Assembly (NCBI RefSeq): GCF_001553645.1 | Contig: NZ_CP014231.1 | Location: 1,488,001-1,552,000, forward strand | Reading direction: 5' to 3' | DNA from: Leptotrichia sp. oral taxon 847 | Lineage (GTDB): Bacteria > Fusobacteriota > Fusobacteriia > Fusobacteriales > Leptotrichiaceae | Length of the DNA stretch: 64,000 nucleotides | Part shown: piece by piece, positions 1 to 64,000 of the stretch | Layout of the letters: each line of letters begins with the position of its first letter | How positions within the stretch are numbered: the stretch's first letter is position 1 | Notes under the pieces: generated by a model | The model's database searches: none | Told to the model about the DNA's origin: nothing | Seen by the model: the letters and a program-made list of their open reading frames with translations, nothing else | Position numbers and translations under genes: made by a program

Positions 1-732
1 AGTAATGCTGATTTTGGTATAATTTTTGATGCCGACGGGGACAGAAGCGCGTTTATTGATAAAAGTGGAAGGGAAATTAACAGAAATAGACTAATAGCAT
101 TAGTAAGCGATATTTTGTTAAAGCAGAAACCAAATGGAATAATTGTAACAGATTCGATAACTTCTACAGAACTTACAAAATTTATCGAAAGTAGAAATGG
201 AATTCATCACAGATTTAAAAGAGGTTATAAAAATGTAATTAATGAAGCGAAAAGATTAAATGCAGAAGGTAAATATTCACCACTTGCAATAGAAACTTCA
301 GGACACGCGGCGCTTATTAATAATTATTTTTTGGATGACGGAGCTTATATGGCGGCACTTCTTTTAATTCAGCTGGTTCAGAGCAAAAAAGAAAATATTG
401 ATTTTACAGCTGTTTTAAATGAATTGGGAGAGCCAGCGGAAGAAAAGGAACTTCGAATAAAAATTGAAGACGACAACTTTCGTGAACTAGGAAATAAAAT
501 ATTAAAAGATTTGGAAGAATATGTAAAAACTATAAAAAATTGGGAAAAAGTTGAGCCAAATTATGAAGGCGTGCGTGTAAATGTGGATAAAGACAATTGG
601 TTTTTGATAAGAATGTCGCTGTATGAACCATTATTTTGTATAAATATTGAAACTAGTGAAGTTGGAAAACTTTCTAAAATTTTAAAAGAAATTTACAAAT
701 TCTTGGGAAAATACAAACAAGTGAAAATTTAA
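1..732 (+). CDS. Phosphomannomutase/phosphoglucomutase family protein, C-terminal part (start lies outside the window)
   Basis: The reading frame is open from base 1, so the gene enters from the left edge. The first residues include DADGDR (bases 28-45), the metal-binding loop of alpha-D-phosphohexomutases, which isomerise hexose 1- and 6-phosphates in the cytosol. The usual C-terminal phosphate loop RPSGTEP is here RMSLYEP, a form seen in a divergent phosphomannomutase branch, followed by a short alpha/beta end. The catalytic serine domain is not in the window, so substrate choice (mannose or glucose) cannot be judged. A second, full-length phosphohexomutase lies at 12862. holB follows closely on the same strand. 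Confidence 0.85.
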   Translation, partial: SNADFGIIFDADGDRSAFIDKSGREINRNRLIALVSDILLKQKPNGIIVTDSITSTELTKFIESRNGIHHRFKRGYKNVINEAKRLNAEGKYSPLAIETSGHAALINNYFLDDGAYMAALLLIQLVQSKKENIDFTAVLNELGEPAEEKELRIKIEDDNFRELGNKILKDLEEYVKTIKNWEKVEPNYEGVRVNVDKDNWFLIRMSLYEPLFCINIETSEVGKLSKILKEIYKFLGKYKQVKI

Positions 733-774
733 AGTTTAGTGTAATTTTTTGCTGTTAAAATGGAGAAGTATAGA

Positions 775-1740
775 ATGAAAAGTGATGAAATTATAAAAAG
801 ATTTGAAAATGAGATAAAAACTGGAAAAGTGAGTGCAAGTTATCTTTTTTATGGTGATAAAAGAGTTGATTTACTAAATTATGCCTTAATTTTTTCAAAA
901 ATGGTGCTGACTCAAAATGTAGAAAACGAAGAGCAAAAACTGAAAATTGAAAGGCAAATTGATAATTTGGTCCATCCCGATGTTGAAATTATTAATAAAA
1001 ATAATGGAAATATAAAAATTGATGAAGTTAGGGAAATTATTTATGAAACGATTGAATCTTCTTTTAGTTCATTGAAAAAAATATTTATCATTTGTGGCAT
1101 AGAAAATATAAGAAAAGAATCAGCAAATGCTTTGTTAAAAACGATTGAAGAACCACCTAAGGATGTTTATTTTATCCTTTTATCACGAACATTAAATATA
1201 ATTCCAACGATAAAATCTCGTGCAATAAAATTTCATCTGGAAAGTTCCAGTAGCTTTGAACTTAAAATTGATAAAAAAACTTATGATTTTTTTGACGGAA
1301 ATGAAAATGATATAAAATTGTTTAAAAAAAATTATCTAGAAAAAAATATAACTCTTGAAAACGTTTCTTTTAAAATAAAAACAGTTGAAGATATTTTAAA
1401 AAATATTTCTGAAATGCAAAATTATTTGTTTTACAATTTAGAAAATGGAAATTATTTGGATTTAGTGATAAAGTACAACAAGAGTATTGAGTTTTTAGTA
1501 ACAAAAGTAAAATTTTGGGATATGGAAAATATATATTTTATGCTAAATGAACTTGAAATTGAAGTCAAAAAAAATAAGCAGTTTTTGATAAACTTTTTGG
1601 CCAAAATAATTATTAATGCAAAAGTTATGTTAAATAGCGAAAATTTAAAAAAATTAATAGAAATAAAAAATAGTGTAAGAAACAATGTAAATGTCAGAAG
1701 TATTTTATTTAATTTTTTTAACATATTGTACGACGTTTAA
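775..1740 (+). CDS. holB: DNA polymerase III subunit delta' (clamp loader)
   Basis: This is the clamp-loader subunit that helps load the beta clamp during replication. The clearest signature is ANALLKTIEEPP at about residues 117-128, followed by a ...SRAIKFH segment (the sensor region), and HPDVEII earlier. The ATP-binding loop is degenerate (YGDKRVD in place of GxxxxGKT), as expected for a non-hydrolysing delta' subunit, and the four zinc-finger cysteines of many delta' proteins are absent. An ATG at 760 is in frame, but GGAGAAG at 762-768 sits six bases before the ATG at 775, so 775 is preferred (321 residues). Confidence 0.85.
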   Translation: MKSDEIIKRFENEIKTGKVSASYLFYGDKRVDLLNYALIFSKMVLTQNVENEEQKLKIERQIDNLVHPDVEIINKNNGNIKIDEVREIIYETIESSFSSLKKIFIICGIENIRKESANALLKTIEEPPKDVYFILLSRTLNIIPTIKSRAIKFHLESSSSFELKIDKKTYDFFDGNENDIKLFKKNYLEKNITLENVSFKIKTVEDILKNISEMQNYLFYNLENGNYLDLVIKYNKSIEFLVTKVKFWDMENIYFMLNELEIEVKKNKQFLINFLAKIIINAKVMLNSENLKKLIEIKNSVRNNVNVRSILFNFFNILYDV

Positions 1741-1751
1741 AAAAGGAAAGG

Positions 1752-1793
1752 AAAATCCTCTCACAATCTTAACAAATTGAGAGGATTTTTTTT
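1752..1793 (+). terminator. Rho-independent terminator after holB
   Basis: The arms AATCCTCTCA and TGAGAGGATT form a 10-bp stem with a loop of about 14 bases, followed by eight T. It lies between convergent genes (holB and the HAD phosphatase). The reverse strand has a weaker T-rich tail, so it may act in both directions. Confidence 0.85.
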
Positions 1794-1797
1794 GAAG

Positions 1798-2613
1798 TTA
1801 AGAGTTAAAAAATTTATCAATTACAGTTTTTAGTGCATGTTCATTATTTGAAGTAGAAATAAATTTTGATAAATCTTTTATTTCTTTAGCTGCATTTGCC
1901 ACAGCAACAGGCATTCCTACAGTTTCTAAAAGTGGTCTATCATTTCCACTATCTCCAACCGCTATCATTTCTTCAGTTTTAATTTGCAAAATTTTCCCAA
2001 GTCTGGTCAAAGTTTTCCCTTTACTCACATTTTTGTTTGCAATTTCCAAAAAAATAGGCTTTGAAGTTGCTATAAAATAGTCATTTCCATAAAGTTCTTT
2101 CATATATTTTTCGGCATTTTTTACAAGTTTGGGGTCCCCCACAATCATACATTTTGCAGTTTTTGTAATACCAAATGACTCAAGTTCTTTTAATGTGTTA
2201 AATTTTTGAAATTTCATTTTACAAAGTCTGGCTTCGACTAATGCTTCAGCTGCTTCATTTGTCGCAAAAACAGTGTCATCTCGGTATAGTAACATAGTTA
2301 AATTTAATTTTTTTGAAGCATTGTAAATAATTTCTATGTCTTTTTTTTCAAGTCCTTGTTGAAAAACTAATTCATTATTTTTAAAATTAATTAATTCGCC
2401 GCCATTAAAAGCCAAAATATATCCTCCAAATTTATCCATTTGAAGTTTTTTTGCATATTCAAACATGGCAAAGCTGGGTCTTCCACTTGCAAGTACAAAT
2501 GTTACTCCTTTTTTTTGGACATCCACAATAGATTTTTCGTTTTCAATTGATATTTCTTGAGCTTCATTTAATAAAGTGTCATCCATATCAGTTGCAATTA
2601 ATTTATAATTCAT
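1798..2613 (-). CDS. Cof-type HAD-superfamily phosphatase
   Basis: A 271-residue cytosolic haloacid-dehalogenase phosphatase of the Cof/YidA type. Motif I is DMDDT at residues 9-13 (nucleophile and acid/base aspartates), motif II is LASGRP near 41-46, the motif III lysine lies in KNVSKGKTL near 195, and motif IV is GDSGNDRPLL near 222. The region between motifs II and III is the C2B cap that sets substrate choice. Such enzymes act on sugar phosphates, phosphorylated cofactors or flavin precursors; the substrate cannot be read from sequence. Start ATG at 2613 follows AAAGGAG. It stands alone, convergent with holB. Confidence 0.85.
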   Translation of the reverse strand: MNYKLIATDMDDTLLNEAQEISIENEKSIVDVQKKGVTFVLASGRPSFAMFEYAKKLQMDKFGGYILAFNGGELINFKNNELVFQQGLEKKDIEIIYNASKKLNLTMLLYRDDTVFATNEAAEALVEARLCKMKFQKFNTLKELESFGITKTAKCMIVGDPKLVKNAEKYMKELYGNDYFIATSKPIFLEIANKNVSKGKTLTRLGKILQIKTEEMIAVGDSGNDRPLLETVGMPVAVANAAKEIKDLSKFISTSNNEHALKTVIDKFFNS

Positions 2614-2730
2614 AACTAACTCCTTTGAAAAAAATAAATTTTGTTAAGAAAGAAAACATAACTAATAAAATTATACCAAAAAAGGTTTTGAAAAGCAATA
2701 AGGTTATTTTTTTAGATAAACTATAATAAA

Positions 2731-2769
2731 AAAAGTTCTTTTTAAATTTTAAATTTAAAAAGAACTTTC
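2731..2769 (-). terminator. Terminator of the barrel gene at 2790-3449
   Basis: On the minus strand a long near-perfect inverted repeat (AAAGTTCTTTTTAAATTT and its complement) is followed by a T tract, just past the stop of the outer-membrane protein gene. Confidence 0.8.
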
Positions 2770-2789
2770 AAAAGACTGATTAAGAACGA

Positions 2790-3449
2790 TTAGTTTTTCA
2801 AAGAGTAACCAACACTTAATGTTAACATTCTGTGATTTAAAGTATCTTTACTTGATGTTTCAAGTTTATTTCCTGCTGCATCGTTGTAGCTGTAGTTGTA
2901 TTTAGCTCTTAATGTATTTGTGTTGTATGACAAATCAGCAACGAAGTTATTATATTCAATTCCAGCTCCTACTCCGTAATAGAATCCGTGTTTGAATTTC
3001 ATTTCAGCAGTTTCATCTACACCAGGTGTATTGATTTTTTGGAATTGAACTTTTCCTGAGTTTACTGCAAATCCTAAGTTAGCTTTTACATAAGGTGTTA
3101 CAGCTGAATCGTTTCTGAAGTTGTATCTTGCAGTTCCGTAAATAGGTACAGAGTGTAATCCTTTCATAGAAACGTCAGTATTATTTTTATTAACTTCAAC
3201 TTTTTTATCAGTTAAGTTATTGTATTTGTAAGAAAGTCCAGCTCCTAAATCAAAATTATTTGTTAGTTCTCTTCTGTATTCGAATGAAACTTCTGGACCA
3301 GTTTTTAATACATCTTTTCTGATTTTATATTCTTTATCAGTGTCTTTTGCTCTGTTGTATAAGTCCCAACCTGCTCTAAATTCATAAACATTTCCTTGAG
3401 CCATTGCAACTGACCCAGCTAATGATAATAATACTAAGATCTTTTTCAT
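2790..3449 (-). CDS. Outer-membrane beta-barrel protein (OmpA/opacity-like)
   Basis: A 219-residue secreted protein. The first ~18 residues (MKKILVLLSLAGSVAMAQ) are a signal peptide ending AMA. The rest alternates polar and hydrophobic residues with many Tyr/Asn, and repeats strand-turn units such as YGVGAGIEYNNFVADLSY, with a C-terminal LTLSVGYSLKN, typical of eight-stranded barrels recognised by the BAM complex. It is a divergent paralogue of the gene at 3788, sharing SVPIYGTARY/SVPVYGTAKY, YYGVGAGIEYNNF/YYGVGGGVNYNNF and VTPYVKANLG/VKPYVKGDLG. The two genes diverge from a shared ~340-bp region. Start ATG follows AGAAGGAG. Role (porin, adhesin or structural) is unknown. Confidence 0.8.
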   Translation of the reverse strand: MKKILVLLSLAGSVAMAQGNVYEFRAGWDLYNRAKDTDKEYKIRKDVLKTGPEVSFEYRRELTNNFDLGAGLSYKYNNLTDKKVEVNKNNTDVSMKGLHSVPIYGTARYNFRNDSAVTPYVKANLGFAVNSGKVQFQKINTPGVDETAEMKFKHGFYYGVGAGIEYNNFVADLSYNTNTLRAKYNYSYNDAAGNKLETSSKDTLNHRMLTLSVGYSLKN

Positions 3450-3645
3450 TTTTTTCTCCTTCTAATATATTATGTTTTACAAATTTCAACGTTAGTATAG
3501 CATAATTTGGATGAAAAAGCAAGTCAAATTTTCCTAAAATTAATTTGCTTTAAATGTTTTTTTATTTATTTTATTTTAGCTGAAATTTAGACACTTTTAA
3601 TCAAATGAACTTTTTTTTTTCTAATGGAAAAATATTTTTAAAAAA

Positions 3646-3663
3646 ATTGACTTATAAGTCAAT
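3646..3663. promoter_or_regulatory. Perfect 18-bp palindrome, candidate TetR operator
   Basis: ATTGACTTATAAGTCAAT is an exact palindrome and contains the -35 hexamer TTGACT of the promoter at 3647-3674. Its core TGAC-N6-GTCA matches, with the same spacing, the palindrome at 30072-30085 in front of the TetR gene, which suggests that the same repressor binds both. Confidence 0.55.
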
Positions 3664-3674
3664 TACTGTATAAT
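3647..3674 (+). promoter_or_regulatory. Sigma-70-type promoter of the barrel gene at 3788
   Basis: TTGACT (3647-3652), a 16-bp spacer, then a perfect TATAAT (3669-3674). Transcription would begin near 3681 and give a 5' leader of about 107 bases. Confidence 0.7.
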
Positions 3675-3682
3675 GACCTTAA

Positions 3683-3762
3683 GTTCAAGGGAGGAAGATT
3701 TCTTGAACGAATCTAAAAAAAGCGGAAGACTCTATGTATAGTATGATGATTTAGAGTTTATC
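3683..3762 (+). promoter_or_regulatory. Structured 5' leader with a possible 12-codon leader ORF
   Basis: GTTCAAG (3683-3689) and CTTGAAC form a 7-bp hairpin whose loop carries GGAGGA. Eight bases after that Shine-Dalgarno, a TTG at 3703 opens MNESKKSGRLYV and stops at TAG (3739-3741). A second pairing, ACTCTA with TAGAGT, lies just downstream. This may be a translated leader or a regulatory fold for the barrel gene; the TTG start is only inferred. Confidence 0.35.
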
Positions 3763-3787
3763 CAAAAAGAAAGAAAAGGTGTTTACT

Positions 3788-4360
3788 ATGAAAAGAACAT
3801 TTATTGGATTATTTTTGGTTTTAGGTTTGGCTTCGTTTGCAGCAAACGCAGGAAAAGTTGAAGTAAAAGGCGCTTATGATTTAGGTGGAAAATATCATTA
3901 TGATAATAGTTCAGAAAAAGCAAAAGCTACAGCTGGAGAAGTAGGTGCAGAATACAGATATGAAGTAACTCCAGGATTGGAAGTAGGAGCAGGAACTGCT
4001 TATCAATGGCACAAAAAAGTAAAGGCTAGAAACTCAAGAGATGAAAATTATGAAAATTATAATTCAGTACCAGTTTATGGAACTGCAAAATATACTTTTG
4101 CTACTCCAACAACTGTAAAACCTTATGTAAAAGGTGATTTGGGATATTCAGCAAATACTGGAAACATTGATGATTATAAAGCTAAAAATGGGCTTTACTA
4201 CGGAGTTGGTGGTGGAGTAAATTACAACAACTTTAATGCGGAAGTTATGTACAAAGAAAATCAAGGTGAATACAAAAATAACAACACTGGAGATAAAACA
4301 GATGCAAACTATAAAAGAGTATCTTTAGGCGTAGGTTATAATTTTAATCTAGGATACTAA
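3788..4360 (+). CDS. Outer-membrane beta-barrel protein, paralogue of 2790-3449
   Basis: A 190-residue exported protein with a signal peptide (MKRTFIGLFLVLGLASFAANA, about 21 residues) and an OmpA-like barrel rich in Gly, Tyr and Asn. The C-terminus, VSLGVGYNFNLGY, resembles a barrel-closing strand. A GTG at 3779 is in frame, but AAAGG ends there and lies eight bases before the ATG at 3788, so 3788 is the start. It has a strong promoter overlapping a palindromic operator, and an unusual leader. Because the matching operator occurs at the TetR gene of the efflux operon, this barrel may respond to the same signal. Function is otherwise unknown. Confidence 0.8.
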   Translation: MKRTFIGLFLVLGLASFAANAGKVEVKGAYDLGGKYHYDNSSEKAKATAGEVGAEYRYEVTPGLEVGAGTAYQWHKKVKARNSRDENYENYNSVPVYGTAKYTFATPTTVKPYVKGDLGYSANTGNIDDYKAKNGLYYGVGGGVNYNNFNAEVMYKENQGEYKNNNTGDKTDANYKRVSLGVGYNFNLGY

Positions 4361-4436
4361 TGCCAACTAAACTTTAGTAACTAAGTAAAACAGCTAATAA
4401 CAAATAATTTTTTTGAAAACTCTTAAAAAAATAAAA

Positions 4437-4467
4437 AAACTATCACAAATTCGTGGTAGTTTTTTTT
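4437..4467 (+). terminator. Terminator after the barrel gene at 3788
   Basis: ACTATCAC and GTGGTAGT pair (one G-T pair) around a six-base loop, followed by eight T. Confidence 0.75.
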
Positions 4468-4468
4468 A

Positions 4469-4589
4469 CTAAATAACTTCGTCATCAGTAATGTTGGTAA
4501 TTTTATATTTGTGTTCGACAATTTGGATGGTGTGCAAAGTATTTGTCAAAATATTTCATAATTCCCTTTGTGTCATTAATGTTTGTCAT
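4469..4589 (-). pseudogene. Possible frameshifted remnant of a small gene
   Basis: An ATG at 4589 opens MTNINDTKGIMKYFDKYF followed by AHHPNCRTQI, then a stop at 4503. A neighbouring frame continues coding-like as HKYKITNITDDEVI to a TAG at 4469. The two pieces together look like the end of a broken gene, but no family is recognised. The rest of 4361-4688 holds only the terminator and an inverted repeat (TTTATGACA...TGTCATAAA, 4625-4668), which might end the transcript of the next minus-strand gene although it lacks a T tract. Confidence 0.25.
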
Positions 4590-4688
4590 TATTAACCAAA
4601 AAAAGAATTTTTTTCTTGTAGAGCTTTATGACAGTATTTTAAGCAGTTTTTTTATTTTTTGTCATAAAACAGCAATATTTATATCTTT

Positions 4689-5627
4689 TTAAATCATATT
4701 ATTATTTTCAAAAATTTCTTCTAAATTCTTACTACTTTTTTCAAACTCAGTTCCTTCCAAATATTTTTCCAAATAATCTTTATCTTTTGCAGTTTCTAAT
4801 TTTATTTTTTTTGCAATAAATGTATTTTCCATCTTTTTCAAATTTTCCTTTTTTAGAGCAGAATTTTTGATTTCTTCGTTTATCATCAAAATATTTAAAA
4901 AGAGTAAAGTTTCTTTTCGTTCATTATATTTTCTGATGGTATCAGGAACATCACTGTTTACAATGTTTTTTATATATTCCGAAACTGCTTTTTCAATTTT
5001 TCCAGTATTATAATATTTTCTTGCTTCTACAAGCGTGTAGGTTAAATTCATTGAATGAATGTCCTCATCAGCCAGTCCCAGCTCTTTTTTCACATTTTCA
5101 TCTTTCAATAAATTTAACACTTTTTTTATTTGTGCTTGCCTTTGTATTTTGTCTTTTGTTGTATAAATTTTTATCATTTCCAAAATCAGAGTATTTTTAT
5201 ATTTTTCTTTTAACTGAGAATAATATTCGTCGTATTTTTTTTGACTTCCATAACTTCGCGCGTAAACCATTTTAGCAAAAGTTTTCTCAAAGTCGTAAGG
5301 TGTGTATTTTACAAATAAATCCAAGTAATTTTTGTAATCTTTTCCAATTTTTGACTCATAAATTGTAATAATATTCTCAGCAGCAATATAATTTCTTTCA
5401 TCTTTTTTCAAAATATCTGAAAATCGTTGTAATATTTTCCCAATTACAACTTCATCAGTTTGAAAAGCCACAATGTCTCTTGCATCATAGTCAGCTTTTA
5501 CTGTTTCGTTAATAATTTCTTGATTAATTCCCAGTTTTTGTAAACTATTTTGTATCTTTTCTTCTCTTGTAAAAGAAAAACTTAAAATACTTAAAATCAA
5601 AAATTTTATCAAAATTATTTTTTTCAT
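4689..5627 (-). CDS. Exported helical protein of unknown function
   Basis: A 312-residue protein with a signal peptide (MKKIILIKFLILSILSFSF). The mature part is almost entirely helical and Lys/Glu/Tyr-rich, with TPR-like spacing of aromatic and small residues (YKNYLDLFVKY, FAKMVYARSYGSQKKYDEYY, EARKYYNTGKIEKAVSEYI). This suggests a periplasmic TPR-like scaffold, but no named family is recognised. An upstream in-frame ATG at 5648 exists; GGGAGA lies five bases before the ATG at 5627, and the signal peptide starts there, so 5627 is chosen. It is followed on its strand by non-coding DNA and preceded by ogt (about 20 bp away), perhaps co-transcribed. Confidence 0.65.
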   Translation of the reverse strand: MKKIILIKFLILSILSFSFTREEKIQNSLQKLGINQEIINETVKADYDARDIVAFQTDEVVIGKILQRFSDILKKDERNYIAAENIITIYESKIGKDYKNYLDLFVKYTPYDFEKTFAKMVYARSYGSQKKYDEYYSQLKEKYKNTLILEMIKIYTTKDKIQRQAQIKKVLNLLKDENVKKELGLADEDIHSMNLTYTLVEARKYYNTGKIEKAVSEYIKNIVNSDVPDTIRKYNERKETLLFLNILMINEEIKNSALKKENLKKMENTFIAKKIKLETAKDKDYLEKYLEGTEFEKSSKNLEEIFENNNMI

Positions 5628-5668
5628 CAAATTCTCCCTTTTTATCATTTAGATTTTTATTTATCAAA

Positions 5669-6166
5669 TTATTTTATTTGAACTCCTTCCAATTCTAACA
5701 AAAACTGCTTTATATGAAGTCCTCCACCATAACCAACCAATTTTCCATCCGCACCAATCACACGATGACACGGAATAAAAATAGCAATTTTATTTCGATT
5801 ATTTGCCATTCCAACTGCACGAACTGCTTGAGGATTGTTAATTTCAAGTGCAATATTTTTATAGGAACAAGTTTTTCCATATGGAATTTTTTCAAGAGCA
5901 TTCCAGACAGAAATTTGAAACGGCGTTCCTTGTTTTAAAAGCGGTAAATCAAAGTTTTTTCTTTCTCTTTTAAAATATTCAAAAAGTTGATTTTTTGCTT
6001 GTTTAATCAATTTCGTTTCACAAATTTTAAAATCATTATGTTTTTTAAAATCTTCAAAATCTGATTCCCAAATTAAATCTGTAATGTGAGAATCATTTTG
6101 AGTTGTGGCGATTCCAATTTTTCCAATTGGGGTATTTGTTTCATAAAAGTAGATATTTTTTTTCAT
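5669..6166 (-). CDS. ogt: Methylated-DNA--protein-cysteine methyltransferase
   Basis: The suicide repair enzyme that moves methyl groups from O6-methylguanine to its own cysteine. The active-site motif IPCHRVIG puts the acceptor Cys at residue 133. The helix-turn-helix that reads DNA (IPYGKTCSYKNIALEI...AVRAVGMANNRN) precedes it, and the YGGGLHIKQFLLELEG tail is typical. At 165 residues it is the usual size for Ogt without the Ada regulatory domain. It is upstream of, and probably co-transcribed with, the unknown exported protein. Confidence 0.93.
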   Translation of the reverse strand: MKKNIYFYETNTPIGKIGIATTQNDSHITDLIWESDFEDFKKHNDFKICETKLIKQAKNQLFEYFKRERKNFDLPLLKQGTPFQISVWNALEKIPYGKTCSYKNIALEINNPQAVRAVGMANNRNKIAIFIPCHRVIGADGKLVGYGGGLHIKQFLLELEGVQIK

Positions 6167-6186
6167 TGTTTTACCTCTTTATTTTT

Positions 6187-6672
6187 ATTTATGAATGATG
6201 GTTTAAAAATTTTAGGGGCAGATTTTTTAATTTCAAATTTTTTAGGTTATTCTTGATTACAAGATGTTATTTTGTTTAATATTATTTTTTTATTTTTTAC
6301 ATAAGGGGAAAGGACCGCCATTTCCCCTTATAATCCCCACGCTCGTCTAAGCATTTTTTTGAAGCAAAGCCGAAACTCACTTCGTTCAGACAGTCGTCTT
6401 TACTCCAAAAAAATCACGACACTTTTGTATGGTAGTAAAATTTAAACCGTCGGAGCATTTTTATGTGCTGACAAAACTGTTTGAGCACGATTAGTGCGAG
6501 TTTTTTGGCAGTGCATAAAAATGTCGAAGACTAGCCGGGGTGCAGGGGTGCGGCGATGAGCACTTCTGCTTAAAGAATAAAAAAATATTTTAGTAACTTT
6601 CTGGATTGAATGAAAAACTTAAAATAAGATTTTTTATTTACCCCTAACTATTTTACTCTGACATTTATGAAT
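6187..6672 (+). repeat. MITE-like element, copy 1 (element 6197-6662) with 10-bp target duplications
   Basis: A 466-bp non-coding element, flanked by the direct repeat ATTTATGAAT at 6187-6196 and 6663-6672. Its ends are imperfect terminal inverted repeats over about 22 bp: the left begins GATGGTTTAAAA and reaches TTAGGGG, and the complement of the right end begins GTCAGAGTAAAA and also reaches TTAGGGG. It has no open frame. Inside, arms CATTTTTATGTGCTGAC (from 6456) and GGCAGTGCATAAAAATG (to 6523) form a long imperfect hairpin. Full copies recur at 17739, 28013 and 44161. Its GC content is visibly higher than the surroundings. Confidence 0.85.
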
Positions 6673-6679
6673 AATTTTA

Positions 6680-6708
6680 TTGTTTTAAGTAAGTGAATAT
6701 ATTATAAT
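6680..6708 (+). promoter_or_regulatory. Candidate promoter of rarA
   Basis: TTGTTT, 17 bp, then TATAAT (6703-6708). It begins just after the right target duplication of the repeat, so the insertion left the promoter intact. Confidence 0.55.
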
Positions 6709-6777
6709 ATGAATTGTGAAAAAAGTAAATTAATTGATTTTTACAAAAGATACAAATTTAATAAAAGGAAGTAAAAA

Positions 6778-8007
6778 ATGAATTTATTTGACAAAGTATA
6801 TGAAAATAAAAAGCCACTTGCGTTTAGATACCGTCCGAAAAGTTTGGATGATTTTTATGGACAGGAAAAGTTGGTTGGAAAAAATGGAATTTTGAGGAAG
6901 ATTATTGAGCGCGGGAATTTTATGAATGCGATTTTTTGGGGAGCGCCGGGGACTGGGAAGACGACTCTTGCGGAAATTGTCGCTGAGAAAATGAATTATC
7001 ATTATGAATATTTGAATGCGATAAAGGCGTCTGTAACTGATATAAAGGAGATTTCTGATAAGGCACACAACAGATTTCATACGAATGGACAGCAGACACT
7101 TTTGTTTTTAGATGAGATTCATAGATTTAATAAGTTGCAGCAGGATTCGCTTTTGCAGGATTTGGAAAATGGGAATATTATTTTGATTGGAGCGACTACT
7201 GAAAATCCTTATTATAACTTGAATAACGCATTATTATCACGATGTATGGCATTTGAATTTAAAAAATTGAGTGAAAAAGATTTGCTTAAAATATTAAAAA
7301 ATATTAATGAAAAAGAGAAAATTGGAATTTCAGATGAGATTTTGAAGTATATTTCGGAGATTATTGAAGGGGATGCGAGACAGGCCATAAATATTTTGGA
7401 ATTAATTGCGAATGTTGGGGTGGATTTTACGCTTGATGAAGTGAAGGAAGTGCTGAATACGAAAAAATCTTATCACAAGACGGAAGATAAGTACAATACG
7501 GTTTCTGCGATGATAAAAAGTATTCGTGGAAGCGATCCTGATGCAGCTGTTTACTGGATGGCAAAAATGCTCTCTGGTGGCGAAGATATTTTATATATTG
7601 CAAGAAGGCTTGTAATTTTGGCATCTGAAGACATTGGGCTTGCAAATCCGCAGGCGTTACCAATTGCAGTGGCTGGACTTAATGCGGTAAAGGAGATTGG
7701 AATGCCTGAAGCGAGAATAATTCTCTCAGAAGTGGCGATTTATCTGGCAATTTCTCCCAAGAGCAATTCAGCCTACAATGCCATAAATTCAGCACTGAAA
7801 CACATTGAAAACGAAAAAATTCAGGAAGTGCCAGTTCATCTCACAAAAGTTGGGAAAAAAGATTATAAATATCCTCACAATTATAAAAATCACTATGTGG
7901 AACAGGTTTATATGAATGAAAAAATCAAGTTTTATGAATTTGGGGAGAATAAATTTGAGAAGGCAGCGGCAGAGTGGTTGAAAAAGATTAAGAAGGATGG
8001 GAAATAA
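6778..8007 (+). CDS. rarA: Replication-associated recombination protein A (AAA+ ATPase)
   Basis: RarA/MgsA acts at stalled replication forks. Residues 55-63 are the Walker A motif GAPGTGKTT, DEIHRF near 112-117 is Walker B, ATTENPYYNLNNALLSRC carries sensor 1 and the arginine finger, and the C-terminal half has the tetramerisation and MgsA domains (LVILASEDIGLANP, KSNSAYNAINSAL, VPVHLTK). At 409 residues it is full length. The last ~45 codons, from VGKKDYKYPHNYKNHY on, are repeated as a gene fragment at 11647-11790, so this 3' end may have been replaced when the neighbouring islet arrived. AAAGGAAG precedes the ATG. Confidence 0.93.
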   Translation: MNLFDKVYENKKPLAFRYRPKSLDDFYGQEKLVGKNGILRKIIERGNFMNAIFWGAPGTGKTTLAEIVAEKMNYHYEYLNAIKASVTDIKEISDKAHNRFHTNGQQTLLFLDEIHRFNKLQQDSLLQDLENGNIILIGATTENPYYNLNNALLSRCMAFEFKKLSEKDLLKILKNINEKEKIGISDEILKYISEIIEGDARQAINILELIANVGVDFTLDEVKEVLNTKKSYHKTEDKYNTVSAMIKSIRGSDPDAAVYWMAKMLSGGEDILYIARRLVILASEDIGLANPQALPIAVAGLNAVKEIGMPEARIILSEVAIYLAISPKSNSAYNAINSALKHIENEKIQEVPVHLTKVGKKDYKYPHNYKNHYVEQVYMNEKIKFYEFGENKFEKAAAEWLKKIKKDGK

Positions 8008-8035
8008 ACTTTTGTATTTTGTAAAGTAATTGAAA

Positions 8036-8083
8036 TAAAAAATACTCAGATGGCGGATTACACCATTATTTGAGTATTTTTTT
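8036..8083. terminator. Bidirectional terminator between rarA and the islet
   Basis: AATACTCA and TGAGTATT pair, with an inner ATGG/CCAT pairing; A-run before and T-run after, so it can end transcription from rarA (+) and from the minus-strand operon. Confidence 0.75.
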
Positions 8084-8089
8084 GAATAT

Positions 8090-8851
8090 TTAATTGTCAG
8101 AATAATTATAATTTTGAAAAAACCTTAAACTTTTTGTAAGTTTTCGTATATCATACTGACAATCAAGATATTCGCGAGATTTTTCTTTAAATAATTGACT
8201 ATCAGTAGATTTAAACATGGTATTGTCAGTGACATCATCATTAAGAAAAATTTTAATCATTTCAATTCTTAGAGTGTAATATTTTTTAAGACGTTCTCTG
8301 TAAAGTTCTAAAATTGTACAAGTCAAATTACATTTAATATTTTCTAATTTTGAAATATTATCTTGCGCTACTTCAAGATTAGCCAAAGCAACTTGTCTAG
8401 CTTCTTGATGATTAATCATATATGAATATTCAGGACGAAATTTATCGTCAGAAATAATTGAAAGTAATTCTTCAGTAATTCTTTTATTTTCAGCATTATA
8501 TTTTTTATTTTCTAATTTTTCCTTTTCTTTTTTTTCTGCCTCCAGTCTTTCTTGTTCTTGCACATTTTTTTCCTGCTCTTCTGTAGAAATATTTTCAGAA
8601 GAATATGTTTCTTTTGTTTGTTCAATTTCTTTATCGGAATTTTTATCTTTAAGCCAATTTATAATAGGACTTGGTGTAAAAATATATAGAAGTATAACCA
8701 AAACTCCAGAAAGGATAAGTTTTTTCTTAATACTAGTTTTAGTTTGAAGAATTACTATAAAAAGTAACCAAGGAAATAATATAATAAAAAGGACACCCCA
8801 TCCTTCTTGATACCATCTTTTTTTATTTTGATTATTTTCAGTATTATTCAT
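8090..8851 (-). CDS. Membrane protein with coiled coil, paralogue of 8844-9650
   Basis: A 253-residue protein of unknown function. After a short basic N-terminus with an aromatic motif (KKRWYQEGWG) come two membrane segments (residues ~17-33 and ~42-57), then a Glu/Lys-rich coiled coil (~85-125), then a helical domain with two cysteines (NIKCNLTCTILELYRERLKKYYTLRIEMIKIF). The same order and many residues are shared with the next gene upstream, so these are tandem duplicates. The ATG overlaps the end of that gene by 8 bp and has GAAAGGAAG before it, so translation is probably coupled. It is the last gene of the islet operon. No known family is recognised. Confidence 0.65.
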   Translation of the reverse strand: MNNTENNQNKKRWYQEGWGVLFIILFPWLLFIVILQTKTSIKKKLILSGVLVILLYIFTPSPIINWLKDKNSDKEIEQTKETYSSENISTEEQEKNVQEQERLEAEKKEKEKLENKKYNAENKRITEELLSIISDDKFRPEYSYMINHQEARQVALANLEVAQDNISKLENIKCNLTCTILELYRERLKKYYTLRIEMIKIFLNDDVTDNTMFKSTDSQLFKEKSREYLDCQYDIRKLTKSLRFFQNYNYSDN

Positions 8852-9650
8852 GTGTCTTCCTTTCAGCTTTTATATTTTCAAAAAAACTAATTATTTTATT
8901 TTGATATTCAGTATATTCGATAACTTTTCTTTTAAATATTTTTTCTTCTGGAATAGTTGCAATATCTTCAATGCCGTAACTAGCATCAGCAAATTTTATA
9001 AGTTCTTTGAGCATGTCAATTCTTAAAATGTAGAGTTTGATAAATACAGCTTTGACTTCATTTAAATTATTACAAGCCAAGTTACATTTTATATTCTTTA
9101 ATTTTTCAATAGAATATTGTGATTTGTTAATATTATTTATAGCAATCTTTTTTGCTTCTAAGATACTGTCATATGAATAATTATCTGCAAGATAATTTGC
9201 CATTAGCTTAAAATCCTGTCTAAAAGGTTTGTCATCATTTGAAACTATTGATAAGATTTCACTTGATAATTGTTTAATTTCATCATCAATTTGTTTTTCA
9301 GTTTCTGCCTTTAATTTTGCTTCCTGTTCTAAATTCATTTTTCTTTTTTGATTTTCTAGTTCATTAATTTTGGCTTCCTGTTCCAGTGTTGCAGTTTTTT
9401 CTTGTTCTAATTTTTTTAATTGTTCCTGTTTCTGCTTTTCTTTAGCGATTTTTTCCTCTGTATTAGGTTCAAGTGCTGTAATCAAAAATATAAATAAAAT
9501 AAAACTTCCAAATAATGTTGAAAATATAATTTTTTTCTTTTTATCAAGATTACTTTGTAAAATAACTAAAAACAATAGATAAGGACATAAAATAATAAGT
9601 AGAATTCCCCACCATTTTTTAAACCATCTTTTTTTATTTGGATTATTCAT
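8844..9650 (-). CDS. Membrane protein with coiled coil, paralogue of 8090-8851
   Basis: A 268-residue protein with the same plan as its neighbour: a basic aromatic start (KKRWFKKWWG), two membrane segments (~13-30 and ~37-58), a long Glu/Gln/Lys coiled coil (~65-130), and a C-terminal helical domain with KLKNIKCNLACNNLNEVKAV. The paired cysteines (C-N-L-x-C) and the LRI-DM/LRI-EM motif are conserved between the paralogues, so they likely matter for structure. Start ATG follows AGGAGG. It lies 12 bp after the SH3-domain gene, in the same operon. Whether it is structural, regulatory or part of a defence or secretion device cannot be told. Confidence 0.65.
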   Translation of the reverse strand: MNNPNKKRWFKKWWGILLIILCPYLLFLVILQSNLDKKKKIIFSTLFGSFILFIFLITALEPNTEEKIAKEKQKQEQLKKLEQEKTATLEQEAKINELENQKRKMNLEQEAKLKAETEKQIDDEIKQLSSEILSIVSNDDKPFRQDFKLMANYLADNYSYDSILEAKKIAINNINKSQYSIEKLKNIKCNLACNNLNEVKAVFIKLYILRIDMLKELIKFADASYGIEDIATIPEEKIFKRKVIEYTEYQNKIISFFENIKAERKTHE

Positions 9651-9662
9651 ATAATTTTCCTC

Positions 9663-10433
9663 CTAATTAATTTTTTTCAAATATTCCTTATTGACATATC
9701 CAAATTCTTCGCCATCTAAAACTTGAACATAATACCAATTACCTTTTTCATTAATTAAACTTACAGTTTTTCCATTTTTTACCTTGCCACGAATTGTTGA
9801 ATTGCTGTCAGGCTTTCTCATAAAATTAACATATCCATTTGGCGAATTTACAATATATTTTTCTCGCTTTGCTCTTTTTTCTTCTAAATCTTCATAATCA
9901 TTATATCCAGAAACAAAATCTCCCCTTCTTACAACATCTATTATATTTCCGTGAATTTCAAAGTCTACTACTTCTTGATTAAAATCAATTCCAGAAGGTT
10001 TTCCATCAAAACCTTTATCATTATAAATTTTACAAAATACTTTATTTTTATCAATGCATGAAGTGAAATCTACTTTAAAACTGTGAGGATTACTTTCAGA
10101 TTTACTGCTAAATATTTCAAAAAAATTATTATATATTGAATTAAAAACAGCATCTTCAATGTGAATTTCTGTTATTTTGGGATTTGGAGTACAATCTCCT
10201 AAATTTCCAAATCCAATTTCTTCAACTTCTTTTTCATCAGTATAATGTACTCCATAAACTTTAGCATTTTTGGAAAGTTTAATTATTACTGTACCTGTTT
10301 CATCTTGTCCCAAATAACTTCCATTCAAAGTATCTACATCAATATTGTAAATCATTTCAGGATTACATTTCTCATAAGCCAATCCAATAATATTTATAAT
10401 GAACAAACTTAAAATTAACACCAAATTTCTCAT
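9663..10433 (-). CDS. Exported protein with C-terminal bacterial SH3 domain
   Basis: A 256-residue protein with a signal peptide (MRNLVLILSLFIINIIGLAY). The middle part has no recognised domain and contains several cysteines that could form disulphides. The last ~65 residues are a bacterial SH3 (SH3b) domain: GYVNFMRKPDSNSTIRGKVKNG...WYYVQVLDGEEFGYVNKEYLK. SH3b domains often bind peptidoglycan or other wall components. The longer frame begins at 10481, but GGAGAAAAATT precedes the ATG at 10433 and the signal peptide starts there. The longer version would overlap the nuclease gene by 17 bp; with this start the gap is 31 bp. Confidence 0.7.
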   Translation of the reverse strand: MRNLVLILSLFIINIIGLAYEKCNPEMIYNIDVDTLNGSYLGQDETGTVIIKLSKNAKVYGVHYTDEKEVEEIGFGNLGDCTPNPKITEIHIEDAVFNSIYNNFFEIFSSKSESNPHSFKVDFTSCIDKNKVFCKIYNDKGFDGKPSGIDFNQEVVDFEIHGNIIDVVRRGDFVSGYNDYEDLEEKRAKREKYIVNSPNGYVNFMRKPDSNSTIRGKVKNGKTVSLINEKGNWYYVQVLDGEEFGYVNKEYLKKIN

Positions 10434-10464
10434 AATTTTTCTCCAATCTTTTAAAAATTTATTT

Positions 10465-11481
10465 TTACCAAGTAATATCATTTAATTTTTCTGCAATTTC
10501 TAAAGTTGATAATTTTTCTACATTTTCAATTTCTAAATTTACTTTTAAGTCAAAAAGTCTAGAGCCTAGCAAACCATATTTTGAAGTTTTTTTAAATTTT
10601 GTTGGACAAAAGTCATTATTGTCAAATAAAAAGAATATATGTCCTTTTGAAATATCGCCATAGATGTAAATTTCTGGGAATTCCCTTATTGTGTTGATGA
10701 TTCTGTTTTCTTCCTCGCTAGTAATTTCCCCATTGCCTGAAATTTTTTTAGTAATTAATTTTCCTTCTTCTGTAAGTTCAGCCAAAAAAACTTTGTTTAT
10801 TTTTCCAATATATTTCATTTCTTTTGCAGTATATATTCCAGTAAATTGATGGTTTGAATATCCTCTGGATTCAGGTTGGAAGTATAAATGATATTTTTCG
10901 TTTAATTCAAAACTTTTATTGCATGGAACGATTCTGAATACATTTTTTATTAGACCCATTGAACTGCAATAATAATAAAAATCTTTGGATAAACGGTATA
11001 GTTCTTCATTAAAAGGGTATTCGTCCACAATTTCCTGAAGAGAAGAAATTAATTCGGAAAAAGTTATTGAAACAAACTTAAAATTATAAATTCCAATTTT
11101 TTGATTTATAGATTTTATGGTAGTTTCATCAAAGGTAGAATCACTTATGTGAATTAATATATTTGTTTCAGTTAAATTTTCGTTTTTGCAATAATTAATA
11201 AGTTTTTTTGTATTATCTAATCCTGAAATTTTAGTTTCGATAATGATTTTTGTTGCTTTTGTCTGAATATGTCCGTCGATAATCCCTCCTTCCTTTTGTG
11301 ATTTTTGTTGTGTAAAAACAGGGATAACCTCATAATTGATATTTTCTGGAAGAACACTGTTTATAAATAATTCATAAATTTTTGGATTTATTCTATACAA
11401 GTTTGATAGAAGTAATAGAATATTATTTGTAATAGTATCTTCTCCTTTAGAGTAAATTTGAAATGGATTAATAAATCCCAT
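10465..11481 (-). CDS. PD-(D/E)XK superfamily nuclease-like protein
   Basis: A 338-residue protein. The N-terminal third has the PD-(D/E)XK layout: an early acidic residue in YSKGEDTITNNILLLL (E14), then GGIIDGHI (D69) and IIIETKI (E82-x-K84). The order E...D...ExK resembles PDDEXK_1-type proteins, often found in accessory and defence regions. The last ~150 residues are unassigned and may hold a recognition or effector domain. It is the first gene of a four-gene minus-strand operon with a good AGGAGG site, and an 18-base A/T homopolymer lies upstream. The catalytic role is inferred from motif order only; a non-catalytic relative is possible. Confidence 0.6.
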   Translation of the reverse strand: MGFINPFQIYSKGEDTITNNILLLLSNLYRINPKIYELFINSVLPENINYEVIPVFTQQKSQKEGGIIDGHIQTKATKIIIETKISGLDNTKKLINYCKNENLTETNILIHISDSTFDETTIKSINQKIGIYNFKFVSITFSELISSLQEIVDEYPFNEELYRLSKDFYYYCSSMGLIKNVFRIVPCNKSFELNEKYHLYFQPESRGYSNHQFTGIYTAKEMKYIGKINKVFLAELTEEGKLITKKISGNGEITSEEENRIINTIREFPEIYIYGDISKGHIFFLFDNNDFCPTKFKKTSKYGLLGSRLFDLKVNLEIENVEKLSTLEIAEKLNDITW

Positions 11482-11522
11482 AAAAAACCTCCTTATTTTT
11501 TTTAAGTTATATTCTTATTTTA

Positions 11523-11548
11523 GTTATACCTTTTTTTTTTTTTTTTTT
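11523..11548 (-). promoter_or_regulatory. 18-bp homopolymer tract at the islet operon promoter
   Basis: Eighteen T on the plus strand (11531-11548) read as A18 on the minus strand, directly upstream of TATAAC (complement of 11523-11528), the best -10 candidate for the nuclease operon. The tract fills the -10/-35 spacer, so slippage would change promoter spacing. No clear -35 is seen at the present length. Confidence 0.4.
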
Positions 11549-11646
11549 GATTATATATTGATTAATTTATAGTTAACTTTATAAATTGTTGTATAATAAT
11601 TTTAAATCTACAATTTTTAAAAAGCTAATATTTTTGACAACTTTTT

Positions 11647-11790
11647 ACAAAGGTTGGGAAAAAAGATTATAAATATCCTCACAATTATAAAAATTACTAT
11701 GCGGAACAGGTTTATATGAATGAGAAAATCAAGTTTTATGAATTTGGAGAGAATAAATTTGAGAGAGCGTCGAAGGAGTATTTTATTTAA
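11647..11790 (+). pseudogene. rarA: Duplicated 3' end of rarA (orphan fragment)
   Basis: From 11653 to about 11765 this matches rarA 7856-7968 with four substitutions over roughly 110 bp, in frame, encoding VGKKDYKYPHNYKNYYAEQV and onward. It then diverges to ...ERASKEYFI and a TAA at 11788. There is no start or upstream rarA sequence. It probably is the original 3' end of rarA, displaced when DNA carrying a new rarA end and the islet was inserted. Confidence 0.85.
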
Positions 11791-11925
11791 ATTATAATTA
11801 CAAACGTCTGAACCAGGATGATGAAGAATCAAACCATATTCCATCTCAACTCCATTATTAACACCAGTTGCAGCCTAAGTGCTGCCAATTAGTGATCCTA
11901 AAGCAGAATTTGTATCATCAAGTTA
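11791..11925 (-). pseudogene. Possible degraded coding remnant
   Basis: On the minus strand a frame reads DDTNSALGSLIGST, a TAG stop, then AATGVNNGVEMEYGLILHHP and on. The Gly/Ala-rich composition resembles part of an exported or membrane peptide, but no family is recognised. No start or ribosome-binding site is seen. The rest of 11482-12061 holds the poly-T tract and the rarA fragment. Confidence 0.25.
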
Positions 11926-12061
11926 AATTTAAAGTTATAAAATAAAAAACGAGAATTTCTATAGAATTTCTATTAAAATTATTATAAATTTATAATCGAA
12001 ATAATAGTTTTTTAGTGTATACTCTTACTGAAATAAATCATAAAGAAAAGAGATGGTAAAG

Positions 12062-12454
12062 ATGACATTGTTGAAAAAATCTATGTTAGTATTATCTGTA
12101 ATGACATTAATTGGTGGAATGGGCTTTGCTGCAAAAGCTAGAACTACTAGAACTAGAAGAAAAGCAGTTGCTAAAAAGACAGTTGCCAAGAAAAAAGTTA
12201 CGAAAAAAGCTGCAAAAAAAGTTCCTTCAGAATCTTACACTTGCGGTTCTGAAAGAATAACAGTTACTTATCCGACAACAAAAACTGCAAAAGTAACAAC
12301 TAAAGAAGGAAAAGTTTATAACTTGAAAATAGCAGTTTCAGGTAGTGGATCAAGATATGTATCTAAAGGTGGAGATATTGAGTTCTTTAAAGGTGGAAAA
12401 GACGTTATTTACAGAGGAGCAAATAATATCGAAAAATCTTGTAAAAGAAGATAA
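12062..12454 (+). CDS. MliC-like lysozyme inhibitor with Lys/Arg-rich linker
   Basis: A 130-residue exported protein: signal peptide (MTLLKKSMLVLSVMTLIGGMGFA), a basic linker of about 30 residues built of AKK/TKK units, then an MliC-like domain (YTCGSERITVTYPTTKTAKV...LKIAVSGSGSRYVSKGGDIEFFKGGKDVIYRG) with the conserved first and last cysteines. MliC proteins bind and block C-type lysozyme in the periplasm or outer membrane, which fits an oral or mucosal host. The linker could hold the protein on anionic envelope polymers. No lipobox is seen. An ATG at 12053 is in frame, but GAAAAGAG lies too close to it; 12062 has proper spacing. Confidence 0.7.
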   Translation: MTLLKKSMLVLSVMTLIGGMGFAAKARTTRTRRKAVAKKTVAKKKVTKKAAKKVPSESYTCGSERITVTYPTTKTAKVTTKEGKVYNLKIAVSGSGSRYVSKGGDIEFFKGGKDVIYRGANNIEKSCKRR

Positions 12455-12473
12455 TAACCTTGAAAATTAAAAG

Positions 12474-12533
12474 AAAAACATAATTGACAGATCGAACAGA
12501 AACTTGTAAGATTTGAAAATTATGTTTTTTTAT
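12474..12533 (+). terminator. Terminator after the MliC-like gene
   Basis: AAAACATAATT and AAAATTATGTTTTTTT can pair across a 30-base loop, followed by T. Between it and the tRNA there is no further recognisable feature. Confidence 0.55.
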
Positions 12534-12645
12534 TAGGATTTATTTTAAAATAGATACAACATAAAAATTATGATTTTTAAAATATTTTGTCTTGAATTAA
12601 TGAAGAGTGATTTGAAACATTGATAAAATTTTAAGATTAAAAAAA

Positions 12646-12722
12646 TGGCGTACCTGTGAGGAATCGAACCCCAAGCCTTCTGATCCGAAGTCAGACGCTC
12701 TATCCAGTTGAGCTACAAGTAC
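12646..12722 (-). tRNA. tRNA-Arg (anticodon TCG)
   Basis: On the minus strand the sequence folds as a 77-base tRNA: acceptor arms GTACTTG and CAGGTAC, D-arm AGCTCAACTGGATAGAGC, anticodon loop CTTCGGA (anticodon TCG, reading CGN), T-loop GGTTCGATTCC, and an encoded CCA at the 3' end (12646-12648). It is a single gene, not in a tRNA array. Confidence 0.95.
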
Positions 12723-12769
12723 ACAAAATAATGTTATCATATTTTTTTTAAATAGTCAACGAAAAAAGT

Positions 12770-12797
12770 TTGTAAATTTTGATAAATGTGGTAAAAT
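12770..12797 (+). promoter_or_regulatory. Candidate promoter of the phosphoglucomutase gene
   Basis: TTGTAA, 16 bp, then TAAAAT (12792-12797), about 65 bp before the start codon and just past the divergently oriented tRNA. Confidence 0.4.
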
Positions 12798-12861
12798 TAA
12801 AGTGAATAGATAAAGTTATTTAATAAAAATTTGCAAAATAAAATTTTAGGAGGAAAATATT

Positions 12862-14580
12862 ATGGATTTTATGAAAAAGTACGAATATTGGCTAAATTCA
12901 GATGCCATTGATGAAAAAGACAGGGAAGAATTGAAAAGCATTGCAGGGAATAAAAAAGAAATAGAAGATAGATTTTTCAAAGATTTGAGTTTTGGAACTG
13001 GTGGAATTAGAGGAGTTCGTGGAATTGGAACTAATAGAATGAATAAATATGTAATTAGAAAAGTAACTCAAGGACTTGCAAATTATATGCTAAGTTTTGA
13101 TGAAAAAGCTGCAAAAGAAAAAGGAATTATAATTGCTCATGACTGTAGAATAGGTTCGAGAGAATATGCGCTAAATACTGCAAGAGTAATGGCTGCAAAT
13201 GGAATTAAAGCATATATTTATGAAAGTTTACGTTCAACTCCTGAGTTGTCATTTGGTGTGAGATATAAAGGATGTATGTCAGGAATCGTTGTTACGGCTT
13301 CTCATAATCCAGCTGAATACAATGGATATAAAGTTTATTGGGATGATGGAGCACAAGTTGTTGACCCACATGCACCAGCAATTGTTGAAGAAGTAAATAA
13401 AATTTCTACATTGGAAGAAATAAAAGTTATTTCTGAAGAAGAAGGAAGAGAAAAAGGATTAATCATTCAGCTTGATCATAAAATTGATGATGACTATATA
13501 GCAGCAATTAAAAAACAAACTATACATACAGATATTCCAGGAAAAGAAGATTTCAAAATTGTTTACACTCCGCTTCATGGAACTGGTGGAAGACCAATGA
13601 AGAGAATTTTATCTGAATTTGGATACAATTTTGAAGTTGTAAAAGAACAAATTGAGCCAGATGGAAACTTTCCAACTGTAGTTTATGCAAACCCTGAAGA
13701 AGTGGCAGCATTCAAATTGGGAACAAAATTAGGGAATGAAATTGGAGCACAATTAATTTTGGCAAATGACCCAGATGCTGATAGAATTGGTATTGCGATA
13801 AGAGATGACAAAAACGAATGGTACTATCCAAATGGAAACCAAGTTGGATTGTTGTTATTGCAATATTTATTGAATTACAAAAAAGATATTCCAGCTGATG
13901 CACAAGTTATTACAACAGTTGTTTCAACACCTATGATTGATGTTGTTGCACCTGCTAAAAATGTTGGAGTTATGAAAACATTGACTGGATTCAAATACAT
14001 TGGACAAAAAATTAGACAATTTGAACACAAAGAATTGGAAGGATCATATTTATTTGGATTTGAAGAAAGCTACGGATATTTGATAGGAACTCATGCAAGA
14101 GATAAAGATGCACTAGTAACTTCAATGGTTATTTCTGAAATGGCAACTTATTACCATTCAAAAGGAACTTCTATTTACAAAGAATTACAAAAATTATATA
14201 AAGAATTTGGATATTACTTAGAAGGAATTAAATCAGTAATGTTAAAAGGTAAAGATGGAATTGAACAAATGGCAGCATTGATGTCTAACTTGAGAGAAAA
14301 TGTTAAAGATGAATTGCTTGGTAAGAAAATTAAAATTAAAAGAGATTTCTTCTCACACAAAGAACATAACTTGGAAACTGGTGAAGAAAAAGAAATTAAT
14401 TTACCAAAAGAAAATGTATTACAATTTGTTCTTGAAGACAATACATTTATTACAGCAAGACCATCTGGAACTGAACCCAAAATCAAATTCTATTTCAGTG
14501 TAAATGCAGATTCTAGCGAAAATGTCAAAGCTAAACTTGATAAAACAATGGAAGAATTTTCTAAATTTATTGGATTATAA
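12862..14580 (+). CDS. pgcA: Alpha-phosphoglucomutase (phospho-sugar mutase)
   Basis: A full-length 572-residue cytosolic phosphohexomutase of the long bacterial type that interconverts glucose 1- and 6-phosphate. All four loops are visible: GTGGIRG near 46-52, TASHNP with the phospho-serine at 147, the metal site DPDADR near 307, and the phosphate loop RPSGTEPK near 534. This links hexose catabolism with UDP-glucose and LPS precursors. Start follows AGGAGG. It has its own promoter and terminator, so it is a single-gene unit. Activity on mannose phosphate cannot be excluded from sequence. Confidence 0.9.
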   Translation: MDFMKKYEYWLNSDAIDEKDREELKSIAGNKKEIEDRFFKDLSFGTGGIRGVRGIGTNRMNKYVIRKVTQGLANYMLSFDEKAAKEKGIIIAHDCRIGSREYALNTARVMAANGIKAYIYESLRSTPELSFGVRYKGCMSGIVVTASHNPAEYNGYKVYWDDGAQVVDPHAPAIVEEVNKISTLEEIKVISEEEGREKGLIIQLDHKIDDDYIAAIKKQTIHTDIPGKEDFKIVYTPLHGTGGRPMKRILSEFGYNFEVVKEQIEPDGNFPTVVYANPEEVAAFKLGTKLGNEIGAQLILANDPDADRIGIAIRDDKNEWYYPNGNQVGLLLLQYLLNYKKDIPADAQVITTVVSTPMIDVVAPAKNVGVMKTLTGFKYIGQKIRQFEHKELEGSYLFGFEESYGYLIGTHARDKDALVTSMVISEMATYYHSKGTSIYKELQKLYKEFGYYLEGIKSVMLKGKDGIEQMAALMSNLRENVKDELLGKKIKIKRDFFSHKEHNLETGEEKEINLPKENVLQFVLEDNTFITARPSGTEPKIKFYFSVNADSSENVKAKLDKTMEEFSKFIGL

Positions 14581-14646
14581 TTTTGAGTGATTTATAAAAA
14601 AATAATTGTAATATTTTGTTGAAATTTATTTTAAGAAAAAAATAAA

Positions 14647-14698
14647 GAAAGGATTTTATCATAATTACAGAAAAGTTATGCTCTGAAATCCTTTTTTT
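14647..14698 (+). terminator. Terminator after the phosphoglucomutase gene
   Basis: AAAGGATTT and AAATCCTTT pair, with an inner CATAA/TTATG pairing, followed by seven T. Confidence 0.8.
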
Positions 14699-14723
14699 AA
14701 AATATGAAAATAAAAGGTAAAAA

Positions 14724-15965
14724 ATGATTGAAAAAAATAATAAAAAAATTTCAGAAAAAAAAGATGCAGATGCAATATACATTCATATTCCATTTTGTGA
14801 TAAAAAATGTGAATACTGTGATTTTTGCACATTTGTGAAAATGGAAAAAGAATACAAAAAATATACAGATTATTTGATTAAAGAGATTAGAATGTATCCA
14901 AAACTTAAATACGATACGATTTATTTTGGTGGTGGCACACCTTCTCTGTTGCCTGTCAAAATGATAAGTGAAATAATAAACGAACTTGATTGGTCTGAAA
15001 ACGCTGAAATTACATTAGAATTAAATCCAACGGATATGACTTTTGAAAAATTGAAAAAACTTAACAAAATTGGAATAAATAGGTTAAGTATCGGAATTCA
15101 GAGTTTTCAGGATCATGTTTTAAAATTTATTGGAAGGCAGCATAGTTCTAAAGATGCAATAAATGTTTATAAAATGGCAAGAGAGGCAGGATTTTGTAAT
15201 ATTACAGTGGATTTGATGTTCGGAATTCCTAATCAAAGTATTAAGGACGTACAAAGGGATCTTAATATTTTGAAGGACTTAAAGCCTGAAAATGTGTCGA
15301 TTTATTCGCTCATTTGGGAAGAAGGGACTGTCTTTTGGAGTAAATTGAAAAAGGGGATTTTGTCTGAAATTGATCAGGATCTGGAAGCTCTGATGTATGA
15401 AAAAATTATTGATTTTTTTGAGAAAAATGGATATTGTCAGTATGAAATTTCTAATTTTGCAAGAGTGGATGACAAAAATATTAAAATTGATAAAATAATG
15501 GATTTTGAAGACTTAAAAAATCTGCAAAAAAATGCGGGAAGGCATAATTTGAAATATTGGCGAAATCAGAAGTTTATTGGTGTTGGAATGAGTGCAGCTT
15601 CTTTTTTTAATAAAAATCGGCATAGTAATGTAAGGACTTTTAAGAAATATTATGAACTTTTGGATAATAAAAAATTGCCAATTGATGAAAAAACGGTTGA
15701 AAAAGTTGATAAAGTCGAATTTGAAAAATTGAAAAAAATATTGGGATTGAGGCTCACTAAAGAAGGAATAAATTATACCAAAAAAGATTCAAAAAAAATT
15801 GAAAAACTATTGAAAGATGGATTAGTTGAAGAATTTTTTTTAAAAAATTTTGAAAAAATAAATTATGAAAGCGGGAAAAAGGTCGATAAAGATTGTGAAA
15901 AAAGAATAAAATTGACAAAAAAAGGAATTTTTTTAGCGAATAATGTATTTGTTGAATTTATTTAA
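14724..15965 (+). CDS. hemW: HemW-like radical SAM protein (coproporphyrinogen oxidase family)
   Basis: A 413-residue radical SAM protein. IHIPFCDKKCEYCDFC holds the CxxxCxxC cluster (Cys 25, 29, 32). GGGTPSLL, ELNPTD and NRLSIGIQSF follow as in the HemN/HemW family, then FIGRQHSS, the HemW form. HemW is thought to be a heme chaperone rather than the oxygen-independent coproporphyrinogen oxidase, and no other heme-pathway gene is in the window. An acidic/basic linker with low-complexity Lys lies near the C-terminus. The start ATG has only a modest AAAGG site. Confidence 0.87.
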   Translation: MIEKNNKKISEKKDADAIYIHIPFCDKKCEYCDFCTFVKMEKEYKKYTDYLIKEIRMYPKLKYDTIYFGGGTPSLLPVKMISEIINELDWSENAEITLELNPTDMTFEKLKKLNKIGINRLSIGIQSFQDHVLKFIGRQHSSKDAINVYKMAREAGFCNITVDLMFGIPNQSIKDVQRDLNILKDLKPENVSIYSLIWEEGTVFWSKLKKGILSEIDQDLEALMYEKIIDFFEKNGYCQYEISNFARVDDKNIKIDKIMDFEDLKNLQKNAGRHNLKYWRNQKFIGVGMSAASFFNKNRHSNVRTFKKYYELLDNKKLPIDEKTVEKVDKVEFEKLKKILGLRLTKEGINYTKKDSKKIEKLLKDGLVEEFFLKNFEKINYESGKKVDKDCEKRIKLTKKGIFLANNVFVEFI

Positions 15966-16032
15966 AAAAAAGGTTATAATAAGATAACTATAAATAATAA
16001 AAATTCTTTGATTTTTAAAATAGGAGCAAAAA

Positions 16033-16722
16033 ATGGAAAAAAAAGAAATAAAACTTAATTGTGAAAAAATCAAAAAAAATTATGCTGAAATTTTGGAAGA
16101 TATAAAGAAATACGCTTCAAATCCAGAAAAAGTAAAAATCTTGTTTGTCAGCAAATATCTTGATGTAGAAGAACATAAAAAAATTGTCAAAATGGGTTAT
16201 AATTATTTTGGAGAAAACAGAGCGCAACTTTATCGAGATAAATTAAATGAAATAGGTAATAAAGGTATCAAATGGGATTTCATTGGAAGGTTGCAAAAAA
16301 ATAAAATAAAGTATATAATAAATAGCGTAAATTTGATACATTCCATTGATTCATATGATTTACTTTCTGAAATTAACAAAAAGGCACTGGAAAATAAGAG
16401 AAATGTAAATGGATTGATACAAATAAATGTTTCAAGAGAAGAGTCAAAAACAGGAATTTATATCGAAGATTTTGAAAAAGATTATGAAAGATATTTTTCA
16501 CAAAGTAATGTAAAAATAATGGGTTTTATGACAATGGCGCCATTTTCGGCAACACCTTACGAAATTGATGATTATTTTAAAAAGATGCAAGAATTAAAAC
16601 AAAAATTTGAAAAAAAATATAATTATTTGACAGAACTTTCAATGGGAATGTCAAACGATTATAAAATTGCTCTAAAAAATGGTGCGACAATAATCAGAAT
16701 AGGAAGCAAATTATTTGAATAG
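16033..16722 (+). CDS. yggS: YggS-family pyridoxal-phosphate homeostasis protein
   Basis: A 229-residue single-domain PLP-binding protein (PROSC/YggS) that buffers free pyridoxal phosphate. The PLP lysine is in ILFVSKYLDV (K41). GENRAQ, WDFIGRLQKNK and the terminal MSNDYKIALKNGATIIRIGSKLF are the family signatures. It lies just upstream of sepF, an arrangement common in Gram-positive division clusters (YggS-SepF). Confidence 0.92.
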   Translation: MEKKEIKLNCEKIKKNYAEILEDIKKYASNPEKVKILFVSKYLDVEEHKKIVKMGYNYFGENRAQLYRDKLNEIGNKGIKWDFIGRLQKNKIKYIINSVNLIHSIDSYDLLSEINKKALENKRNVNGLIQINVSREESKTGIYIEDFEKDYERYFSQSNVKIMGFMTMAPFSATPYEIDDYFKKMQELKQKFEKKYNYLTELSMGMSNDYKIALKNGATIIRIGSKLFE

Positions 16723-16734
16723 GAGGTTAGTATT

Positions 16735-17274
16735 TTGGGACTAAAACGAAAATTAATGGAATTTTTTGGGGATGACATTGAAGATGACGATGATGAATTT
16801 GAACAATCGCCGGCAGAAGAAAGTAAAGAAGTAGAAAATCAAAAAGTACAGTCGCAGCAATCAAAACCTAAACCAATCTTTAAAGAAGATAAACCCGTTG
16901 AAGAAAAAAAAGGTGGTATAGGTAGTATTTTTGGTGTAGGAAATAAAAAGGAGGAGAGTGCAAAAATGACAGCAACAACGGCATCAGCTACAAAAGTTAG
17001 TTATGTTTCAATAATCAGACCAAAAGTTTTTGAAGATTCAAGACTTATTGCAGACGCAATAAAAGAAAATAAAGTGGTAACTTTCAGCTTAGAATTTTTA
17101 GAATACGAAGTGGGACAAAGAGTGATAGATTTTGTAAGTGGAGCAGCATACGCTATGAACGCACATTTATCAAAAGTTACAGATAAAGTGTTAACTTCAA
17201 TTCCAGTTGGAATAGATTATGAAGATATCGATGCTTCATTAGGTGATGATTCTAAAGATAGTAATTTTTTATAA
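16735..17274 (+). CDS. sepF: Cell division protein SepF
   Basis: A 179-residue protein with an acidic N-terminal region, a ~60-residue disordered linker rich in Gln/Lys/Glu, and a C-terminal SepF domain (VSIIRPKVFEDSRLIADAIKENKVVTFSLEFLE...RVIDFVSGAAYAMNAHLSKV). SepF binds FtsZ and ties it to the membrane by an N-terminal amphipathic helix, here starting MGLKRKLMEFF. The start is a TTG with AGGAGG eight bases before it, 12 bp after yggS. SepF is common in Firmicutes and Cyanobacteria and is notable in an LPS-making bacterium. Confidence 0.9.
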   Translation: MGLKRKLMEFFGDDIEDDDDEFEQSPAEESKEVENQKVQSQQSKPKPIFKEDKPVEEKKGGIGSIFGVGNKKEESAKMTATTASATKVSYVSIIRPKVFEDSRLIADAIKENKVVTFSLEFLEYEVGQRVIDFVSGAAYAMNAHLSKVTDKVLTSIPVGIDYEDIDASLGDDSKDSNFL

Positions 17275-17300
17275 TTATAAATTTTGATTCAATTCATAAA

Positions 17301-17347
17301 AAAAGAATTATTTCTATTTTGCAATATTTTAGGAATAATTCTTTTTA
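17301..17347 (+). terminator. Terminator after sepF
   Basis: AAAGAATTATT and AATAATTCTTT pair, followed by a short T-run. Confidence 0.7.
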
Positions 17348-17728
17348 ATTTAAAGGAAGAATGAAATATTTTTTTAATTATTTTTAAATAGAGGTATCAT
17401 TGCTGTACTCTGTAATTCAGCTAGCCTTTGTTACTTGTTTGTGCTAATAAAAAACTTACTTTCGATAGGGGTAATTTTGTTCAACACATAAAAAATTCCT
17501 AGACTGACGTGGGGGATCATAAGAGAAAATAGCGGGTAAAAAAATAATACTATTTCCCATTTAAAAAGCGAATATTTGTTTTAATTATTTAAAAATAAAT
17601 ATTAAGTTTAATCTGTTAAAAAGATTTATAATATATTCGTTATTCAAATGGGGTTTAGTATAAAAAGCTGTAATAAATGAGATGACATTGTGGAATAAGA
17701 ATAAATTAAAAAAATATTTTATTTCATC
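17348..17728. other. Intergenic region with a decayed repeat fragment
   Basis: No gene is seen. Bases 17488-17550 resemble, with many changes, the inner part of the MITE-like element in reverse orientation (GACTGACGTGGGGGATCATA against GACGAGCGTGGGGATTATAA). The rest is AT-rich without recognised structure. Confidence 0.4.
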
Positions 17729-18222
17729 TTAATTTAAAGATGGTTTAAAAATTTTAGGGGCAGATTTTTAATTTTAAATTTTTTAAGTTATTCTCGATTA
17801 CAAGATGTTATTTTGTTTAGTATAGTTTTTTATTTTTTTACATAAGGGGAAAGGGCCGCCATTTCCCCTTATAATCCCCACGCTCGTCTAAGCATTTTTT
17901 TGAAGCAAAGCCGAAACTCACTTCGTTCAGACAGTCGTCTTTACTCCAAAAAAATCACGACACTTTTATATGATAGTAAAATTTAAACCGTCGGAGCATT
18001 TTTATGTGCTGACAAAACTGTCTGAGCACAATCAGTGCGAGTTTTTTGGCAGTGCATAAAAATGTCGAAGACTAGCCGGGGTGCAGGGGTGCGGCGATGA
18101 GCACTTCTGCTTAAAAAAGGAATAAAAAAACATTGTTATTTTAGTAACTTTCTGGATTGAATAAGAAACTTAAAATAGAAGTTTTTATTTCCCCTAAATA
18201 TTTTACTCTGTCTTAATTTAAA
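17729..18222 (+). repeat. MITE-like element, copy 2 (element 17739-18212) with 10-bp target duplications
   Basis: Same element and orientation as copy 1, 474 bp, flanked by TTAATTTAAA at 17729-17738 and 18213-18222. Right end ACTCTGTC. The inner hairpin carries GAGCACAATCAGTGCGAG. Confidence 0.85.
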
Positions 18223-18306
18223 AAAAATTTTAAAAAAAGAGAAAAATTTGTTATAATGTAAAAAGGGTAATTTAAATATTTTAATAAAAAAGTAGGAGAT
18301 GTAAAT

Positions 18307-19122
18307 ATGAAAAAAATAAGTAAGAGAAAGATACTATTTATTGTAGGACTAATGGCTATGTCGGCAATTTCTTATGGGAAAGACGTATTTGCAAATTATA
18401 GTGTTAATTTTGGAAAAGTAAATTTAACTAAGGCTAGCGGCATCAGTCCTCAAGATGCTAAAAGAATTGATGGGACAACTTATCAGCTCGTTGGAAATGG
18501 GGAGTACAGAATTATGGAAGAAGGGGGAAGAAGACTTGTAGTCAATGTAAATAATGGTGTTTTGAACGGAAATTATACCGAATATTATGCAAATGGAAAT
18601 AATTATACGACAGGGAAATATGTAAACGGGAAAAAAGAGGGAGAATGGCTAGTTTATTCAGAAAATGGGAAATTATGGAAAAGATATCAATATAGCAATG
18701 ATGAATTGAATGGAAGATATTCTTCGTATTACGGAAAAACTGGAAATCAAGAAACAGTTGGACAGTATCAAAATGGGAAAATGACTGGAAATTGGACAGA
18801 ATATTATGAAAATGGATCAAGAAAGTCGCAAGGAACTTATGTAAATGGTTACAGAAACGGACTTTTTACTGAATGGAACTCAAGTGGCTCAAAATCTTCG
18901 GAAATTAATTATCAAGATGATCAAATTAATGAACCTATGAAAGTTTACTATGAAAATGGAAATTTATTGTATGAAGCAAATTTAAATAATGGTGTTGGGA
19001 CCCTAAAAGGTTATTATACAAATGGAGCAGTTGGATTTACTGGAAATCTTAATGGTCGAAGAAGAGTTGGAACATGGACTTACTATGATAAATCTGGGAA
19101 TTCAAGAACTGTAAATCATTAA
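18307..19122 (+). CDS. Exported MORN-repeat protein (YwqK-like)
   Basis: A 271-residue protein with a signal peptide (about residues 1-24, ending SYG) and at least eight MORN-type repeats, e.g. YYANGNNYTTGKYVNGKKEG, YENGSRKSQGTYVNGYRNG and YYTNGAVGFTGNLNGRRR. MORN_2 repeats are often annotated as YwqK-type antitoxin components, but in Fusobacteria such exported proteins are abundant and their role is not known; surface or envelope binding is likely. ATG is preceded by AGGAG. It lies 13 bp before whiA, so they may share a transcript, though the products look unrelated. Confidence 0.75.
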   Translation: MKKISKRKILFIVGLMAMSAISYGKDVFANYSVNFGKVNLTKASGISPQDAKRIDGTTYQLVGNGEYRIMEEGGRRLVVNVNNGVLNGNYTEYYANGNNYTTGKYVNGKKEGEWLVYSENGKLWKRYQYSNDELNGRYSSYYGKTGNQETVGQYQNGKMTGNWTEYYENGSRKSQGTYVNGYRNGLFTEWNSSGSKSSEINYQDDQINEPMKVYYENGNLLYEANLNNGVGTLKGYYTNGAVGFTGNLNGRRRVGTWTYYDKSGNSRTVNH

Positions 19123-19135
19123 AAAGGGAAGAAAA

Positions 19136-20044
19136 ATGTCATATTCAACAAATTTAAAAAGAGAAATATTAGGATCTGAAAACGAAAAGATAGAGATAAT
19201 TTTTGCAGAATTATTCGGAATACTCGCTGCAAAAGGTGCAGTTTCTGAAAGTGGGATTTTTTTTAGCACGGAAAATGTTTCGTTTGCTAAAAGAGTTTAC
19301 TCGAATTTAAGAAAAATTACAAAAATGGATATTCAGCTAAAATATATCATAAAAAAACGTCAGTTATCATCAAAAATATACAAAATAATATTAATTCCAA
19401 CAAGACAAAATGAAAAAGAATATAAAAATTTTATAAAAAAATTATTTTCTTATAAAAACTGTAAAGCCAGAAATATTGAAGATGAAGAAAAAATTGCGGG
19501 AATAATCAGAGGTGCTTTCCTTAGTTGTGGTTATATAAAATCGCCTGAAAAAGCTTATGCACTGGACTTTTTTTTGGATAGCGACGAATTCTCTATTTAC
19601 TTATATAATTTGTTTTGTGAAATGGGAAAAAAAATCTCAAAGACTGAAAAAAAAGACAAAAAAATTGTTTATTTGAGAAATTCGGAAGATATTTTGGACA
19701 TTATTTTTTTGATAGGAGCGGTAAATGCTTTTTTTGAATTTGAAGAAGTTACAGTGAATAAGGAAATTCGTAATAAAATTAACAGAAATATGAACTGGGA
19801 AATTGCAAACGAGACAAAAAAAATATCAGCATCGGAAAAGCAAATAAAAATGATAAAATATATTGACAAAAAAATAGGTCTTTCTGAGTTATCGAATGTT
19901 CTACAAGAAACAGCAAAAGCAAGGCTTGAAAATGAGGAGCTCTCACTTCAGGAATTGGCAGATTTAATGGATATTTCAAAATCTGGAGTAAAAAATAGAT
20001 TTAGAAGAATTGAAACGGTGTACAACGATTTATTAAACTATTAA
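19136..20044 (+). CDS. whiA: DNA-binding protein WhiA
   Basis: A 302-residue protein of the WhiA family: an N-terminal LAGLIDADG-like fold without homing activity (SYSTNLKREILG...AGIIRGAFLSCGYI) and a C-terminal helix-turn-helix (LSLQELADLMDISKSGVKNRFRRI). WhiA is a sporulation regulator in actinobacteria and influences division and chromosome segregation in Bacillus. In Firmicutes it sits with rapZ and gluP; here the downstream partner is lpxK. An upstream GGGAAG sits next to the ATG. Confidence 0.9.
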   Translation: MSYSTNLKREILGSENEKIEIIFAELFGILAAKGAVSESGIFFSTENVSFAKRVYSNLRKITKMDIQLKYIIKKRQLSSKIYKIILIPTRQNEKEYKNFIKKLFSYKNCKARNIEDEEKIAGIIRGAFLSCGYIKSPEKAYALDFFLDSDEFSIYLYNLFCEMGKKISKTEKKDKKIVYLRNSEDILDIIFLIGAVNAFFEFEEVTVNKEIRNKINRNMNWEIANETKKISASEKQIKMIKYIDKKIGLSELSNVLQETAKARLENEELSLQELADLMDISKSGVKNRFRRIETVYNDLLNY

Positions 20045-20058
20045 AATTGGAGAAAAAA

Positions 20059-21066
20059 TTGGAATTATTATCAATAATATATGAATTTTTAGTATTTTTA
20101 CGAAATAAACTTTATGATTTGAATATTTTAAAATCTAAAAAAGTTGATGGGGTAAAAGTGATTTGTATTGGAAATATTGTTGCAGGAGGGACTGGAAAAA
20201 CGCCAGCTGTACAGTATTTTGTAAAAGAGTATTTAAAAAAAAATATAAAAGTTGGGATTTTAAGTCGCGGTTATAAGGGTAAAAGGGAAAAAGATTTGCT
20301 CTTAGTGCGAGATGAGAAAAAAATTTTTTGTACTTCAAAAGAATCGGGAGACGAAGCATTTTTTCACGCTGAAAATTTTGAAATTCCAGTAGTTGTGTCA
20401 AGAGATAGATATAAAGGTGTCAAATTTTTAAAAGAAAATTGTGGTGTTAAAGTTGTCATTATGGACGACGGGTTTCAGCACAGAAAACTTTTGAAAGATA
20501 AAAATATTGTTTTAATTGATGCAACAAATCCTTTTGGAAATGAGAAATATCTGCCAAAGGGGAGACTTCGAGAGTCAGTGGATGCACTCAATCGTGCGGA
20601 TGAAATAATTATTACTAAAAGTAATTATGTGGGAAAAAATGAAATTTTAAAAATTTTGGAGAAAATAAAAAAATATAGAAAAGAAATTTTTTTCGCTACC
20701 TTTGAAAGTGATTATTTGTACAAATTAAATTTTGAAAAAGACAAAAAATTTGGTAAAATAAATAGTGAAAGTAAAAAAAATGAAATTTCTAAAAATATTA
20801 TAAAAAATAAAAATATTTTAATTTTTTCATCCATCGCAAATCCTGCGGTTTTTTACAAAACTATAAAAGATTTGGAACCCCAAAATTTGGATGAAATAAA
20901 ATTTTCTGACCATCATTTATATAGTTTTGAAGATTTTGTAGAAATTCAAAAAAAAAGTAAAAATTATGACTTTGTCGTTACAACTGAAAAGGATGCAGTT
21001 AAAATTGAAAAAGAAATAGAAAATTTGTTAATTTTAAAAATGAAATTTGAGCTAAAAAGTCTTTAA
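20059..21066 (+). CDS. lpxK: Tetraacyldisaccharide 4'-kinase
   Basis: LpxK phosphorylates the 4' position of the lipid A disaccharide at the inner membrane. The P-loop is GNIVAGGTGKTPAVQ, followed by GILSRGYKG and DDGFQHR, family signatures. It lacks only a clear membrane helix, having a hydrophobic N-terminus (LLSIIYEFLVFLRNKL). A TTG at 20047 is in frame, but GGAG at 20049-20052 lies after it and six bases before the TTG at 20059, which is preferred (335 residues). The gene shows that this organism makes lipid A. It starts 14 bp after whiA. Confidence 0.9.
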   Translation: MELLSIIYEFLVFLRNKLYDLNILKSKKVDGVKVICIGNIVAGGTGKTPAVQYFVKEYLKKNIKVGILSRGYKGKREKDLLLVRDEKKIFCTSKESGDEAFFHAENFEIPVVVSRDRYKGVKFLKENCGVKVVIMDDGFQHRKLLKDKNIVLIDATNPFGNEKYLPKGRLRESVDALNRADEIIITKSNYVGKNEILKILEKIKKYRKEIFFATFESDYLYKLNFEKDKKFGKINSESKKNEISKNIIKNKNILIFSSIANPAVFYKTIKDLEPQNLDEIKFSDHHLYSFEDFVEIQKKSKNYDFVVTTEKDAVKIEKEIENLLILKMKFELKSL

Positions 21067-21190
21067 AAATTTTAAAAAATAGAAAGATTAAAAGTTTAGA
21101 AAGTTAAAAAAGCTAAAAAATAAAAAATTTAAGAAATAAAAAAATAGAAAAGGACGATTTAGTACATTTAAAAAACGAAAGGAGAAAATT

Positions 21191-21931
21191 TTGGAGATAA
21201 AAAGTTTTTCACAATTTATTTTAGAACATAAAAATCATTTTGAAAAAAGGAAATATTTTGTTTTGGACAAAAACTTTAAGATTATTCGCAAAGAACCTTC
21301 ATTTCTACTTGAACTAGCTTATATTTATTGTGAAAATGAAAAAAAAAATGAAAAAGTTCTGGAAAACATAAGAAGTGAATTTGAAAAAACATTTATGGAA
21401 AAGGGAAAAAATGTAAAAAGACTTTCCAAAGTTGAGATTAGAAAGTTGGAAGATAGTTTTGTACGAAGTCTTTTTAACAGGGAGAGCATTCATGCACTAA
21501 AACTTGGAAATGAATTATTTTACAAAAATAAAAAAAAATTTTTTGAAATTTTATACAATTTTTCACTTATTTCAGCTGACGAAAATAAATTTATAAAAAC
21601 TTTTTTTGCAGAAAAAATGGTTGAAAAAATTGTTCTTGAGAATGGCGAAAAATATTCAAATGTAAGATTTTATGTGGAAGAAATATTAAAAAATATTTTG
21701 AATTATTTTACAAAATCTAAATTTTGCTTTTTGGATTTTGAATGTGAAAAAAATATAAAGTATTTTTTGGAAAATGAAGTAGATGCACTTTATAAAAAAA
21801 TTTATGTGGAAAACTTTGATAAAATTGTGGAAAAATATAATATTCAAAATGTGAAAAAAATAAATTTTGAAAAAGATTACAGTTCTAAAAAATTATCAGA
21901 AAGTAAAAAAATATTATATAATTTTATTTAA
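21191..21931 (+). CDS. Unknown helical protein between lpxK and serS
   Basis: A 246-residue, Lys/Glu/Phe-rich cytosolic protein with no signal peptide or membrane segment. It looks all-helical, with motifs such as [17 protein letters not shown] and [17 protein letters not shown]. No family is recognised. The start is a TTG, with AAAGGAG seven bases before it. It sits 38 bp before serS and in the same direction as lpxK, so it is probably part of a lpxK-serS transcript. Confidence 0.55.
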
Positions 21932-21969
21932 AAACAAAAAATAAAAAAATAAAAAAGAAAGGAAAAAAG

Positions 21970-23241
21970 ATGCTAGAAATGAGATATATCCGTGAAAATG
22001 CGGATAAAGTAAAAGAATTTTTAAAAAATAGAAAAAGTGATTTTGATTTGGATGCACTTTTAAAATATGATGAAGTGAGAAGAAATCTATTGCAAGAAGT
22101 GGAAATGTTAAAAAAGGAGAGAAATGAATCAAGTTCGTTAATCGGAAAATATAAAAAAGAGGGAAAAGATACGACTGAACTGCTTTCAAGAATGCAGGAA
22201 GTGAGCGCAAAAATAAAAGAATTGGACCAAAAATTGGCTGAAAATGATGAAAAACAACTTTTATTGAATTATACAATTCCAAATAAATTAAGTCCTGATA
22301 CGCCAATTGGAAATGACGAAGATGACAATGTGGAAATAAGAAAATGGGGAACTCCACGAAAATTCGATTTTGAAATAAAATCTCACGATGAATTAGGAGT
22401 TAATCTTGGAATTTTGGATTTTGAAAGAGGTGCAAAATTGGGAGGTTCAAGATTTACAGTTTATAAAAATGCAGCTGCTAGACTTGAGAGAGCGTTAATT
22501 GCTTTTATGATTGATGTTCATACGCAAGAAGAAGATTTTGAAGAAATTTTTACGCCGCAGCTTGTAAAAAAAGAAATGATGGTTGGAACTGGACAGCTTC
22601 CCAAATTTGCCGAAGATGCTTATAAAATTGAAGGTGAAGAAATGTATTTGATTCCAACAGCAGAAGTAACTCTTACAAATTTACATAACGGGGAAATTTT
22701 AGATGAAGAAGAATTACCTAAGCATTACTGCGGATATACGGCTTGCTTTAGAAAAGAAGCTGGCTCAGGTGGGCGTGATTTAAAAGGACTGGTTCGTCAA
22801 CATCAATTTAATAAGGTTGAAATGGTAAAAATTGTAAAACCTGAAACTTCTTATGATGAACTTGAAACAATGGTAAACAGTGCAGAAAAAATATTGCAAA
22901 AATTGGAGTTACCATATAGAGTGATTTCACTTTGCAGTGGAGATATAGGATTTAGTGCGGCAAAAACTTACGATTTGGAAGTTTGGGTACCAAGTCAAGA
23001 TAAATACAGAGAAATATCATCTTGTTCAAATACTGAAGACTTTCAGGCAAGACGTGCTATGATAAAATATCGGGATAAAGAAACTAAAAAAAGTCATTTT
23101 GTACATACATTAAACGGTTCGGGACTTGCAGTGGGAAGAACATTACTTGCGATTATGGAAAATTATCAACAAGCTGATGGAAGTATAAAAATACCAGAAG
23201 TATTGGTGCCTTATATGGGTGGAATGACAGTTATTAAATAG
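21970..23241 (+). CDS. serS: Seryl-tRNA synthetase
   Basis: A full-length 423-residue class II synthetase charging tRNA-Ser. The N-terminal ~110 residues form the long antiparallel coiled coil that holds the tRNA long arm. Motif 2 is [21 protein letters not shown], and motif 3 is [26 protein letters not shown] is the serine-binding region. ATG follows AAAGGAAAAAAG. No T-box leader is visible before it. Confidence 0.95.
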
Positions 23242-23447
23242 AAAAAATTTCTTCGGGTTGTCATAAAAAGTGATTGAAATTGGCTTAATTACCAATTTTA
23301 TCAAACAAATACTATAAACCGGATTTATTGAGTTGTAGAAATAATGATTAAGTGAAAAATGACTGTTTCCTATAAAATAAAAGTTAAAAGAAATATTTTT
23401 ATTTGTTTGACTAAAATTCGTAAATTGAGTTAAAAAGGAGGAAAATC

Positions 23448-24179
23448 ATGAAGCAAATTATATTCAATATTTTGAAATTTTTGGTAGTTATGATAATCTT
23501 TGGAGGAATCGTACTTTTTCTGGAATGGTATGGTTATTTACATCATAATGATTTTTTAGCTATGTTAAAAGGATATACTGTTGAAGGTCTTGATATTTCA
23601 CATCATCAGGATAAAGTAAATTGGAATAGAGTACCTAAAAAGTATAAATTTATTGTATTGAAAGCAACAGAAGGTCAAAATTTTTTAGATTCAGATTTTT
23701 CATATAATTGGAATAATGCCAGAATAAATGGATTTACAGTGGGTGCATATCATTTTTTTACTATGACGAGTAGTGGAGAGGCTCAAGCGGACTTTTATAT
23801 AAGTAAAGTTCCATATTCAAACAAAACTTTGCCACCAATTATAGATTTAGAGATTTCTACAAAAAAATATAAAAAAAATGAAGTTTTGACAGAGTTAAAA
23901 AAGATGGTACAAAAATTGGAAAATTATTATCAGAAAAAAGTGATTTTTTATGTAAATTACAAAACATATAATGGTTATATAAAAGGTGAATTTTTGCAAA
24001 ATAAACTTTGGATAACGGATTACAAATACTATCCAAAAATAGCAGAAGACGGAAGATGGATAATTTGGCAGACTACTAAAAAGGGAAGAATTGAAGGAAT
24101 TCCGGGGTACACTGATAAAAATGTATTAAAAAAAGGGCTTACGGTAGAGCAGCTAATAAAAGATAGTAGATTGGATTAG
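23448..24179 (+). CDS. Membrane-anchored GH25 lysozyme-type muramidase
   Basis: A 243-residue protein with an N-terminal membrane helix (residues ~5-25) and a GH25 domain. Signatures: GLDISHHQ with the catalytic aspartate (about 46), VLKATEG, GAYHFF, and PPIIDLE near 127-133 with the acidic catalytic residue. GH25 enzymes cut the MurNAc-GlcNAc bond, so it likely remodels the cell's own wall. The gene stands alone, with AGGAGG before the ATG. Confidence 0.85.
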   Translation: MKQIIFNILKFLVVMIIFGGIVLFLEWYGYLHHNDFLAMLKGYTVEGLDISHHQDKVNWNRVPKKYKFIVLKATEGQNFLDSDFSYNWNNARINGFTVGAYHFFTMTSSGEAQADFYISKVPYSNKTLPPIIDLEISTKKYKKNEVLTELKKMVQKLENYYQKKVIFYVNYKTYNGYIKGEFLQNKLWITDYKYYPKIAEDGRWIIWQTTKKGRIEGIPGYTDKNVLKKGLTVEQLIKDSRLD

Positions 24180-24284
24180 AAAATAAAAATTATTTTTATT
24201 TTAATTATTGATTTTTGTAAAAAAATTTGGTAACATATAAGTGGAAAATTAATTTATTAATTAAAATATTTAGGAGGCAAAAAA

Positions 24285-25268
24285 ATGAAATATCATTTTA
24301 AAGATTTAGGGTTAGTAAACACTAAAGAAATGTTCGCTAAAGCAAACAAGGAAGGGTATGCAGTTCCAGCGTTTAACTTTAATAATATGGAACAATTACA
24401 AGGTATTATTGAAGCAGCTGTTGAAACTGGTTCTCCAGTAATCTTACAAGTTTCTACAGGAGCTAGAAAATACATTGGTAAAGAAATGTTGCCTTGGATT
24501 GCTAAAGCTGCGACAGCTTATGTTAAAGCAGCAGGATCTGATATTCCAGTAGCGTTGCACTTAGATCATGGTCCAAGTTTTGAAGAAGCTAAAGATTGTA
24601 TTGAATATGGATTTTCTTCAGTAATGTATGATGGTTCTCACTATCCATACGACCAAAATGTTGCAGAAGCTAAAAAAGTTGCTGATTTCGCTCATCAACA
24701 CGATGTAACAGTTGAAGCTGAATTAGGAGTTTTGGCTGGAGTTGAAGATGATGTAAAAGCAGCTGAACATATCTACACTCAACCCGATGAAGTTGAAGAT
24801 TTCGTTTCAAAAACAGGAGTTGACTCACTTGCAATCGCAATTGGAACTTCTCATGGAGCTCATAAATTTAAACCAGGTGAAGATCCTAAATTAAGATTAG
24901 ACATCTTAGCTGAAATTGAAAAAAGAATTCCTGGATTCCCAATCGTATTACACGGTTCTTCAGCAGTACCTCAACAATTCGTAAAAATGATTAAAGAATA
25001 TGGTGGAGAATTAGCCGATGCAATTGGTATACCTGATTCAGAATTAAGAAAAGCTGCTAAATCAGCAGTAGCTAAAATTAACGTAGATACTGACGGAAGA
25101 TTGGCATTTACTGCAGGAGTTAGAGAAGTGTTTGCTAAAAAACCTCAAGAATTTGACCCAAGAAAATATTTAGGACCAGCTAAAAACTATATCAGAGATT
25201 ACTATAAAGATAAAATCAAAAATGTATTCGGATCTGATGGTGCTTACAAAGCAGGTTCTGCAAGATAA
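24285..25268 (+). CDS. fba: Class II fructose-bisphosphate aldolase
   Basis: A 327-residue zinc-dependent aldolase that splits fructose 1,6-bisphosphate in glycolysis. Seen: PAFNFNNMEQLQGI, LDHGPSFE (zinc site), YDGSHYPYDQNV, EAELGVLAGVEDDV and HGSSAVPQQFV (zinc and phosphate site). Codon use is more regular and less rich in rare AT codons than neighbours, as expected for a highly expressed gene. AGGAGG precedes the ATG. Confidence 0.95.
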   Translation: MKYHFKDLGLVNTKEMFAKANKEGYAVPAFNFNNMEQLQGIIEAAVETGSPVILQVSTGARKYIGKEMLPWIAKAATAYVKAAGSDIPVALHLDHGPSFEEAKDCIEYGFSSVMYDGSHYPYDQNVAEAKKVADFAHQHDVTVEAELGVLAGVEDDVKAAEHIYTQPDEVEDFVSKTGVDSLAIAIGTSHGAHKFKPGEDPKLRLDILAEIEKRIPGFPIVLHGSSAVPQQFVKMIKEYGGELADAIGIPDSELRKAAKSAVAKINVDTDGRLAFTAGVREVFAKKPQEFDPRKYLGPAKNYIRDYYKDKIKNVFGSDGAYKAGSAR

Positions 25269-25493
25269 TAATTTTAATTAAAAAAATTAAAAAATTAATT
25301 CAAAAAGGGAAAGTTAGTGTGATTTTTATTGATTATTTACTAGCTTTTCCGTATAAATCTGCATTAATATTTAAAAAATATATAAACCGTAGAAATTATG
25401 GAGGTAACTTGATAAATATATGTGGCTAGTAATCCACGCATATTTTTCAAGAAACCTGTACCGTAAGAAATGGAAAGTTCAGTCTTTAAAATG
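25269..25493 (+). other. Intergenic region with hairpins and a possible coding remnant
   Basis: No intact gene is seen. One plus frame ends LVIHAYFSRNLYRKKWKVQ...K and a TGA (about 25424-25492), preceded in another frame by NYGGNLINICG. This could be the degraded 3' end of a transposon gene. GTGG...CCAC (about 25421-25436) can form a hairpin. A second possibility is a structured RNA upstream of pyrG. Neither is established. Confidence 0.3.
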
Positions 25494-25524
25494 AGATGAA
25501 AATTTTTTTTTTCATCTTTTTTTT
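25494..25524 (+). terminator. Terminator-like hairpin upstream of pyrG
   Basis: AGATGAAAA and TTTTCATCT pair, followed by eight T. It could end the fba transcript or a short leader RNA before pyrG. Confidence 0.6.
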
Positions 25525-25618
25525 GTAAAATATTTAAAATTAATAAAAAAAATGAATAAGATAGAAATAAGATAGAAAATGGCATTAATATTAAACTGGA
25601 TAATAACGAGGAGGAAAA

Positions 25619-27229
25619 ATGAAAGTAAAAGGAGAAACAAAATATATATTTGTTACAGGTGGAGTTGTTTCTTCGCTTGGGAAAGGGATTGTTGCTTCAT
25701 CGCTTGGAAGACTTTTGAAAGAGAGAGGGTACAAAGTTACAATACAAAAGTTTGATCCTTATTTGAATGTGGATCCAGGTACAATGAGTCCTTATCAGCA
25801 CGGAGAAGTTTTTGTAACGGAAGATGGTGCAGAAACTGACTTGGATTTGGGACACTATGAAAGATTTATCAATGAAAATCTTACAAAGTATAACAATCTT
25901 ACATCGGGAAAAATAATGTCAAGAATTATAACAAAGGAAAGAAAAGGGGAATTTTTGGGACGTACGGTTCAAACAGTTCCACATGTTACTGATGAAATTA
26001 AAAGTAATATCAAACTCGCTGGAGAAAAAACTGGTGCAGATTTTGTAATTACTGAAATTGGTGGGACAATTGGAGATATTGAAAGTGACCCTTTTATTGA
26101 AGCGATTAGACAGTGGAAAAGAGAAGTCGGGAGAGAAAATATTGCATATATTCACGTAACCTTGTTGCCTTATCTAAAAGCTGCTGGAGAACTTAAGACA
26201 AAACCTACTCAACATAGTGTAAAAACGCTGCAAGGACTGGGAGTAGCACCTGATGTGATAGTTGTGCGAAGTGAACATCCAGTAAATCAAAGTATCAAGA
26301 AAAAAATCTCAATATTCTGTGATATTGACGAAGAAGCTGTGATTGAATCGGAAGATGCCGAAAGTCTTTATGAAATTCCACTAACAATGGAAAAACTAGG
26401 GCTTGCTGATGTAATATGTAAACATTTTAATTTGGAAAATAAAAAGCCATCTCTAAAGGAATGGAGTGAAATGGTAAATAAATTTAAACATCCAAAAAAA
26501 ACGTTGAAAGTTGCAGTTGTAGGAAAATATGTGGAATTGAAAGATGCTTATATAAGTATTCATGAGTCAATAGAACATGCTGGATTTAACCTTGATACAA
26601 AAGTTGAAATTGACTATTTCAAAGCGGGAGATTTTGATATCAGTGTACTTTCAAATTATGATGGGATCTTGGTTCCAGGAGGATTTGGTGATAGAGGAAT
26701 TCAAGGTAAAATAGATGCGATACAATTTGCAAGAGAAAATAATATACCATTTTTGGGAATTTGTCTTGGAATGCAGATGGCGTGTGTGGAATTTGCAAGA
26801 AATGTACTTGGCTATAAAAATGCGACTTCGACAGAGTTTGATAAAAATACAAAGACCCCTGTAATTAGCCTTATGGAAGAGCAAGAAGGAATTGAGGATA
26901 TGGGTGGAACGATGAGACTTGGATCTTATCCGTGTGTGTTAAAAGACGACAGTATTGCTGCAAAAGTTTATGGAAATACTGAAATTGCTGAAAGACATAG
27001 ACATAGATATGAATTTAACAATGTATACCGAGAAGAATTTGAAAAAGCTGGAATGGATATTGTGGGATTATCACCAAATGGAAAGTATGTGGAAGTCGTA
27101 GAAATTAAAGACCATCCATATTTTGTGGCTTGTCAATATCATCCTGAGTTTAAAAGTAGACCGAATAGACCGCATCCGTTATTTACGGGATGGATAAAAG
27201 CTGCCATAAAAAAAAGTGAAGGAAAGTAG
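25619..27229 (+). CDS. pyrG: CTP synthase
   Basis: A full-length 536-residue enzyme that aminates UTP to CTP with glutamine. The N-terminal synthase domain has [11 protein letters not shown] (P-loop) and [15 protein letters not shown]; the C-terminal glutamine amidotransferase has GGFGDRG, the nucleophile in FLGICLGMQ, and the catalytic His in YHPEF. AGGAGG precedes the ATG. It is followed at once by yqeK. Confidence 0.96.
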
Positions 27230-27239
27230 GGAAAAAATT

Positions 27240-27806
27240 ATGGATATTCAAAAAATTAGAAAAAATGTGAAAAAGTATTTGGATGAAAAAAGATATGCTC
27301 ATGTGGAAAGAGTGGTGAAATGTGCAAAGGAATTAGCAGAAATTTACAAGGTGGATACGAAAAGAGCAGAAGTTGCAGCTCTTCTTCACGATGTGGCAAA
27401 ATTTTTTGAATTACCTCAAATGCTTGATTTAGTAAAAGGAAAGTATCCTGAAATTGAAAATAAGATTTTTAAGACAAATGCGGTTTTGCATGGATTTGCA
27501 GGGGCTGAATTTGTGAAAAAAAATTATGATTTATTTGAAGTAGACGATGAGGAAATCTTGGATGCAGTAAGATATCACACAATTGGCGCTGAAAATATGA
27601 CAACTTTGTGCAAAATCATCTATCTTGCTGATGCAATTGAAGAAAAAAGGGATTGGGACGGCGTGGAAACAGCAAGAGAACTGGCAACAAAAGATTTGGA
27701 TTTGGCAATAAAATTTGAAATTGATAAAAAATTGGAATATTTATTGGACAGAGATACAGTTATTCATCCAAATATTATTAAGTTGAGAAATTCTGTCTTG
27801 AAGTAA
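27240..27806 (+). CDS. yqeK: HD-domain hydrolase YqeK
   Basis: A 188-residue HD-superfamily phosphohydrolase of the YqeK family, which in Firmicutes hydrolyses diadenosine tetraphosphate symmetrically. The HD motif is AALLHDVAKFFELPQ; further metal ligands are in H(G)FAGAEF and VRYHTIGAENM, and IYLADAIEEKRDW is a family signature. An in-frame start at 27216 would overlap pyrG; AGGGA lies before the ATG at 27240, which is chosen. The usual neighbours nadD and rsfS are not here. Confidence 0.85.
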   Translation: MDIQKIRKNVKKYLDEKRYAHVERVVKCAKELAEIYKVDTKRAEVAALLHDVAKFFELPQMLDLVKGKYPEIENKIFKTNAVLHGFAGAEFVKKNYDLFEVDDEEILDAVRYHTIGAENMTTLCKIIYLADAIEEKRDWDGVETARELATKDLDLAIKFEIDKKLEYLLDRDTVIHPNIIKLRNSVLK

Positions 27807-27827
27807 ATGTTTTTTTAAAAACAGAAA

Positions 27828-27869
27828 TAAAAGTTATTTGAAAATTTAATATTTTTAAATAACTTTTTT
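27828..27869 (+). terminator. Terminator after yqeK
   Basis: AAAAGTTATTT and AAATAACTTTT pair around a 17-base loop, followed by T. Confidence 0.75.
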
Positions 27870-27880
27870 GTTATTTTTAT

Positions 27881-28000
27881 TTAAGGAAATGGACCGCTAT
27901 TTGTCATTATGTAAAAAATAAAAAAACTATATTGATTAAAATAATATCTTATAATAAAAAATAAATTAAAATAAAAATTTATCCCTAAAATTTTTATTCT
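27881..28000 (-). repeat. Decayed left-end remnant of the MITE-like element
   Basis: About 120 bp align, with many substitutions, to the left-end third of the element in reverse orientation (AAGGAAATGGACCGC..., ...CATTATGTAAAAAATAAAAAA, ...TATCCCTAAAATTTTT). It directly precedes the intact copy 3, so an older copy was followed by a newer insertion next to it. Confidence 0.6.
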
Positions 28001-28002
28001 AT

Positions 28003-28488
28003 TGATAAATAAGTCAGAGTAAAATAGTTAGGGGTAAATAAAAAATCTTATTTTAAGTTTTTCATTCAATCCAGAAAGTTACTAAAATAATTTTTTCTTT
28101 TTTAAGCAGAAGTGCTCATCGCCGCACCCCTGCACCCCGGCTAGTCTTCGACATTTTTATGCACTGCCAAAAAACTCGCACTAATCGTGCTCAAACAGTT
28201 TTGTCAGCACATAAAAATGCTCCGACGGTTTAAATTTTACTACCATACAAAAGTGTCGTGATTTTTTTGGAGTAAAGACGTCTGTCTGAACGAAGTGAGT
28301 TTCGGCTTTGCTTCAAAAAAATGCTTAGACGAGCGTGGGGATTATAAGGGGAAATGGCGGTCCTTTCCCCTTATGTAAAAAATAAAAAAATAATATTAAA
28401 CAAAATAACATCTTGTAATCAAGAATAACCTAAAAAATTTGAAATTAAAAAATCTGCCCCTAAAATTTTTAAACCATCTGATAAATAA
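28003..28488 (-). repeat. MITE-like element, copy 3 (element 28013-28478) with 10-bp target duplications
   Basis: 466 bp in reverse orientation to copies 1 and 2, flanked by TGATAAATAA at 28003-28012 and 28479-28488. It is nearly identical to copy 1. Together with the decayed remnant before it, it fills most of 27870-28500. Confidence 0.85.
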
Positions 28489-28556
28489 AAAAATTTGCTT
28501 TTTTTATAAAGTTGTGATAATCTAGATGAATAAAAAGATAGAAAAGGGAGATAGTT

Positions 28557-29747
28557 ATGAGTATAATTTTGACATTGATATTGCTTGGAATTATAATTTT
28601 AATTCACGAACTGGGGCATTTTTTGACAGCAAAATTTTTTAGAATGCCTGTCTTTGAATTTGCAATTGGGATGGGGCCTAAGGTTTTTTCACGGAAAAAA
28701 GGAGAAACTGTCTATTCAATACGGGCTTTGCCACTTGGAGGATTTGTCAATATTGGAGGAATGCAGCCAGAGGAGCTTGACTTTGAAAATTTAAAAAAAG
28801 AAAAAATCGATGAAATCGCCAAAAAATTAAAAGACGAAGAAGAGTTTAAAAATGTGGAATTTGATGATGAAAAATTTGTGGATGAAGTGGAAAAAAGGCT
28901 AAATTTGGTGCTGAAAGAAGAAAAGGAAAGACAAAGTTATATTTCTAAAAACGGATTTTATAAAAAATCTCCGTTTGCAAGATTTATCGTTCTAATTGCC
29001 GGGGTCGTAATGAATTTTGTTTCGGCAATAATTGCAATTTTTATAATGCTTTCAATAACAAATATGAAGCCTATGGTACTTACTAAAGCTGTAGTTGGAG
29101 TAGTTAGAAATGATTCAAAAGTTAGTGGAAAGTTAAAAATAAATGACAAAATTTTGGAAATTAATGGAAAAAAAATTCAAAACTGGAAAGAAATGACTGA
29201 TGAAATTTCAAAAATTAGTAAAAATTATAAGAATGAAGATATTTCACTGAAAATATTGAGAAATAATAGAGAAATAACACAAAATGTAAAATTGACCTAT
29301 TACAATGAAGCAAAATCAAATTTACTTGGAATACAAGTTTTACAAAAAAAACTGACTTTAGGTGAAAAATTCCATTCAACTTTTTATACATTTAAAGAGT
29401 ATTTTAAAATGACGCTTGTCGGTGTAAAAATGCTAGTTACAGGAAAAGTTGCACTAAAAGATATGACAGGACCAGTAGGACTTCCTAAAATAGTGAATTT
29501 GGCTTATAGTAGTGGAGGCTTGTTAGCTCTGCTTGGAATATTTATTTTAATTTCAATAAATATCGGAATAATGAATCTACTTCCAATTCCAGCTCTTGAC
29601 GGAGGAAGAATCCTATTCGTATTGCCAGAATTTATTGGAATAAAAATTAATAAAAAAATCGAGGAAAAAATACATATCATTGGAATGATATTTTTAATGA
29701 TTTTAATGTTAATAATCGTATTTTTCGATATAACAAAGTATTTTTAG
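28557..29747 (+). CDS. rseP: Site-2-type intramembrane metalloprotease RseP
   Basis: A 396-residue membrane zinc protease. HELGH in the first helix (ILIHELGHFLTAK, about 17-21) gives two zinc ligands; NLLPIPALDGGR in the last part gives the third. A Lys/Glu-rich insert lies at ~78-125, then a membrane segment, a single PDZ domain (~175-250, GVVRNDSKVSGKLKINDKIL), and C-terminal helices. It should cleave anti-sigma factors or leftover signal peptides. The usual dxr/cdsA/bam neighbours are absent; its upstream side is filled by the repeat. Confidence 0.9.
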   Translation: MSIILTLILLGIIILIHELGHFLTAKFFRMPVFEFAIGMGPKVFSRKKGETVYSIRALPLGGFVNIGGMQPEELDFENLKKEKIDEIAKKLKDEEEFKNVEFDDEKFVDEVEKRLNLVLKEEKERQSYISKNGFYKKSPFARFIVLIAGVVMNFVSAIIAIFIMLSITNMKPMVLTKAVVGVVRNDSKVSGKLKINDKILEINGKKIQNWKEMTDEISKISKNYKNEDISLKILRNNREITQNVKLTYYNEAKSNLLGIQVLQKKLTLGEKFHSTFYTFKEYFKMTLVGVKMLVTGKVALKDMTGPVGLPKIVNLAYSSGGLLALLGIFILISINIGIMNLLPIPALDGGRILFVLPEFIGIKINKKIEEKIHIIGMIFLMILMLIIVFFDITKYF

Positions 29748-29776
29748 AAAATTTTTTTAACAAATCTTAGCAAGAA

Positions 29777-29800
29777 GCTCCCACTTATAGAAGTGGGAGT
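29777..29800 (+). repeat. Hairpin resembling an IS200/IS605-type end
   Basis: CTCCCACTT and AAGTGGGAG pair perfectly around ATAG, in a context (AGAAG... and ...TAGTTTAC) that resembles the subterminal hairpin of IS200/IS605 elements. No transposase is nearby. It could also be the terminator of rseP, although the T-run after it is poor. Confidence 0.4.
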
Positions 29801-29814
29801 AGTTTACTAATAAG

Positions 29815-29995
29815 GTATCGTGATTTTTTTGAGTAAAAATGATTGTTTGAGCACGTTTAGTGCGAGTTTCGGCTTTTTTTCCAAAAAATACTTAAACGAG
29901 TGTGGGGATTATAAGGGAGAATGGCGGTCGTTCCCCCCTTGTATAAAAAATAAAAAAAGCTGTATTAAGCAAAGTAACAATTTGTAGCTGAGAAG
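29815..29995 (-). repeat. Truncated remnant of the MITE-like element
   Basis: About 180 bp match the inner-to-left part of the element in reverse orientation, including the GAGCACGTTTAGTGCGAG loop and GTGTGGGGATTATAAGGG. Both termini are missing, and there is no target duplication. It begins directly after the IS605-like hairpin, as if that element had truncated it. Confidence 0.65.
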
Positions 29996-30025
29996 AAATG
30001 TGAAAAATGAAAAATAAAAAAAATA

Positions 30026-30054
30026 TTGACAAAAGGGGGAAAAAATTATATTAT
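30026..30054 (+). promoter_or_regulatory. Promoter of the efflux operon
   Basis: TTGACA (30026-30031), a 17-bp spacer, then TATTAT (30049-30054). Transcription should start near 30061, directly before the palindrome. Confidence 0.65.
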
Positions 30055-30068
30055 ATTTATTATATATA

Positions 30069-30088
30069 AAATGACCTATTAGTCATTT
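30069..30088. promoter_or_regulatory. TetR operator palindrome
   Basis: AAATGACCTATTAGTCATTT is a near-perfect palindrome with core TGAC-N6-GTCA, placed from about +9 to +28 of the predicted transcript and 34 bp before the TetR start. Binding here would block transcription of the operon. The same core is at 3649-3660. Confidence 0.6.
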
Positions 30089-30121
30089 TAGGTAAAAAAA
30101 TATGATTTTAGGAGAAAAAAG

Positions 30122-30712
30122 TTGGCTAGAAATTGTGAAAAAAAGAAAAAAAGAGATAAAATTTTAGAAAAATCTTGGGAATTGTTTAGAGTAAATGGTT
30201 ACGAGGAAACAAAAATTGAGAGAATAACAAAGGAAGTGGGAATTTCAAAAGGAAGTTTTTATACTTATTTTAAGACAAAAGAAGATGTCTTATTTTCAAT
30301 TTTAGAAAAAATTGAAATTGAAATTGAAAATTTACTAAAAAAAATAAATGTTTCAAAAGAGCCTTCCAAAATTTTGTACGAATTTTTGGAACGAAGGATG
30401 GAGTTATTTTTAAAATATGTGCGAAATATGAAATTGGAAAATTTGTATATTATGAAATCAGGTCAAATTGATAAATTTAAAAATAGGATAAATGTTCTTT
30501 ATACAACTTTTATCAAAGATAGTATTATGAAAAAATATGAAAATGAAAAAGTTTGGAACTCGGAAATTATTTCAAAATATATAAATTCTTCAATAGAAAG
30601 TTATTTTTTTCAAGAAATTTTTGAAAATAAAGGAATAGATGAAGATTTTGAAAATAGAAGCAAGAAGGCAATTAAAGAATTTACAAAATTTATAGATAGC
30701 GCATTAAGATAA
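30122..30712 (+). CDS. TetR/AcrR-family transcriptional repressor
   Basis: A 196-residue regulator. The N-terminal ~50 residues carry the TetR helix-turn-helix (KILEKSWELFRVNGYEETKIERITKEVGISKGSFYTYFKTKEDVL); the rest is the helical ligand-binding domain. It is the first gene of the operon TetR-TolC-adaptor-RND, so it probably represses its own operon until an efflux substrate binds. The start is a TTG with AGGAG before it. A palindrome sits between its promoter and start, and a related one lies at the barrel gene at 3788. Confidence 0.88.
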   Translation: MARNCEKKKKRDKILEKSWELFRVNGYEETKIERITKEVGISKGSFYTYFKTKEDVLFSILEKIEIEIENLLKKINVSKEPSKILYEFLERRMELFLKYVRNMKLENLYIMKSGQIDKFKNRINVLYTTFIKDSIMKKYENEKVWNSEIISKYINSSIESYFFQEIFENKGIDEDFENRSKKAIKEFTKFIDSALR

Positions 30713-30729
30713 GTTTACTAGGAGGAAAA

Positions 30730-31998
30730 ATGAAAAAAAATAATTTGAGAATACTGGTGTCATTATTATTGTTTATTGCAATACCAGCTTTTGCAGAAAA
30801 AATCTCAATTCAGGACGCTGCCGAAATGGCAATTAAAAATAATAAAGATATTAAAATAGGGATGTTAAAAACCGAACAAAGCAAAATTGATGTAGATAAA
30901 GCATGGTCTAAAAAGTTTTTTACAGTGGGATATACAGCTGGTGCAAATACGTATTTAGATAAAAATTTTTCCAAAACAGGAGAAAAGTTTCAACATTATT
31001 TGACTTTGTCGCAACCAATTTACACAGGTGGAAAATTAACATTGGGCCATGAGATAAGTAAAGATAAATTGACGCTTTCACAGCTTAATTTGGACAAAGT
31101 GAGAAAAGATACAATTCTAGAGACAGTTAAAGCTTATATTGATGTCTATGATGCTATGAGCACATTAGAAGTTTTACAAAAATCTAAGGAAACATTAGAT
31201 GAAAATTTGAAGACACAGCAGGAATTATATGATTTGAGAATGACGACAAAGCCTGAATTTACAGAGGCTCAAAGAAGTGTTGCCGACGTTGAGGCACAAA
31301 TTGTGGAACAGGAGGGAAATATCGAAGTTTCAAAAGAATCACTTGGAATCTTGATAGGAGTAAAAGATAGCTCAAAAATTGAAATAGTGCCTTTTGGAGT
31401 GGATGAAAACTTTACTTCGACGATTAAATTGGACGAAGATTTGGCTAAACTAAAAACTGATAACACAGAATATAAGATTGCAATGAAGCAAAATGATATT
31501 AGCAGAAAAAATATAAAAGTAGAAGAAGCGGAGTTTAAACCTACTGTCAATGGAGTTGTAAATTATGGAACACTTCAAGGGCAAGATAGATTTGGAAATC
31601 TTTTTAGAACAAAAAACTTTTCAAGTTCTGCAGGAGTAAATTTTAGCTGGAATATATTTGATTGGGGCGAAAGAAAAAATAGTGTAAAATATGCAAGAAA
31701 ATCTCAGGAAATTTCAGAAGTACAAGTGGACCAAACGCTCGATACAGTTACTGCAAATATGAGAAAAACTTATTTTCAGTTAAGATCGCTTGAAAAAAGT
31801 ATAAAAGCATTGGAATTAGCGGTGCAAAAAGCTGAAGAAGCATATGAAATGGAAAAAGAAAGATATTCATATCGTCTTATTACAATGGAAAATTTATTAC
31901 AATCAGAAACTAATTTAAGACAAGCTCGTGTAAATTACGCTCAGGCAAAATTAAATTATTATTATTTGGTATCAAAATACGGAGCATTTTTGGATTAA
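30730..31998 (+). CDS. TolC-family outer-membrane efflux protein
   Basis: A 422-residue protein with a signal peptide (to about residue 22, ending AFA) and two outer-membrane efflux repeats. Seen: ISIQDAAEMAIKNN at the start, LSQPIYTGGKLTLG at the first strand pair, and SWNIFDWGERKNSVKYA at the second, with YRLITMENLLQSETNLRQARVNY at the end. It should form the outer-membrane channel of the tripartite pump encoded here. AGGAGG before the ATG, 17 bp after TetR. Confidence 0.9.
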   Translation: MKKNNLRILVSLLLFIAIPAFAEKISIQDAAEMAIKNNKDIKIGMLKTEQSKIDVDKAWSKKFFTVGYTAGANTYLDKNFSKTGEKFQHYLTLSQPIYTGGKLTLGHEISKDKLTLSQLNLDKVRKDTILETVKAYIDVYDAMSTLEVLQKSKETLDENLKTQQELYDLRMTTKPEFTEAQRSVADVEAQIVEQEGNIEVSKESLGILIGVKDSSKIEIVPFGVDENFTSTIKLDEDLAKLKTDNTEYKIAMKQNDISRKNIKVEEAEFKPTVNGVVNYGTLQGQDRFGNLFRTKNFSSSAGVNFSWNIFDWGERKNSVKYARKSQEISEVQVDQTLDTVTANMRKTYFQLRSLEKSIKALELAVQKAEEAYEMEKERYSYRLITMENLLQSETNLRQARVNYAQAKLNYYYLVSKYGAFLD

Positions 31999-32031
31999 TA
32001 ATTTAGACTAGAAAAAATGTAGGAGGAGAAG

Positions 32032-33228
32032 ATGAAAATAAATAAAAAAATAGTTATGGTAATGGCAATTTTAGCGATGTTTGCAATTTCGTGTGGAAAG
32101 AAAAAACCAAAAACGTCAAGTAATTCAAGACCAGTAAAAGTTCAAATGCTAGGTCAAAATGAAATTTCTCTGGGATATTCTGCAAGTGGAACGATAAAAG
32201 GGATTGAAGAAATACCATATACAGCAACTTCAAGTGGAGAAGTTGTGGCGATAAATGCACAAAATGGAGATTATGTGGGCGCAGGTCAAGTGATTGTCTC
32301 AATCGACAATCAGGCGGCCAGATCTGGAGTGAGATCGGCAACTTCAAATGTGAGAACAGCTGAATCAAATATAAGTTCGGCAAGAGCTGACATTAGTGCA
32401 TCAGAAGGAAACATAAGCTCAGCCCAAGCTGCTGTCGAAGAAGCAAGAATAAATTTTAGAAAATATCAAATGTTATATGAAAAGAGACTAATAACAGAAA
32501 CTGATTATTTACAGGCAAAAACACAATTAAGTGCAGCACAGGCTAAATTAAATTCAGCAAGAAGCAGTTACAATACGGCAGTAAATTCGCTGTCTGCCAG
32601 AAGAAACAGTTTAAATTCAGCACAAGCAGATCTTGATACAGCAAGGGACACAAATAGCAAATCAAGTATAAAAACAAAAGTTGCAGGAGTAATCGCCAAT
32701 ATGAATCTGGAAAGAAGCCAGCAAGTATCAAATGGACAGCAACTATTTACTTTGGTAAATGAAAGTGAAATGAAACTGGAAATCGGGGTTTCGGCTGACA
32801 TAGTTCAAAAAATACAAATTGGTTCACCAGCAGTTGTAAAAATTGATGATTTGAAGGGAAAAGAAGTCGCAGGGATAGTTTATGAAGTATCGCAAACAGC
32901 TGATTCGGCAAGTAGACAATTCATTGTAAAAATAAAACTTCCAAATGAAAATAGAGAACTAAAAAGTGGAATGTATGCAAAAGCCAATATTTCAACAGGA
33001 GCTGAAAATGGGTTAGTAATTCCTAAAAAAGCCATTGTTGTAAGAGGAGTTCAACAGATTATTTATGTTGTGAGAAATGGAAAAGCAGTGTCGATCCCTA
33101 TAAATATAACAAATCAAAATGAAACTTTTGCAGCGGTTACAGGACAAGGATTGGCTTCTGGAGAAGAATTGATCGTCGATGGACAAAATGTAGTACAAGA
33201 AAATGAAAAAGTCAGAATTGTCAGATAA
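32032..33228 (+). CDS. RND efflux periplasmic adaptor subunit (HlyD/AcrA family), probable lipoprotein
   Basis: A 398-residue membrane-fusion protein. The start KKIVMVMAILAMFAISCGKK has a Cys after a near-lipobox (AISC), so it may be lipid-anchored. The barrel-sandwich lipoyl halves are IPYTATSSGEVVAINAQNGDYVGAGQVIVSID and KTKVAGVIANM, separated by a ~110-residue coiled-coil hairpin rich in Ala/Ser/Asn. Then come the beta-barrel and the membrane-proximal domain. It links the RND pump to the TolC channel. AGGAGGAG before ATG. Confidence 0.9.
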   Translation: MKINKKIVMVMAILAMFAISCGKKKPKTSSNSRPVKVQMLGQNEISLGYSASGTIKGIEEIPYTATSSGEVVAINAQNGDYVGAGQVIVSIDNQAARSGVRSATSNVRTAESNISSARADISASEGNISSAQAAVEEARINFRKYQMLYEKRLITETDYLQAKTQLSAAQAKLNSARSSYNTAVNSLSARRNSLNSAQADLDTARDTNSKSSIKTKVAGVIANMNLERSQQVSNGQQLFTLVNESEMKLEIGVSADIVQKIQIGSPAVVKIDDLKGKEVAGIVYEVSQTADSASRQFIVKIKLPNENRELKSGMYAKANISTGAENGLVIPKKAIVVRGVQQIIYVVRNGKAVSIPINITNQNETFAAVTGQGLASGEELIVDGQNVVQENEKVRIVR

Positions 33229-33255
33229 TTGTTTTTTAAATTTAGTGAAAGGAGC

Positions 33256-33276
33256 ATGCGATTTTTAGTCGTGTGA
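33256..33276 (+). other. Six-codon mini-ORF before the RND gene
   Basis: GGAG at 33251-33254 is followed by ATG at 33256 and the short frame MRFLVV ending in TGA at 33274. Six A then lead to the RND start ATG at 33283, which has no clear Shine-Dalgarno of its own. Ribosomes may terminate and reinitiate. Spacing before the mini-ORF ATG is only one base, so its use is uncertain. Confidence 0.3.
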
Positions 33277-33282
33277 AAAAAA

Positions 33283-36200
33283 ATGACAGTAGCAGAATTT
33301 GCAACAAAAAGAGTTGTATCCACAACTATGATACTTATATTTATGATTTTTTCTGGTTGGGTGGCAATGACAGGTATGAAACAGGAAAGAATACCAGATT
33401 TTGATATACCGATAGTCGTTATTAACGCTACTTGGACGGGAGCAACAGCGGAGGACGTAAAAACACAAGTATCAAAAAAATTAGAAGATGCGGCATTAAA
33501 TGTAGATGGAATTAAAAATATTACAACTTCATCTTCTTATGGTTCATCAGTAGTTACAATCGAATTTAACTACGGTGTAAACACGGATATTAAACAAGTC
33601 CAAGTTCAAACACAAATAGATAAAATTAAAGGTGATTTGCCTAATGATGATAACTTTAGTGATCCGGTAGTTTCAAAAATGGATGCGACAGGTAACTCAA
33701 ATATGGCGCTAATGATAGGAATTACGGGTAAAAATCAGCCACTTATAACATCATTTGTGGAAGAAACATTACAACCAAGATTAAAAAGAAATAGAGGGAT
33801 AGGAAATATCACGATAATGGGGAATGCGACAAGACAGATTAAAGTTTGGCTGGATCCAGCTAGATTAAAAGAATATAATTTGTCTTCAGCAGAAATCTAC
33901 AGTAAAATAAAAGCAGCTAACTCGATTACACCAGCAGGTACGATTACAGATGGTTCAAAAGAATTTATTTTAAAAGTGGATGGAGAAATAAAAGAACTTT
34001 CTCAAATTCAAGATATAATTATTTCAAATAAAGACAATAAAACCGTAAGACTTGCCGATGTCGCCAAAGTGGAATACGGAACAGAAGATAAAAAGGCATA
34101 TGTATCGTATAACGGAAAAGATATGGTCGCAGTTATGATTCAGAAAAGTAAAGATGGTAACTTAGTGGAAGTTGCAAACAGAGCAAAACAGACACTGAAA
34201 GAAGCAAAACCATTATTTCCATCTGGTTCAGATTATACAGTAATAGTTGATAACAGTGAACAAGTTAGTGAATCAATAAAAAATGTCGCAAGTTCAGGTA
34301 TACAGGCAATTATAATTACGATTATAGTACTTTTCGTCTTCTTGAAAAATCTTAGAGCGTCGCTTGTTGTGGGAGCGTTAATACCAATTTCGGCAATGTT
34401 TACTTTCTTTTTGCTTGCAACACAAGGAGTAACTCTAAATATGGTTTCGTTAATGGGACTATCACTTGCAGTAGGTTCACTTGTAGATAATGGAGTTGTT
34501 ACGTTAGACAACATATTTGATCACATTCAGATCAACAAAGAACCGGCAAATGTTGCAGCTGTTCGTGGTACAAATGAAGTAATACTGCCGATGATGGCTT
34601 CCACCGCAACTTCAGTTTGCGTGTTTTTACCGATTATATTGTTTGAAGGACTAGCAAAAGAAGTATTTAAGGGTATTGCATTATCAATGATGTTTGCACT
34701 GTCCACTTCAATAGTTGTTGCCATGCTGTTGGTTCCGATGGCTTCAAGTTTGTTTCTAGATGTAGAAAAAATCTCAGGAAATGCTGAAAAAGCTGTTAAA
34801 TTCAACGCTTTTAGAGATAAATATAGAGAACTTGTAGGAAAAGTATTGGAAAACAGATGGAAAACTGTAATAGGAGTAATAATAGCGTTTGTGATAGTTG
34901 TATTTGGAATAGGAAAAACAGTAAAGACAACTTTTTTCCCTACAATAGATGACAATCAATACTCAGTGGTAGCTTCACTTGCAACAGGACTTGATTTAAG
35001 CGTGTCAGAGGATATTGCAAATAAGATGGAAGCGGTTGTAAAAGCGGATCCCGCTACTAAAGATGTCAATGTAATTGCTATGAAACAAGCAGCAATAGTT
35101 AATGTCGACGTTAAAAAAGATACGATGAAAGCGATGGCTCGTGTCAGAGATAAATTAAAAAATTTACCAAACGTTACACTTGCAGTAGTTCCTCAAAAAT
35201 CAGGAGGACGTTCGGTACAAAAAGATTATTCGTTCCAAATTGAAGGGGAAGATCAGGAAGAATTGGAAAGAATAGCAAACGCTATGATGGCTGATATGAA
35301 AACGCAGTCATGGTTCAAAGATATAAAATCTTCGACAGAAGGTGGTTATCCACAAGCTAAATTAGAAGTTGACAGGGTTAAAGCTGAAAGTTATGGAATA
35401 AGTGTAACAGATATCACACAAATGCTTTATATGACAGTTGCTGGAGCTGCAAATCCAATTGACGTAACTCAGAGTACAGAAACATTGGATGTGGTCTTGG
35501 AATTAGAAAAAAGTCAAAAAAATTCATTGGATAAAATTATGAATTTAGAGATAAAAACTAATCAGGGGACTTTTGTTAGGTTAAGTGATATCGCAACAAT
35601 GCAGTTTGAAGAAAGTGCTTCGTCAATTTCAACTGAAAATGGTTCAAGAATTGTAACAATTGGTGCAAACTTGGACAGTTCAAAAGGATTTAATGACGCT
35701 GCAGCATTTATTCAAAAATCATTCCAAAAAACAAACCCAGCAGTTGGATATAAAATTGGGACAGCAGGACAAGCTAAAAATCAAGCTGAAATGGGTGGAC
35801 AGATTATGAAAGATTTGTTACTTGCGATTGCTTTAATTTATACGGTACTTGCAGTTCAGTTGGAATCATTTATCTTGCCGATTATGATTATGACAACATT
35901 GCCACTTTCAATGATTGGAGTAATTTTTGGACTAGCGATAACTAGAGTACAACTTAGTATGTTCGTTATGATTGGTATCTTGATGTTATTTGGTATGGCG
36001 GTTAATAATGCGATTGTAATGCTTGATTTCGTTGCAGGATTGCGGAAAAAAGGCTGGTCAATACATGATGCCTTAGTAGAAGCCTGTGGTTCGAGACTTC
36101 GACCAATACTTATGACAACACTTACAACGATATTAGGATGGCTTCCAATGGTATTTTCAAACAAGGGAAGTTCGGGATACTATCAAGGTATGGCGATTGC

Positions 36201-36360
36201 AGTAATGTTTGGACTTTCATTCTGTACGGTCTTGACATTGTTCTTTACACCAGTGTTGTATTCATTAGTTGAAGAAAGAAAAGAACAAAAACAAAAAGAA
36301 AGAGAAGAAAGAAGAAGACAGCAAAAAGCAGAAGAAAGAAAAGGATATGAAAGAAAATAA
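33283..36360 (+). CDS. RND multidrug efflux permease (HAE1/AcrB-type)
   Basis: A 1025-residue inner-membrane proton-driven pump with the RND plan: TM1, a large periplasmic loop, TM2-6, TM7, a second loop, TM8-12. The helix-4 motif GLSLAVGSLVDNGVVTLDNI has one aspartate where many HAE1 pumps have two; the repeat in helix 10 is FGMAVNNAIVMLDFVAG. The C-terminal tail is long and charged (EERKEQKQKEREERRRQQK...). It works with the adaptor and TolC of the same operon. Substrates are unknown. Confidence 0.92.
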   Translation: MTVAEFATKRVVSTTMILIFMIFSGWVAMTGMKQERIPDFDIPIVVINATWTGATAEDVKTQVSKKLEDAALNVDGIKNITTSSSYGSSVVTIEFNYGVNTDIKQVQVQTQIDKIKGDLPNDDNFSDPVVSKMDATGNSNMALMIGITGKNQPLITSFVEETLQPRLKRNRGIGNITIMGNATRQIKVWLDPARLKEYNLSSAEIYSKIKAANSITPAGTITDGSKEFILKVDGEIKELSQIQDIIISNKDNKTVRLADVAKVEYGTEDKKAYVSYNGKDMVAVMIQKSKDGNLVEVANRAKQTLKEAKPLFPSGSDYTVIVDNSEQVSESIKNVASSGIQAIIITIIVLFVFLKNLRASLVVGALIPISAMFTFFLLATQGVTLNMVSLMGLSLAVGSLVDNGVVTLDNIFDHIQINKEPANVAAVRGTNEVILPMMASTATSVCVFLPIILFEGLAKEVFKGIALSMMFALSTSIVVAMLLVPMASSLFLDVEKISGNAEKAVKFNAFRDKYRELVGKVLENRWKTVIGVIIAFVIVVFGIGKTVKTTFFPTIDDNQYSVVASLATGLDLSVSEDIANKMEAVVKADPATKDVNVIAMKQAAIVNVDVKKDTMKAMARVRDKLKNLPNVTLAVVPQKSGGRSVQKDYSFQIEGEDQEELERIANAMMADMKTQSWFKDIKSSTEGGYPQAKLEVDRVKAESYGISVTDITQMLYMTVAGAANPIDVTQSTETLDVVLELEKSQKNSLDKIMNLEIKTNQGTFVRLSDIATMQFEESASSISTENGSRIVTIGANLDSSKGFNDAAAFIQKSFQKTNPAVGYKIGTAGQAKNQAEMGGQIMKDLLLAIALIYTVLAVQLESFILPIMIMTTLPLSMIGVIFGLAITRVQLSMFVMIGILMLFGMAVNNAIVMLDFVAGLRKKGWSIHDALVEACGSRLRPILMTTLTTILGWLPMVFSNKGSSGYYQGMAIAVMFGLSFCTVLTLFFTPVLYSLVEERKEQKQKEREERRRQQKAEERKGYERK

Positions 36361-36399
36361 ATAATTTATTATAAAAGATTACTAGGAAAGGACAATGCT

Positions 36400-36696
36400 A
36401 TGAAAAGAGTGGAAGTATATTACGATTCATATTTTACTGAAAAACTAAAAGAAGAATTGAGAGAATACGGAATCGAACAATATTTTATAGTTCCAATAAT
36501 TTATAGTTCTTGGAGTAAAAATTTTAAGCATTTTAATACGCATGTTTGGCCAGGAACTGACAGTATGCTTATTGCCTACATAGAAGACGAACAGGCAAAA
36601 GAAATTTTACGGCTTATAAAAATTATGAAAATAGATTTAGGAAAAGGTATTTCAATGGGAGCAGTGATGTTTCCAATAGAAGATATTATTTTATAA
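36400..36696 (+). CDS. PG0541-family transporter-associated protein
   Basis: A 98-residue cytosolic protein. The pattern (MKRVEVYYDSYFTEKLKEEL...YFIVPIIYSSWSKNFKHFNTHVWPGTDSMLIAYIEDEQAKEILRLI) matches small PII-like proteins found next to RND pumps, named after PG0541. It may sense a ligand and regulate the pump. It has a GGAAAGG site and is the last gene of the efflux operon before a terminator. Confidence 0.7.
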   Translation: MKRVEVYYDSYFTEKLKEELREYGIEQYFIVPIIYSSWSKNFKHFNTHVWPGTDSMLIAYIEDEQAKEILRLIKIMKIDLGKGISMGAVMFPIEDIIL

Positions 36697-36699
36697 AGT

Positions 36700-36730
36700 A
36701 AAAAAATCAGCAGAGATGCTGGTTTTTTTA
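36700..36730 (+). terminator. Terminator of the efflux operon
   Basis: AAAATCAGCA and TGCTGGTTTT pair around GAGA, followed by T. Confidence 0.8.
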
Positions 36731-36900
36731 CTGTTTAGAGTTAGGAATAACATAGAGAATAAAAAAATTTTTTATTTTTATTTAAATATTTTTAAATTTA
36801 TGGTAAAATACTTTGTAATTAAAAAAAGCACAAATTATCTTATTCCTTATGTTATAGATGTTTTTGTGTTAATTGATAAATTTAGAAAGGATGTAAGGTT

Positions 36901-37596
36901 ATGGAAAAAATATTGGAGTGCAAAAATTTGAGAAAATCGTATAAAGAAAATGTAGCACTGAATAGTATTAATTTATCCGTTAATAAAAACAAAATAATCG
37001 GATTACTTGGTCCGAACGGTAGCGGAAAAACGACATTTATTAAACTAGCTATGGGACTTTTGAAGCCGACTTCAGGGGAGATGTTAATTGACGGGTTGCC
37101 AATAGGCGTGGAAACTAAAAAAATAATATCGTATCTTCCTGACAGAGATTATTTGGACAAAAATCAGAACATTGATTCGTTGATTCAGCTTTTTGTGGAT
37201 TTTTATCCAGATTTCAATGAAGCAACGGCAAAAGAAATGTTAAAAGATTTAAAGATAGATACAACTGCAAAATTTAAAGCGTTATCTAAAGGAAATCGTG
37301 AAAAAGTGCAACTTATCTTAGCGATGAGCAGAGAAGCAAAATTGTATTTACTGGATGAACCAATAGCGGGAGTCGATCCTGTTACAAGAGATTATATTTT
37401 AAATACGATAATAAAAACTTACAACAAAAATGCGACACTTATTATTTCAACGCATTTGATTAACGATGTGGAAAAAATTTTGGATGAAGTAATTTTTGTA
37501 AATAATGGAGATATTTTGTTGTATGATTCTATTGAAAATATAAAAAAAGCTCATAATGTCAGCATTGATGAATATTTTAGGGAGGTGTTTAAATAA
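36901..37596 (+). CDS. ABC transporter ATP-binding protein
   Basis: A 231-residue ATPase with Walker A GPNGSGKTT (residues ~37-45), signature ALSKGNREK (K replaces the usual second G of LSGGQ), Walker B LYLLDEPIAGVD and switch His in STHLIND. It resembles the YtrB/EcsA-like subunits of drug or envelope-stress exporters. It overlaps its permease by one base, so both are translated together. No TetR or GntR regulator is adjacent, unlike the common ytr-type arrangement. Confidence 0.9.
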   Translation: MEKILECKNLRKSYKENVALNSINLSVNKNKIIGLLGPNGSGKTTFIKLAMGLLKPTSGEMLIDGLPIGVETKKIISYLPDRDYLDKNQNIDSLIQLFVDFYPDFNEATAKEMLKDLKIDTTAKFKALSKGNREKVQLILAMSREAKLYLLDEPIAGVDPVTRDYILNTIIKTYNKNATLIISTHLINDVEKILDEVIFVNNGDILLYDSIENIKKAHNVSIDEYFREVFK

Positions 37597-38450
37597 TGTT
37601 TAAATTGTTTAAATATGATTTTAGAGCGATTAGCAGACGGCTTGTACCGCTATATTTAGTGGCAATTGTAATTGGAGTGGTAAATCAAATATGTTCAACA
37701 GTTGTAATTCGTATGAGTAACCATATATCAGAAGGAAATGCAGTTTATGCCATATTTTATGTTTTAAAAATGGTATTTTCATTTTCGTTTTTTTTAATGA
37801 TGTCATATGTTTCCATTCTAACAATTTTTATTTTGATAACGAATTTTAATAACTCAGTTTATGGAAATGAAGGATATTTGATAAATTCTTTACCGATAAG
37901 TTCAAAAGACTTAATTTTTGCAAAATATTTTAACTTTGTATTTTGGACTTTTGTTTCTGGAATACTTTACATAATTTTTTATATAATAGGAGTATCTAAC
38001 AGCATTCTTGCAAGTGGTCAAAATGTAGATATTCCAAAGTCAGAGTTAGATTTTATGAAACAGCGAATTTTTAGTAGCCCGTATTTTCCTAAAATTGTAG
38101 GAATAATAATAATTGTTGTAATTTGCTTAATCTTATATCAGTTATTATGTTCATGGATTTTTATGATGTGTGTAACTTTTGCAAATTTGGTAAAATCAAA
38201 TAAACTTATTATGGGGATAGTTACTTATGTCATAACAGGTGTAATAATTGGGATAATTTATCTTTCATTAATGATAAGTTTTTTTCTAAAAGTAGAGTCA
38301 CTTGCTAGTAAAGGCAATGGTGATGTCGCTGTGGTTTTTGACTTGGTTAGAAATTATGGAATAATTTGTATTATTATTGAAATTCTTCTAAATATTGGAG
38401 TTTTCTTTCTTATAAACTATATTCATTCCAAAAAAATAGATTTGGAATAG
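37596..38450 (+). CDS. ABC transporter permease
   Basis: A 284-residue membrane protein with about six hydrophobic segments, e.g. around residues 18-35, 60-82, 105-128, 166-188, 200-222 and 255-275. The start overlaps the end of the ATPase gene. The N-terminal MFKLFKYDFRAISRRLVPLY and YGNEGYLINSLPISSKDLI are like ABC-2 type permeases paired with YtrB-like ATPases. The transported substrate is unknown. Confidence 0.8.
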   Translation: MFKLFKYDFRAISRRLVPLYLVAIVIGVVNQICSTVVIRMSNHISEGNAVYAIFYVLKMVFSFSFFLMMSYVSILTIFILITNFNNSVYGNEGYLINSLPISSKDLIFAKYFNFVFWTFVSGILYIIFYIIGVSNSILASGQNVDIPKSELDFMKQRIFSSPYFPKIVGIIIIVVICLILYQLLCSWIFMMCVTFANLVKSNKLIMGIVTYVITGVIIGIIYLSLMISFFLKVESLASKGNGDVAVVFDLVRNYGIICIIIEILLNIGVFFLINYIHSKKIDLE

Positions 38451-38524
38451 AAAAAAAAGTTGTAATGTGCTATAATGATTGATAGTAGAAAGAATGGAAA
38501 TATTTAAGAAAGGAAAGTTTGAAA

Positions 38525-40330
38525 ATGGGAAACAGCAGAAAAATGATTAAAAAGTTGTCTATTATTATGATAGTTATATTTGCAATTGGAATGCTCGCAA
38601 GTGCAATATTATTTTTGAAAAATAATATTTTTGGACAAATGTCGAATAGAGAAGTTATTGCGACAGTTAATAAACAAAAAATTTATAAAGATCAGTTCGA
38701 GTCGTATAGACAGATGTTAAAAGAACAGCTTTTACAAATCAATCAGCAAAAAGCACAAATGGGAGTACCACAAGAAAATTTAAAAGATGTCCCAGATAGC
38801 GTAACGGATGAAATAATTTTACAAAATCTTATAAGTAAGGCGCTTTTAATTTCGGCAGCATCTGATTTTAAAATAAAAGTATCAAGTGGTGAAGTTAATA
38901 AACAAGTAAACAGTGAAATTAAAGGTGTAAAAAAGGAAGATCTTGCAAATGCGTTGGCAGCTCGTGGGTTTAGAAATCTGACTGAGTACAAAAATGCAGT
39001 AAAACAAGATAAGATTATGAAAAAATTACAGGAAAAAATGTTTGCAAAATATCAGCTTTCTGATGCGGATGTAAAAAAAGCATTTGACAGAGAACAGTAC
39101 GCAGGGCTTGCTGGAAAAGACTACAATGAAATAAAAGTTAAATTGAAAGAAAGTTTACAGCAAGAAAGAAACGATTTACTGCTAACTTCTTATTTGACAA
39201 AATTAACTGAAAAAGCAAAAATTGAATTTCAAAATCCTGAAATAAAAAAAATATATAATGATTCCAGAGTGATTGTAGCAAGAAATGGTGAATACAAAAT
39301 ATTTAATAAAACAGTAAATGAGAGAATTTTAAGAACAATTTCAGAAACACAGGAAGGGTATTCTGACAAATTACTAGACGAAGTAAAAGCTAATTTGAAA
39401 GTGGAATTGGATAAATTAGTAAAAATTTCTGTAAAAGCAAAAGCTGCAGGAGTAAAACCTGATCCAGAGCTTGTGGGAGTTGCACAGTTGCAAGATTTGT
39501 CCAAAAGATATTACAATTCTTTGATTGACAATTTCAAAGCTGATGATGCAACATTAAAAGCTAGATTTGAGCAAAAAAAAGACAGTTACAGCATTAAAAA
39601 CAGCGTTGGTGGTTATGTGATAGGTGATGAGTATCAGCCAAGTTCACAGGATTTGGAAAATGCTAAAAAGCAGGCACAGGAAATTATGAAAACTACAAAT
39701 AAAGATAATTTTGCACAAAAAGCAAAAGAATTCTCAAAAGACCCTGGTTCAGCTGCTAATGGCGGAAGTTTGGGAGAAACAACTGACTTATCAGGACTTG
39801 TTCCAGAATTTGCAAATGCAGTGAAAAACGGAAAAGCGGGAGATATAACAGGGCCTATTCAAACGCAGTTTGGGTATCACATTATTTACATTGAATCAAA
39901 AGATGCAAATAATCCAAATGTTGCAAAAATTCGTCATATTTTAATTACACCAGCTATATCGGAAGCTACAAGACAAAAGGTTGCACAAAAAATTAATGAC
40001 TTAAAAGCGCAAATCCAAAGCGGCAAAACTACTTGGGATCAAGTTGAAAAACAAGAAAAATTTAATTTTAGTGTAAAAGAAAGATTTAAAAAATTAGTAA
40101 AAGGTGAAACAGTTCCAGGAATTGGAAAAGATGATGAGTTAGTAAATAAAATATTTGCTTCCAAAGTAAATCAAATTATTGAAAAGAATAATCCGTCAAT
40201 AGGCTATTTCTTAGTTGTAAAAACTTCAGAAATACCGTTTACACCTGCAACTTTTGAAAATTCAAAAGAAAGAGCAAGATTAGAATTAGCACATGAGTTT
40301 GCTGACAAGATTCTTGCGAGTATAAATTAA
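38525..40330 (+). CDS. Membrane-anchored parvulin-type peptidyl-prolyl isomerase (PpiD/SurA-like)
   Basis: A 601-residue protein with one N-terminal membrane helix (~10-33). SurA-N-like helices follow. A parvulin domain lies around residues 365-460 (FAQKAKEFSKDPGSAANGGSLGET...FGYHIIYIESK). A second, incomplete one starts at IRHILITPA near 475. It should act as a periplasmic folding factor for outer-membrane proteins. A TTG at 38519 is in frame, but GAAAGGAAAG is better placed for the ATG at 38525. Confidence 0.85.
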   Translation: MGNSRKMIKKLSIIMIVIFAIGMLASAILFLKNNIFGQMSNREVIATVNKQKIYKDQFESYRQMLKEQLLQINQQKAQMGVPQENLKDVPDSVTDEIILQNLISKALLISAASDFKIKVSSGEVNKQVNSEIKGVKKEDLANALAARGFRNLTEYKNAVKQDKIMKKLQEKMFAKYQLSDADVKKAFDREQYAGLAGKDYNEIKVKLKESLQQERNDLLLTSYLTKLTEKAKIEFQNPEIKKIYNDSRVIVARNGEYKIFNKTVNERILRTISETQEGYSDKLLDEVKANLKVELDKLVKISVKAKAAGVKPDPELVGVAQLQDLSKRYYNSLIDNFKADDATLKARFEQKKDSYSIKNSVGGYVIGDEYQPSSQDLENAKKQAQEIMKTTNKDNFAQKAKEFSKDPGSAANGGSLGETTDLSGLVPEFANAVKNGKAGDITGPIQTQFGYHIIYIESKDANNPNVAKIRHILITPAISEATRQKVAQKINDLKAQIQSGKTTWDQVEKQEKFNFSVKERFKKLVKGETVPGIGKDDELVNKIFASKVNQIIEKNNPSIGYFLVVKTSEIPFTPATFENSKERARLELAHEFADKILASIN

Positions 40331-40450
40331 TTTAATGAAAAGTACTGATAAAATAAATAGATTCAAGATTTTTATCTTGTCAAAAACATTTTTTACTTGA
40401 TTAAAGTTAGTTTTTGTAGAAGGCAGGATAAATATAAAATTAGTAGTAAA

Positions 40451-40486
40451 TAAAGAGTAAATTTTAGCCGATTTACTCTTTTTTTC
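40451..40486 (+). terminator. Terminator after the PpiD-like gene
   Basis: AAAGAGTAAAT and ATTTACTCTTT pair, followed by T. The rest of 40331-40648 has no gene. Confidence 0.8.
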
Positions 40487-40573
40487 TTAATTGAGAGTGT
40501 AGTACAACAATGTGTATGTGTAGAAAATAGAAAAATAGGAACTATCCGCTGTGTGAGTACAGAAATGAAATAA

Positions 40574-40640
40574 TAAAAAACACGTTCCGCATAATAGAAA
40601 AGTTGTTCAAGCTTCTATTAATGAAAGGAACGTGTTTATA
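40574..40640 (-). terminator. Terminator of rqcH
   Basis: AAACACGTTCC and GGAACGTGTTT pair, with an inner AATAGAA/TTCTATT pairing. On the minus strand it is followed by T-rich sequence, 12 bp past the rqcH stop. Confidence 0.65.
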
Positions 40641-40648
40641 TGAGTTTT

Positions 40649-42259
40649 TTATACTTCAACTAAAATCGAATGAAAATTCGTATAAATAACATTTCCAGGT
40701 TTGCTATTTTTTATTTTTTTCACAAATTTTCTCTGACAGTAATCAACTGTAACTTTGTCGCCTTTTTGCGCTTTGGAATGTTCACAGGCTAGTTTTGCGG
40801 CGTGAAAAATGACATCTTCACTTGGAATTCGATTTCCACAAAGGATAAGCACATGACTTCCAGGAATATCTTTTATATGAAGCCAAATGTCATTTGGTTC
40901 TCCTTTTGAAAAAGTAATCTCTTCATTTTCCTTATTATTTCTTCCAACAAAAATTTTAAAGCCGCTGTATTCAAATGATAGTAATTCCCTTTTTTTATGT
41001 TTATTGAGTTTAATTTTTTTTGTGTTATTGAAATTTGACATTTTTAGCTCCGATTCAATTTCCTCAATTCCAATAAAATCATTCTCTTTTTCAATAAACA
41101 TCTTAATTTGTTCAAAATATTTAATTTCATCTTGAATATCAATAAGTCTTTCATTTAGTGCTATAAGCGTTCTTTTCCCTTTATTGTACTTGTTGTAGTA
41201 AAAATTTAAGTTATCTTTTGGTGAAAGAGTTGCATCAAGATTTATTGTAATTTCTTCATTTGCGTAAAAGTCAAAAACTGTGACTTTTTTCATTCCATAT
41301 TTTAATTTGTGCATATTTGCAGCTAGAATATTTCCAATATTCTTGTATTTTTGATAATTCTCATTTTTTTTCAAATCGATATTTATATTTTTGTTTATTT
41401 TCTTAAATTTTTTAATTTGTGTGTCAACATATTTTAGCAAATTTTTTTTCTTTTCATTAAGCACATTTGAAGTAATCGTTGCTTTAAAATATTCGTTAAG
41501 ACCTTCATTCAAAGTTTCATAATATTCATTTTCGTCAACTTTTTTTTCCTCAAATTCAGAAAATTCATTATAAGTAAAAACTTTTTGCATTTTTTTATTT
41601 TTTGAAATTTTATAAATCACAGGTTTATAATTTTCCAAATATTTTTTAAAAGTGTCATAATTACTTGCACATTGTACAGCAAACGGAATTCCAGCGCCTT
41701 CACATTTTTTTAGGAAATCCTCTGTTTTGAAAGGAAAATTTTCTTTCTCAAAATAAATTGGCGAAATTTTTTTTTCTTCAAATGGCAAAGTGTATTTTGC
41801 GCCAGTCATAATAACACGGTTTCCTATTTCAAGAGTTGTAAAATAAAGAGCAGATAAAATTTTATTTTGGCAAGTGAGAAAGACATTGCTTGCCTTTCCC
41901 ATAATTTCCATAATGAGAGTATATTTTTCAATATCTCCAAACTGATTGAGCTTTTCAAAGTCAAAATATACAATTCTGTCAAAACTTTCCTGTCTTATAT
42001 TTATTAAAATTGAATTTTGTAAATATTTTTTCAGAGATAATAAAAATTTTGACTGATAGTCAGTGTTCAAATCTTTTTCATTTTTCAAATAAAAAATTGT
42101 AGAATTGTCTTTCACTTGAAAAATTAAATTATTTTTCCCAAAAAAGAGTGAAAATGAATTTCTGTTATATTGAAAAATTTTTGTGATCTTATATCTTAAA
42201 ATTTTTTCTTTAATTTCTTTAATCAAAAATGAAATTCCGATTCCGTCCAAATAAATCAT
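40649..42259 (-). CDS. rqcH: RqcH/NFACT-family ribosome-quality-control protein
   Basis: A 536-residue protein with the NFACT-N domain (MIYLDGIGISFLIKEIKEKI...), a coiled coil in the centre, and the NFACT-R domain with PNDIWLHIKDIPGSHVLIL. RqcH adds C-terminal alanine tails to nascent chains on stalled 50S subunits. It was once annotated as fibronectin-binding protein. A TTG at 42274 is in frame, but GGAG lies five bases before the ATG at 42259. It is upstream-adjacent to sppA with a 36-bp gap. Confidence 0.88.
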   Translation of the reverse strand: MIYLDGIGISFLIKEIKEKILRYKITKIFQYNRNSFSLFFGKNNLIFQVKDNSTIFYLKNEKDLNTDYQSKFLLSLKKYLQNSILINIRQESFDRIVYFDFEKLNQFGDIEKYTLIMEIMGKASNVFLTCQNKILSALYFTTLEIGNRVIMTGAKYTLPFEEKKISPIYFEKENFPFKTEDFLKKCEGAGIPFAVQCASNYDTFKKYLENYKPVIYKISKNKKMQKVFTYNEFSEFEEKKVDENEYYETLNEGLNEYFKATITSNVLNEKKKNLLKYVDTQIKKFKKINKNINIDLKKNENYQKYKNIGNILAANMHKLKYGMKKVTVFDFYANEEITINLDATLSPKDNLNFYYNKYNKGKRTLIALNERLIDIQDEIKYFEQIKMFIEKENDFIGIEEIESELKMSNFNNTKKIKLNKHKKRELLSFEYSGFKIFVGRNNKENEEITFSKGEPNDIWLHIKDIPGSHVLILCGNRIPSEDVIFHAAKLACEHSKAQKGDKVTVDYCQRKFVKKIKNSKPGNVIYTNFHSILVEV

Positions 42260-42295
42260 ATTATCTCCTTTCAATTATAATTTTAAAATAAATTT

Positions 42296-44086
42296 TTAAT
42301 ATAGCTCCAATTTGTATGGCAAATAATAAAGTGGTTTATTTTTGTTCGCAAGAGCTACATCATAAGCGTCAAACACTTTTTTAGTTTCAGGAATTTTTTC
42401 TTTTAGCTCAGTTGATAACTTGAATTTTTCAGAAACTCTTGAAGTTAGTGCTTGTAATTTTGTCATCAGATCTTCTTCCAAATAAATATTTTCAACTGCA
42501 TAATTTCTTTTGTCAATTCCTAAATCTTTTGCCATAATCTTTATAACTTCATCAAGACTTGCAATTCCATCAACCAAATTTATATTTTTAGCTTCATCTC
42601 CCAGCCAAATTTTTCCCTGTGCATAATTTTCCAATACATTTTCATCAATTTTTCTGTTATTTGTAACTCGAGATTTAAACTCAGCATAAGTTTGTTGCAT
42701 TGACTGAACAAGTTTTTGTTTTGATTCCTCAGACAACGGAGAAAAACTGTTATTAATATCAGAATATTTTCCTTTACTTATGCTGTTTGCTGAAATTCCA
42801 AGTTTACTTTGAGTGTTATATAATTTTGGAACCATTGAAACAACACCGATAGAACCTGTAATTGTTGCATTGTCGGCAAATACTTTTTTACCTGACATTG
42901 AGATATAATAACCACCTGACGCTGCCATATCAGACATTGAAACATAGACTGGAACATTTATTTTAGAAAGTTCCTGATAGATAACTTCTGAAGCCAAAGC
43001 CGAACCTCCGCCAGAATTTACACGAAGCACAATTCCCATCAAATTTTTAGTTTTCATCGCTTTTTCAAGTTTCTGAGTGATATTGTCAGGAGTGATCACA
43101 CCTTGTGTAACGCCACTTGCATCGTACAAAATTGAACCTTCTGCATAAATCACAGCAATTGTCCCATTTGAGCCATTTCCAACTTTTGTATCTTTAACTT
43201 TTTTTTCATAGTAATCGTAAATATCTGAAACATTGTCCTCTTTAATATTTAACCTTTTCGTAAAGTCAGAAAAATGTTCCAATTTATCGACTAATTTTTT
43301 ATCTCTTGCATCAAAAATTGATAGATTAGTATCAACACCGCTTACAATATCGTCATTTAAAGCATTTTTATCAATATTTCTATTTTTTGAAATATCAGTT
43401 ACAAATTTTTGGTATCTATTTTCAAAAATTCTTGTAAGTTCCGATTTTAGTTCAGGCGACATCTGATTAGAAACGTAGTTTTCTCCATAAGATTTATAAT
43501 TTCCGATTCTTACAACTTCCATATTTATTCCAAGTTTATCGAAAAGTCCTTTCATATAGATGTCAGAATAATTGTATCCTGTTAAATTAACATTAGCTGA
43601 AGCAGACGGAACTGCAATAATTTCATCAGCAATGGACGCCAGTTTATAATTTGCATTTGTGATATATGCTCCAAAAGCATATATTTTTTTATTATTTTGT
43701 TTAATTTCCAAAAACTTTTTCATAAGTTCTTCAACTTTAGAAGAAGACAAATTGATGTCGTCCAGCGATAAAATAACCCCTTTTACGGAATTGTCATTTT
43801 TTATCTCGTCCAAACTTTGTAAAATATCCATATATGATATGTCTTTTTTGTCAGAAAGGAAATCTGATCCGATAACTTTATCTTCAACAACATTTGAAAC
43901 ATTAAACAGTACATAATCATTATTTTTCTTGATCTTTTCACCTTTTAATTTTGAATTTACAACCGTTATCGCTGAAAATCCTATAATAAAAATTAAAAAT
44001 ATCAATAATGCCAATTTCAAAAAAAACGAATAAGTTTCTTTTAAAGTGAACCAAAAAAATTTTTTTATAAAATCAAAAAATTTCAT
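42296..44086 (-). CDS. sppA: Signal peptide peptidase SppA, 67K type
   Basis: A 596-residue membrane protease with one N-terminal membrane helix (~24-45) and two tandem S49 domains. Lysine of the Lys/Ser dyad is probably in RIGNYKSYGENYVS; serine is in SDMAASGGYYISMSGK. It degrades cleaved signal peptides left in the membrane. GGAGGT before ATG. The full-length 67K form is found in Gram-negatives. Confidence 0.9.
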   Translation of the reverse strand: MKFFDFIKKFFWFTLKETYSFFLKLALLIFLIFIIGFSAITVVNSKLKGEKIKKNNDYVLFNVSNVVEDKVIGSDFLSDKKDISYMDILQSLDEIKNDNSVKGVILSLDDINLSSSKVEELMKKFLEIKQNNKKIYAFGAYITNANYKLASIADEIIAVPSASANVNLTGYNYSDIYMKGLFDKLGINMEVVRIGNYKSYGENYVSNQMSPELKSELTRIFENRYQKFVTDISKNRNIDKNALNDDIVSGVDTNLSIFDARDKKLVDKLEHFSDFTKRLNIKEDNVSDIYDYYEKKVKDTKVGNGSNGTIAVIYAEGSILYDASGVTQGVITPDNITQKLEKAMKTKNLMGIVLRVNSGGGSALASEVIYQELSKINVPVYVSMSDMAASGGYYISMSGKKVFADNATITGSIGVVSMVPKLYNTQSKLGISANSISKGKYSDINNSFSPLSEESKQKLVQSMQQTYAEFKSRVTNNRKIDENVLENYAQGKIWLGDEAKNINLVDGIASLDEVIKIMAKDLGIDKRNYAVENIYLEEDLMTKLQALTSRVSEKFKLSTELKEKIPETKKVFDAYDVALANKNKPLYYLPYKLELY

Positions 44087-44150
44087 TTTTTACCTCCAAA
44101 TTTAAGTTATTAAAAATTATAACATTTTAAAGATAAAATATCAAATTAAG

Positions 44151-44639
44151 AAAAACTTTTGACAGAGTAAAATAGTTAGGGGTAAATAAAAAATCTTATT
44201 TTAAGTTTTTCATTCAATCCAGAGAGTTACTAAAATAATTTTTTCTTTTTTAAGCAGAAGTGCTCATCGCCGCACCCCTGCACCCCGGCAAGGCTCAAGT
44301 CATTTTTATGCACTGCCAAAAAACTCGCTTACGCTCAGACAGTTTTGTCAGCACATAAAAATGCTCCGACGGTTTAAATTTTACTATTATACAAAAGGTG
44401 TCGTGATTTTTTTGGAGTAAAGACGACTGTTTGAGCACGTTTAGTGCGAGTTTCGGCTTTGCTTCAAAAAAATTCTTAGACGAGCGTGGGGATTATAAGG
44501 GGAAATGGCGGTCCTTTCCCCTTATGTAAAAAATAAAAAAATAATATTAAACAAAATAACATCTTGTAATCAAAAATAAGCTAAAAAATTTGAAATTAAA
44601 AAATCTGCCCCTAAAATTTTTAAACCATCAAAAACTTTT
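44151..44639 (-). repeat. MITE-like element, copy 4 (element 44161-44629) with 10-bp target duplications
   Basis: 469 bp in reverse orientation, flanked by AAAAACTTTT at 44151-44160 and 44630-44639. The second duplication overlaps the pgeF stop codon (44638-44640) by two bases. Of the four copies this one differs most: the two inner hairpin loops carry exchanged forms (short GAGCGTAAGCGAG where others have the long form, and a long form where they have the short one). Confidence 0.85.
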
Positions 44640-45417
44640 AAATAAAACTAATCATAGCGGTAGCTCTTCCGCTTAGTTTGCCTTCTCTTCTGTAGGAATG
44701 AAATTTTGGATCAAAAGTATCTTCATTTGACACGACTAGATTTTCTTTTAAAATCCCCAGTTTTAGTGCCATAATTTCATTAAATTTCGTGTTGTCAAAA
44801 TGATATTTTCCAGTTTTTTCGTTCCAGTTAAAAGATTTTTTTATAAGTTCATTTTTTTCTCCAAATTTGTCTGAAAATTTTTCATAAAATTCTATACCAA
44901 CTTCATAATGTTTTTGTTGTATTCCAATTCCAAGTCCCATTAAGACATCTTTTGGATCAATTTTGTAAGTTTTTCTCATTTTGTCAAGTCCACTTTTCAT
45001 CATCTCTTTAAATGTTCCAGGCCAGCCTGAGTGCCACACTCCAATCACCTTATTTTTTTTGTCATACACAAAAATTGGAAGACAATCCGCATAAAAAGTG
45101 AAAATGACAATATCTTTTCTTTTTGTGAGAAATCCATCAATGTCGCACTCCTTTTCATAATAATATTTTGTTGTATTTTCATCAATCACAAAAACATTTG
45201 CAGAATGCGTTTGAAACGCCATAACAGACTTCTTATTTTCAAATCCAAACTGCTCTAATAATTTTTTTCTATTTTCTTTTTGAATTCCTTCAATTTGATT
45301 TTCAATGGGACAGTAATCTGACATATTTCCAGCATTCTTTTTTGTATAAATTGCCTTTACTCCCAATTTTTCAAATTCCTCTATGTAGTAATGATTTTCT
45401 TTTTCTATAAACATCAT
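44638..45417 (-). CDS. pgeF: Polyphenol oxidase / purine nucleoside phosphorylase-like protein (YfiH, LACC1 family)
   Basis: A 259-residue cytosolic zinc protein. The usual ligands are visible in FQTHSANV (His), FYADCLPIFV (Cys) and GVWHSGWPGT (His). In most members the last motif is H-x-GWRG; here Arg is replaced by Pro. The family was first called polyphenol oxidase, and later work gives it purine nucleoside phosphorylase or related activity. ATG-ATG start; the weak upstream signal makes the first Met only slightly favoured. The stop overlaps the target duplication of the repeat. Confidence 0.82.
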   Translation of the reverse strand: MMFIEKENHYYIEEFEKLGVKAIYTKKNAGNMSDYCPIENQIEGIQKENRKKLLEQFGFENKKSVMAFQTHSANVFVIDENTTKYYYEKECDIDGFLTKRKDIVIFTFYADCLPIFVYDKKNKVIGVWHSGWPGTFKEMMKSGLDKMRKTYKIDPKDVLMGLGIGIQQKHYEVGIEFYEKFSDKFGEKNELIKKSFNWNEKTGKYHFDNTKFNEIMALKLGILKENLVVSNEDTFDPKFHSYRREGKLSGRATAMISFI

Positions 45418-45536
45418 TGTCCCCTTATAAATCTACTTTTATTTAAATTTTTTAATCATCAAAATATTTTTCTGAAAATTTTATTATTTTAATTTATTTT
45501 ATCGAAAAATTTATATTTATTCTTTATCGAAAAATT

Positions 45537-46241
45537 TTATTTTTTGAAGGCTTGTGATAAATTTGAAAATATAATTTCTATATTTTTAATTTGTTCATTT
45601 AAATCTTTAATTTGCCATTTTCCGTTAATTTTTTCCATATTTACAGTTGAGCTTATTTGTGTGTAATTTTCTTCTTTTTTCATTTCGTCATCCATAACAT
45701 CAGCAATTCCATTCATGATTTTAGAAAAAGCTTCATTTTTGTTCATTTCTTGCATTTTAGAAATCATTTCGTTTACATCTTTGTAATTTAATTTTTTTGC
45801 CACAAGTCCAAAAAGCATAGGTTCATTTTGAAGCTTTTGAATTTTAGAGTTGTCCAAAACTTTTACTTTTTGAGAAATTTGTGCTTCTTTGTCGCTAAAA
45901 AACTTTATTTCTTCCACTTTTGATTTTTGATATTCAATTCCTTTTTCTATCATTCTAACTGCCATTTGTTTTGCAACTTGAATGTTTATCGCATCTTCAC
46001 CAGTTTGATAAGATGATTTTATCTGTTCGTCAATTACTTTTGTTGCAAGTTCTTTCACTTTATCCTTAAATTTGTTTTGATCTTCTTCAAATGCTTCTTT
46101 TACTTGTAGAGAGTTTTTTTTCATCTTTCTTTCTGAAATTTTATAATTTTCACTTTTTGTTACGTTATAATCTAATTTTACGTCTGGAGCACACATTTGT
46201 AATGACAGCGCCATAAGTAGGATCATAAATAATTTTTTCAT
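45537..46241 (-). CDS. Probable exported or lipid-anchored protein of unknown function
   Basis: A 234-residue protein. The N-terminus MKKLFMILLMALSLQMCAP is a signal peptide with a Cys after a weak lipobox (LQMC has Met at -1), so lipidation is uncertain. The mature part is charged and helical. No family is recognised. It lies about 30 bp after ispA, same strand, and probably in its operon. Confidence 0.6.
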   Translation of the reverse strand: MKKLFMILLMALSLQMCAPDVKLDYNVTKSENYKISERKMKKNSLQVKEAFEEDQNKFKDKVKELATKVIDEQIKSSYQTGEDAINIQVAKQMAVRMIEKGIEYQKSKVEEIKFFSDKEAQISQKVKVLDNSKIQKLQNEPMLFGLVAKKLNYKDVNEMISKMQEMNKNEAFSKIMNGIADVMDDEMKKEENYTQISSTVNMEKINGKWQIKDLNEQIKNIEIIFSNLSQAFKK

Positions 46242-46273
46242 AATTTTTCACTTCCTTTTTAAATCAAAATTTT

Positions 46274-47191
46274 TTATTTTTCTCTGTTTCCAAAATACTG
46301 TGTAAGTTCTAAAAGTAGTTTGTTTCCACCAAAATTATCTTCGATAATTTTACTTGCTTTATTTAGACATTCGTTTAACATTTCCTTACTTTTGTTTAAG
46401 CCAAAAAGGCTTGGATAGGTTATTTTACCGTTTTCTATATCATTTGATTTTTTTCCAGTATTTATAAAATCTCCTTCAATGTCCAAAATATCATCTTTTA
46501 TTTGAAAAGCAAGTCCAATTAATTTTGAATATTCCACTAATTTTTCTTTTTTTGGTTCTTCTACTTCAAGTGCAATTAATGGCAACTCAATTGCGGCAGT
46601 AAGTAGTTTACCTGTTTTGTGCGCGTGAATATATTCCAGCATTTTTTTATTTTTTTCAATATGTTCACTTAAGTTGACATTATTTTCTGTTTTGTCTTTT
46701 AATCTTCTTTCCATTTCCACATCTTCAAATTGTCCACCAACCATTCCATAAAACCCTGAGTATTCCGATAATTTTGAAATTATTTTCACTTTATTTTTGT
46801 CGTTAATTTTCTTGGAATGAGTAGCGATGTTAAACGCCTCCGTCAAAAGTACATCGCCAACTAGAATAGCCACTGGCTCATTGTATTTTATGTGAGTTGT
46901 CAATTTTCCACGGCGATACATGTCGTTGTCCATAGCAGGTAGGTCGTCATGCACAAGTGAATAGCAGTGAATAAATTCAAGTGCAGTTGCGATGTCTTCC
47001 ACGCTTTCATAACTTTTATGAAATAAATCGCACATCATATACATAAGAATGGGACGAAGCCTTTTTCCACCGTTCATCACAGCATAATTCATCGCTTCAG
47101 ACAATTTATTTGGAAATTTATAATTTTGCAATTTTTTTTGCAAATTTTTTTCCACAATTTCTTTTTTTTCTTTTAAATAATCTTTTAACAT
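46274..47191 (-). CDS. ispA: Polyprenyl synthetase (farnesyl or geranylgeranyl diphosphate synthase)
   Basis: A 305-residue trans-prenyltransferase. GGKRLRPIL, HCYSLVHDDLPAMDND (first Asp-rich motif with DDxxxxD) and FQIKDDILDIEGD (second) are visible. These enzymes extend DMAPP with IPP to C15 or C20. The gene next to it is xseB, as in many bacteria, though xseA is missing. The Shine-Dalgarno (GGTG) is weak. Confidence 0.9.
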   Translation of the reverse strand: MLKDYLKEKKEIVEKNLQKKLQNYKFPNKLSEAMNYAVMNGGKRLRPILMYMMCDLFHKSYESVEDIATALEFIHCYSLVHDDLPAMDNDMYRRGKLTTHIKYNEPVAILVGDVLLTEAFNIATHSKKINDKNKVKIISKLSEYSGFYGMVGGQFEDVEMERRLKDKTENNVNLSEHIEKNKKMLEYIHAHKTGKLLTAAIELPLIALEVEEPKKEKLVEYSKLIGLAFQIKDDILDIEGDFINTGKKSNDIENGKITYPSLFGLNKSKEMLNECLNKASKIIEDNFGGNKLLLELTQYFGNREK

Positions 47192-47269
47192 AGTTTTTTA
47201 CACCATTTCATTTATTTTTTTTACGATTTTTCCCTAACTAAAATAATTTTTAAAAAGTGATTTGAAAAA

Positions 47270-47491
47270 CTAATCTAAATCTTCGGTTTCCACTTTTCCA
47301 TTTTTTTCCAAAACTTTTAATACTTTTCCTTCGCCTATTTCCAGTAACTTTTCTGAATCTTTTATAAGTTTTATCGCTTTTTCATATTCCGCAATTGAGT
47401 CGTCCAGCGATAAGTCTTCACTTTCCAATTTTTCTAAAATTTTGTCAATTTGCTCGATATTCTCTTCATAAGTTTGTTTTTTTGCTGCCAT
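47270..47491 (-). CDS. xseB: Exodeoxyribonuclease VII small subunit
   Basis: A 73-residue protein with the XseB motif (YEENIEQIDKILEKLESEDLSLDDSIAEYEKAIKLIKDSEKLL). It joins the large subunit XseA to degrade single-stranded DNA. XseA is not in the window; the gene is followed by ispA and preceded by rsmD. Confidence 0.9.
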   Translation of the reverse strand: MAAKKQTYEENIEQIDKILEKLESEDLSLDDSIAEYEKAIKLIKDSEKLLEIGEGKVLKVLEKNGKVETEDLD

Positions 47492-47620
47492 TTTAATACT
47501 TCCTTTCTTTTTTATTTTTGTGTTTTTAGTAGATGAATGTTTTCCTAAATAATATAATAATTTTATCTTTTTTCTTCAAAATATATTTTAATATATTTAA
47601 TTATTATTATTTTTTATTAA

Positions 47621-48172
47621 TTATTCATAACTGTAAAAACTGACGATTTTTTTATTGTAATCTCTTTCGTCATATTTTACAAATTTTTCTATTTTTTCTG
47701 GCATCTTTTCATAAACTCCGTGTTCTGAAATTATAATTCCGTTCTCATCAAGTATTTTGTACTCAAAGATTTTTTCAATCGTTTTTGTCGAAATATTTTC
47801 TTTGTATGGGGGATCTAAAAAGATTATGTCAAATTTTTCATTTTTTCTGCCAAGTATCTCTATTGCTCTGAAAACATCGTTTTTATAGGCTCTACAACTT
47901 TCTGCCAAATCTAAATTATTTATGTTTTCGATAATTACTCTTAGTGCATCTTTGTCTTTTTCTATCATTACTGCTCTTTTAGCTCCACGGCTGAGCGCTT
48001 CTATCGCAATATTTCCAGTCCCAGAATATAGATCTAAGAATTTTGCGCCGTCAATTTGTTTTCCAAGTATGCTAAATATCGCTTCTTTTATTCGTTCCAA
48101 CGTCGGTCTTGTGTCTCTTCCTTCCCTTGAATAGATTTTTCTATTTTTTAACTTTCCTGCAACAATTCTCAT
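47621..48172 (-). CDS. rsmD: 16S rRNA (guanine-966 N2)-methyltransferase
   Basis: A 183-residue Rossmann-fold SAM methyltransferase. RIVAGKLKNRKI at the start, FLDLYSGTGNIAIEALSRGA (SAM site) and the catalytic IIFLDPPYKEN are RsmD signatures. It methylates G966 of 16S rRNA on the 30S subunit. GAAAGG before the ATG; upstream is an unknown exported gene 15 bp away. Confidence 0.92.
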   Translation of the reverse strand: MRIVAGKLKNRKIYSREGRDTRPTLERIKEAIFSILGKQIDGAKFLDLYSGTGNIAIEALSRGAKRAVMIEKDKDALRVIIENINNLDLAESCRAYKNDVFRAIEILGRKNEKFDIIFLDPPYKENISTKTIEKIFEYKILDENGIIISEHGVYEKMPEKIEKFVKYDERDYNKKIVSFYSYE

Positions 48173-48187
48173 CTTTTTCCTTTCATT

Positions 48188-48925
48188 TTAATAAAAATTT
48201 ATTACCATTTTGTCATCTAAATTAACATTTCCTGCGAGAAGTTCAAAATGTTCGTTGTTTTTATTTTTAGTTATGTTTTTAAATTCGTATCCTTTGTAAT
48301 CTATATTTTTTATTTTTTTAGCTGACTTATTGTAAATATTTACATAAAAAATTTCCGCTTTATTTTTATTTAAAAAATTATTTACTAACTCAAAACTGTA
48401 TGTAAAATCTTTTGTTTGTAAAAAATTTGTATTTTGTAAATCGTAGGAAAGAAAAATTTTTCCTTCTTTACTTGGTTCTATAACTTTTGAAATTGCAAAC
48501 CATTCTCTTTGAATATTTTCGTTTTTTTGATTTTTGTAAATATTTTCATCAAATTTTATGACAGCTCTCAAATTTTGAGATTTTTTGTAATCGGAGAAAA
48601 ATTTTATATTTTTTATATATCGTCCTCTGTTATTTGTATTTTTATTACTAAAATCTTCTTTTTCTACTTTTTCGATATTTGAATCCAGCCAAAAAAGAAA
48701 TGTTGATTTCACATTGTAATTTCCAACATTTTCAAAAGTGTAAAAACTTTCAACTTTTATAGTATTATCTTTTTCAATCGTGATATTAAGATCTTCTCTT
48801 TTAATTATAAGTGGCTCTTGTCGTACAATTTTTACATTCCCAACTGCTAAAAATTTACTTTTTTCTGAAAATGCTATTATATTTATTAATAAAAACGTTA
48901 TTAAAATAAGTATTTTTTTTAACAT
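48188..48925 (-). CDS. Exported protein of unknown function
   Basis: A 245-residue protein with a signal peptide (MLKKILILITFLLINIIAFS) and a predicted beta-rich mature part (VESFYTFENVGNYNVKSTFLFWLD...). No family is recognised. A GTG at 48931 is in frame, but GGAAAGG stands before the ATG at 48925. Same strand as rsmD and just upstream of it. Confidence 0.6.
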   Translation of the reverse strand: MLKKILILITFLLINIIAFSEKSKFLAVGNVKIVRQEPLIIKREDLNITIEKDNTIKVESFYTFENVGNYNVKSTFLFWLDSNIEKVEKEDFSNKNTNNRGRYIKNIKFFSDYKKSQNLRAVIKFDENIYKNQKNENIQREWFAISKVIEPSKEGKIFLSYDLQNTNFLQTKDFTYSFELVNNFLNKNKAEIFYVNIYNKSAKKIKNIDYKGYEFKNITKNKNNEHFELLAGNVNLDDKMVINFY

Positions 48926-49033
48926 ATTCACCTTTCCAAATTTATTTTTTATAATTTTAATTTATTTAATTATATAAAAATTATCACAGTCTACAGTAAA
49001 TGTCAAGAACATAATTAAATTTTTCTAAATAAC

Positions 49034-49762
49034 TTATTTATAAAGCTTTTCAATGTATTCGTCCTTTTTCCCATTTTTATCATAGACAAAAATGGGCATT
49101 TCAATGCAAAGTCCTTTATTTGCGCCTTTAATGGCTTCAATCATGCAAATTTTAGCGTGTCCATTCCATTTTGTATAACAGGTTTTCATCTTTTTAGGTT
49201 CTAAACTATATTTTTTTAGAAGTTCCATAATTTCAATTAGCCGTTCACATCGAAAAACGATAAAAAAACTTCCCATATTTTTTAGTAAATCTGCTGAAAT
49301 TTTTATGATTTCTTCAAGTGTCAAATTTACATTGTGGCGAGCATAGGCTAATTGCTCCAAATTATTAATTTGAGAGATTTCGCCTTTAAATTCAAAATAC
49401 GGCGGATTTGTAACTATTACGTCAAATTCAGCGTAAGAAAAAATTTTCTTGTAATTTTTTATGTCTTCATTTACAATTGAAATTTGACCGTTAAAACCGT
49501 TATTTTTCACATTTTCCTTAGCAATTTCAACCATTATTTCCTGTAATTCAATTCCTGTAATTTTTGCTTTTGAGCGTTTTGCCAAAAGAATTGAGATAAT
49601 GCCGCAGCCAGTTCCGATGTCAAGTATTTTTTTGGTTTTCCTATTAATTTTTACAAAGTCAGAAATTAAGACGGAATCTAAAGTGAAATTTTGAAAGTCG
49701 TTTCTTTGAATAATTTTTAAATCTTTAATTGATGTTATCGTTTTTTCTCCATTTTTTTTCAT
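49034..49762 (-). CDS. trmN6: tRNA1(Val) A37 N6-methyltransferase-like protein
   Basis: A 242-residue Rossmann methyltransferase. The SAM motif KKILDIGTGCGIISILLAKRS and the N6-adenine motif VTNPPYFEF are seen. It likely methylates A37 of a tRNA. GTG at 49777 is in frame, but the ATG at 49762 has GAAGG just before it (four bases). Downstream of the MarR-FeoA terminator, so it has its own transcript. Confidence 0.85.
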   Translation of the reverse strand: MKKNGEKTITSIKDLKIIQRNDFQNFTLDSVLISDFVKINRKTKKILDIGTGCGIISILLAKRSKAKITGIELQEIMVEIAKENVKNNGFNGQISIVNEDIKNYKKIFSYAEFDVIVTNPPYFEFKGEISQINNLEQLAYARHNVNLTLEEIIKISADLLKNMGSFFIVFRCERLIEIMELLKKYSLEPKKMKTCYTKWNGHAKICMIEAIKGANKGLCIEMPIFVYDKNGKKDEYIEKLYK

Positions 49763-49802
49763 AAAACCTTCTTTCACATAAATTCTTTTTTGTAAAGAAA
49801 AT

Positions 49803-49824
49803 AAAAACTCTTTAAAGAGTTTTT
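49803..49824 (-). terminator. Terminator of the PASTA-rsgA-rpe-MarR operon
   Basis: AAAAACTCTTT directly followed by its complement AAAGAGTTTTT, a perfect palindrome, ending in T on the minus strand, about 15 bp past the stop. Confidence 0.7.
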
Positions 49825-49838
49825 AAATTTAAAACAAA

Positions 49839-50501
49839 TTACAAGGAATTTTTTCTAACCATTATATTTTCTGCATCTTCTACATTTAAAATTTTTTCAT
49901 CTCCATCAACTAACATCGTAATCAAAAATTTGTCAATATTTATAATTTTTATGAGTGATTTTATCAAAACTCCTTTTTCGTTCAAATATTTTCTAATAGC
50001 AACACTGCCTTTAATTGAGGAAACTTGAACTGTATCCCCCTCCTTAAAAGTCAAAATTGACTCTGGCTGAATATCTTTTTTTACTTCTTCCAAATTATTA
50101 ACGATAGTTTCAAAAGTTTTAACAAATGCTTTTAATTCTTTTTCCGAAATATTTTCTGTAATTTTTTCTAAGATAGTTGAATGAAAATTACCGTGATAAT
50201 TTAGTGCCATTTCTCCTTTTTTGGAAAGTTTTACAAAAACTTTTCTTCTGTCTTCGTCAGAGCGGATACGCTCAATGAATTGTTTTTCATTTAATTTATT
50301 TATGGCAATTGATGCTGTTCCCATCGTAATTCCAAGTTTTTCAGATAGTTCATTCATTGTTATTTTATCTTGTCCAATGGCTTCTATCACGTGCAATTCA
50401 GTTGTAGTAAGACATTTGATAACTTGATTCAAATTAATTTCTTCAATTTTATAATACGTTTTATAAAATTGATCCAATAAATTTTCCATTTTATTATACA
50501 T
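49839..50501 (-). CDS. MarR-type regulator fused to a FeoA domain
   Basis: A 220-residue protein in two parts. Residues ~1-135 are a MarR winged helix (TTTELHVIEAIGQDKITMNELSEKLGITMGTASIAINKLNEKQFIER...DRRKVFVKLSKKG). Residues ~145-215 are a FeoA-like SH3 domain (LTFKEGDTVQVSSIKGSVAIRKYLNEKG...ILNVEDAENIMV). DtxR-type regulators often carry such a domain, but with MarR it is unusual. It may sense a metal or a related ligand. It lies 17 bp after rpe in the same operon. Confidence 0.8.
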   Translation of the reverse strand: MYNKMENLLDQFYKTYYKIEEINLNQVIKCLTTTELHVIEAIGQDKITMNELSEKLGITMGTASIAINKLNEKQFIERIRSDEDRRKVFVKLSKKGEMALNYHGNFHSTILEKITENISEKELKAFVKTFETIVNNLEEVKKDIQPESILTFKEGDTVQVSSIKGSVAIRKYLNEKGVLIKSLIKIINIDKFLITMLVDGDEKILNVEDAENIMVRKNSL

Positions 50502-50518
50502 TTATTTTTTCCCCTTTC

Positions 50519-51154
50519 TTATAATTTTAATGAGTTAATTTTATTTTGGTAATCTCCACTAAAGATGTAAGAGCCAGCAACTAATATGTTTGCACCAGCT
50601 TCTACTGCAAGTTTTCCAGTTTCATTATTTATTCCGCCGTCCACTTCAATGTCAATTTTTGGAGCTAATTTTCTCAATTCTTTTATTTTAGTAAGCATTT
50701 CTGGGATAAATTTTTGTCCGCCAAAACCAGGATTTACCGTCATAATTAGCACCATGTCGATGTTATTTAAATCATATTTTAAAACATCTAGTGGAGTCGA
50801 TGGGTTAAGAGCTACTCCTACCTTTTTTTCCATAGACTTTATTAGTTGAATGGTTCTATTTAAATGTTTTGTACTTTCTGCGTGAACAGTAATAATATCT
50901 GCACAGTCTTTGAATAAATGAATTAGATGACAAGGATCTTCAACCATCAAATGAACATCAAAAACAAGGCTTGTGTGAGGTCTTATCGCTTTTAAAACAG
51001 GTGTGCCAAAACTAATATTTGGTACAAAGTTTCCATCCATAACGTCGAGATGAAGAAAGTCAGCTCCAAAATTTTCAACTTCCTGAATTTCTTTTTTTAG
51101 ATTACTAAAATCCGCTGCTAATAGAGAAGGTGCAACAATTATCTTTTTTCCCAT
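50519..51154 (-). CDS. rpe: Ribulose-phosphate 3-epimerase
   Basis: A 211-residue TIM-barrel enzyme that interconverts ribulose 5-phosphate and xylulose 5-phosphate. PSLLAADFSNL, HLDVMDGNFVPNISFG, MTVNPGFGGQKFI and EVDGGIN are seen, with metal-binding residues in the second and fourth. Downstream of rsgA by 27 bp. Confidence 0.95.
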   Translation of the reverse strand: MGKKIIVAPSLLAADFSNLKKEIQEVENFGADFLHLDVMDGNFVPNISFGTPVLKAIRPHTSLVFDVHLMVEDPCHLIHLFKDCADIITVHAESTKHLNRTIQLIKSMEKKVGVALNPSTPLDVLKYDLNNIDMVLIMTVNPGFGGQKFIPEMLTKIKELRKLAPKIDIEVDGGINNETGKLAVEAGANILVAGSYIFSGDYQNKINSLKL

Positions 51155-51181
51155 TAAAATCTCCTCTTTCTTTTTTAAAAT

Positions 51182-52072
51182 TTATTTGATTTTTATATTT
51201 TCCAGTGAATAAAGGTAAAAGTCATATCGTTTTTTATGAATTTTATGGTTTTGTACATTTTCTTTAATCGCACAAAAAGGCTCATTTGTGTGAATGCAAT
51301 CACGAAATTTGCAATTTTGTAAAAATTGTAGGAACTCTGGAAACAGTAGCTCCAATTCCTTTTTATTTTTTAATTTTGGAAAATCAAGTGTAGAAAATCC
51401 CGGTGTATCAATTATGTAAGAATTTTCGTTTGTCATAAAAAATCTACTTTCAGTGGTCGTGTGGCGTCCTTTTTTTGTTTTTTGACTGATGTCATTTGTT
51501 GTAAGTATTTTTTCACCTATCAAAGAATTTATAAGTGTGGATTTTCCTGATCCAGATGGTCCAGAAATTACGATAGACTTTTTATTTATATAATTCTTCA
51601 ATTCTTGAATTCCTAAATTTTCTTTTATGGAAATTGGAAACACACAAATCGTATTTTTAAAAATTTTCTCAAAATCGTCTAAAAACTGATTTAGTTCATT
51701 TTCAGAAACCAAGTCAATTTTTGATAAAATCAAAATACACGGAATATTTTGATAATTTGCGTTTAATAACATTTTTTGAAAGTTAGTAAAATCAAACTTT
51801 GGATTTTTAATTGCAAATAAAATACCGATAAAATCTATATTTGAAATTAGTGGCCTAATCAAATAATTTTTTCTCTCAAAAATTTTAGTTATAACTTTTT
51901 CATTTTCGTCAAATTCTACGACATCTCCAATAATACAGTTCATTTTGTTGTTTTTTACTTTTAGGCTACCTCGCAATTTACATTCGTAAATGTTATTTTC
52001 TTCCAAATTTTTCGCATCTTTATCCACGATATAGTAAAAACCTTTAATTTTTCTGATAACTTTTCCTTTTAT
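51182..52072 (-). CDS. rsgA: Ribosome small-subunit-dependent GTPase A, probable AUA start
   Basis: RsgA has an N-terminal OB-fold, a permuted GTPase (LSKID, SGPSGSGKSTLINSLIG, then DTPGFSTLDF) and a C-terminal zinc motif (FRDCIHTNEPFCAIKENV). It helps mature the 30S subunit. A start at the GTG (52027) would cut the first OB strand. The frame is open from 52087, and at 52072 an ATA begins IKGKVIRKIKGFYYIVDKD, as in family members (MxKGxVxKxxGxFYYV). AGGAG ends seven bases before this ATA, so AUA is the best-supported start. The result is 296 residues. Confidence 0.85.
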   Translation of the reverse strand: MKGKVIRKIKGFYYIVDKDAKNLEENNIYECKLRGSLKVKNNKMNCIIGDVVEFDENEKVITKIFERKNYLIRPLISNIDFIGILFAIKNPKFDFTNFQKMLLNANYQNIPCILILSKIDLVSENELNQFLDDFEKIFKNTICVFPISIKENLGIQELKNYINKKSIVISGPSGSGKSTLINSLIGEKILTTNDISQKTKKGRHTTTESRFFMTNENSYIIDTPGFSTLDFPKLKNKKELELLFPEFLQFLQNCKFRDCIHTNEPFCAIKENVQNHKIHKKRYDFYLYSLENIKIK

Positions 52073-52103
52073 AACTTTTCTCCTCTCCTAGTAGTAAAGA
52101 ATT

Positions 52104-53093
52104 TTACTCACCATCCTCATTTTGTGGCGGTGATTGCTGACTGCTTGAATTATTTCCTTGCGAAGAAGAATGACCTGAAGAATTTGAGTTACTTCCTCCG
52201 CTACTTCCACTGTTTGTTGTATTAGTGTTTGTACCTTTATTTTCTGTTTCGCTGTTGTCAATTTTGTTAATTGTGTCGTCAATTGCTTTTTCTATTCCAT
52301 TTTTGTTGATATCACTTTTTGAATTATTTATGATTTCCTCAGTTGTTTGACGTTTTCTAGCACGGGAAACTGTATTTATGACAACAGATACATTTTGTCC
52401 ATGCTGAATTCTAGCTCCAGCTGCAGGATTTGTGGAAATAATAGTGTTTAGTGGCAATGTCTGATCACTTGTGTAAGATACATTTTGAATATTTATTCCC
52501 ACTTGTTTAGCAAGCTCTCTTGCGTCGTTCAAATCAAGTCCGATTAAATTTGGCATTACAGACGGATCTATCATTTGCTGAGAAGATACAAGTATTGAAA
52601 TTTTTTGATTAATTTCAAGTTTTGTTCCAGGCTTTGGATAAACTCCCAAAATTGTGTTATATTTTTGGTTTGACGGATAATAGTCAATAGTTTCAATTTG
52701 AATATTTTGTCCTTTTAATTTTGAACGTGCTTCCAAAAGTTCAAGTCCAATTATATTTGGCACAACTTGATTTTGTCCATTATTTACCCAAATTTTTATA
52801 ACTCTATTCACCTTAACTTTTTTTCCAGGACGCGGATCCTGATTGTGAACCACGTTTAGCGGTACTTTTTCAGTTTTTGAATGAATAACTTTGACCTTTA
52901 GACCAGCTTCTTTCAAATATTTAATAGCTTCTTTTTCATTCAGGTTAGTAACATTCGGAATAACAGTCATACGAGTGTTAAAAAAATGTCTTTCAAACAC
53001 ACCTCGTCCAAAAATTCCTAGCGTTACTAAACAAATCATCACAATAACAAATCTTGTTACTTTACCGGGATTTAATTTTTTTGTTGTTGCCAT
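52104..53093 (-). CDS. PASTA-domain membrane protein lacking a kinase domain
   Basis: A 329-residue protein: one membrane helix (about 17-37), then three PASTA domains (about 46-112, 113-182 and 183-247), and a low-complexity Ser/Asn/Gly-rich C-terminus. PASTA domains bind peptidoglycan or muropeptides. In Firmicutes the place before rsgA-rpe is held by the PASTA kinase PrkC; here the cytosolic part is only about 16 residues (MATTKKLNPGKVTRFV) and has no kinase. A start at 53105 is possible, but GAGGTG precedes the ATG at 53093. Confidence 0.82.
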   Translation of the reverse strand: MATTKKLNPGKVTRFVIVMICLVTLGIFGRGVFERHFFNTRMTVIPNVTNLNEKEAIKYLKEAGLKVKVIHSKTEKVPLNVVHNQDPRPGKKVKVNRVIKIWVNNGQNQVVPNIIGLELLEARSKLKGQNIQIETIDYYPSNQKYNTILGVYPKPGTKLEINQKISILVSSQQMIDPSVMPNLIGLDLNDARELAKQVGINIQNVSYTSDQTLPLNTIISTNPAAGARIQHGQNVSVVINTVSRARKRQTTEEIINNSKSDINKNGIEKAIDDTINKIDNSETENKGTNTNTTNSGSSGGSNSNSSGHSSSQGNNSSSQQSPPQNEDGE

Positions 53094-53323
53094 CGTACAC
53101 CTCATATTTTTATAATTTTTATTTTAATAAATTACTCATTAATATAATATCACAATTAATAAATAAATACAATTTTTAAATTAAAGATTGTAAACTAAAA
53201 AATCAACTTTAAAATTATACTTTTAAAATAAAAAAAATATGGTATAATTATGATTAAGATAATAAAAAATAAATAAAATTTAAAAAATAAAAAAATTAAA
53301 AACAAAAAAAGAAGGAGGATTTT

Positions 53324-54457
53324 ATGAAAAAAATAATGATGTCTTTGCTTATTTTAAGTAGCTTTAATTTGTTTTCATCAAATGAGAATCTTATAAGAAA
53401 AATAAGTGTGACTGGAAATTCTGAAAAAGAAGTTATGCCAGATATTGCGGTTATAAATTTTTTGATTTCAGAAAAAGACAAAGATTTGAATGTGGCTACA
53501 AAAAAGGCAAAAGATGCGCTAGAAAATTTTAAAAAAGAACTTGGCGCTAGAAAAATTCAAACGGGAGAAATTGAGACAGTTTCATTTTACGATACAAAAA
53601 AGACGGAGTATGAAGAAGATATAAAGCCAAAAAATTCAAAAAATCAAAAACAAAAAAGTGAAATAAAAACGCCAGTTTCTTATACCGCCGAAATTGAGAT
53701 TTTGGTAAAAAATATTGATTTTAATAGATTAAGTGGATTAATTGGTGTAGATGGGGACAAAAATTTTAGTAAAATTGAAAAAAATTTTTCTCAAAATGCT
53801 TATTCTGTAAATTTGAAAGAAACAGATAAAACTGTGGATGCGGCTTTGAATGAATTATTTGTCAAAGTAAACGATGTAAAAGAAAAATTGCAAAGCGTGA
53901 GTGAAACTAAAAATGACGTCATCTTTGGTGGATATAAAATTACTGAAAATTATACAAATGACAGTAAAACACCTGTTGACATGTATTATGTAAATCATAA
54001 TTTAAAATTGACAGTAAAAAATTTAAAAAATTTGAATACGATAATTTCTATTGCTGCGGACAATGATATTAATATAAATGGCTCAATTCAATTTGACTTG
54101 TCAAATAAAGATGAAATTGAGCGGCAGATGTATAAACAGGCATTTAATGAAGCTGAGAAGAAGGCAAAAAGCATATTAAAGTCAAGTGTGCTAAAACTTG
54201 GAAAGCCAATTATAGTCAGCGAAGATTTGGATTTTCAGCAAAAAATGATAGATAAAATTGACAGTCAGTGGGAAGTGAAAGCAGTAACAAACACAGTAGA
54301 ACTTCCAGCGCCAGAAAAAGAATACGGTTTTACTGCTGAATATTCAGATGGATACGGATATTCTTCAGCAAAAAGAGCAGTCAGTACAAAAGTTGATTAT
54401 ACTCCAAAACCACTGAAATTAGAGCAAAATGTGTCTGTGATGTATGAGATAAAATGA
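53324..54457 (+). CDS. SIMPL-domain (DUF541) exported protein 1
   Basis: A 377-residue protein with a signal peptide (MKKIMMSLLILSSFNLFS) and the SIMPL (DUF541) domain: KISVTGNSEKEVMPDIAVINFLISEKDKDL at the start and ...DEIERQMYKQAFNEAEKKAKSILKSS...PIIVSEDL later. Family members act in the periplasm, and oligomerise in some cases; function is unclear. It is the first of three tandem paralogues. GGAGGATTTT before the ATG. Confidence 0.82.
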   Translation: MKKIMMSLLILSSFNLFSSNENLIRKISVTGNSEKEVMPDIAVINFLISEKDKDLNVATKKAKDALENFKKELGARKIQTGEIETVSFYDTKKTEYEEDIKPKNSKNQKQKSEIKTPVSYTAEIEILVKNIDFNRLSGLIGVDGDKNFSKIEKNFSQNAYSVNLKETDKTVDAALNELFVKVNDVKEKLQSVSETKNDVIFGGYKITENYTNDSKTPVDMYYVNHNLKLTVKNLKNLNTIISIAADNDININGSIQFDLSNKDEIERQMYKQAFNEAEKKAKSILKSSVLKLGKPIIVSEDLDFQQKMIDKIDSQWEVKAVTNTVELPAPEKEYGFTAEYSDGYGYSSAKRAVSTKVDYTPKPLKLEQNVSVMYEIK

Positions 54458-54546
54458 TTTTTATAAAAGAGAAAAGAAAAAAATAAAAAGTCAATAGAAA
54501 AGTGATCAATGGATAAAATTGTAAAGTCTTTAAAGGAGATATAAAC

Positions 54547-55638
54547 ATGAAAAAAATATTAGTGGTACTTTTTGCATTATTAAGTCTAAATATTTTTTCT
54601 GCAAATGAAGATAATGTAAAAAAAATAAGCGTGACGGGAAATGCACAAAGAGAAATCATGCCAGATATGGCAACTTTGAGCTTTCAAATTAAGGACAAGG
54701 ACAAAACTTTGAGTGCGGCGTCTTCCAAAGTGAAGCAAAAACTGGAAAAATTTAAAAAGGATTTGAGAGCGCAAAATATTGAGATTAGTAATATTGAAAC
54801 AGTTTCTCTCTCAGATAGAAAAATTAAAGATAAAAATTATTCAGACAATAAAAGTGTGTCTTCATATTCTGGTCAAATGAGTATTTTTGTAAAAAATGTA
54901 GATTTTGAAAAGCTGGGAGAACTCATTGAACTAAATAACGGAGATAAATTTCAAAGCGTGAAAAAGGATGAGAAAGAAAATGTTTACGAAATTAAGTTAA
55001 AAGAAAGCGATAAGACATTAAATGGCACTTTGAATAAATTATTTTCAAAACTGGATATTTTGAGAAGTAAACTAAAAGCAATAAATGCAACAAAAAATAA
55101 TGTTTTTTTTGGAGATTATGAAATTAAAGAAAATGCCAAAAATTATAAAGAAACGGAAGTTTATGAAGTAACTCACAATTTAAAAGTTACAACAAAAAAT
55201 TTAAAAGATTTGAATGCGATAATAACTTTGGCGGACACCGATGGCCTTAATATAGCAGGTTCGATAAAATTTGACTTGTCCAACAGAAATGAAATCGAGT
55301 CGCAGATGTACAGTGATGCCTATAATGAAGCAAGACAAAAGGCAGAAAGTATCTTAAAGTCAAGTAATTTAAAAGTTGGAGATGTGATTGTCGTAAGTGA
55401 AGATGTGGACTTTCAGCAAAAAATGATAGATAGGATTGACAGCCAATGGGAAGTGAAAACACAAGCTAATGATTTAACAGAAGAAAGAAATTCTTCAGGA
55501 ATGCAGATAAGAGGTGGGTATGATTTTAATAGAGGCTATAGAGACTATAAAGTTGGGAAAACAAGAGTTGACTACACTCCAAAACCTTTAAAAATAGAGC
55601 AAAATATATCTGTGATGTATGAGATGCAAAAAAAATAA
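54547..55638 (+). CDS. SIMPL-domain (DUF541) exported protein 2
   Basis: A 363-residue paralogue of the preceding gene with the same layout (signal peptide MKKILVVLFALLSLNIFS, KISVTGNAQREIMPDMATLSF, DEEFQQKMIDRIDSQWEV). It shares KISVTGN, DFQQKMID.IDSQWEVK and VDYTPKPLK with paralogue 1, more than with paralogue 3. Position between the two others indicates recent tandem duplication. AAAGGAG precedes the ATG. Confidence 0.82.
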   Translation: MKKILVVLFALLSLNIFSANEDNVKKISVTGNAQREIMPDMATLSFQIKDKDKTLSAASSKVKQKLEKFKKDLRAQNIEISNIETVSLSDRKIKDKNYSDNKSVSSYSGQMSIFVKNVDFEKLGELIELNNGDKFQSVKKDEKENVYEIKLKESDKTLNGTLNKLFSKLDILRSKLKAINATKNNVFFGDYEIKENAKNYKETEVYEVTHNLKVTTKNLKDLNAIITLADTDGLNIAGSIKFDLSNRNEIESQMYSDAYNEARQKAESILKSSNLKVGDVIVVSEDVDFQQKMIDRIDSQWEVKTQANDLTEERNSSGMQIRGGYDFNRGYRDYKVGKTRVDYTPKPLKIEQNISVMYEMQKK

Positions 55639-55684
55639 ATGAAAGGAGATAAAATTATTTAAATAATAATTTTAAAATAAAAAA

Positions 55685-56734
55685 ATGAAAAAAATAATGA
55701 CATTTTTATTTATGATGACTTGTGTTTTAACATTTTCTGATGTCGTCTCTGGAAAAAGAATACAAGTTAGAGGAATTGCGAAAAAAGAAATATTTCCAAA
55801 TTCAGCAAAAGTGGAGCTTACAATAAAAACTCAAGATGAAAATTTGGATAAAGCGAGTCGGGAAAATTCGCAAAGACTTGAAAAATTTAAAAGTTTACTA
55901 AGTAAATCTGGTGGAAAATATGAAAAGATAGATTCAGTTTCTTATTTTACCGATAAATCTTATGATTGGGAATATGAAACGGTCAATAAGGGAGCGAAGG
56001 AATACGAAACAGTTTTAACAATTGAAGCAGATAAGCTTGAGTTAAACAGTTTAAAAGACTTTTTGCAGATTTTATCAAATGAAAAAATTTATAAAGTTGA
56101 AATAAATTCACAAGGAATAAATACTTTTGAGATAAAAGCAAGGGATAAAACAGCTAAAGCCGCTTACCAGAAAGCGATTGATAAATTTAACGGTTTACAA
56201 AAGAAACTTGGCACAAAAGGACTTAGAAATATTGTAAAAATTGCTGGATTTAAAAATGACGAAGTCAGTCTTGAAAAAAGAGAAAGTGTAAAAAAAGAAG
56301 TTAACACAGTCACTCACAATGTTGAAGTTACAACTAGAGATATGAAAAGTCTGGGAAATATAATAAGCGTTGCGTATGCGGTTGGGATTGGGACAAATGG
56401 GTACATTGAATATGATATTGATAACAAGCAGAAATTGGAAGATGAGCTGTATGAAAGCGCTTATAAGGAAGCTCTAAAAAAGGCACAAGTTATTTTGGGA
56501 AAAACTAATTTGAGCTTAAAAAATCCAGTTACAATAACTGATAAGTCAAATGGAGTTATCCGAGCATATTCTGATTACAATTATAACTACAATTTATATG
56601 CTTCGATTGATTCAAAAATTTTGGAAAAAAGTGACAAAGAATTAATGGACAAGGTTTTGGAAAAAAATATAGTTATAAATCCATCAAAACTCAATATTTC
56701 AAAAGAAGTTTACATTGAATTTGAGATGAATTAA
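55685..56734 (+). CDS. SIMPL-domain (DUF541) exported protein 3
   Basis: A 349-residue, more divergent paralogue: signal peptide (MKKIMTFLFMMTCVLTFS), IQVRGIAKKEIFPNSAKVELTIKTQDENLD, then KLEDELYESAYKEALKKAQVILGKTN. It lacks the DFQQKMID stretch of the first two. The AAAGGAG before it lies 38 bases upstream of the ATG, so the start or the leader is uncertain. Confidence 0.8.
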   Translation: MKKIMTFLFMMTCVLTFSDVVSGKRIQVRGIAKKEIFPNSAKVELTIKTQDENLDKASRENSQRLEKFKSLLSKSGGKYEKIDSVSYFTDKSYDWEYETVNKGAKEYETVLTIEADKLELNSLKDFLQILSNEKIYKVEINSQGINTFEIKARDKTAKAAYQKAIDKFNGLQKKLGTKGLRNIVKIAGFKNDEVSLEKRESVKKEVNTVTHNVEVTTRDMKSLGNIISVAYAVGIGTNGYIEYDIDNKQKLEDELYESAYKEALKKAQVILGKTNLSLKNPVTITDKSNGVIRAYSDYNYNYNLYASIDSKILEKSDKELMDKVLEKNIVINPSKLNISKEVYIEFEMN

Positions 56735-56741
56735 TTTTTTT

Positions 56742-56768
56742 GAAGGGAATGAAGAAATTCCCTTTTTT
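56742..56768 (+). terminator. Terminator of the SIMPL gene group
   Basis: AAGGGAAT and ATTCCCTT pair, followed by T. A TATAAT at 56773-56778 just after it may be the -10 of treC. Confidence 0.8.
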
Positions 56769-56859
56769 GTGGTATAATTATAATGAAATATTTAAATTTT
56801 TGATAAATTTTTGATAAAAAGACAAAAAACAAAAAATAAAAAATGGAGAGTGAAATTAA

Positions 56860-58551
56860 ATGAAAAAAATTTTTAAGAAAAAGTGGTGGCATAAATCGGT
56901 AGTTTATCAAATTTACCCAAAAAGTTTTAATGACACAACTGGAAGTGGACAGGGAGATATAAAAGGAATTACAGAAAAATTGGACTATTTAAAAAAATTA
57001 GGAGTGGAAGTGCTATGGCTAACACCGATGTATAAATCTCCACAAAATGATAACGGTTATGACATAAGCGACTATTACAACATAGATGAGAGCTATGGGA
57101 CAATGGAAGATTTTGAAGAAATGTTAAAAGAGGCTCACAAAAGGGATATAAAAATAGTGATGGACATTGTCGTAAATCATTCTTCAACTGAAAATGAGTG
57201 GTTCAAAAAATCTGAAGCAGGGGATCCTGAATACAAGGATTTCTATATTTGGAAAGATGCAGTGGATGGAAAAGAACCGACAAACTGGCAGTCAAAATTT
57301 GGTGGAAGTGCTTGGAAGTGGAGTGAAAAAAGAAAACAGTATTATTTGCACTTATTCGATGTAACTCAGGCTGATTTGAACTGGGAAAATGAAAACGTGA
57401 GAAAAAAAGTTTATGAAATGATAAAATATTGGCTTAACAAAGGAGTTGACGGATTTAGATTTGATGTGATTAACTTAATTTCAAAAGACCAGAGATTTTT
57501 AAATGACGATGGAAGTGACACAAGATTTGTTCCAGATGGAAGAAGATTTTACACAGATGGGCCTAAAATTCACGAATATTTGAAGGAAATTCACAAAGAG
57601 GCATTTGGAGAAAATGATTTACTGACTGTTGGAGAAATGTCATCAACGAGTCTTGAAAATTGTGTAAGATATTCAAATCCGCAAGAAAAAGAACTTTCAA
57701 TGGCTTTTTCGTTCCATCATTTAAAAGTGGATTACCCAAATGGAGAAAAATGGGTAAAAGCACCATTCGATTTTGTAGAACTTAAAAAAATACTTTCAAA
57801 ATGGCAGATTGGAATGTATGAAGGAAATGGATGGAATGCAACTTTTTGGACTAATCACGATCAGCCAAGAGCTTTATCAAGATTTGGAGATGACAAAAAT
57901 TTTCACGAAAAATCAGGGAAAATGCTTGCAACAGTACTTCACGGACTCCAGGGGACACCGTACATTTATCAAGGAGAAGAATTCGGAATGACAAATCCAT
58001 ATTTTGATAAAATTGAAAAATATAGGGATGTGGAGTCTAAAAATATGTATAAAATATTGAGAGATAAAGGACTTTCTGAAAAAGAAGTGCTTGACATTTT
58101 GATGCAAAAATCAAGAGATAACTCAAGAACGCCAGTTCAATGGGACGATACAAAAAATGCCGGATTTACAAGTGGTACTCCGTGGATTGAAATTCCAGAA
58201 AATTATAAGAAGATAAATGCCGAAAGTGCACTAAAAGATAGTAATTCGATATTCTATCACTATCAAAACCTAATTCAGTTAAGAAGAACAGAAGAGCTTT
58301 TGATTACAGGAAAATATGAAGATATCGATTTAGAAAATAAAAAAGTTTACGCCTATAAGAGAGTAGGAGAAGATGCGGAATTGGTAATAATTGCCAATTT
58401 TTATGACAAAACTACTGAATTCGATGTAAAAGGACTGGATTTGGAAAAAGCCTTTATTTTACTTTCAAATTATGTGGAAAGTCCTGAAATAAATAGGGAT
58501 AAACTTGTTTTAAAGCCATATGAGGCAATAATTTTTAAAAAGGTAAAATAA
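56860..58551 (+). CDS. treC: Trehalose-6-phosphate hydrolase (GH13)
   Basis: A 563-residue GH13 enzyme that splits trehalose 6-phosphate into glucose and glucose 6-phosphate. Seen: WWHKSVVYQIYPKSF, VDGFRFDVINLISKD (nucleophile Asp), LTVGEMSSTSLENC (acid Glu), and WTNHDQPRALSRFGD. GRRFYTDGP, SFHHLKVDYP and YRDVESKNMYKILRDKG match TreC closely, rather than an oligo-1,6-glucosidase. The gene lies upstream of the trehalose PTS permease. Confidence 0.9.
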   Translation: MKKIFKKKWWHKSVVYQIYPKSFNDTTGSGQGDIKGITEKLDYLKKLGVEVLWLTPMYKSPQNDNGYDISDYYNIDESYGTMEDFEEMLKEAHKRDIKIVMDIVVNHSSTENEWFKKSEAGDPEYKDFYIWKDAVDGKEPTNWQSKFGGSAWKWSEKRKQYYLHLFDVTQADLNWENENVRKKVYEMIKYWLNKGVDGFRFDVINLISKDQRFLNDDGSDTRFVPDGRRFYTDGPKIHEYLKEIHKEAFGENDLLTVGEMSSTSLENCVRYSNPQEKELSMAFSFHHLKVDYPNGEKWVKAPFDFVELKKILSKWQIGMYEGNGWNATFWTNHDQPRALSRFGDDKNFHEKSGKMLATVLHGLQGTPYIYQGEEFGMTNPYFDKIEKYRDVESKNMYKILRDKGLSEKEVLDILMQKSRDNSRTPVQWDDTKNAGFTSGTPWIEIPENYKKINAESALKDSNSIFYHYQNLIQLRRTEELLITGKYEDIDLENKKVYAYKRVGEDAELVIIANFYDKTTEFDVKGLDLEKAFILLSNYVESPEINRDKLVLKPYEAIIFKKVK

Positions 58552-58590
58552 GTTTAAAATTGTTTAAATATAAGAAAATTAGAAATCTTG

Positions 58591-58618
58591 TTGACTTTTA
58601 AGAAAAACAAGGTATACT
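58591..58618 (+). promoter_or_regulatory. Promoter of treB
   Basis: TTGACT (58591-58596), 16 bp, then TATACT (58613-58618). It suggests that treB can be transcribed on its own as well as after treC. Confidence 0.6.
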
Positions 58619-58670
58619 TTTATAGTGAGAAAAATTTAGAGAAAATATTTATTAAATTGAAGGAGGAAAA

Positions 58671-59972
58671 ATGGCTAAAAGTTACGAAGAAATAGCTAAA
58701 GAAGTAGTTGAAGCCGTCGGCGGAAGAGAAAATATCCGTTCATTTGCGCATTGTGCGACAAGACTTAGAATAATGGTAAATGACGAAAATAAAATAGATA
58801 AAGAAAAAGTCGACAATATCGAAAAGGTAAAAGGAACAATGTTTACTTCAGGACAGTACCAAATTATTTTTGGAACTGGAACGGTAAATAAAGTTTTCGA
58901 AGCGGTTCAAGGACTTGGAGGAGTCAGCGAAACATCTGTTTCAGATATGAAGAAAGAAGCGGCTCAGCAAGGTAGCATAATTCAAAGAATTTCAAGAACA
59001 TTCGGAGATATATTTGTACCAATTATTCCAGTTTTGGTTGCAACTGGTCTGTTTATGGGACTTCGTGGATTACTTACAAATGAAAATTTATTGAAATTAT
59101 TGGGAATGACACCAGATAGCATAAATCCAAATTTTTTATTGTATACACAAGTATTGACTGATACAGCATTTGTAATATTACCAGCATTAGTTGCTTGGTC
59201 TGCATTTAAAGTTTTTGGAGGATCGCCTGTATTAGGAATCGTTTTAGGTTCAATGTTAATAAGCACTTCGTTGCCAAATGCATATCAAGTGGCATCAGGA
59301 GATGCACATCCAATAATGTTCTTTAAATTTATCCCAGTAGTTGGATATCAAGGGACAGTTTTACCAGCGCTATTCGTTGGAATGATTGGAGCAAAATTAG
59401 AACAAAGATTGAGAAAAGTTGTACCAGATGCATTAGATTTACTAGTTACACCATTTTTAGTATTTTTAATAATGAGCACATTGGGATTATTTATAATAGG
59501 ACCAGTATTCCATTCACTAGAAACTTATATTTTAAAAGGAACAGAATGGATTTTAGCACTTCCTTTTGGACTTGCAGGAATCGTAATTGGAGGACTTCAA
59601 CAATTAATAGTTGTTACAGGAGTTCACCATGTATTTAATTTCTTGGAAATTCAATTACTTGCAAAAGATGGGTTTAATAAATTTAATCCATTGTTGTCAG
59701 CAGCAGTTGCAGGACAATTTGGAGCAGTTTTGGCAGTTGGAGTTAAAACTAAAGATGTAAAATTAAAAGCATTGGCATTGCCATCAGCGTTATCAGCTGC
59801 ATTAGGAATTACAGAACCAGCAATTTATGGGGTAAATTTAATTAAAGGAAAAGGGAAACCATTTTTGATGGGACTTGCAGGTGGAGCTACAGGTGGATTT
59901 CTAGCTTCAATTTTTGGACTTAAAGCTTCAGGAATGGCTGTAACTGTAATACCAGGAATTTATTATTCTTAA
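58671..59972 (+). CDS. treB: Trehalose-type PTS EIIBC permease, C-terminal frameshift
   Basis: A PTS permease of the Glc superfamily, EIIB-EIIC. The EIIB domain is at residues ~1-90, with phosphorylated Cys in AHCATRLRIMV. The EIIC domain follows (~105 on), with GITEPAIYGVNL. There is no EIIA domain, so another EIIA must serve. Position after treC supports trehalose. The frame ends early at VIPGIYYS; one base is apparently missing in AATTTATTATTC near 59960, since the next frame continues LLFLNAQLPLYLISIIVGAA to 60064. AGGAGG precedes the ATG. Confidence 0.85.
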   Translation: MAKSYEEIAKEVVEAVGGRENIRSFAHCATRLRIMVNDENKIDKEKVDNIEKVKGTMFTSGQYQIIFGTGTVNKVFEAVQGLGGVSETSVSDMKKEAAQQGSIIQRISRTFGDIFVPIIPVLVATGLFMGLRGLLTNENLLKLLGMTPDSINPNFLLYTQVLTDTAFVILPALVAWSAFKVFGGSPVLGIVLGSMLISTSLPNAYQVASGDAHPIMFFKFIPVVGYQGTVLPALFVGMIGAKLEQRLRKVVPDALDLLVTPFLVFLIMSTLGLFIIGPVFHSLETYILKGTEWILALPFGLAGIVIGGLQQLIVVTGVHHVFNFLEIQLLAKDGFNKFNPLLSAAVAGQFGAVLAVGVKTKDVKLKALALPSALSAALGITEPAIYGVNLIKGKGKPFLMGLAGGATGGFLASIFGLKASGMAVTVIPGIYYS

Positions 59973-60064
59973 ATGCTCAATTACCACTATACCTAATTTC
60001 TATAATCGTAGGAGCAGCAGTAAGTTTTACATTGACTTATATGTTTGTAAAATTGGAAAAATAA
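59961..60064 (+). pseudogene. treB: Out-of-frame C-terminal tail of treB
   Basis: In the +1 frame after IPGI the sequence continues LLFLNAQLPLYLISIIVGAA and on, to KLEK and a TAA at 60062. This is the last membrane helix of EIIC. It lacks its own start codon and Shine-Dalgarno, so a one-base deletion, or an error in the sequence, has split it from treB. Confidence 0.8.
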
Positions 60065-60086
60065 TTAGACAATATAGATTGAAAAG

Positions 60087-60118
60087 ACTATTTCTAAATT
60101 TTTAGAAATAGTTTTTTT
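60087..60118 (+). terminator. Terminator after treB
   Basis: ACTATTTCTAAA and TTTAGAAATAGT pair, followed by seven T. Confidence 0.85.
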
Positions 60119-60178
60119 GAAAAAAGTTTCAAAAGAAAAAAATTTTTTCATATTAATTTTGAAAAATTTTAAAAAAAA

Positions 60179-60207
60179 CTTGCAAAATTTCAAATTTTAT
60201 AGTATAA
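60179..60207 (+). promoter_or_regulatory. Promoter of gdhA
   Basis: TTGCAA (60179-60184), 17 bp, then TATAAA (60202-60207), about 45 bp before the start. Confidence 0.5.
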
Positions 60208-60253
60208 AATATTTGTTAATCGAAATATATTTTGAAGATAAGGAGAAAGAATT

Positions 60254-61507
60254 ATGGCAAAAGAAACATTAAATCCGTTTGAAATTGCACAAAAACAGAT
60301 TAAATCAGCTTGTGATAAATTAAATGCAGATCCAGCTGTGTATGAAATTTTAAAAAATCCTCAGAGAGTGTTGGAAGTATCATTTCCAGTAAAAATGGAC
60401 GATGGAAGTATTAAAACGTTTACAGGTTACAGATCACAGCACAATAACGCAGTAGGACCTTATAAAGGTGGACTTAGATTTCACCCAGGTGTTACAAGAG
60501 ATGAAGTAAAAGCTCTGTCTACTTGGATGACATTCAAATGCTCTGTTGCAGGAATCCCTTACGGTGGTGGAAAAGGTGGAATGGCAATAGATCCTAAAGA
60601 TTACTCAAAAGGTGAATTAGAAAGAATTTCAAAAGGGTTTGCAAAAGCAATTTCACCAGTAATCGGAGAAAAAGTGGATATCCCCGCTCCAGATGTTAAC
60701 ACTAACGGACAAATTATGTCTTGGATGGTTGAGGCTTACGAAGAAAAAGTTGGAAGATCAGCGAAAGGAATTTTCACAGGAAAACCATTAGAATTTGGAG
60801 GTTCACTGGCTAGAACTGAAGCTACTGGATACGGAGTTAACTTAAATGCCAAAAAAGCACTTAAAAAATTAGGAATTGATATAAAAGGAGCAACTTACGC
60901 AGTTCAGGGATTTGGAAATGTAGGATTTTATACAGCTTATTACGCCCACAAAGACGGAGCAAAAATCGTAGCTTTCTCAAATACCGATGTTGCAATTTAC
61001 AATGAAAATGGGATCGATATGGAAAAAGTCATCAAAGATTTTGAAGAAAATGGTCGTATCATTGAAAATAAAGGTTATGGAAAAGACATCACAAATGCCG
61101 AATTATTGGAATTGGAAGTTGATGTACTTGCACCTTGTGCACTAGAAAATCAAATTACTTCTGAAAATGCGGACAAAGTTAAAGCTAAAATTGTTGCAGA
61201 AGGAGCAAACGGACCTACTACTCCAGAAGCTGACGAAATTTTATTCAAAAAAGGAATTACAGTAATTCCTGATATACTTGCAAATTCAGGTGGAGTTGTA
61301 GTTTCATATTTTGAATGGGTACAAAACTTGCAAAGCTATTACTGGTCATTTGATGAAGTTCAACAAAAAGAAGATGCGCTATTATCAAAAGCATTTGAAG
61401 ATGTGTGGGAAATAGCTGATGAATATAAAGTAGATCTAAGAAATGCAGCTTATATGAAGAGTATTGATACAATTTCTAAAGCAATGAAAGTAAGAGGTTG
61501 GTACTAA
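60254..61507 (+). CDS. gdhA: Glutamate dehydrogenase
   Basis: A 417-residue hexameric-type dehydrogenase of the Glu/Leu/Phe/Val family. The substrate site is GGLRFHPGVTRDEV, with catalytic Lys in YGGGKGGMAIDPKDYS; the nucleotide fold is ATYAVQGFGNVGFYTAYYAH. It links glutamate and 2-oxoglutarate; glutamate catabolism is typical of Fusobacteria. AAGGAG before the ATG, with promoter and terminator of its own. Confidence 0.93.
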   Translation: MAKETLNPFEIAQKQIKSACDKLNADPAVYEILKNPQRVLEVSFPVKMDDGSIKTFTGYRSQHNNAVGPYKGGLRFHPGVTRDEVKALSTWMTFKCSVAGIPYGGGKGGMAIDPKDYSKGELERISKGFAKAISPVIGEKVDIPAPDVNTNGQIMSWMVEAYEEKVGRSAKGIFTGKPLEFGGSLARTEATGYGVNLNAKKALKKLGIDIKGATYAVQGFGNVGFYTAYYAHKDGAKIVAFSNTDVAIYNENGIDMEKVIKDFEENGRIIENKGYGKDITNAELLELEVDVLAPCALENQITSENADKVKAKIVAEGANGPTTPEADEILFKKGITVIPDILANSGGVVVSYFEWVQNLQSYYWSFDEVQQKEDALLSKAFEDVWEIADEYKVDLRNAAYMKSIDTISKAMKVRGWY

Positions 61508-61532
61508 AATCTAGTTTTTATAATTTAATAAT

Positions 61533-61570
61533 AAAAAAGGCTTATTCTTTTGTGATAAGTCTTTTTTTAG
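61533..61570 (+). terminator. Terminator after gdhA
   Basis: AAAAAGGCTTAT and ATAAGTCTTTTT pair with one G-T pair, followed by T. Confidence 0.8.
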
Positions 61571-61600
61571 AAAAATAAATTTAATTTTTATAAAAAAATT

Positions 61601-61628
61601 TTGAGAATGAGTGATAATGTTGTATAAT
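61601..61628 (+). promoter_or_regulatory. Promoter of the histidine kinase gene
   Basis: TTGAGA (61601-61606), 16 bp, then TATAAT (61623-61628). Confidence 0.6.
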
Positions 61629-61656
61629 AAGCATATCTTATAAAAAAAGGAGGAAA

Positions 61657-63330
61657 ATGAGAGTTTTTGGGAAAATAAAGTTTAAAAATAAAATATTTTT
61701 TAAACTGCTTTCTTATTTTGGTTTATCACTTCTTGTGTTTTCAATTGTAGTGGGGATTTTCTTTTATTATGTCTTTCGACAAAATACTATTTTGTTGCAT
61801 AAAAAGAATTTGGAAGAACGAGCCATAAAAATATCAGAGACTTTGTCGGATATGTGGTTTTCCCCAAGACCTAAGGAGTTTTTAAAAGACGGCGGGGGAA
61901 AAATGGAAAAGGAAAAAAGGAAGCTTCCAAAGCCTCCTGATTTTCCAAATGCAATCGGAAATTTAAATAATCAAAATTTTCAAAATGGCAATTCTCCAAA
62001 AGTAGAAGAGAGTCCTAAAATAGGTGAAAAGAAAGAAAATAATAAAAATTTACATGAGATTGACGAAGAGCAGGAAAATAGTTTTAGAATTTTTAGAAGT
62101 ATGAAAATGATTGAAAATATTGCGATGGCAGAAGTGTGGATTTTGGATGCAAAGACAAGAAATATAGTACAGGGAGAAAAGAATCAGTCAATTTCTTATT
62201 TTAAACTTCCTCCAAATGCTGAAGATACTATAAAAAAAGCATTGGATGGAAAAGTTACAACTACTGAAAATTTTAATGATTATTTGAGCGAAAATTCGAT
62301 AACCGTTGCAGTTCCCATAAAGAATGGTACAAAGATTGAAGGGGTGGTTCTCTTGCACTCTCCTATAAAATATTTGTCTCTTTCTTTGAAAAGTGGAACT
62401 TACACTCTTGTTCTAAGTATAGTCATCGCGTTGTTTTTGGCAAGTATTGCGGCAATTTGGCTGTCTGCAAGTTTTACAGATCCGCTTAATAAAATAAAAA
62501 ATACTACTTTGGAACTTGCAAAGGGGAATTATGAAATTAAAACAGACGTGAAACAGAGCGATGAAATAGGGGAATTGGCTAAAAGTATTGATATTCTTGC
62601 ACTGGAATTGGATAAGAGCTTAAAAGAGCGCAAGAGATTTGAGAGAATGAGACAAGATTTTATAGCAAATGTATCTCATGAGTTAAGAACACCAATAACT
62701 GTTATAAGAGGCTCTATAGAGGCCATTTGTGATGGAATTATAACGGATCCTGCTCAGCTTTATGAATATAACCATCAAATTTTGGCAGACAGCATTCATA
62801 TGCAAGGGTTGATAAATGATTTAATTGATTTGACGAAATTACAAAATTTGGATTTTTCAATAAGAGAAGAAAGAATAAGTCTGAATGACATTATAAATGA
62901 TGTGGTGAGAAGCATGAAACAAATTTCTGCCAAAAAAAATATAAAAATCAATTTTGAGATGGAAAATCCCAAAGAAAATTATTTATTTCGAGGAGATTAT
63001 CAAAGAATCAGGCAAATGATAATAATTGTTGTCGATAACGCAATAAAATTTTCAAAAGAAAATCAAAAAATTGATATTCTTTTGAAAACAGTTGGAAATA
63101 AATATGAATTAAAAATTGTCGATACAGGAAAAGGGATTAATTCTGAAAATATTGGAGAAATTTTTAATCGCTATCATAAGTCAGACTGTGAAGAAAACAA
63201 AAACGGAATGGGACTTGGACTTGCAATAGCAAAAGAAATAGCACAAAGACATAACATTTTAATAAATGTCGAAAGTGAACCAAATGTTAAGACAATATTT
63301 ACATTTTTTATAAAAAAATTGAAAATTTGA
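61657..63330 (+). CDS. Sensor histidine kinase without adjacent response regulator
   Basis: A 557-residue membrane kinase: TM1 (~15-37), an extracytoplasmic domain with a Pro/Asn/Lys-rich linker (~38-245), TM2 (~248-270), HAMP (~270-325), HisKA with H-box NVSHELRTPITV (~345), and an ATPase domain with VDNAIKFSK (N-box), VDTGKGI (G1) and GMGLGLAIAKE (G2). It senses an unknown envelope signal. Genes on both sides (gdhA and perR) are not response regulators, so its partner lies elsewhere. AGGAGG is only three bases before the ATG. Confidence 0.9.
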   Translation: MRVFGKIKFKNKIFFKLLSYFGLSLLVFSIVVGIFFYYVFRQNTILLHKKNLEERAIKISETLSDMWFSPRPKEFLKDGGGKMEKEKRKLPKPPDFPNAIGNLNNQNFQNGNSPKVEESPKIGEKKENNKNLHEIDEEQENSFRIFRSMKMIENIAMAEVWILDAKTRNIVQGEKNQSISYFKLPPNAEDTIKKALDGKVTTTENFNDYLSENSITVAVPIKNGTKIEGVVLLHSPIKYLSLSLKSGTYTLVLSIVIALFLASIAAIWLSASFTDPLNKIKNTTLELAKGNYEIKTDVKQSDEIGELAKSIDILALELDKSLKERKRFERMRQDFIANVSHELRTPITVIRGSIEAICDGIITDPAQLYEYNHQILADSIHMQGLINDLIDLTKLQNLDFSIREERISLNDIINDVVRSMKQISAKKNIKINFEMENPKENYLFRGDYQRIRQMIIIVVDNAIKFSKENQKIDILLKTVGNKYELKIVDTGKGINSENIGEIFNRYHKSDCEENKNGMGLGLAIAKEIAQRHNILINVESEPNVKTIFTFFIKKLKI

Positions 63331-63351
63331 GAATAAAATTAAATATATTAT

Positions 63352-63380
63352 TTGACAAATTTTCAAAAAAAGTATAAAAT
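63352..63380 (+). promoter_or_regulatory. Promoter of the PerR/Fur gene
   Basis: TTGACA (63352-63357) and TAAAAT (63375-63380), 17 bp apart; the -10 end touches the palindrome at 63379. Confidence 0.5.
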
Positions 63381-63395
63381 TGTAATAGATACAAT
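63379..63395. promoter_or_regulatory. Candidate Per/Fur box
   Basis: ATTGTAATAGATACAAT is a 17-bp inverted repeat (ATTGTA/TACAAT), similar to Per boxes, at the promoter of the Fur-family gene. It fits self-repression. Confidence 0.5.
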
Positions 63396-63470
63396 TAAGT
63401 TACCAAAATACCTTCATAAATTTAATTAAATAAAAGAATTAATTAATATAAATAAAATTAAGGAGGAAGA

Positions 63471-63887
63471 ATGCACGTAGAGAATGTAGGTGAGTATTTA
63501 AAAGGAAATGGTATAAAACCCTCTATCCAAAGAATGAAGATATTTCAATATCTGTTGGATCATCATACACATCCGACAGTTGATGATATTTTTAAAAATT
63601 TATCGTCTGAAATGCCGACTTTATCAAAGACTACAGTTTATAATACACTGAATATATTTGTGAAAAATCATATTGTTCAGGAAATTGTAATAGAAGAGAA
63701 TGAAGTCAGATATGACGTAGTAACCCAAAGTCATGGTCATTTTAAATGTAAAAGTTGTGGAGCAATTTTGGACTTTGATGCGGATTTATCAAAATTTGAT
63801 TTATCGTCATTAGGTGATGTGGAAGTAGAGGAAATGCATTTTTATCTAAAAGGCATTTGTTCTAAATGTTTAAAAAATAAAAATTAA
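63471..63887 (+). CDS. perR: Fur-family metalloregulator, PerR-like
   Basis: A 138-residue Fur-family protein. The N-terminal winged helix is GNGIKPSIQRMKIFQYLLDHHTHPTVDDIFKNLSSEMPTLSKTTVYNTLNIF. The metal domain has HGHFKCKSCG and CSKCLK, the two CxxC zinc pairs. The HGHF region and the upstream Per-like box favour PerR, the peroxide sensor; Fur is an alternative. Ferritin follows at once, as an expected target. Confidence 0.85.
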   Translation: MHVENVGEYLKGNGIKPSIQRMKIFQYLLDHHTHPTVDDIFKNLSSEMPTLSKTTVYNTLNIFVKNHIVQEIVIEENEVRYDVVTQSHGHFKCKSCGAILDFDADLSKFDLSSLGDVEVEEMHFYLKGICSKCLKNKN

Positions 63888-63912
63888 AATAAAAGATAGG
63901 AGAAAATAAATT

Positions 63913-64000
63913 ATGAAATTAAACAACGAATTAAAAGAATTATTAAATGCACAAGTAAATATGGAAATTGAGGCAGCATATCAATATAAAGCGATGTCAG
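63913..64000 (+). CDS. ftnA: Ferritin, N-terminal part (runs off the window)
   Basis: The frame begins ATG at 63913, after AGGAG, and reads MKLNNELKELLNAQVNMEIE...YQYKAMS to the window edge. This is the start of the first ferritin helix, with the ferroxidase Glu in NMEIEA. Iron storage next to PerR is common. Only 29 residues are visible. Confidence 0.75.
   Translation, partial: MKLNNELKELLNAQVNMEIEAAYQYKAMS

Follow-up and report, generated by a model that had tools for sequence, protein, structure and literature searches.

Initiation at AUU, AUC or AUA (here AUH, written ATH for ATT, ATC or ATA in DNA) is known for very few bacterial genes. Among 61,358 reconstructed ancestral AUG starts, a single switch to AUU was found, with strong selection for AUG (PMC5622118). 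The closest described system is infC, the gene for IF3, which starts at AUU or AUA (AUU in E. coli, AUA in S. aureus; PMC13009471) and is subject to IF3 autocontrol. In S. aureus, the starts of infC (AUA), ccpN (AUA) and cvfC1 (AUU) are all accompanied by extended Shine-Dalgarno (SD) sequences, and reporters of the latter two genes reach about 10-30% of AUG output (PMC13009471). The AUU start of E. coli pcnB is reported to limit expression (cited in PMC1780047). Another possible case is lepA, which encodes a ribosome-linked GTPase: in Borrelia burgdorferi and Bacillus licheniformis, the full-length protein requires an AUU start (PMC1780047).

We describe a probable start of this kind for rsgA of Leptotrichia sp. 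oral taxon 847 and its relatives. Like infC, rsgA appears to begin with an AUH codon and has no usable canonical codon, carries a strong SD at 7 nt, and has kept AUH and avoided AUG. It differs from infC in encoding a 30S maturation GTPase, so that any control loop would run via subunit quality and not via IF3 directly. With ccpN and cvfC1 it shares a conserved non-canonical start and an extended SD outside infC. However, the start of ccpN is shared by S. aureus and B. subtilis and that of cvfC1 is kept among staphylococci (PMC13009471), whereas the rsgA start extends over the greater part of a phylum and reappears in a single family of another phylum. The proposed rsgA start may limit expression as that of pcnB does, but the latter is reported as an output limit and not as a phylum-wide conserved feature (PMC1780047). 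The lepA starts, unlike that of rsgA, are isolated cases from annotation repair with no conservation shown there (PMC1780047). As far as we have seen, the kind of start is known (infC, pcnB, ccpN), and what is new is the gene, the phylum-wide retention and a possible loop via 30S maturation. Our literature search, covering rsgA, AUU starts in general and non-AUG starts in Fusobacteria, returned no earlier report of such a start for rsgA, an absence that is not proof since most subscription papers lay outside the search; it returned no Fusobacterium ribosome-profiling data set either.

The window analysed is a 64,000-nucleotide stretch of the complete 2.19-Mb genome, and the positions of the relevant features within it are collected in Table 1. 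From 52090, the minus strand reads TAG GAG AGG AGA AAA GTT ATA AAA GGA AAA GTT ATC AGA AAA ATT AAA GGT TTT TAC TAT ATC GTG, with the rsgA frame open to 52087. A first-pass annotation, made from the letters alone, had placed the start of rsgA at the ATA, and its reading of the site holds. No ATG, GTG or TTG precedes GTG 52027 in the open frame, and the only strong SD is indeed the one seven bases before the ATA. The SD-anti-SD duplex has an energy of -13.5 kcal/mol at the ATA versus -3.8 kcal/mol at the GTG, the best canonical codon, and only 14 of 40,000 random ATH codons from the same genome have an SD as strong as that of rsgA.

Table 1. Features of the rsgA region, in window coordinates.
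Feature	Position	Strand	Remarks
rpe (named from sequence), downstream gene, ATG start with SD	50519..51154	-	
Proposed rsgA coding sequence, 296 aa; ATA 52072-52070 to stop TAA 51184-51182	51182..52072	-	conserved across Fusobacteriota
First canonical in-frame codon, GTG, poor SD (-3.8 kcal/mol)	52025..52027	-	not conserved
Codons 2-15 (KGKVIRKIKGFYYI), first strand of the RsgA N-terminal (OB) domain	52028..52069	-	lost if GTG 52027 is the start
Proposed initiation codon ATA	52070..52072	-	homologous codon ATT/ATC/ATA in 89/96 genomes, canonical in 0
SD AGGAGAGGAG, 7 nt (AAAAGTT) 5′ of ATA, duplex energy -13.5 kcal/mol	52080..52089	-	
In-frame stop TAG, five codons 5′ of ATA, where the frame closes	52088..52090	-	
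Upstream gene, encoding a protein that matches the PASTA domain three times; stop 31 nt before ATA	52104..53105	-	

The open reading frame encodes the GTPase RsgA (YjeQ/CpgA), with 157 bits for the Pfam domain RsgA_GTPase (PF03193) and 202 bits for the equivalog TIGR00157 (cut-off 100). The stretch 5′ of the first GTG had been said to match the RsgA N-terminus, which profile and structure bear out. The RsgA_N domain (PF16745, cut-off 27) scores 41.3 bits when the protein is read from the ATA and 27.9 bits when it is read from the GTG, in which case it enters the profile at position 16. The alignment of the ATA-started protein with the solved B. subtilis structure 1T9H (1t9h_A) begins at residue 2; by profile score and alignment, the N-terminal OB domain is complete when read from the ATA. 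Within Leptotrichia and near genera, codons 2-15 show 475 synonymous versus 118 nonsynonymous pairwise codon differences, counts that share ancestry and of which the ratio, not the number, is meaningful; random single changes in these codons would be expected to yield 24 synonymous to 102 nonsynonymous ones. Codons 2-15 evolve as protein and are under purifying selection.

These data bear directly on the reading that translation starts at GTG 52027 and that the stretch upstream of it, which includes VIRKIKGFYYIVDK, is a leader or noncoding. As the first canonical codon in the frame, this GTG would be picked by any gene finder that considers only ATG, GTG and TTG. Such programs would truncate or misplace RsgA here, and would misplace infC as well. 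Against the GTG stand its weak SD, the conservation of codons 2-15 as protein, the alignment with 1T9H from residue 2 and the drop of the RsgA_N score from 41 to 28 bits; moreover, its position is canonical in just 6 of 96 genomes. A start at the GTG was rejected on grounds of SD, conservation and structure, and we regard it as very unlikely indeed.

The comparison with related species that the first-pass annotation had suggested was carried out across the phylum. We searched 98 Fusobacteriota genomes for rsgA and could read its 5′ end in 96. The codon homologous to ATA 52072 is ATT in 43, ATC in 28 and ATA in 18 of these, and ATG, GTG or TTG in none. An SD-backed ATH that beats every canonical codon (compared from -10 to +15) by at least 4 kcal/mol is present in 76 of the 96 genomes, representing 24 of 28 genera; 72 of these starts sit at the homologous position and four a few codons upstream. 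In 63 of the 96 genomes, no canonical codon occurs between the upstream stop and codon 8, and in one (G034) the stop TAA directly abuts the ATT start. Where an in-frame GTG, TTG or ATG does occur just upstream, it usually lies within or abuts the SD (for example GAGGTG AAT TCT ATT). The pattern extends to a genome outside the order (G097), with ATT after AAGGAGG. An SD at normal spacing is missing from ten long-spacing Leptotrichia loci and from G022. The 98-genome search gave no convincing rsgA match for G050, which is 99% complete, or for G060, a small genome; these are possible losses.

On the RsgA tree, the start codon changed state at least 25 times. A canonical start is the outcome of only four of these changes, and in each case it sits at another position than the codon homologous to the ATA (for example ATG ATA ATA GAA in genus g5). 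The third base of that codon changed at least about 20 times, never to G. Since ATG is one base change away and was never taken at that codon, the AUH codon at the rsgA start appears to be kept by selection across Fusobacteriota, as judged from these comparisons. It is not indispensable, since the start has shifted to an ATG in genus g5 (four species), in genus g3 (two species) and in G070, and perhaps to a TTG in G035.

The same comparison answers the worry that the true codon is ATG and the ATA a sequencing error, for which one wrong base would suffice. Including the source genome, 89 of the 96 genomes carry ATT, ATC or ATA here, and two sister species have ATA upstream, each with its own SD. 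Dozens of other species thus remove this concern, and we consider an error vanishingly improbable. A start farther upstream is ruled out, as a stop 0-8 codons upstream closes the frame in many genomes. Taken together, the nearly phylum-wide AUU, AUC or AUA and the protein-level conservation of codons 2-15 strongly support the start first proposed: translation of RsgA almost certainly begins at AUA 52072, where initiation would be with fMet.

Ten Leptotrichia loci (clade B: L004-L012 and L032) show an unusual variant of this arrangement, in which 47-49 nt, or 134-166 nt in three species, separate the SD (AGAAAGGAGA) from the ATH. In all ten, arms of the form GGGAG...CTCYC between the two elements pair with a probability of 0.91-1.0, while the length of the loop varies; the folded hairpin would set the SD about 10 nt from the ATH. 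Three loci (L005, L008 and L012) have an expanded loop of about 100-130 nt that holds a terminator-like hairpin. That the arms were retained although the loop lengthened by about 100 nt argues for a functional hairpin. In phage T4 genes 38 and 25, a hairpin likewise brings the SD to the start, over 22-27 nt (PMC3014915). The clade B hairpin, also between SD and start, would cut 47-166 nt to about 10, but here the physical spacing is much longer and the start codon is AUH. Such a spacing-restoring hairpin is found in clade B and not in the source genome. With 7 to about 166 nt between SD and start, the hairpin-bridged Leptotrichia forms provide a natural series of SD spacings. Two other candidates in this region were rejected: a leader peptide (ATGGGAGTT...), whose ATG is replaced by ACG in L005 and L008 although these loci preserve the hairpin arms, and a -1 slip at CCCAAAT, the spacing of which to the start differs by one base among species. 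In one Leptotrichia species (L023/L032, G008:C1:231881-232766), the reading frame of rsgA shifts after about codon 105 and the gene is disrupted, reflecting either a pseudogene or an assembly error.

Outside Fusobacteriota, to the extent that N-termini could be located, ordinary starts were found in 20 RsgA genes of other phyla, in two Clostridia MAGs and in E. coli (TTG), with one exception (G135). In family f44, which belongs to the order of this genome, one RsgA copy starts with ATT or ATC in 14 of 14 fetched loci, behind an SD of GGAGGTG or GGGGGTG (-13 to -16 kcal/mol). The layout GGAGGTG-N6-ATT/ATC is found in one of two RsgA copies (L199-L226; the start of L221 was read separately, the pattern search having matched another place there), and ATG is used by the second f44 copy and by sister families. 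This AUH start looks like convergence with Fusobacteriota. With an in-frame GTG inside its SD, the f44 case is not as clear-cut as that of Fusobacteriota.

Several controls were drawn from the same genomes. A match to the downstream gene rpe was present and started with ATG in 30 of 30 loci checked; in five of these the energy rule picked an ATA just behind the ATG, which was verified by eye. Several Fusobacteriota genomes carry a second, longer RsgA paralog, and in G088, G094, G089 and G083 this paralog starts at an ATG in the homologous position, backed by a good SD, and the first copy has ATH. In a sample of the source genome (464 kb, 21%, 462 ORFs), a strong SD with ATH and no comparable canonical start was convincing only for infC and rsgA, both ATA, in keeping with the rarity of AUA starts asserted earlier. 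The likeness to infC drawn at the same time is apt as well: infC of this genome (L104:8243-8776, G000:C1 about 48,243-48,776) starts with ATA (GGAGGTGTTCTTT ATA AGAGGA) following GGAGGTG, and its relatives have mostly ATA and in a few cases ATT. A third candidate AUH gene, ORF L123:4268-5170 (ATC, SD -13.4), was set aside in favor of a likely ATG start 12 codons downstream; by eye, it possibly encodes an acyltransferase.

As the most likely reason for the retention of AUH, we propose a feedback loop. The initiator tRNA would read AUA 52072 as (formyl)methionine, and the strong SD would compensate for the weak codon. IF3 on mature 30S subunits rejects AUH codons, and poor 30S maturation or scarce IF3 would relax this discrimination, raise RsgA synthesis and allow 30S maturation to be completed. 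Conversely, plentiful mature, IF3-competent 30S subunits would let RsgA synthesis fall, closing a negative feedback. With the same AUA in the source genome, infC would be the partner gene of this loop. According to the literature, IF3 discriminates against AUH codons. In 30S-assembly mutants, AUC initiation rises 2-4-fold, and the 30S subunits of strains that lack ksgA or rbfA show poor IF3 binding (PMC10250234). RbfA is released by RsgA at a late stage of 30S maturation and is also displaced by IF3 (PMC13246957). We give homeostatic control of rsgA through IF3 and 30S maturation slightly less than an even chance. The broader reading, that AUH serves in Fusobacteriota, and independently in one family of another phylum, to sense how mature 30S subunits are and whether IF3 occupies them, is similarly tentative, its probability falling just short of one half. 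Should it hold, AUH on both rsgA and the IF3 gene of the same genomes would mean that start-codon fidelity may report 30S quality and control its maturation factor.

An AUA start would also be expected to give a lower rsgA output than AUG. It could be a fixed volume control that keeps RsgA scarce relative to its co-transcribed neighbours without any sensing of IF3 or 30S subunits. RsgA is likely needed in small amounts only, and a constant low-output start without feedback would have the same anatomy and look identical in sequence. Precedents are E. coli pcnB, kept low by AUU, and cvfC1, whose AUU output is about 10% of that of AUG and unaffected by medium (PMC13009471). On the other hand, easier routes to low expression (weak SD, GUG, UUG) are used elsewhere, as in E. 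coli rsgA with its TTG, and a strong SD joined to a weak codon, an arrangement that infC shows too, fits codon-based regulation better than mere weakness. The same choice was also made in a second phylum. We consider a fixed control nearly evenly probable in its own right; regulation is modestly favoured over constant low output by this arrangement of SD and codon, by its pairing with infC and by its reappearance in the second phylum.

The gene order on the minus strand (PASTA protein, rsgA, rpe) suggests a further alternative, in which ribosomes terminating on the PASTA gene re-initiate at the AUA and the odd codon is tolerated through coupling, without regulation. The gap of 31 nt is short, coupling helps weak starts, and rpe follows rsgA in 30 relatives checked. 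Yet a strong independent SD is retained, AUH is still kept in the long-spacing Leptotrichia clade, where the upstream stop is farther off, and coupling leaves the constant absence of ATG at that codon unexplained. We therefore regard coupling as unlikely. No kinase domain was found in the PASTA protein itself. Farther upstream, at 53324-56734 on the plus strand of the window, lie three related ORFs in a row (377, 363 and 349 aa), all with a signal-like N-terminus, which by eye possibly belong to the SIMPL (DUF541) family.
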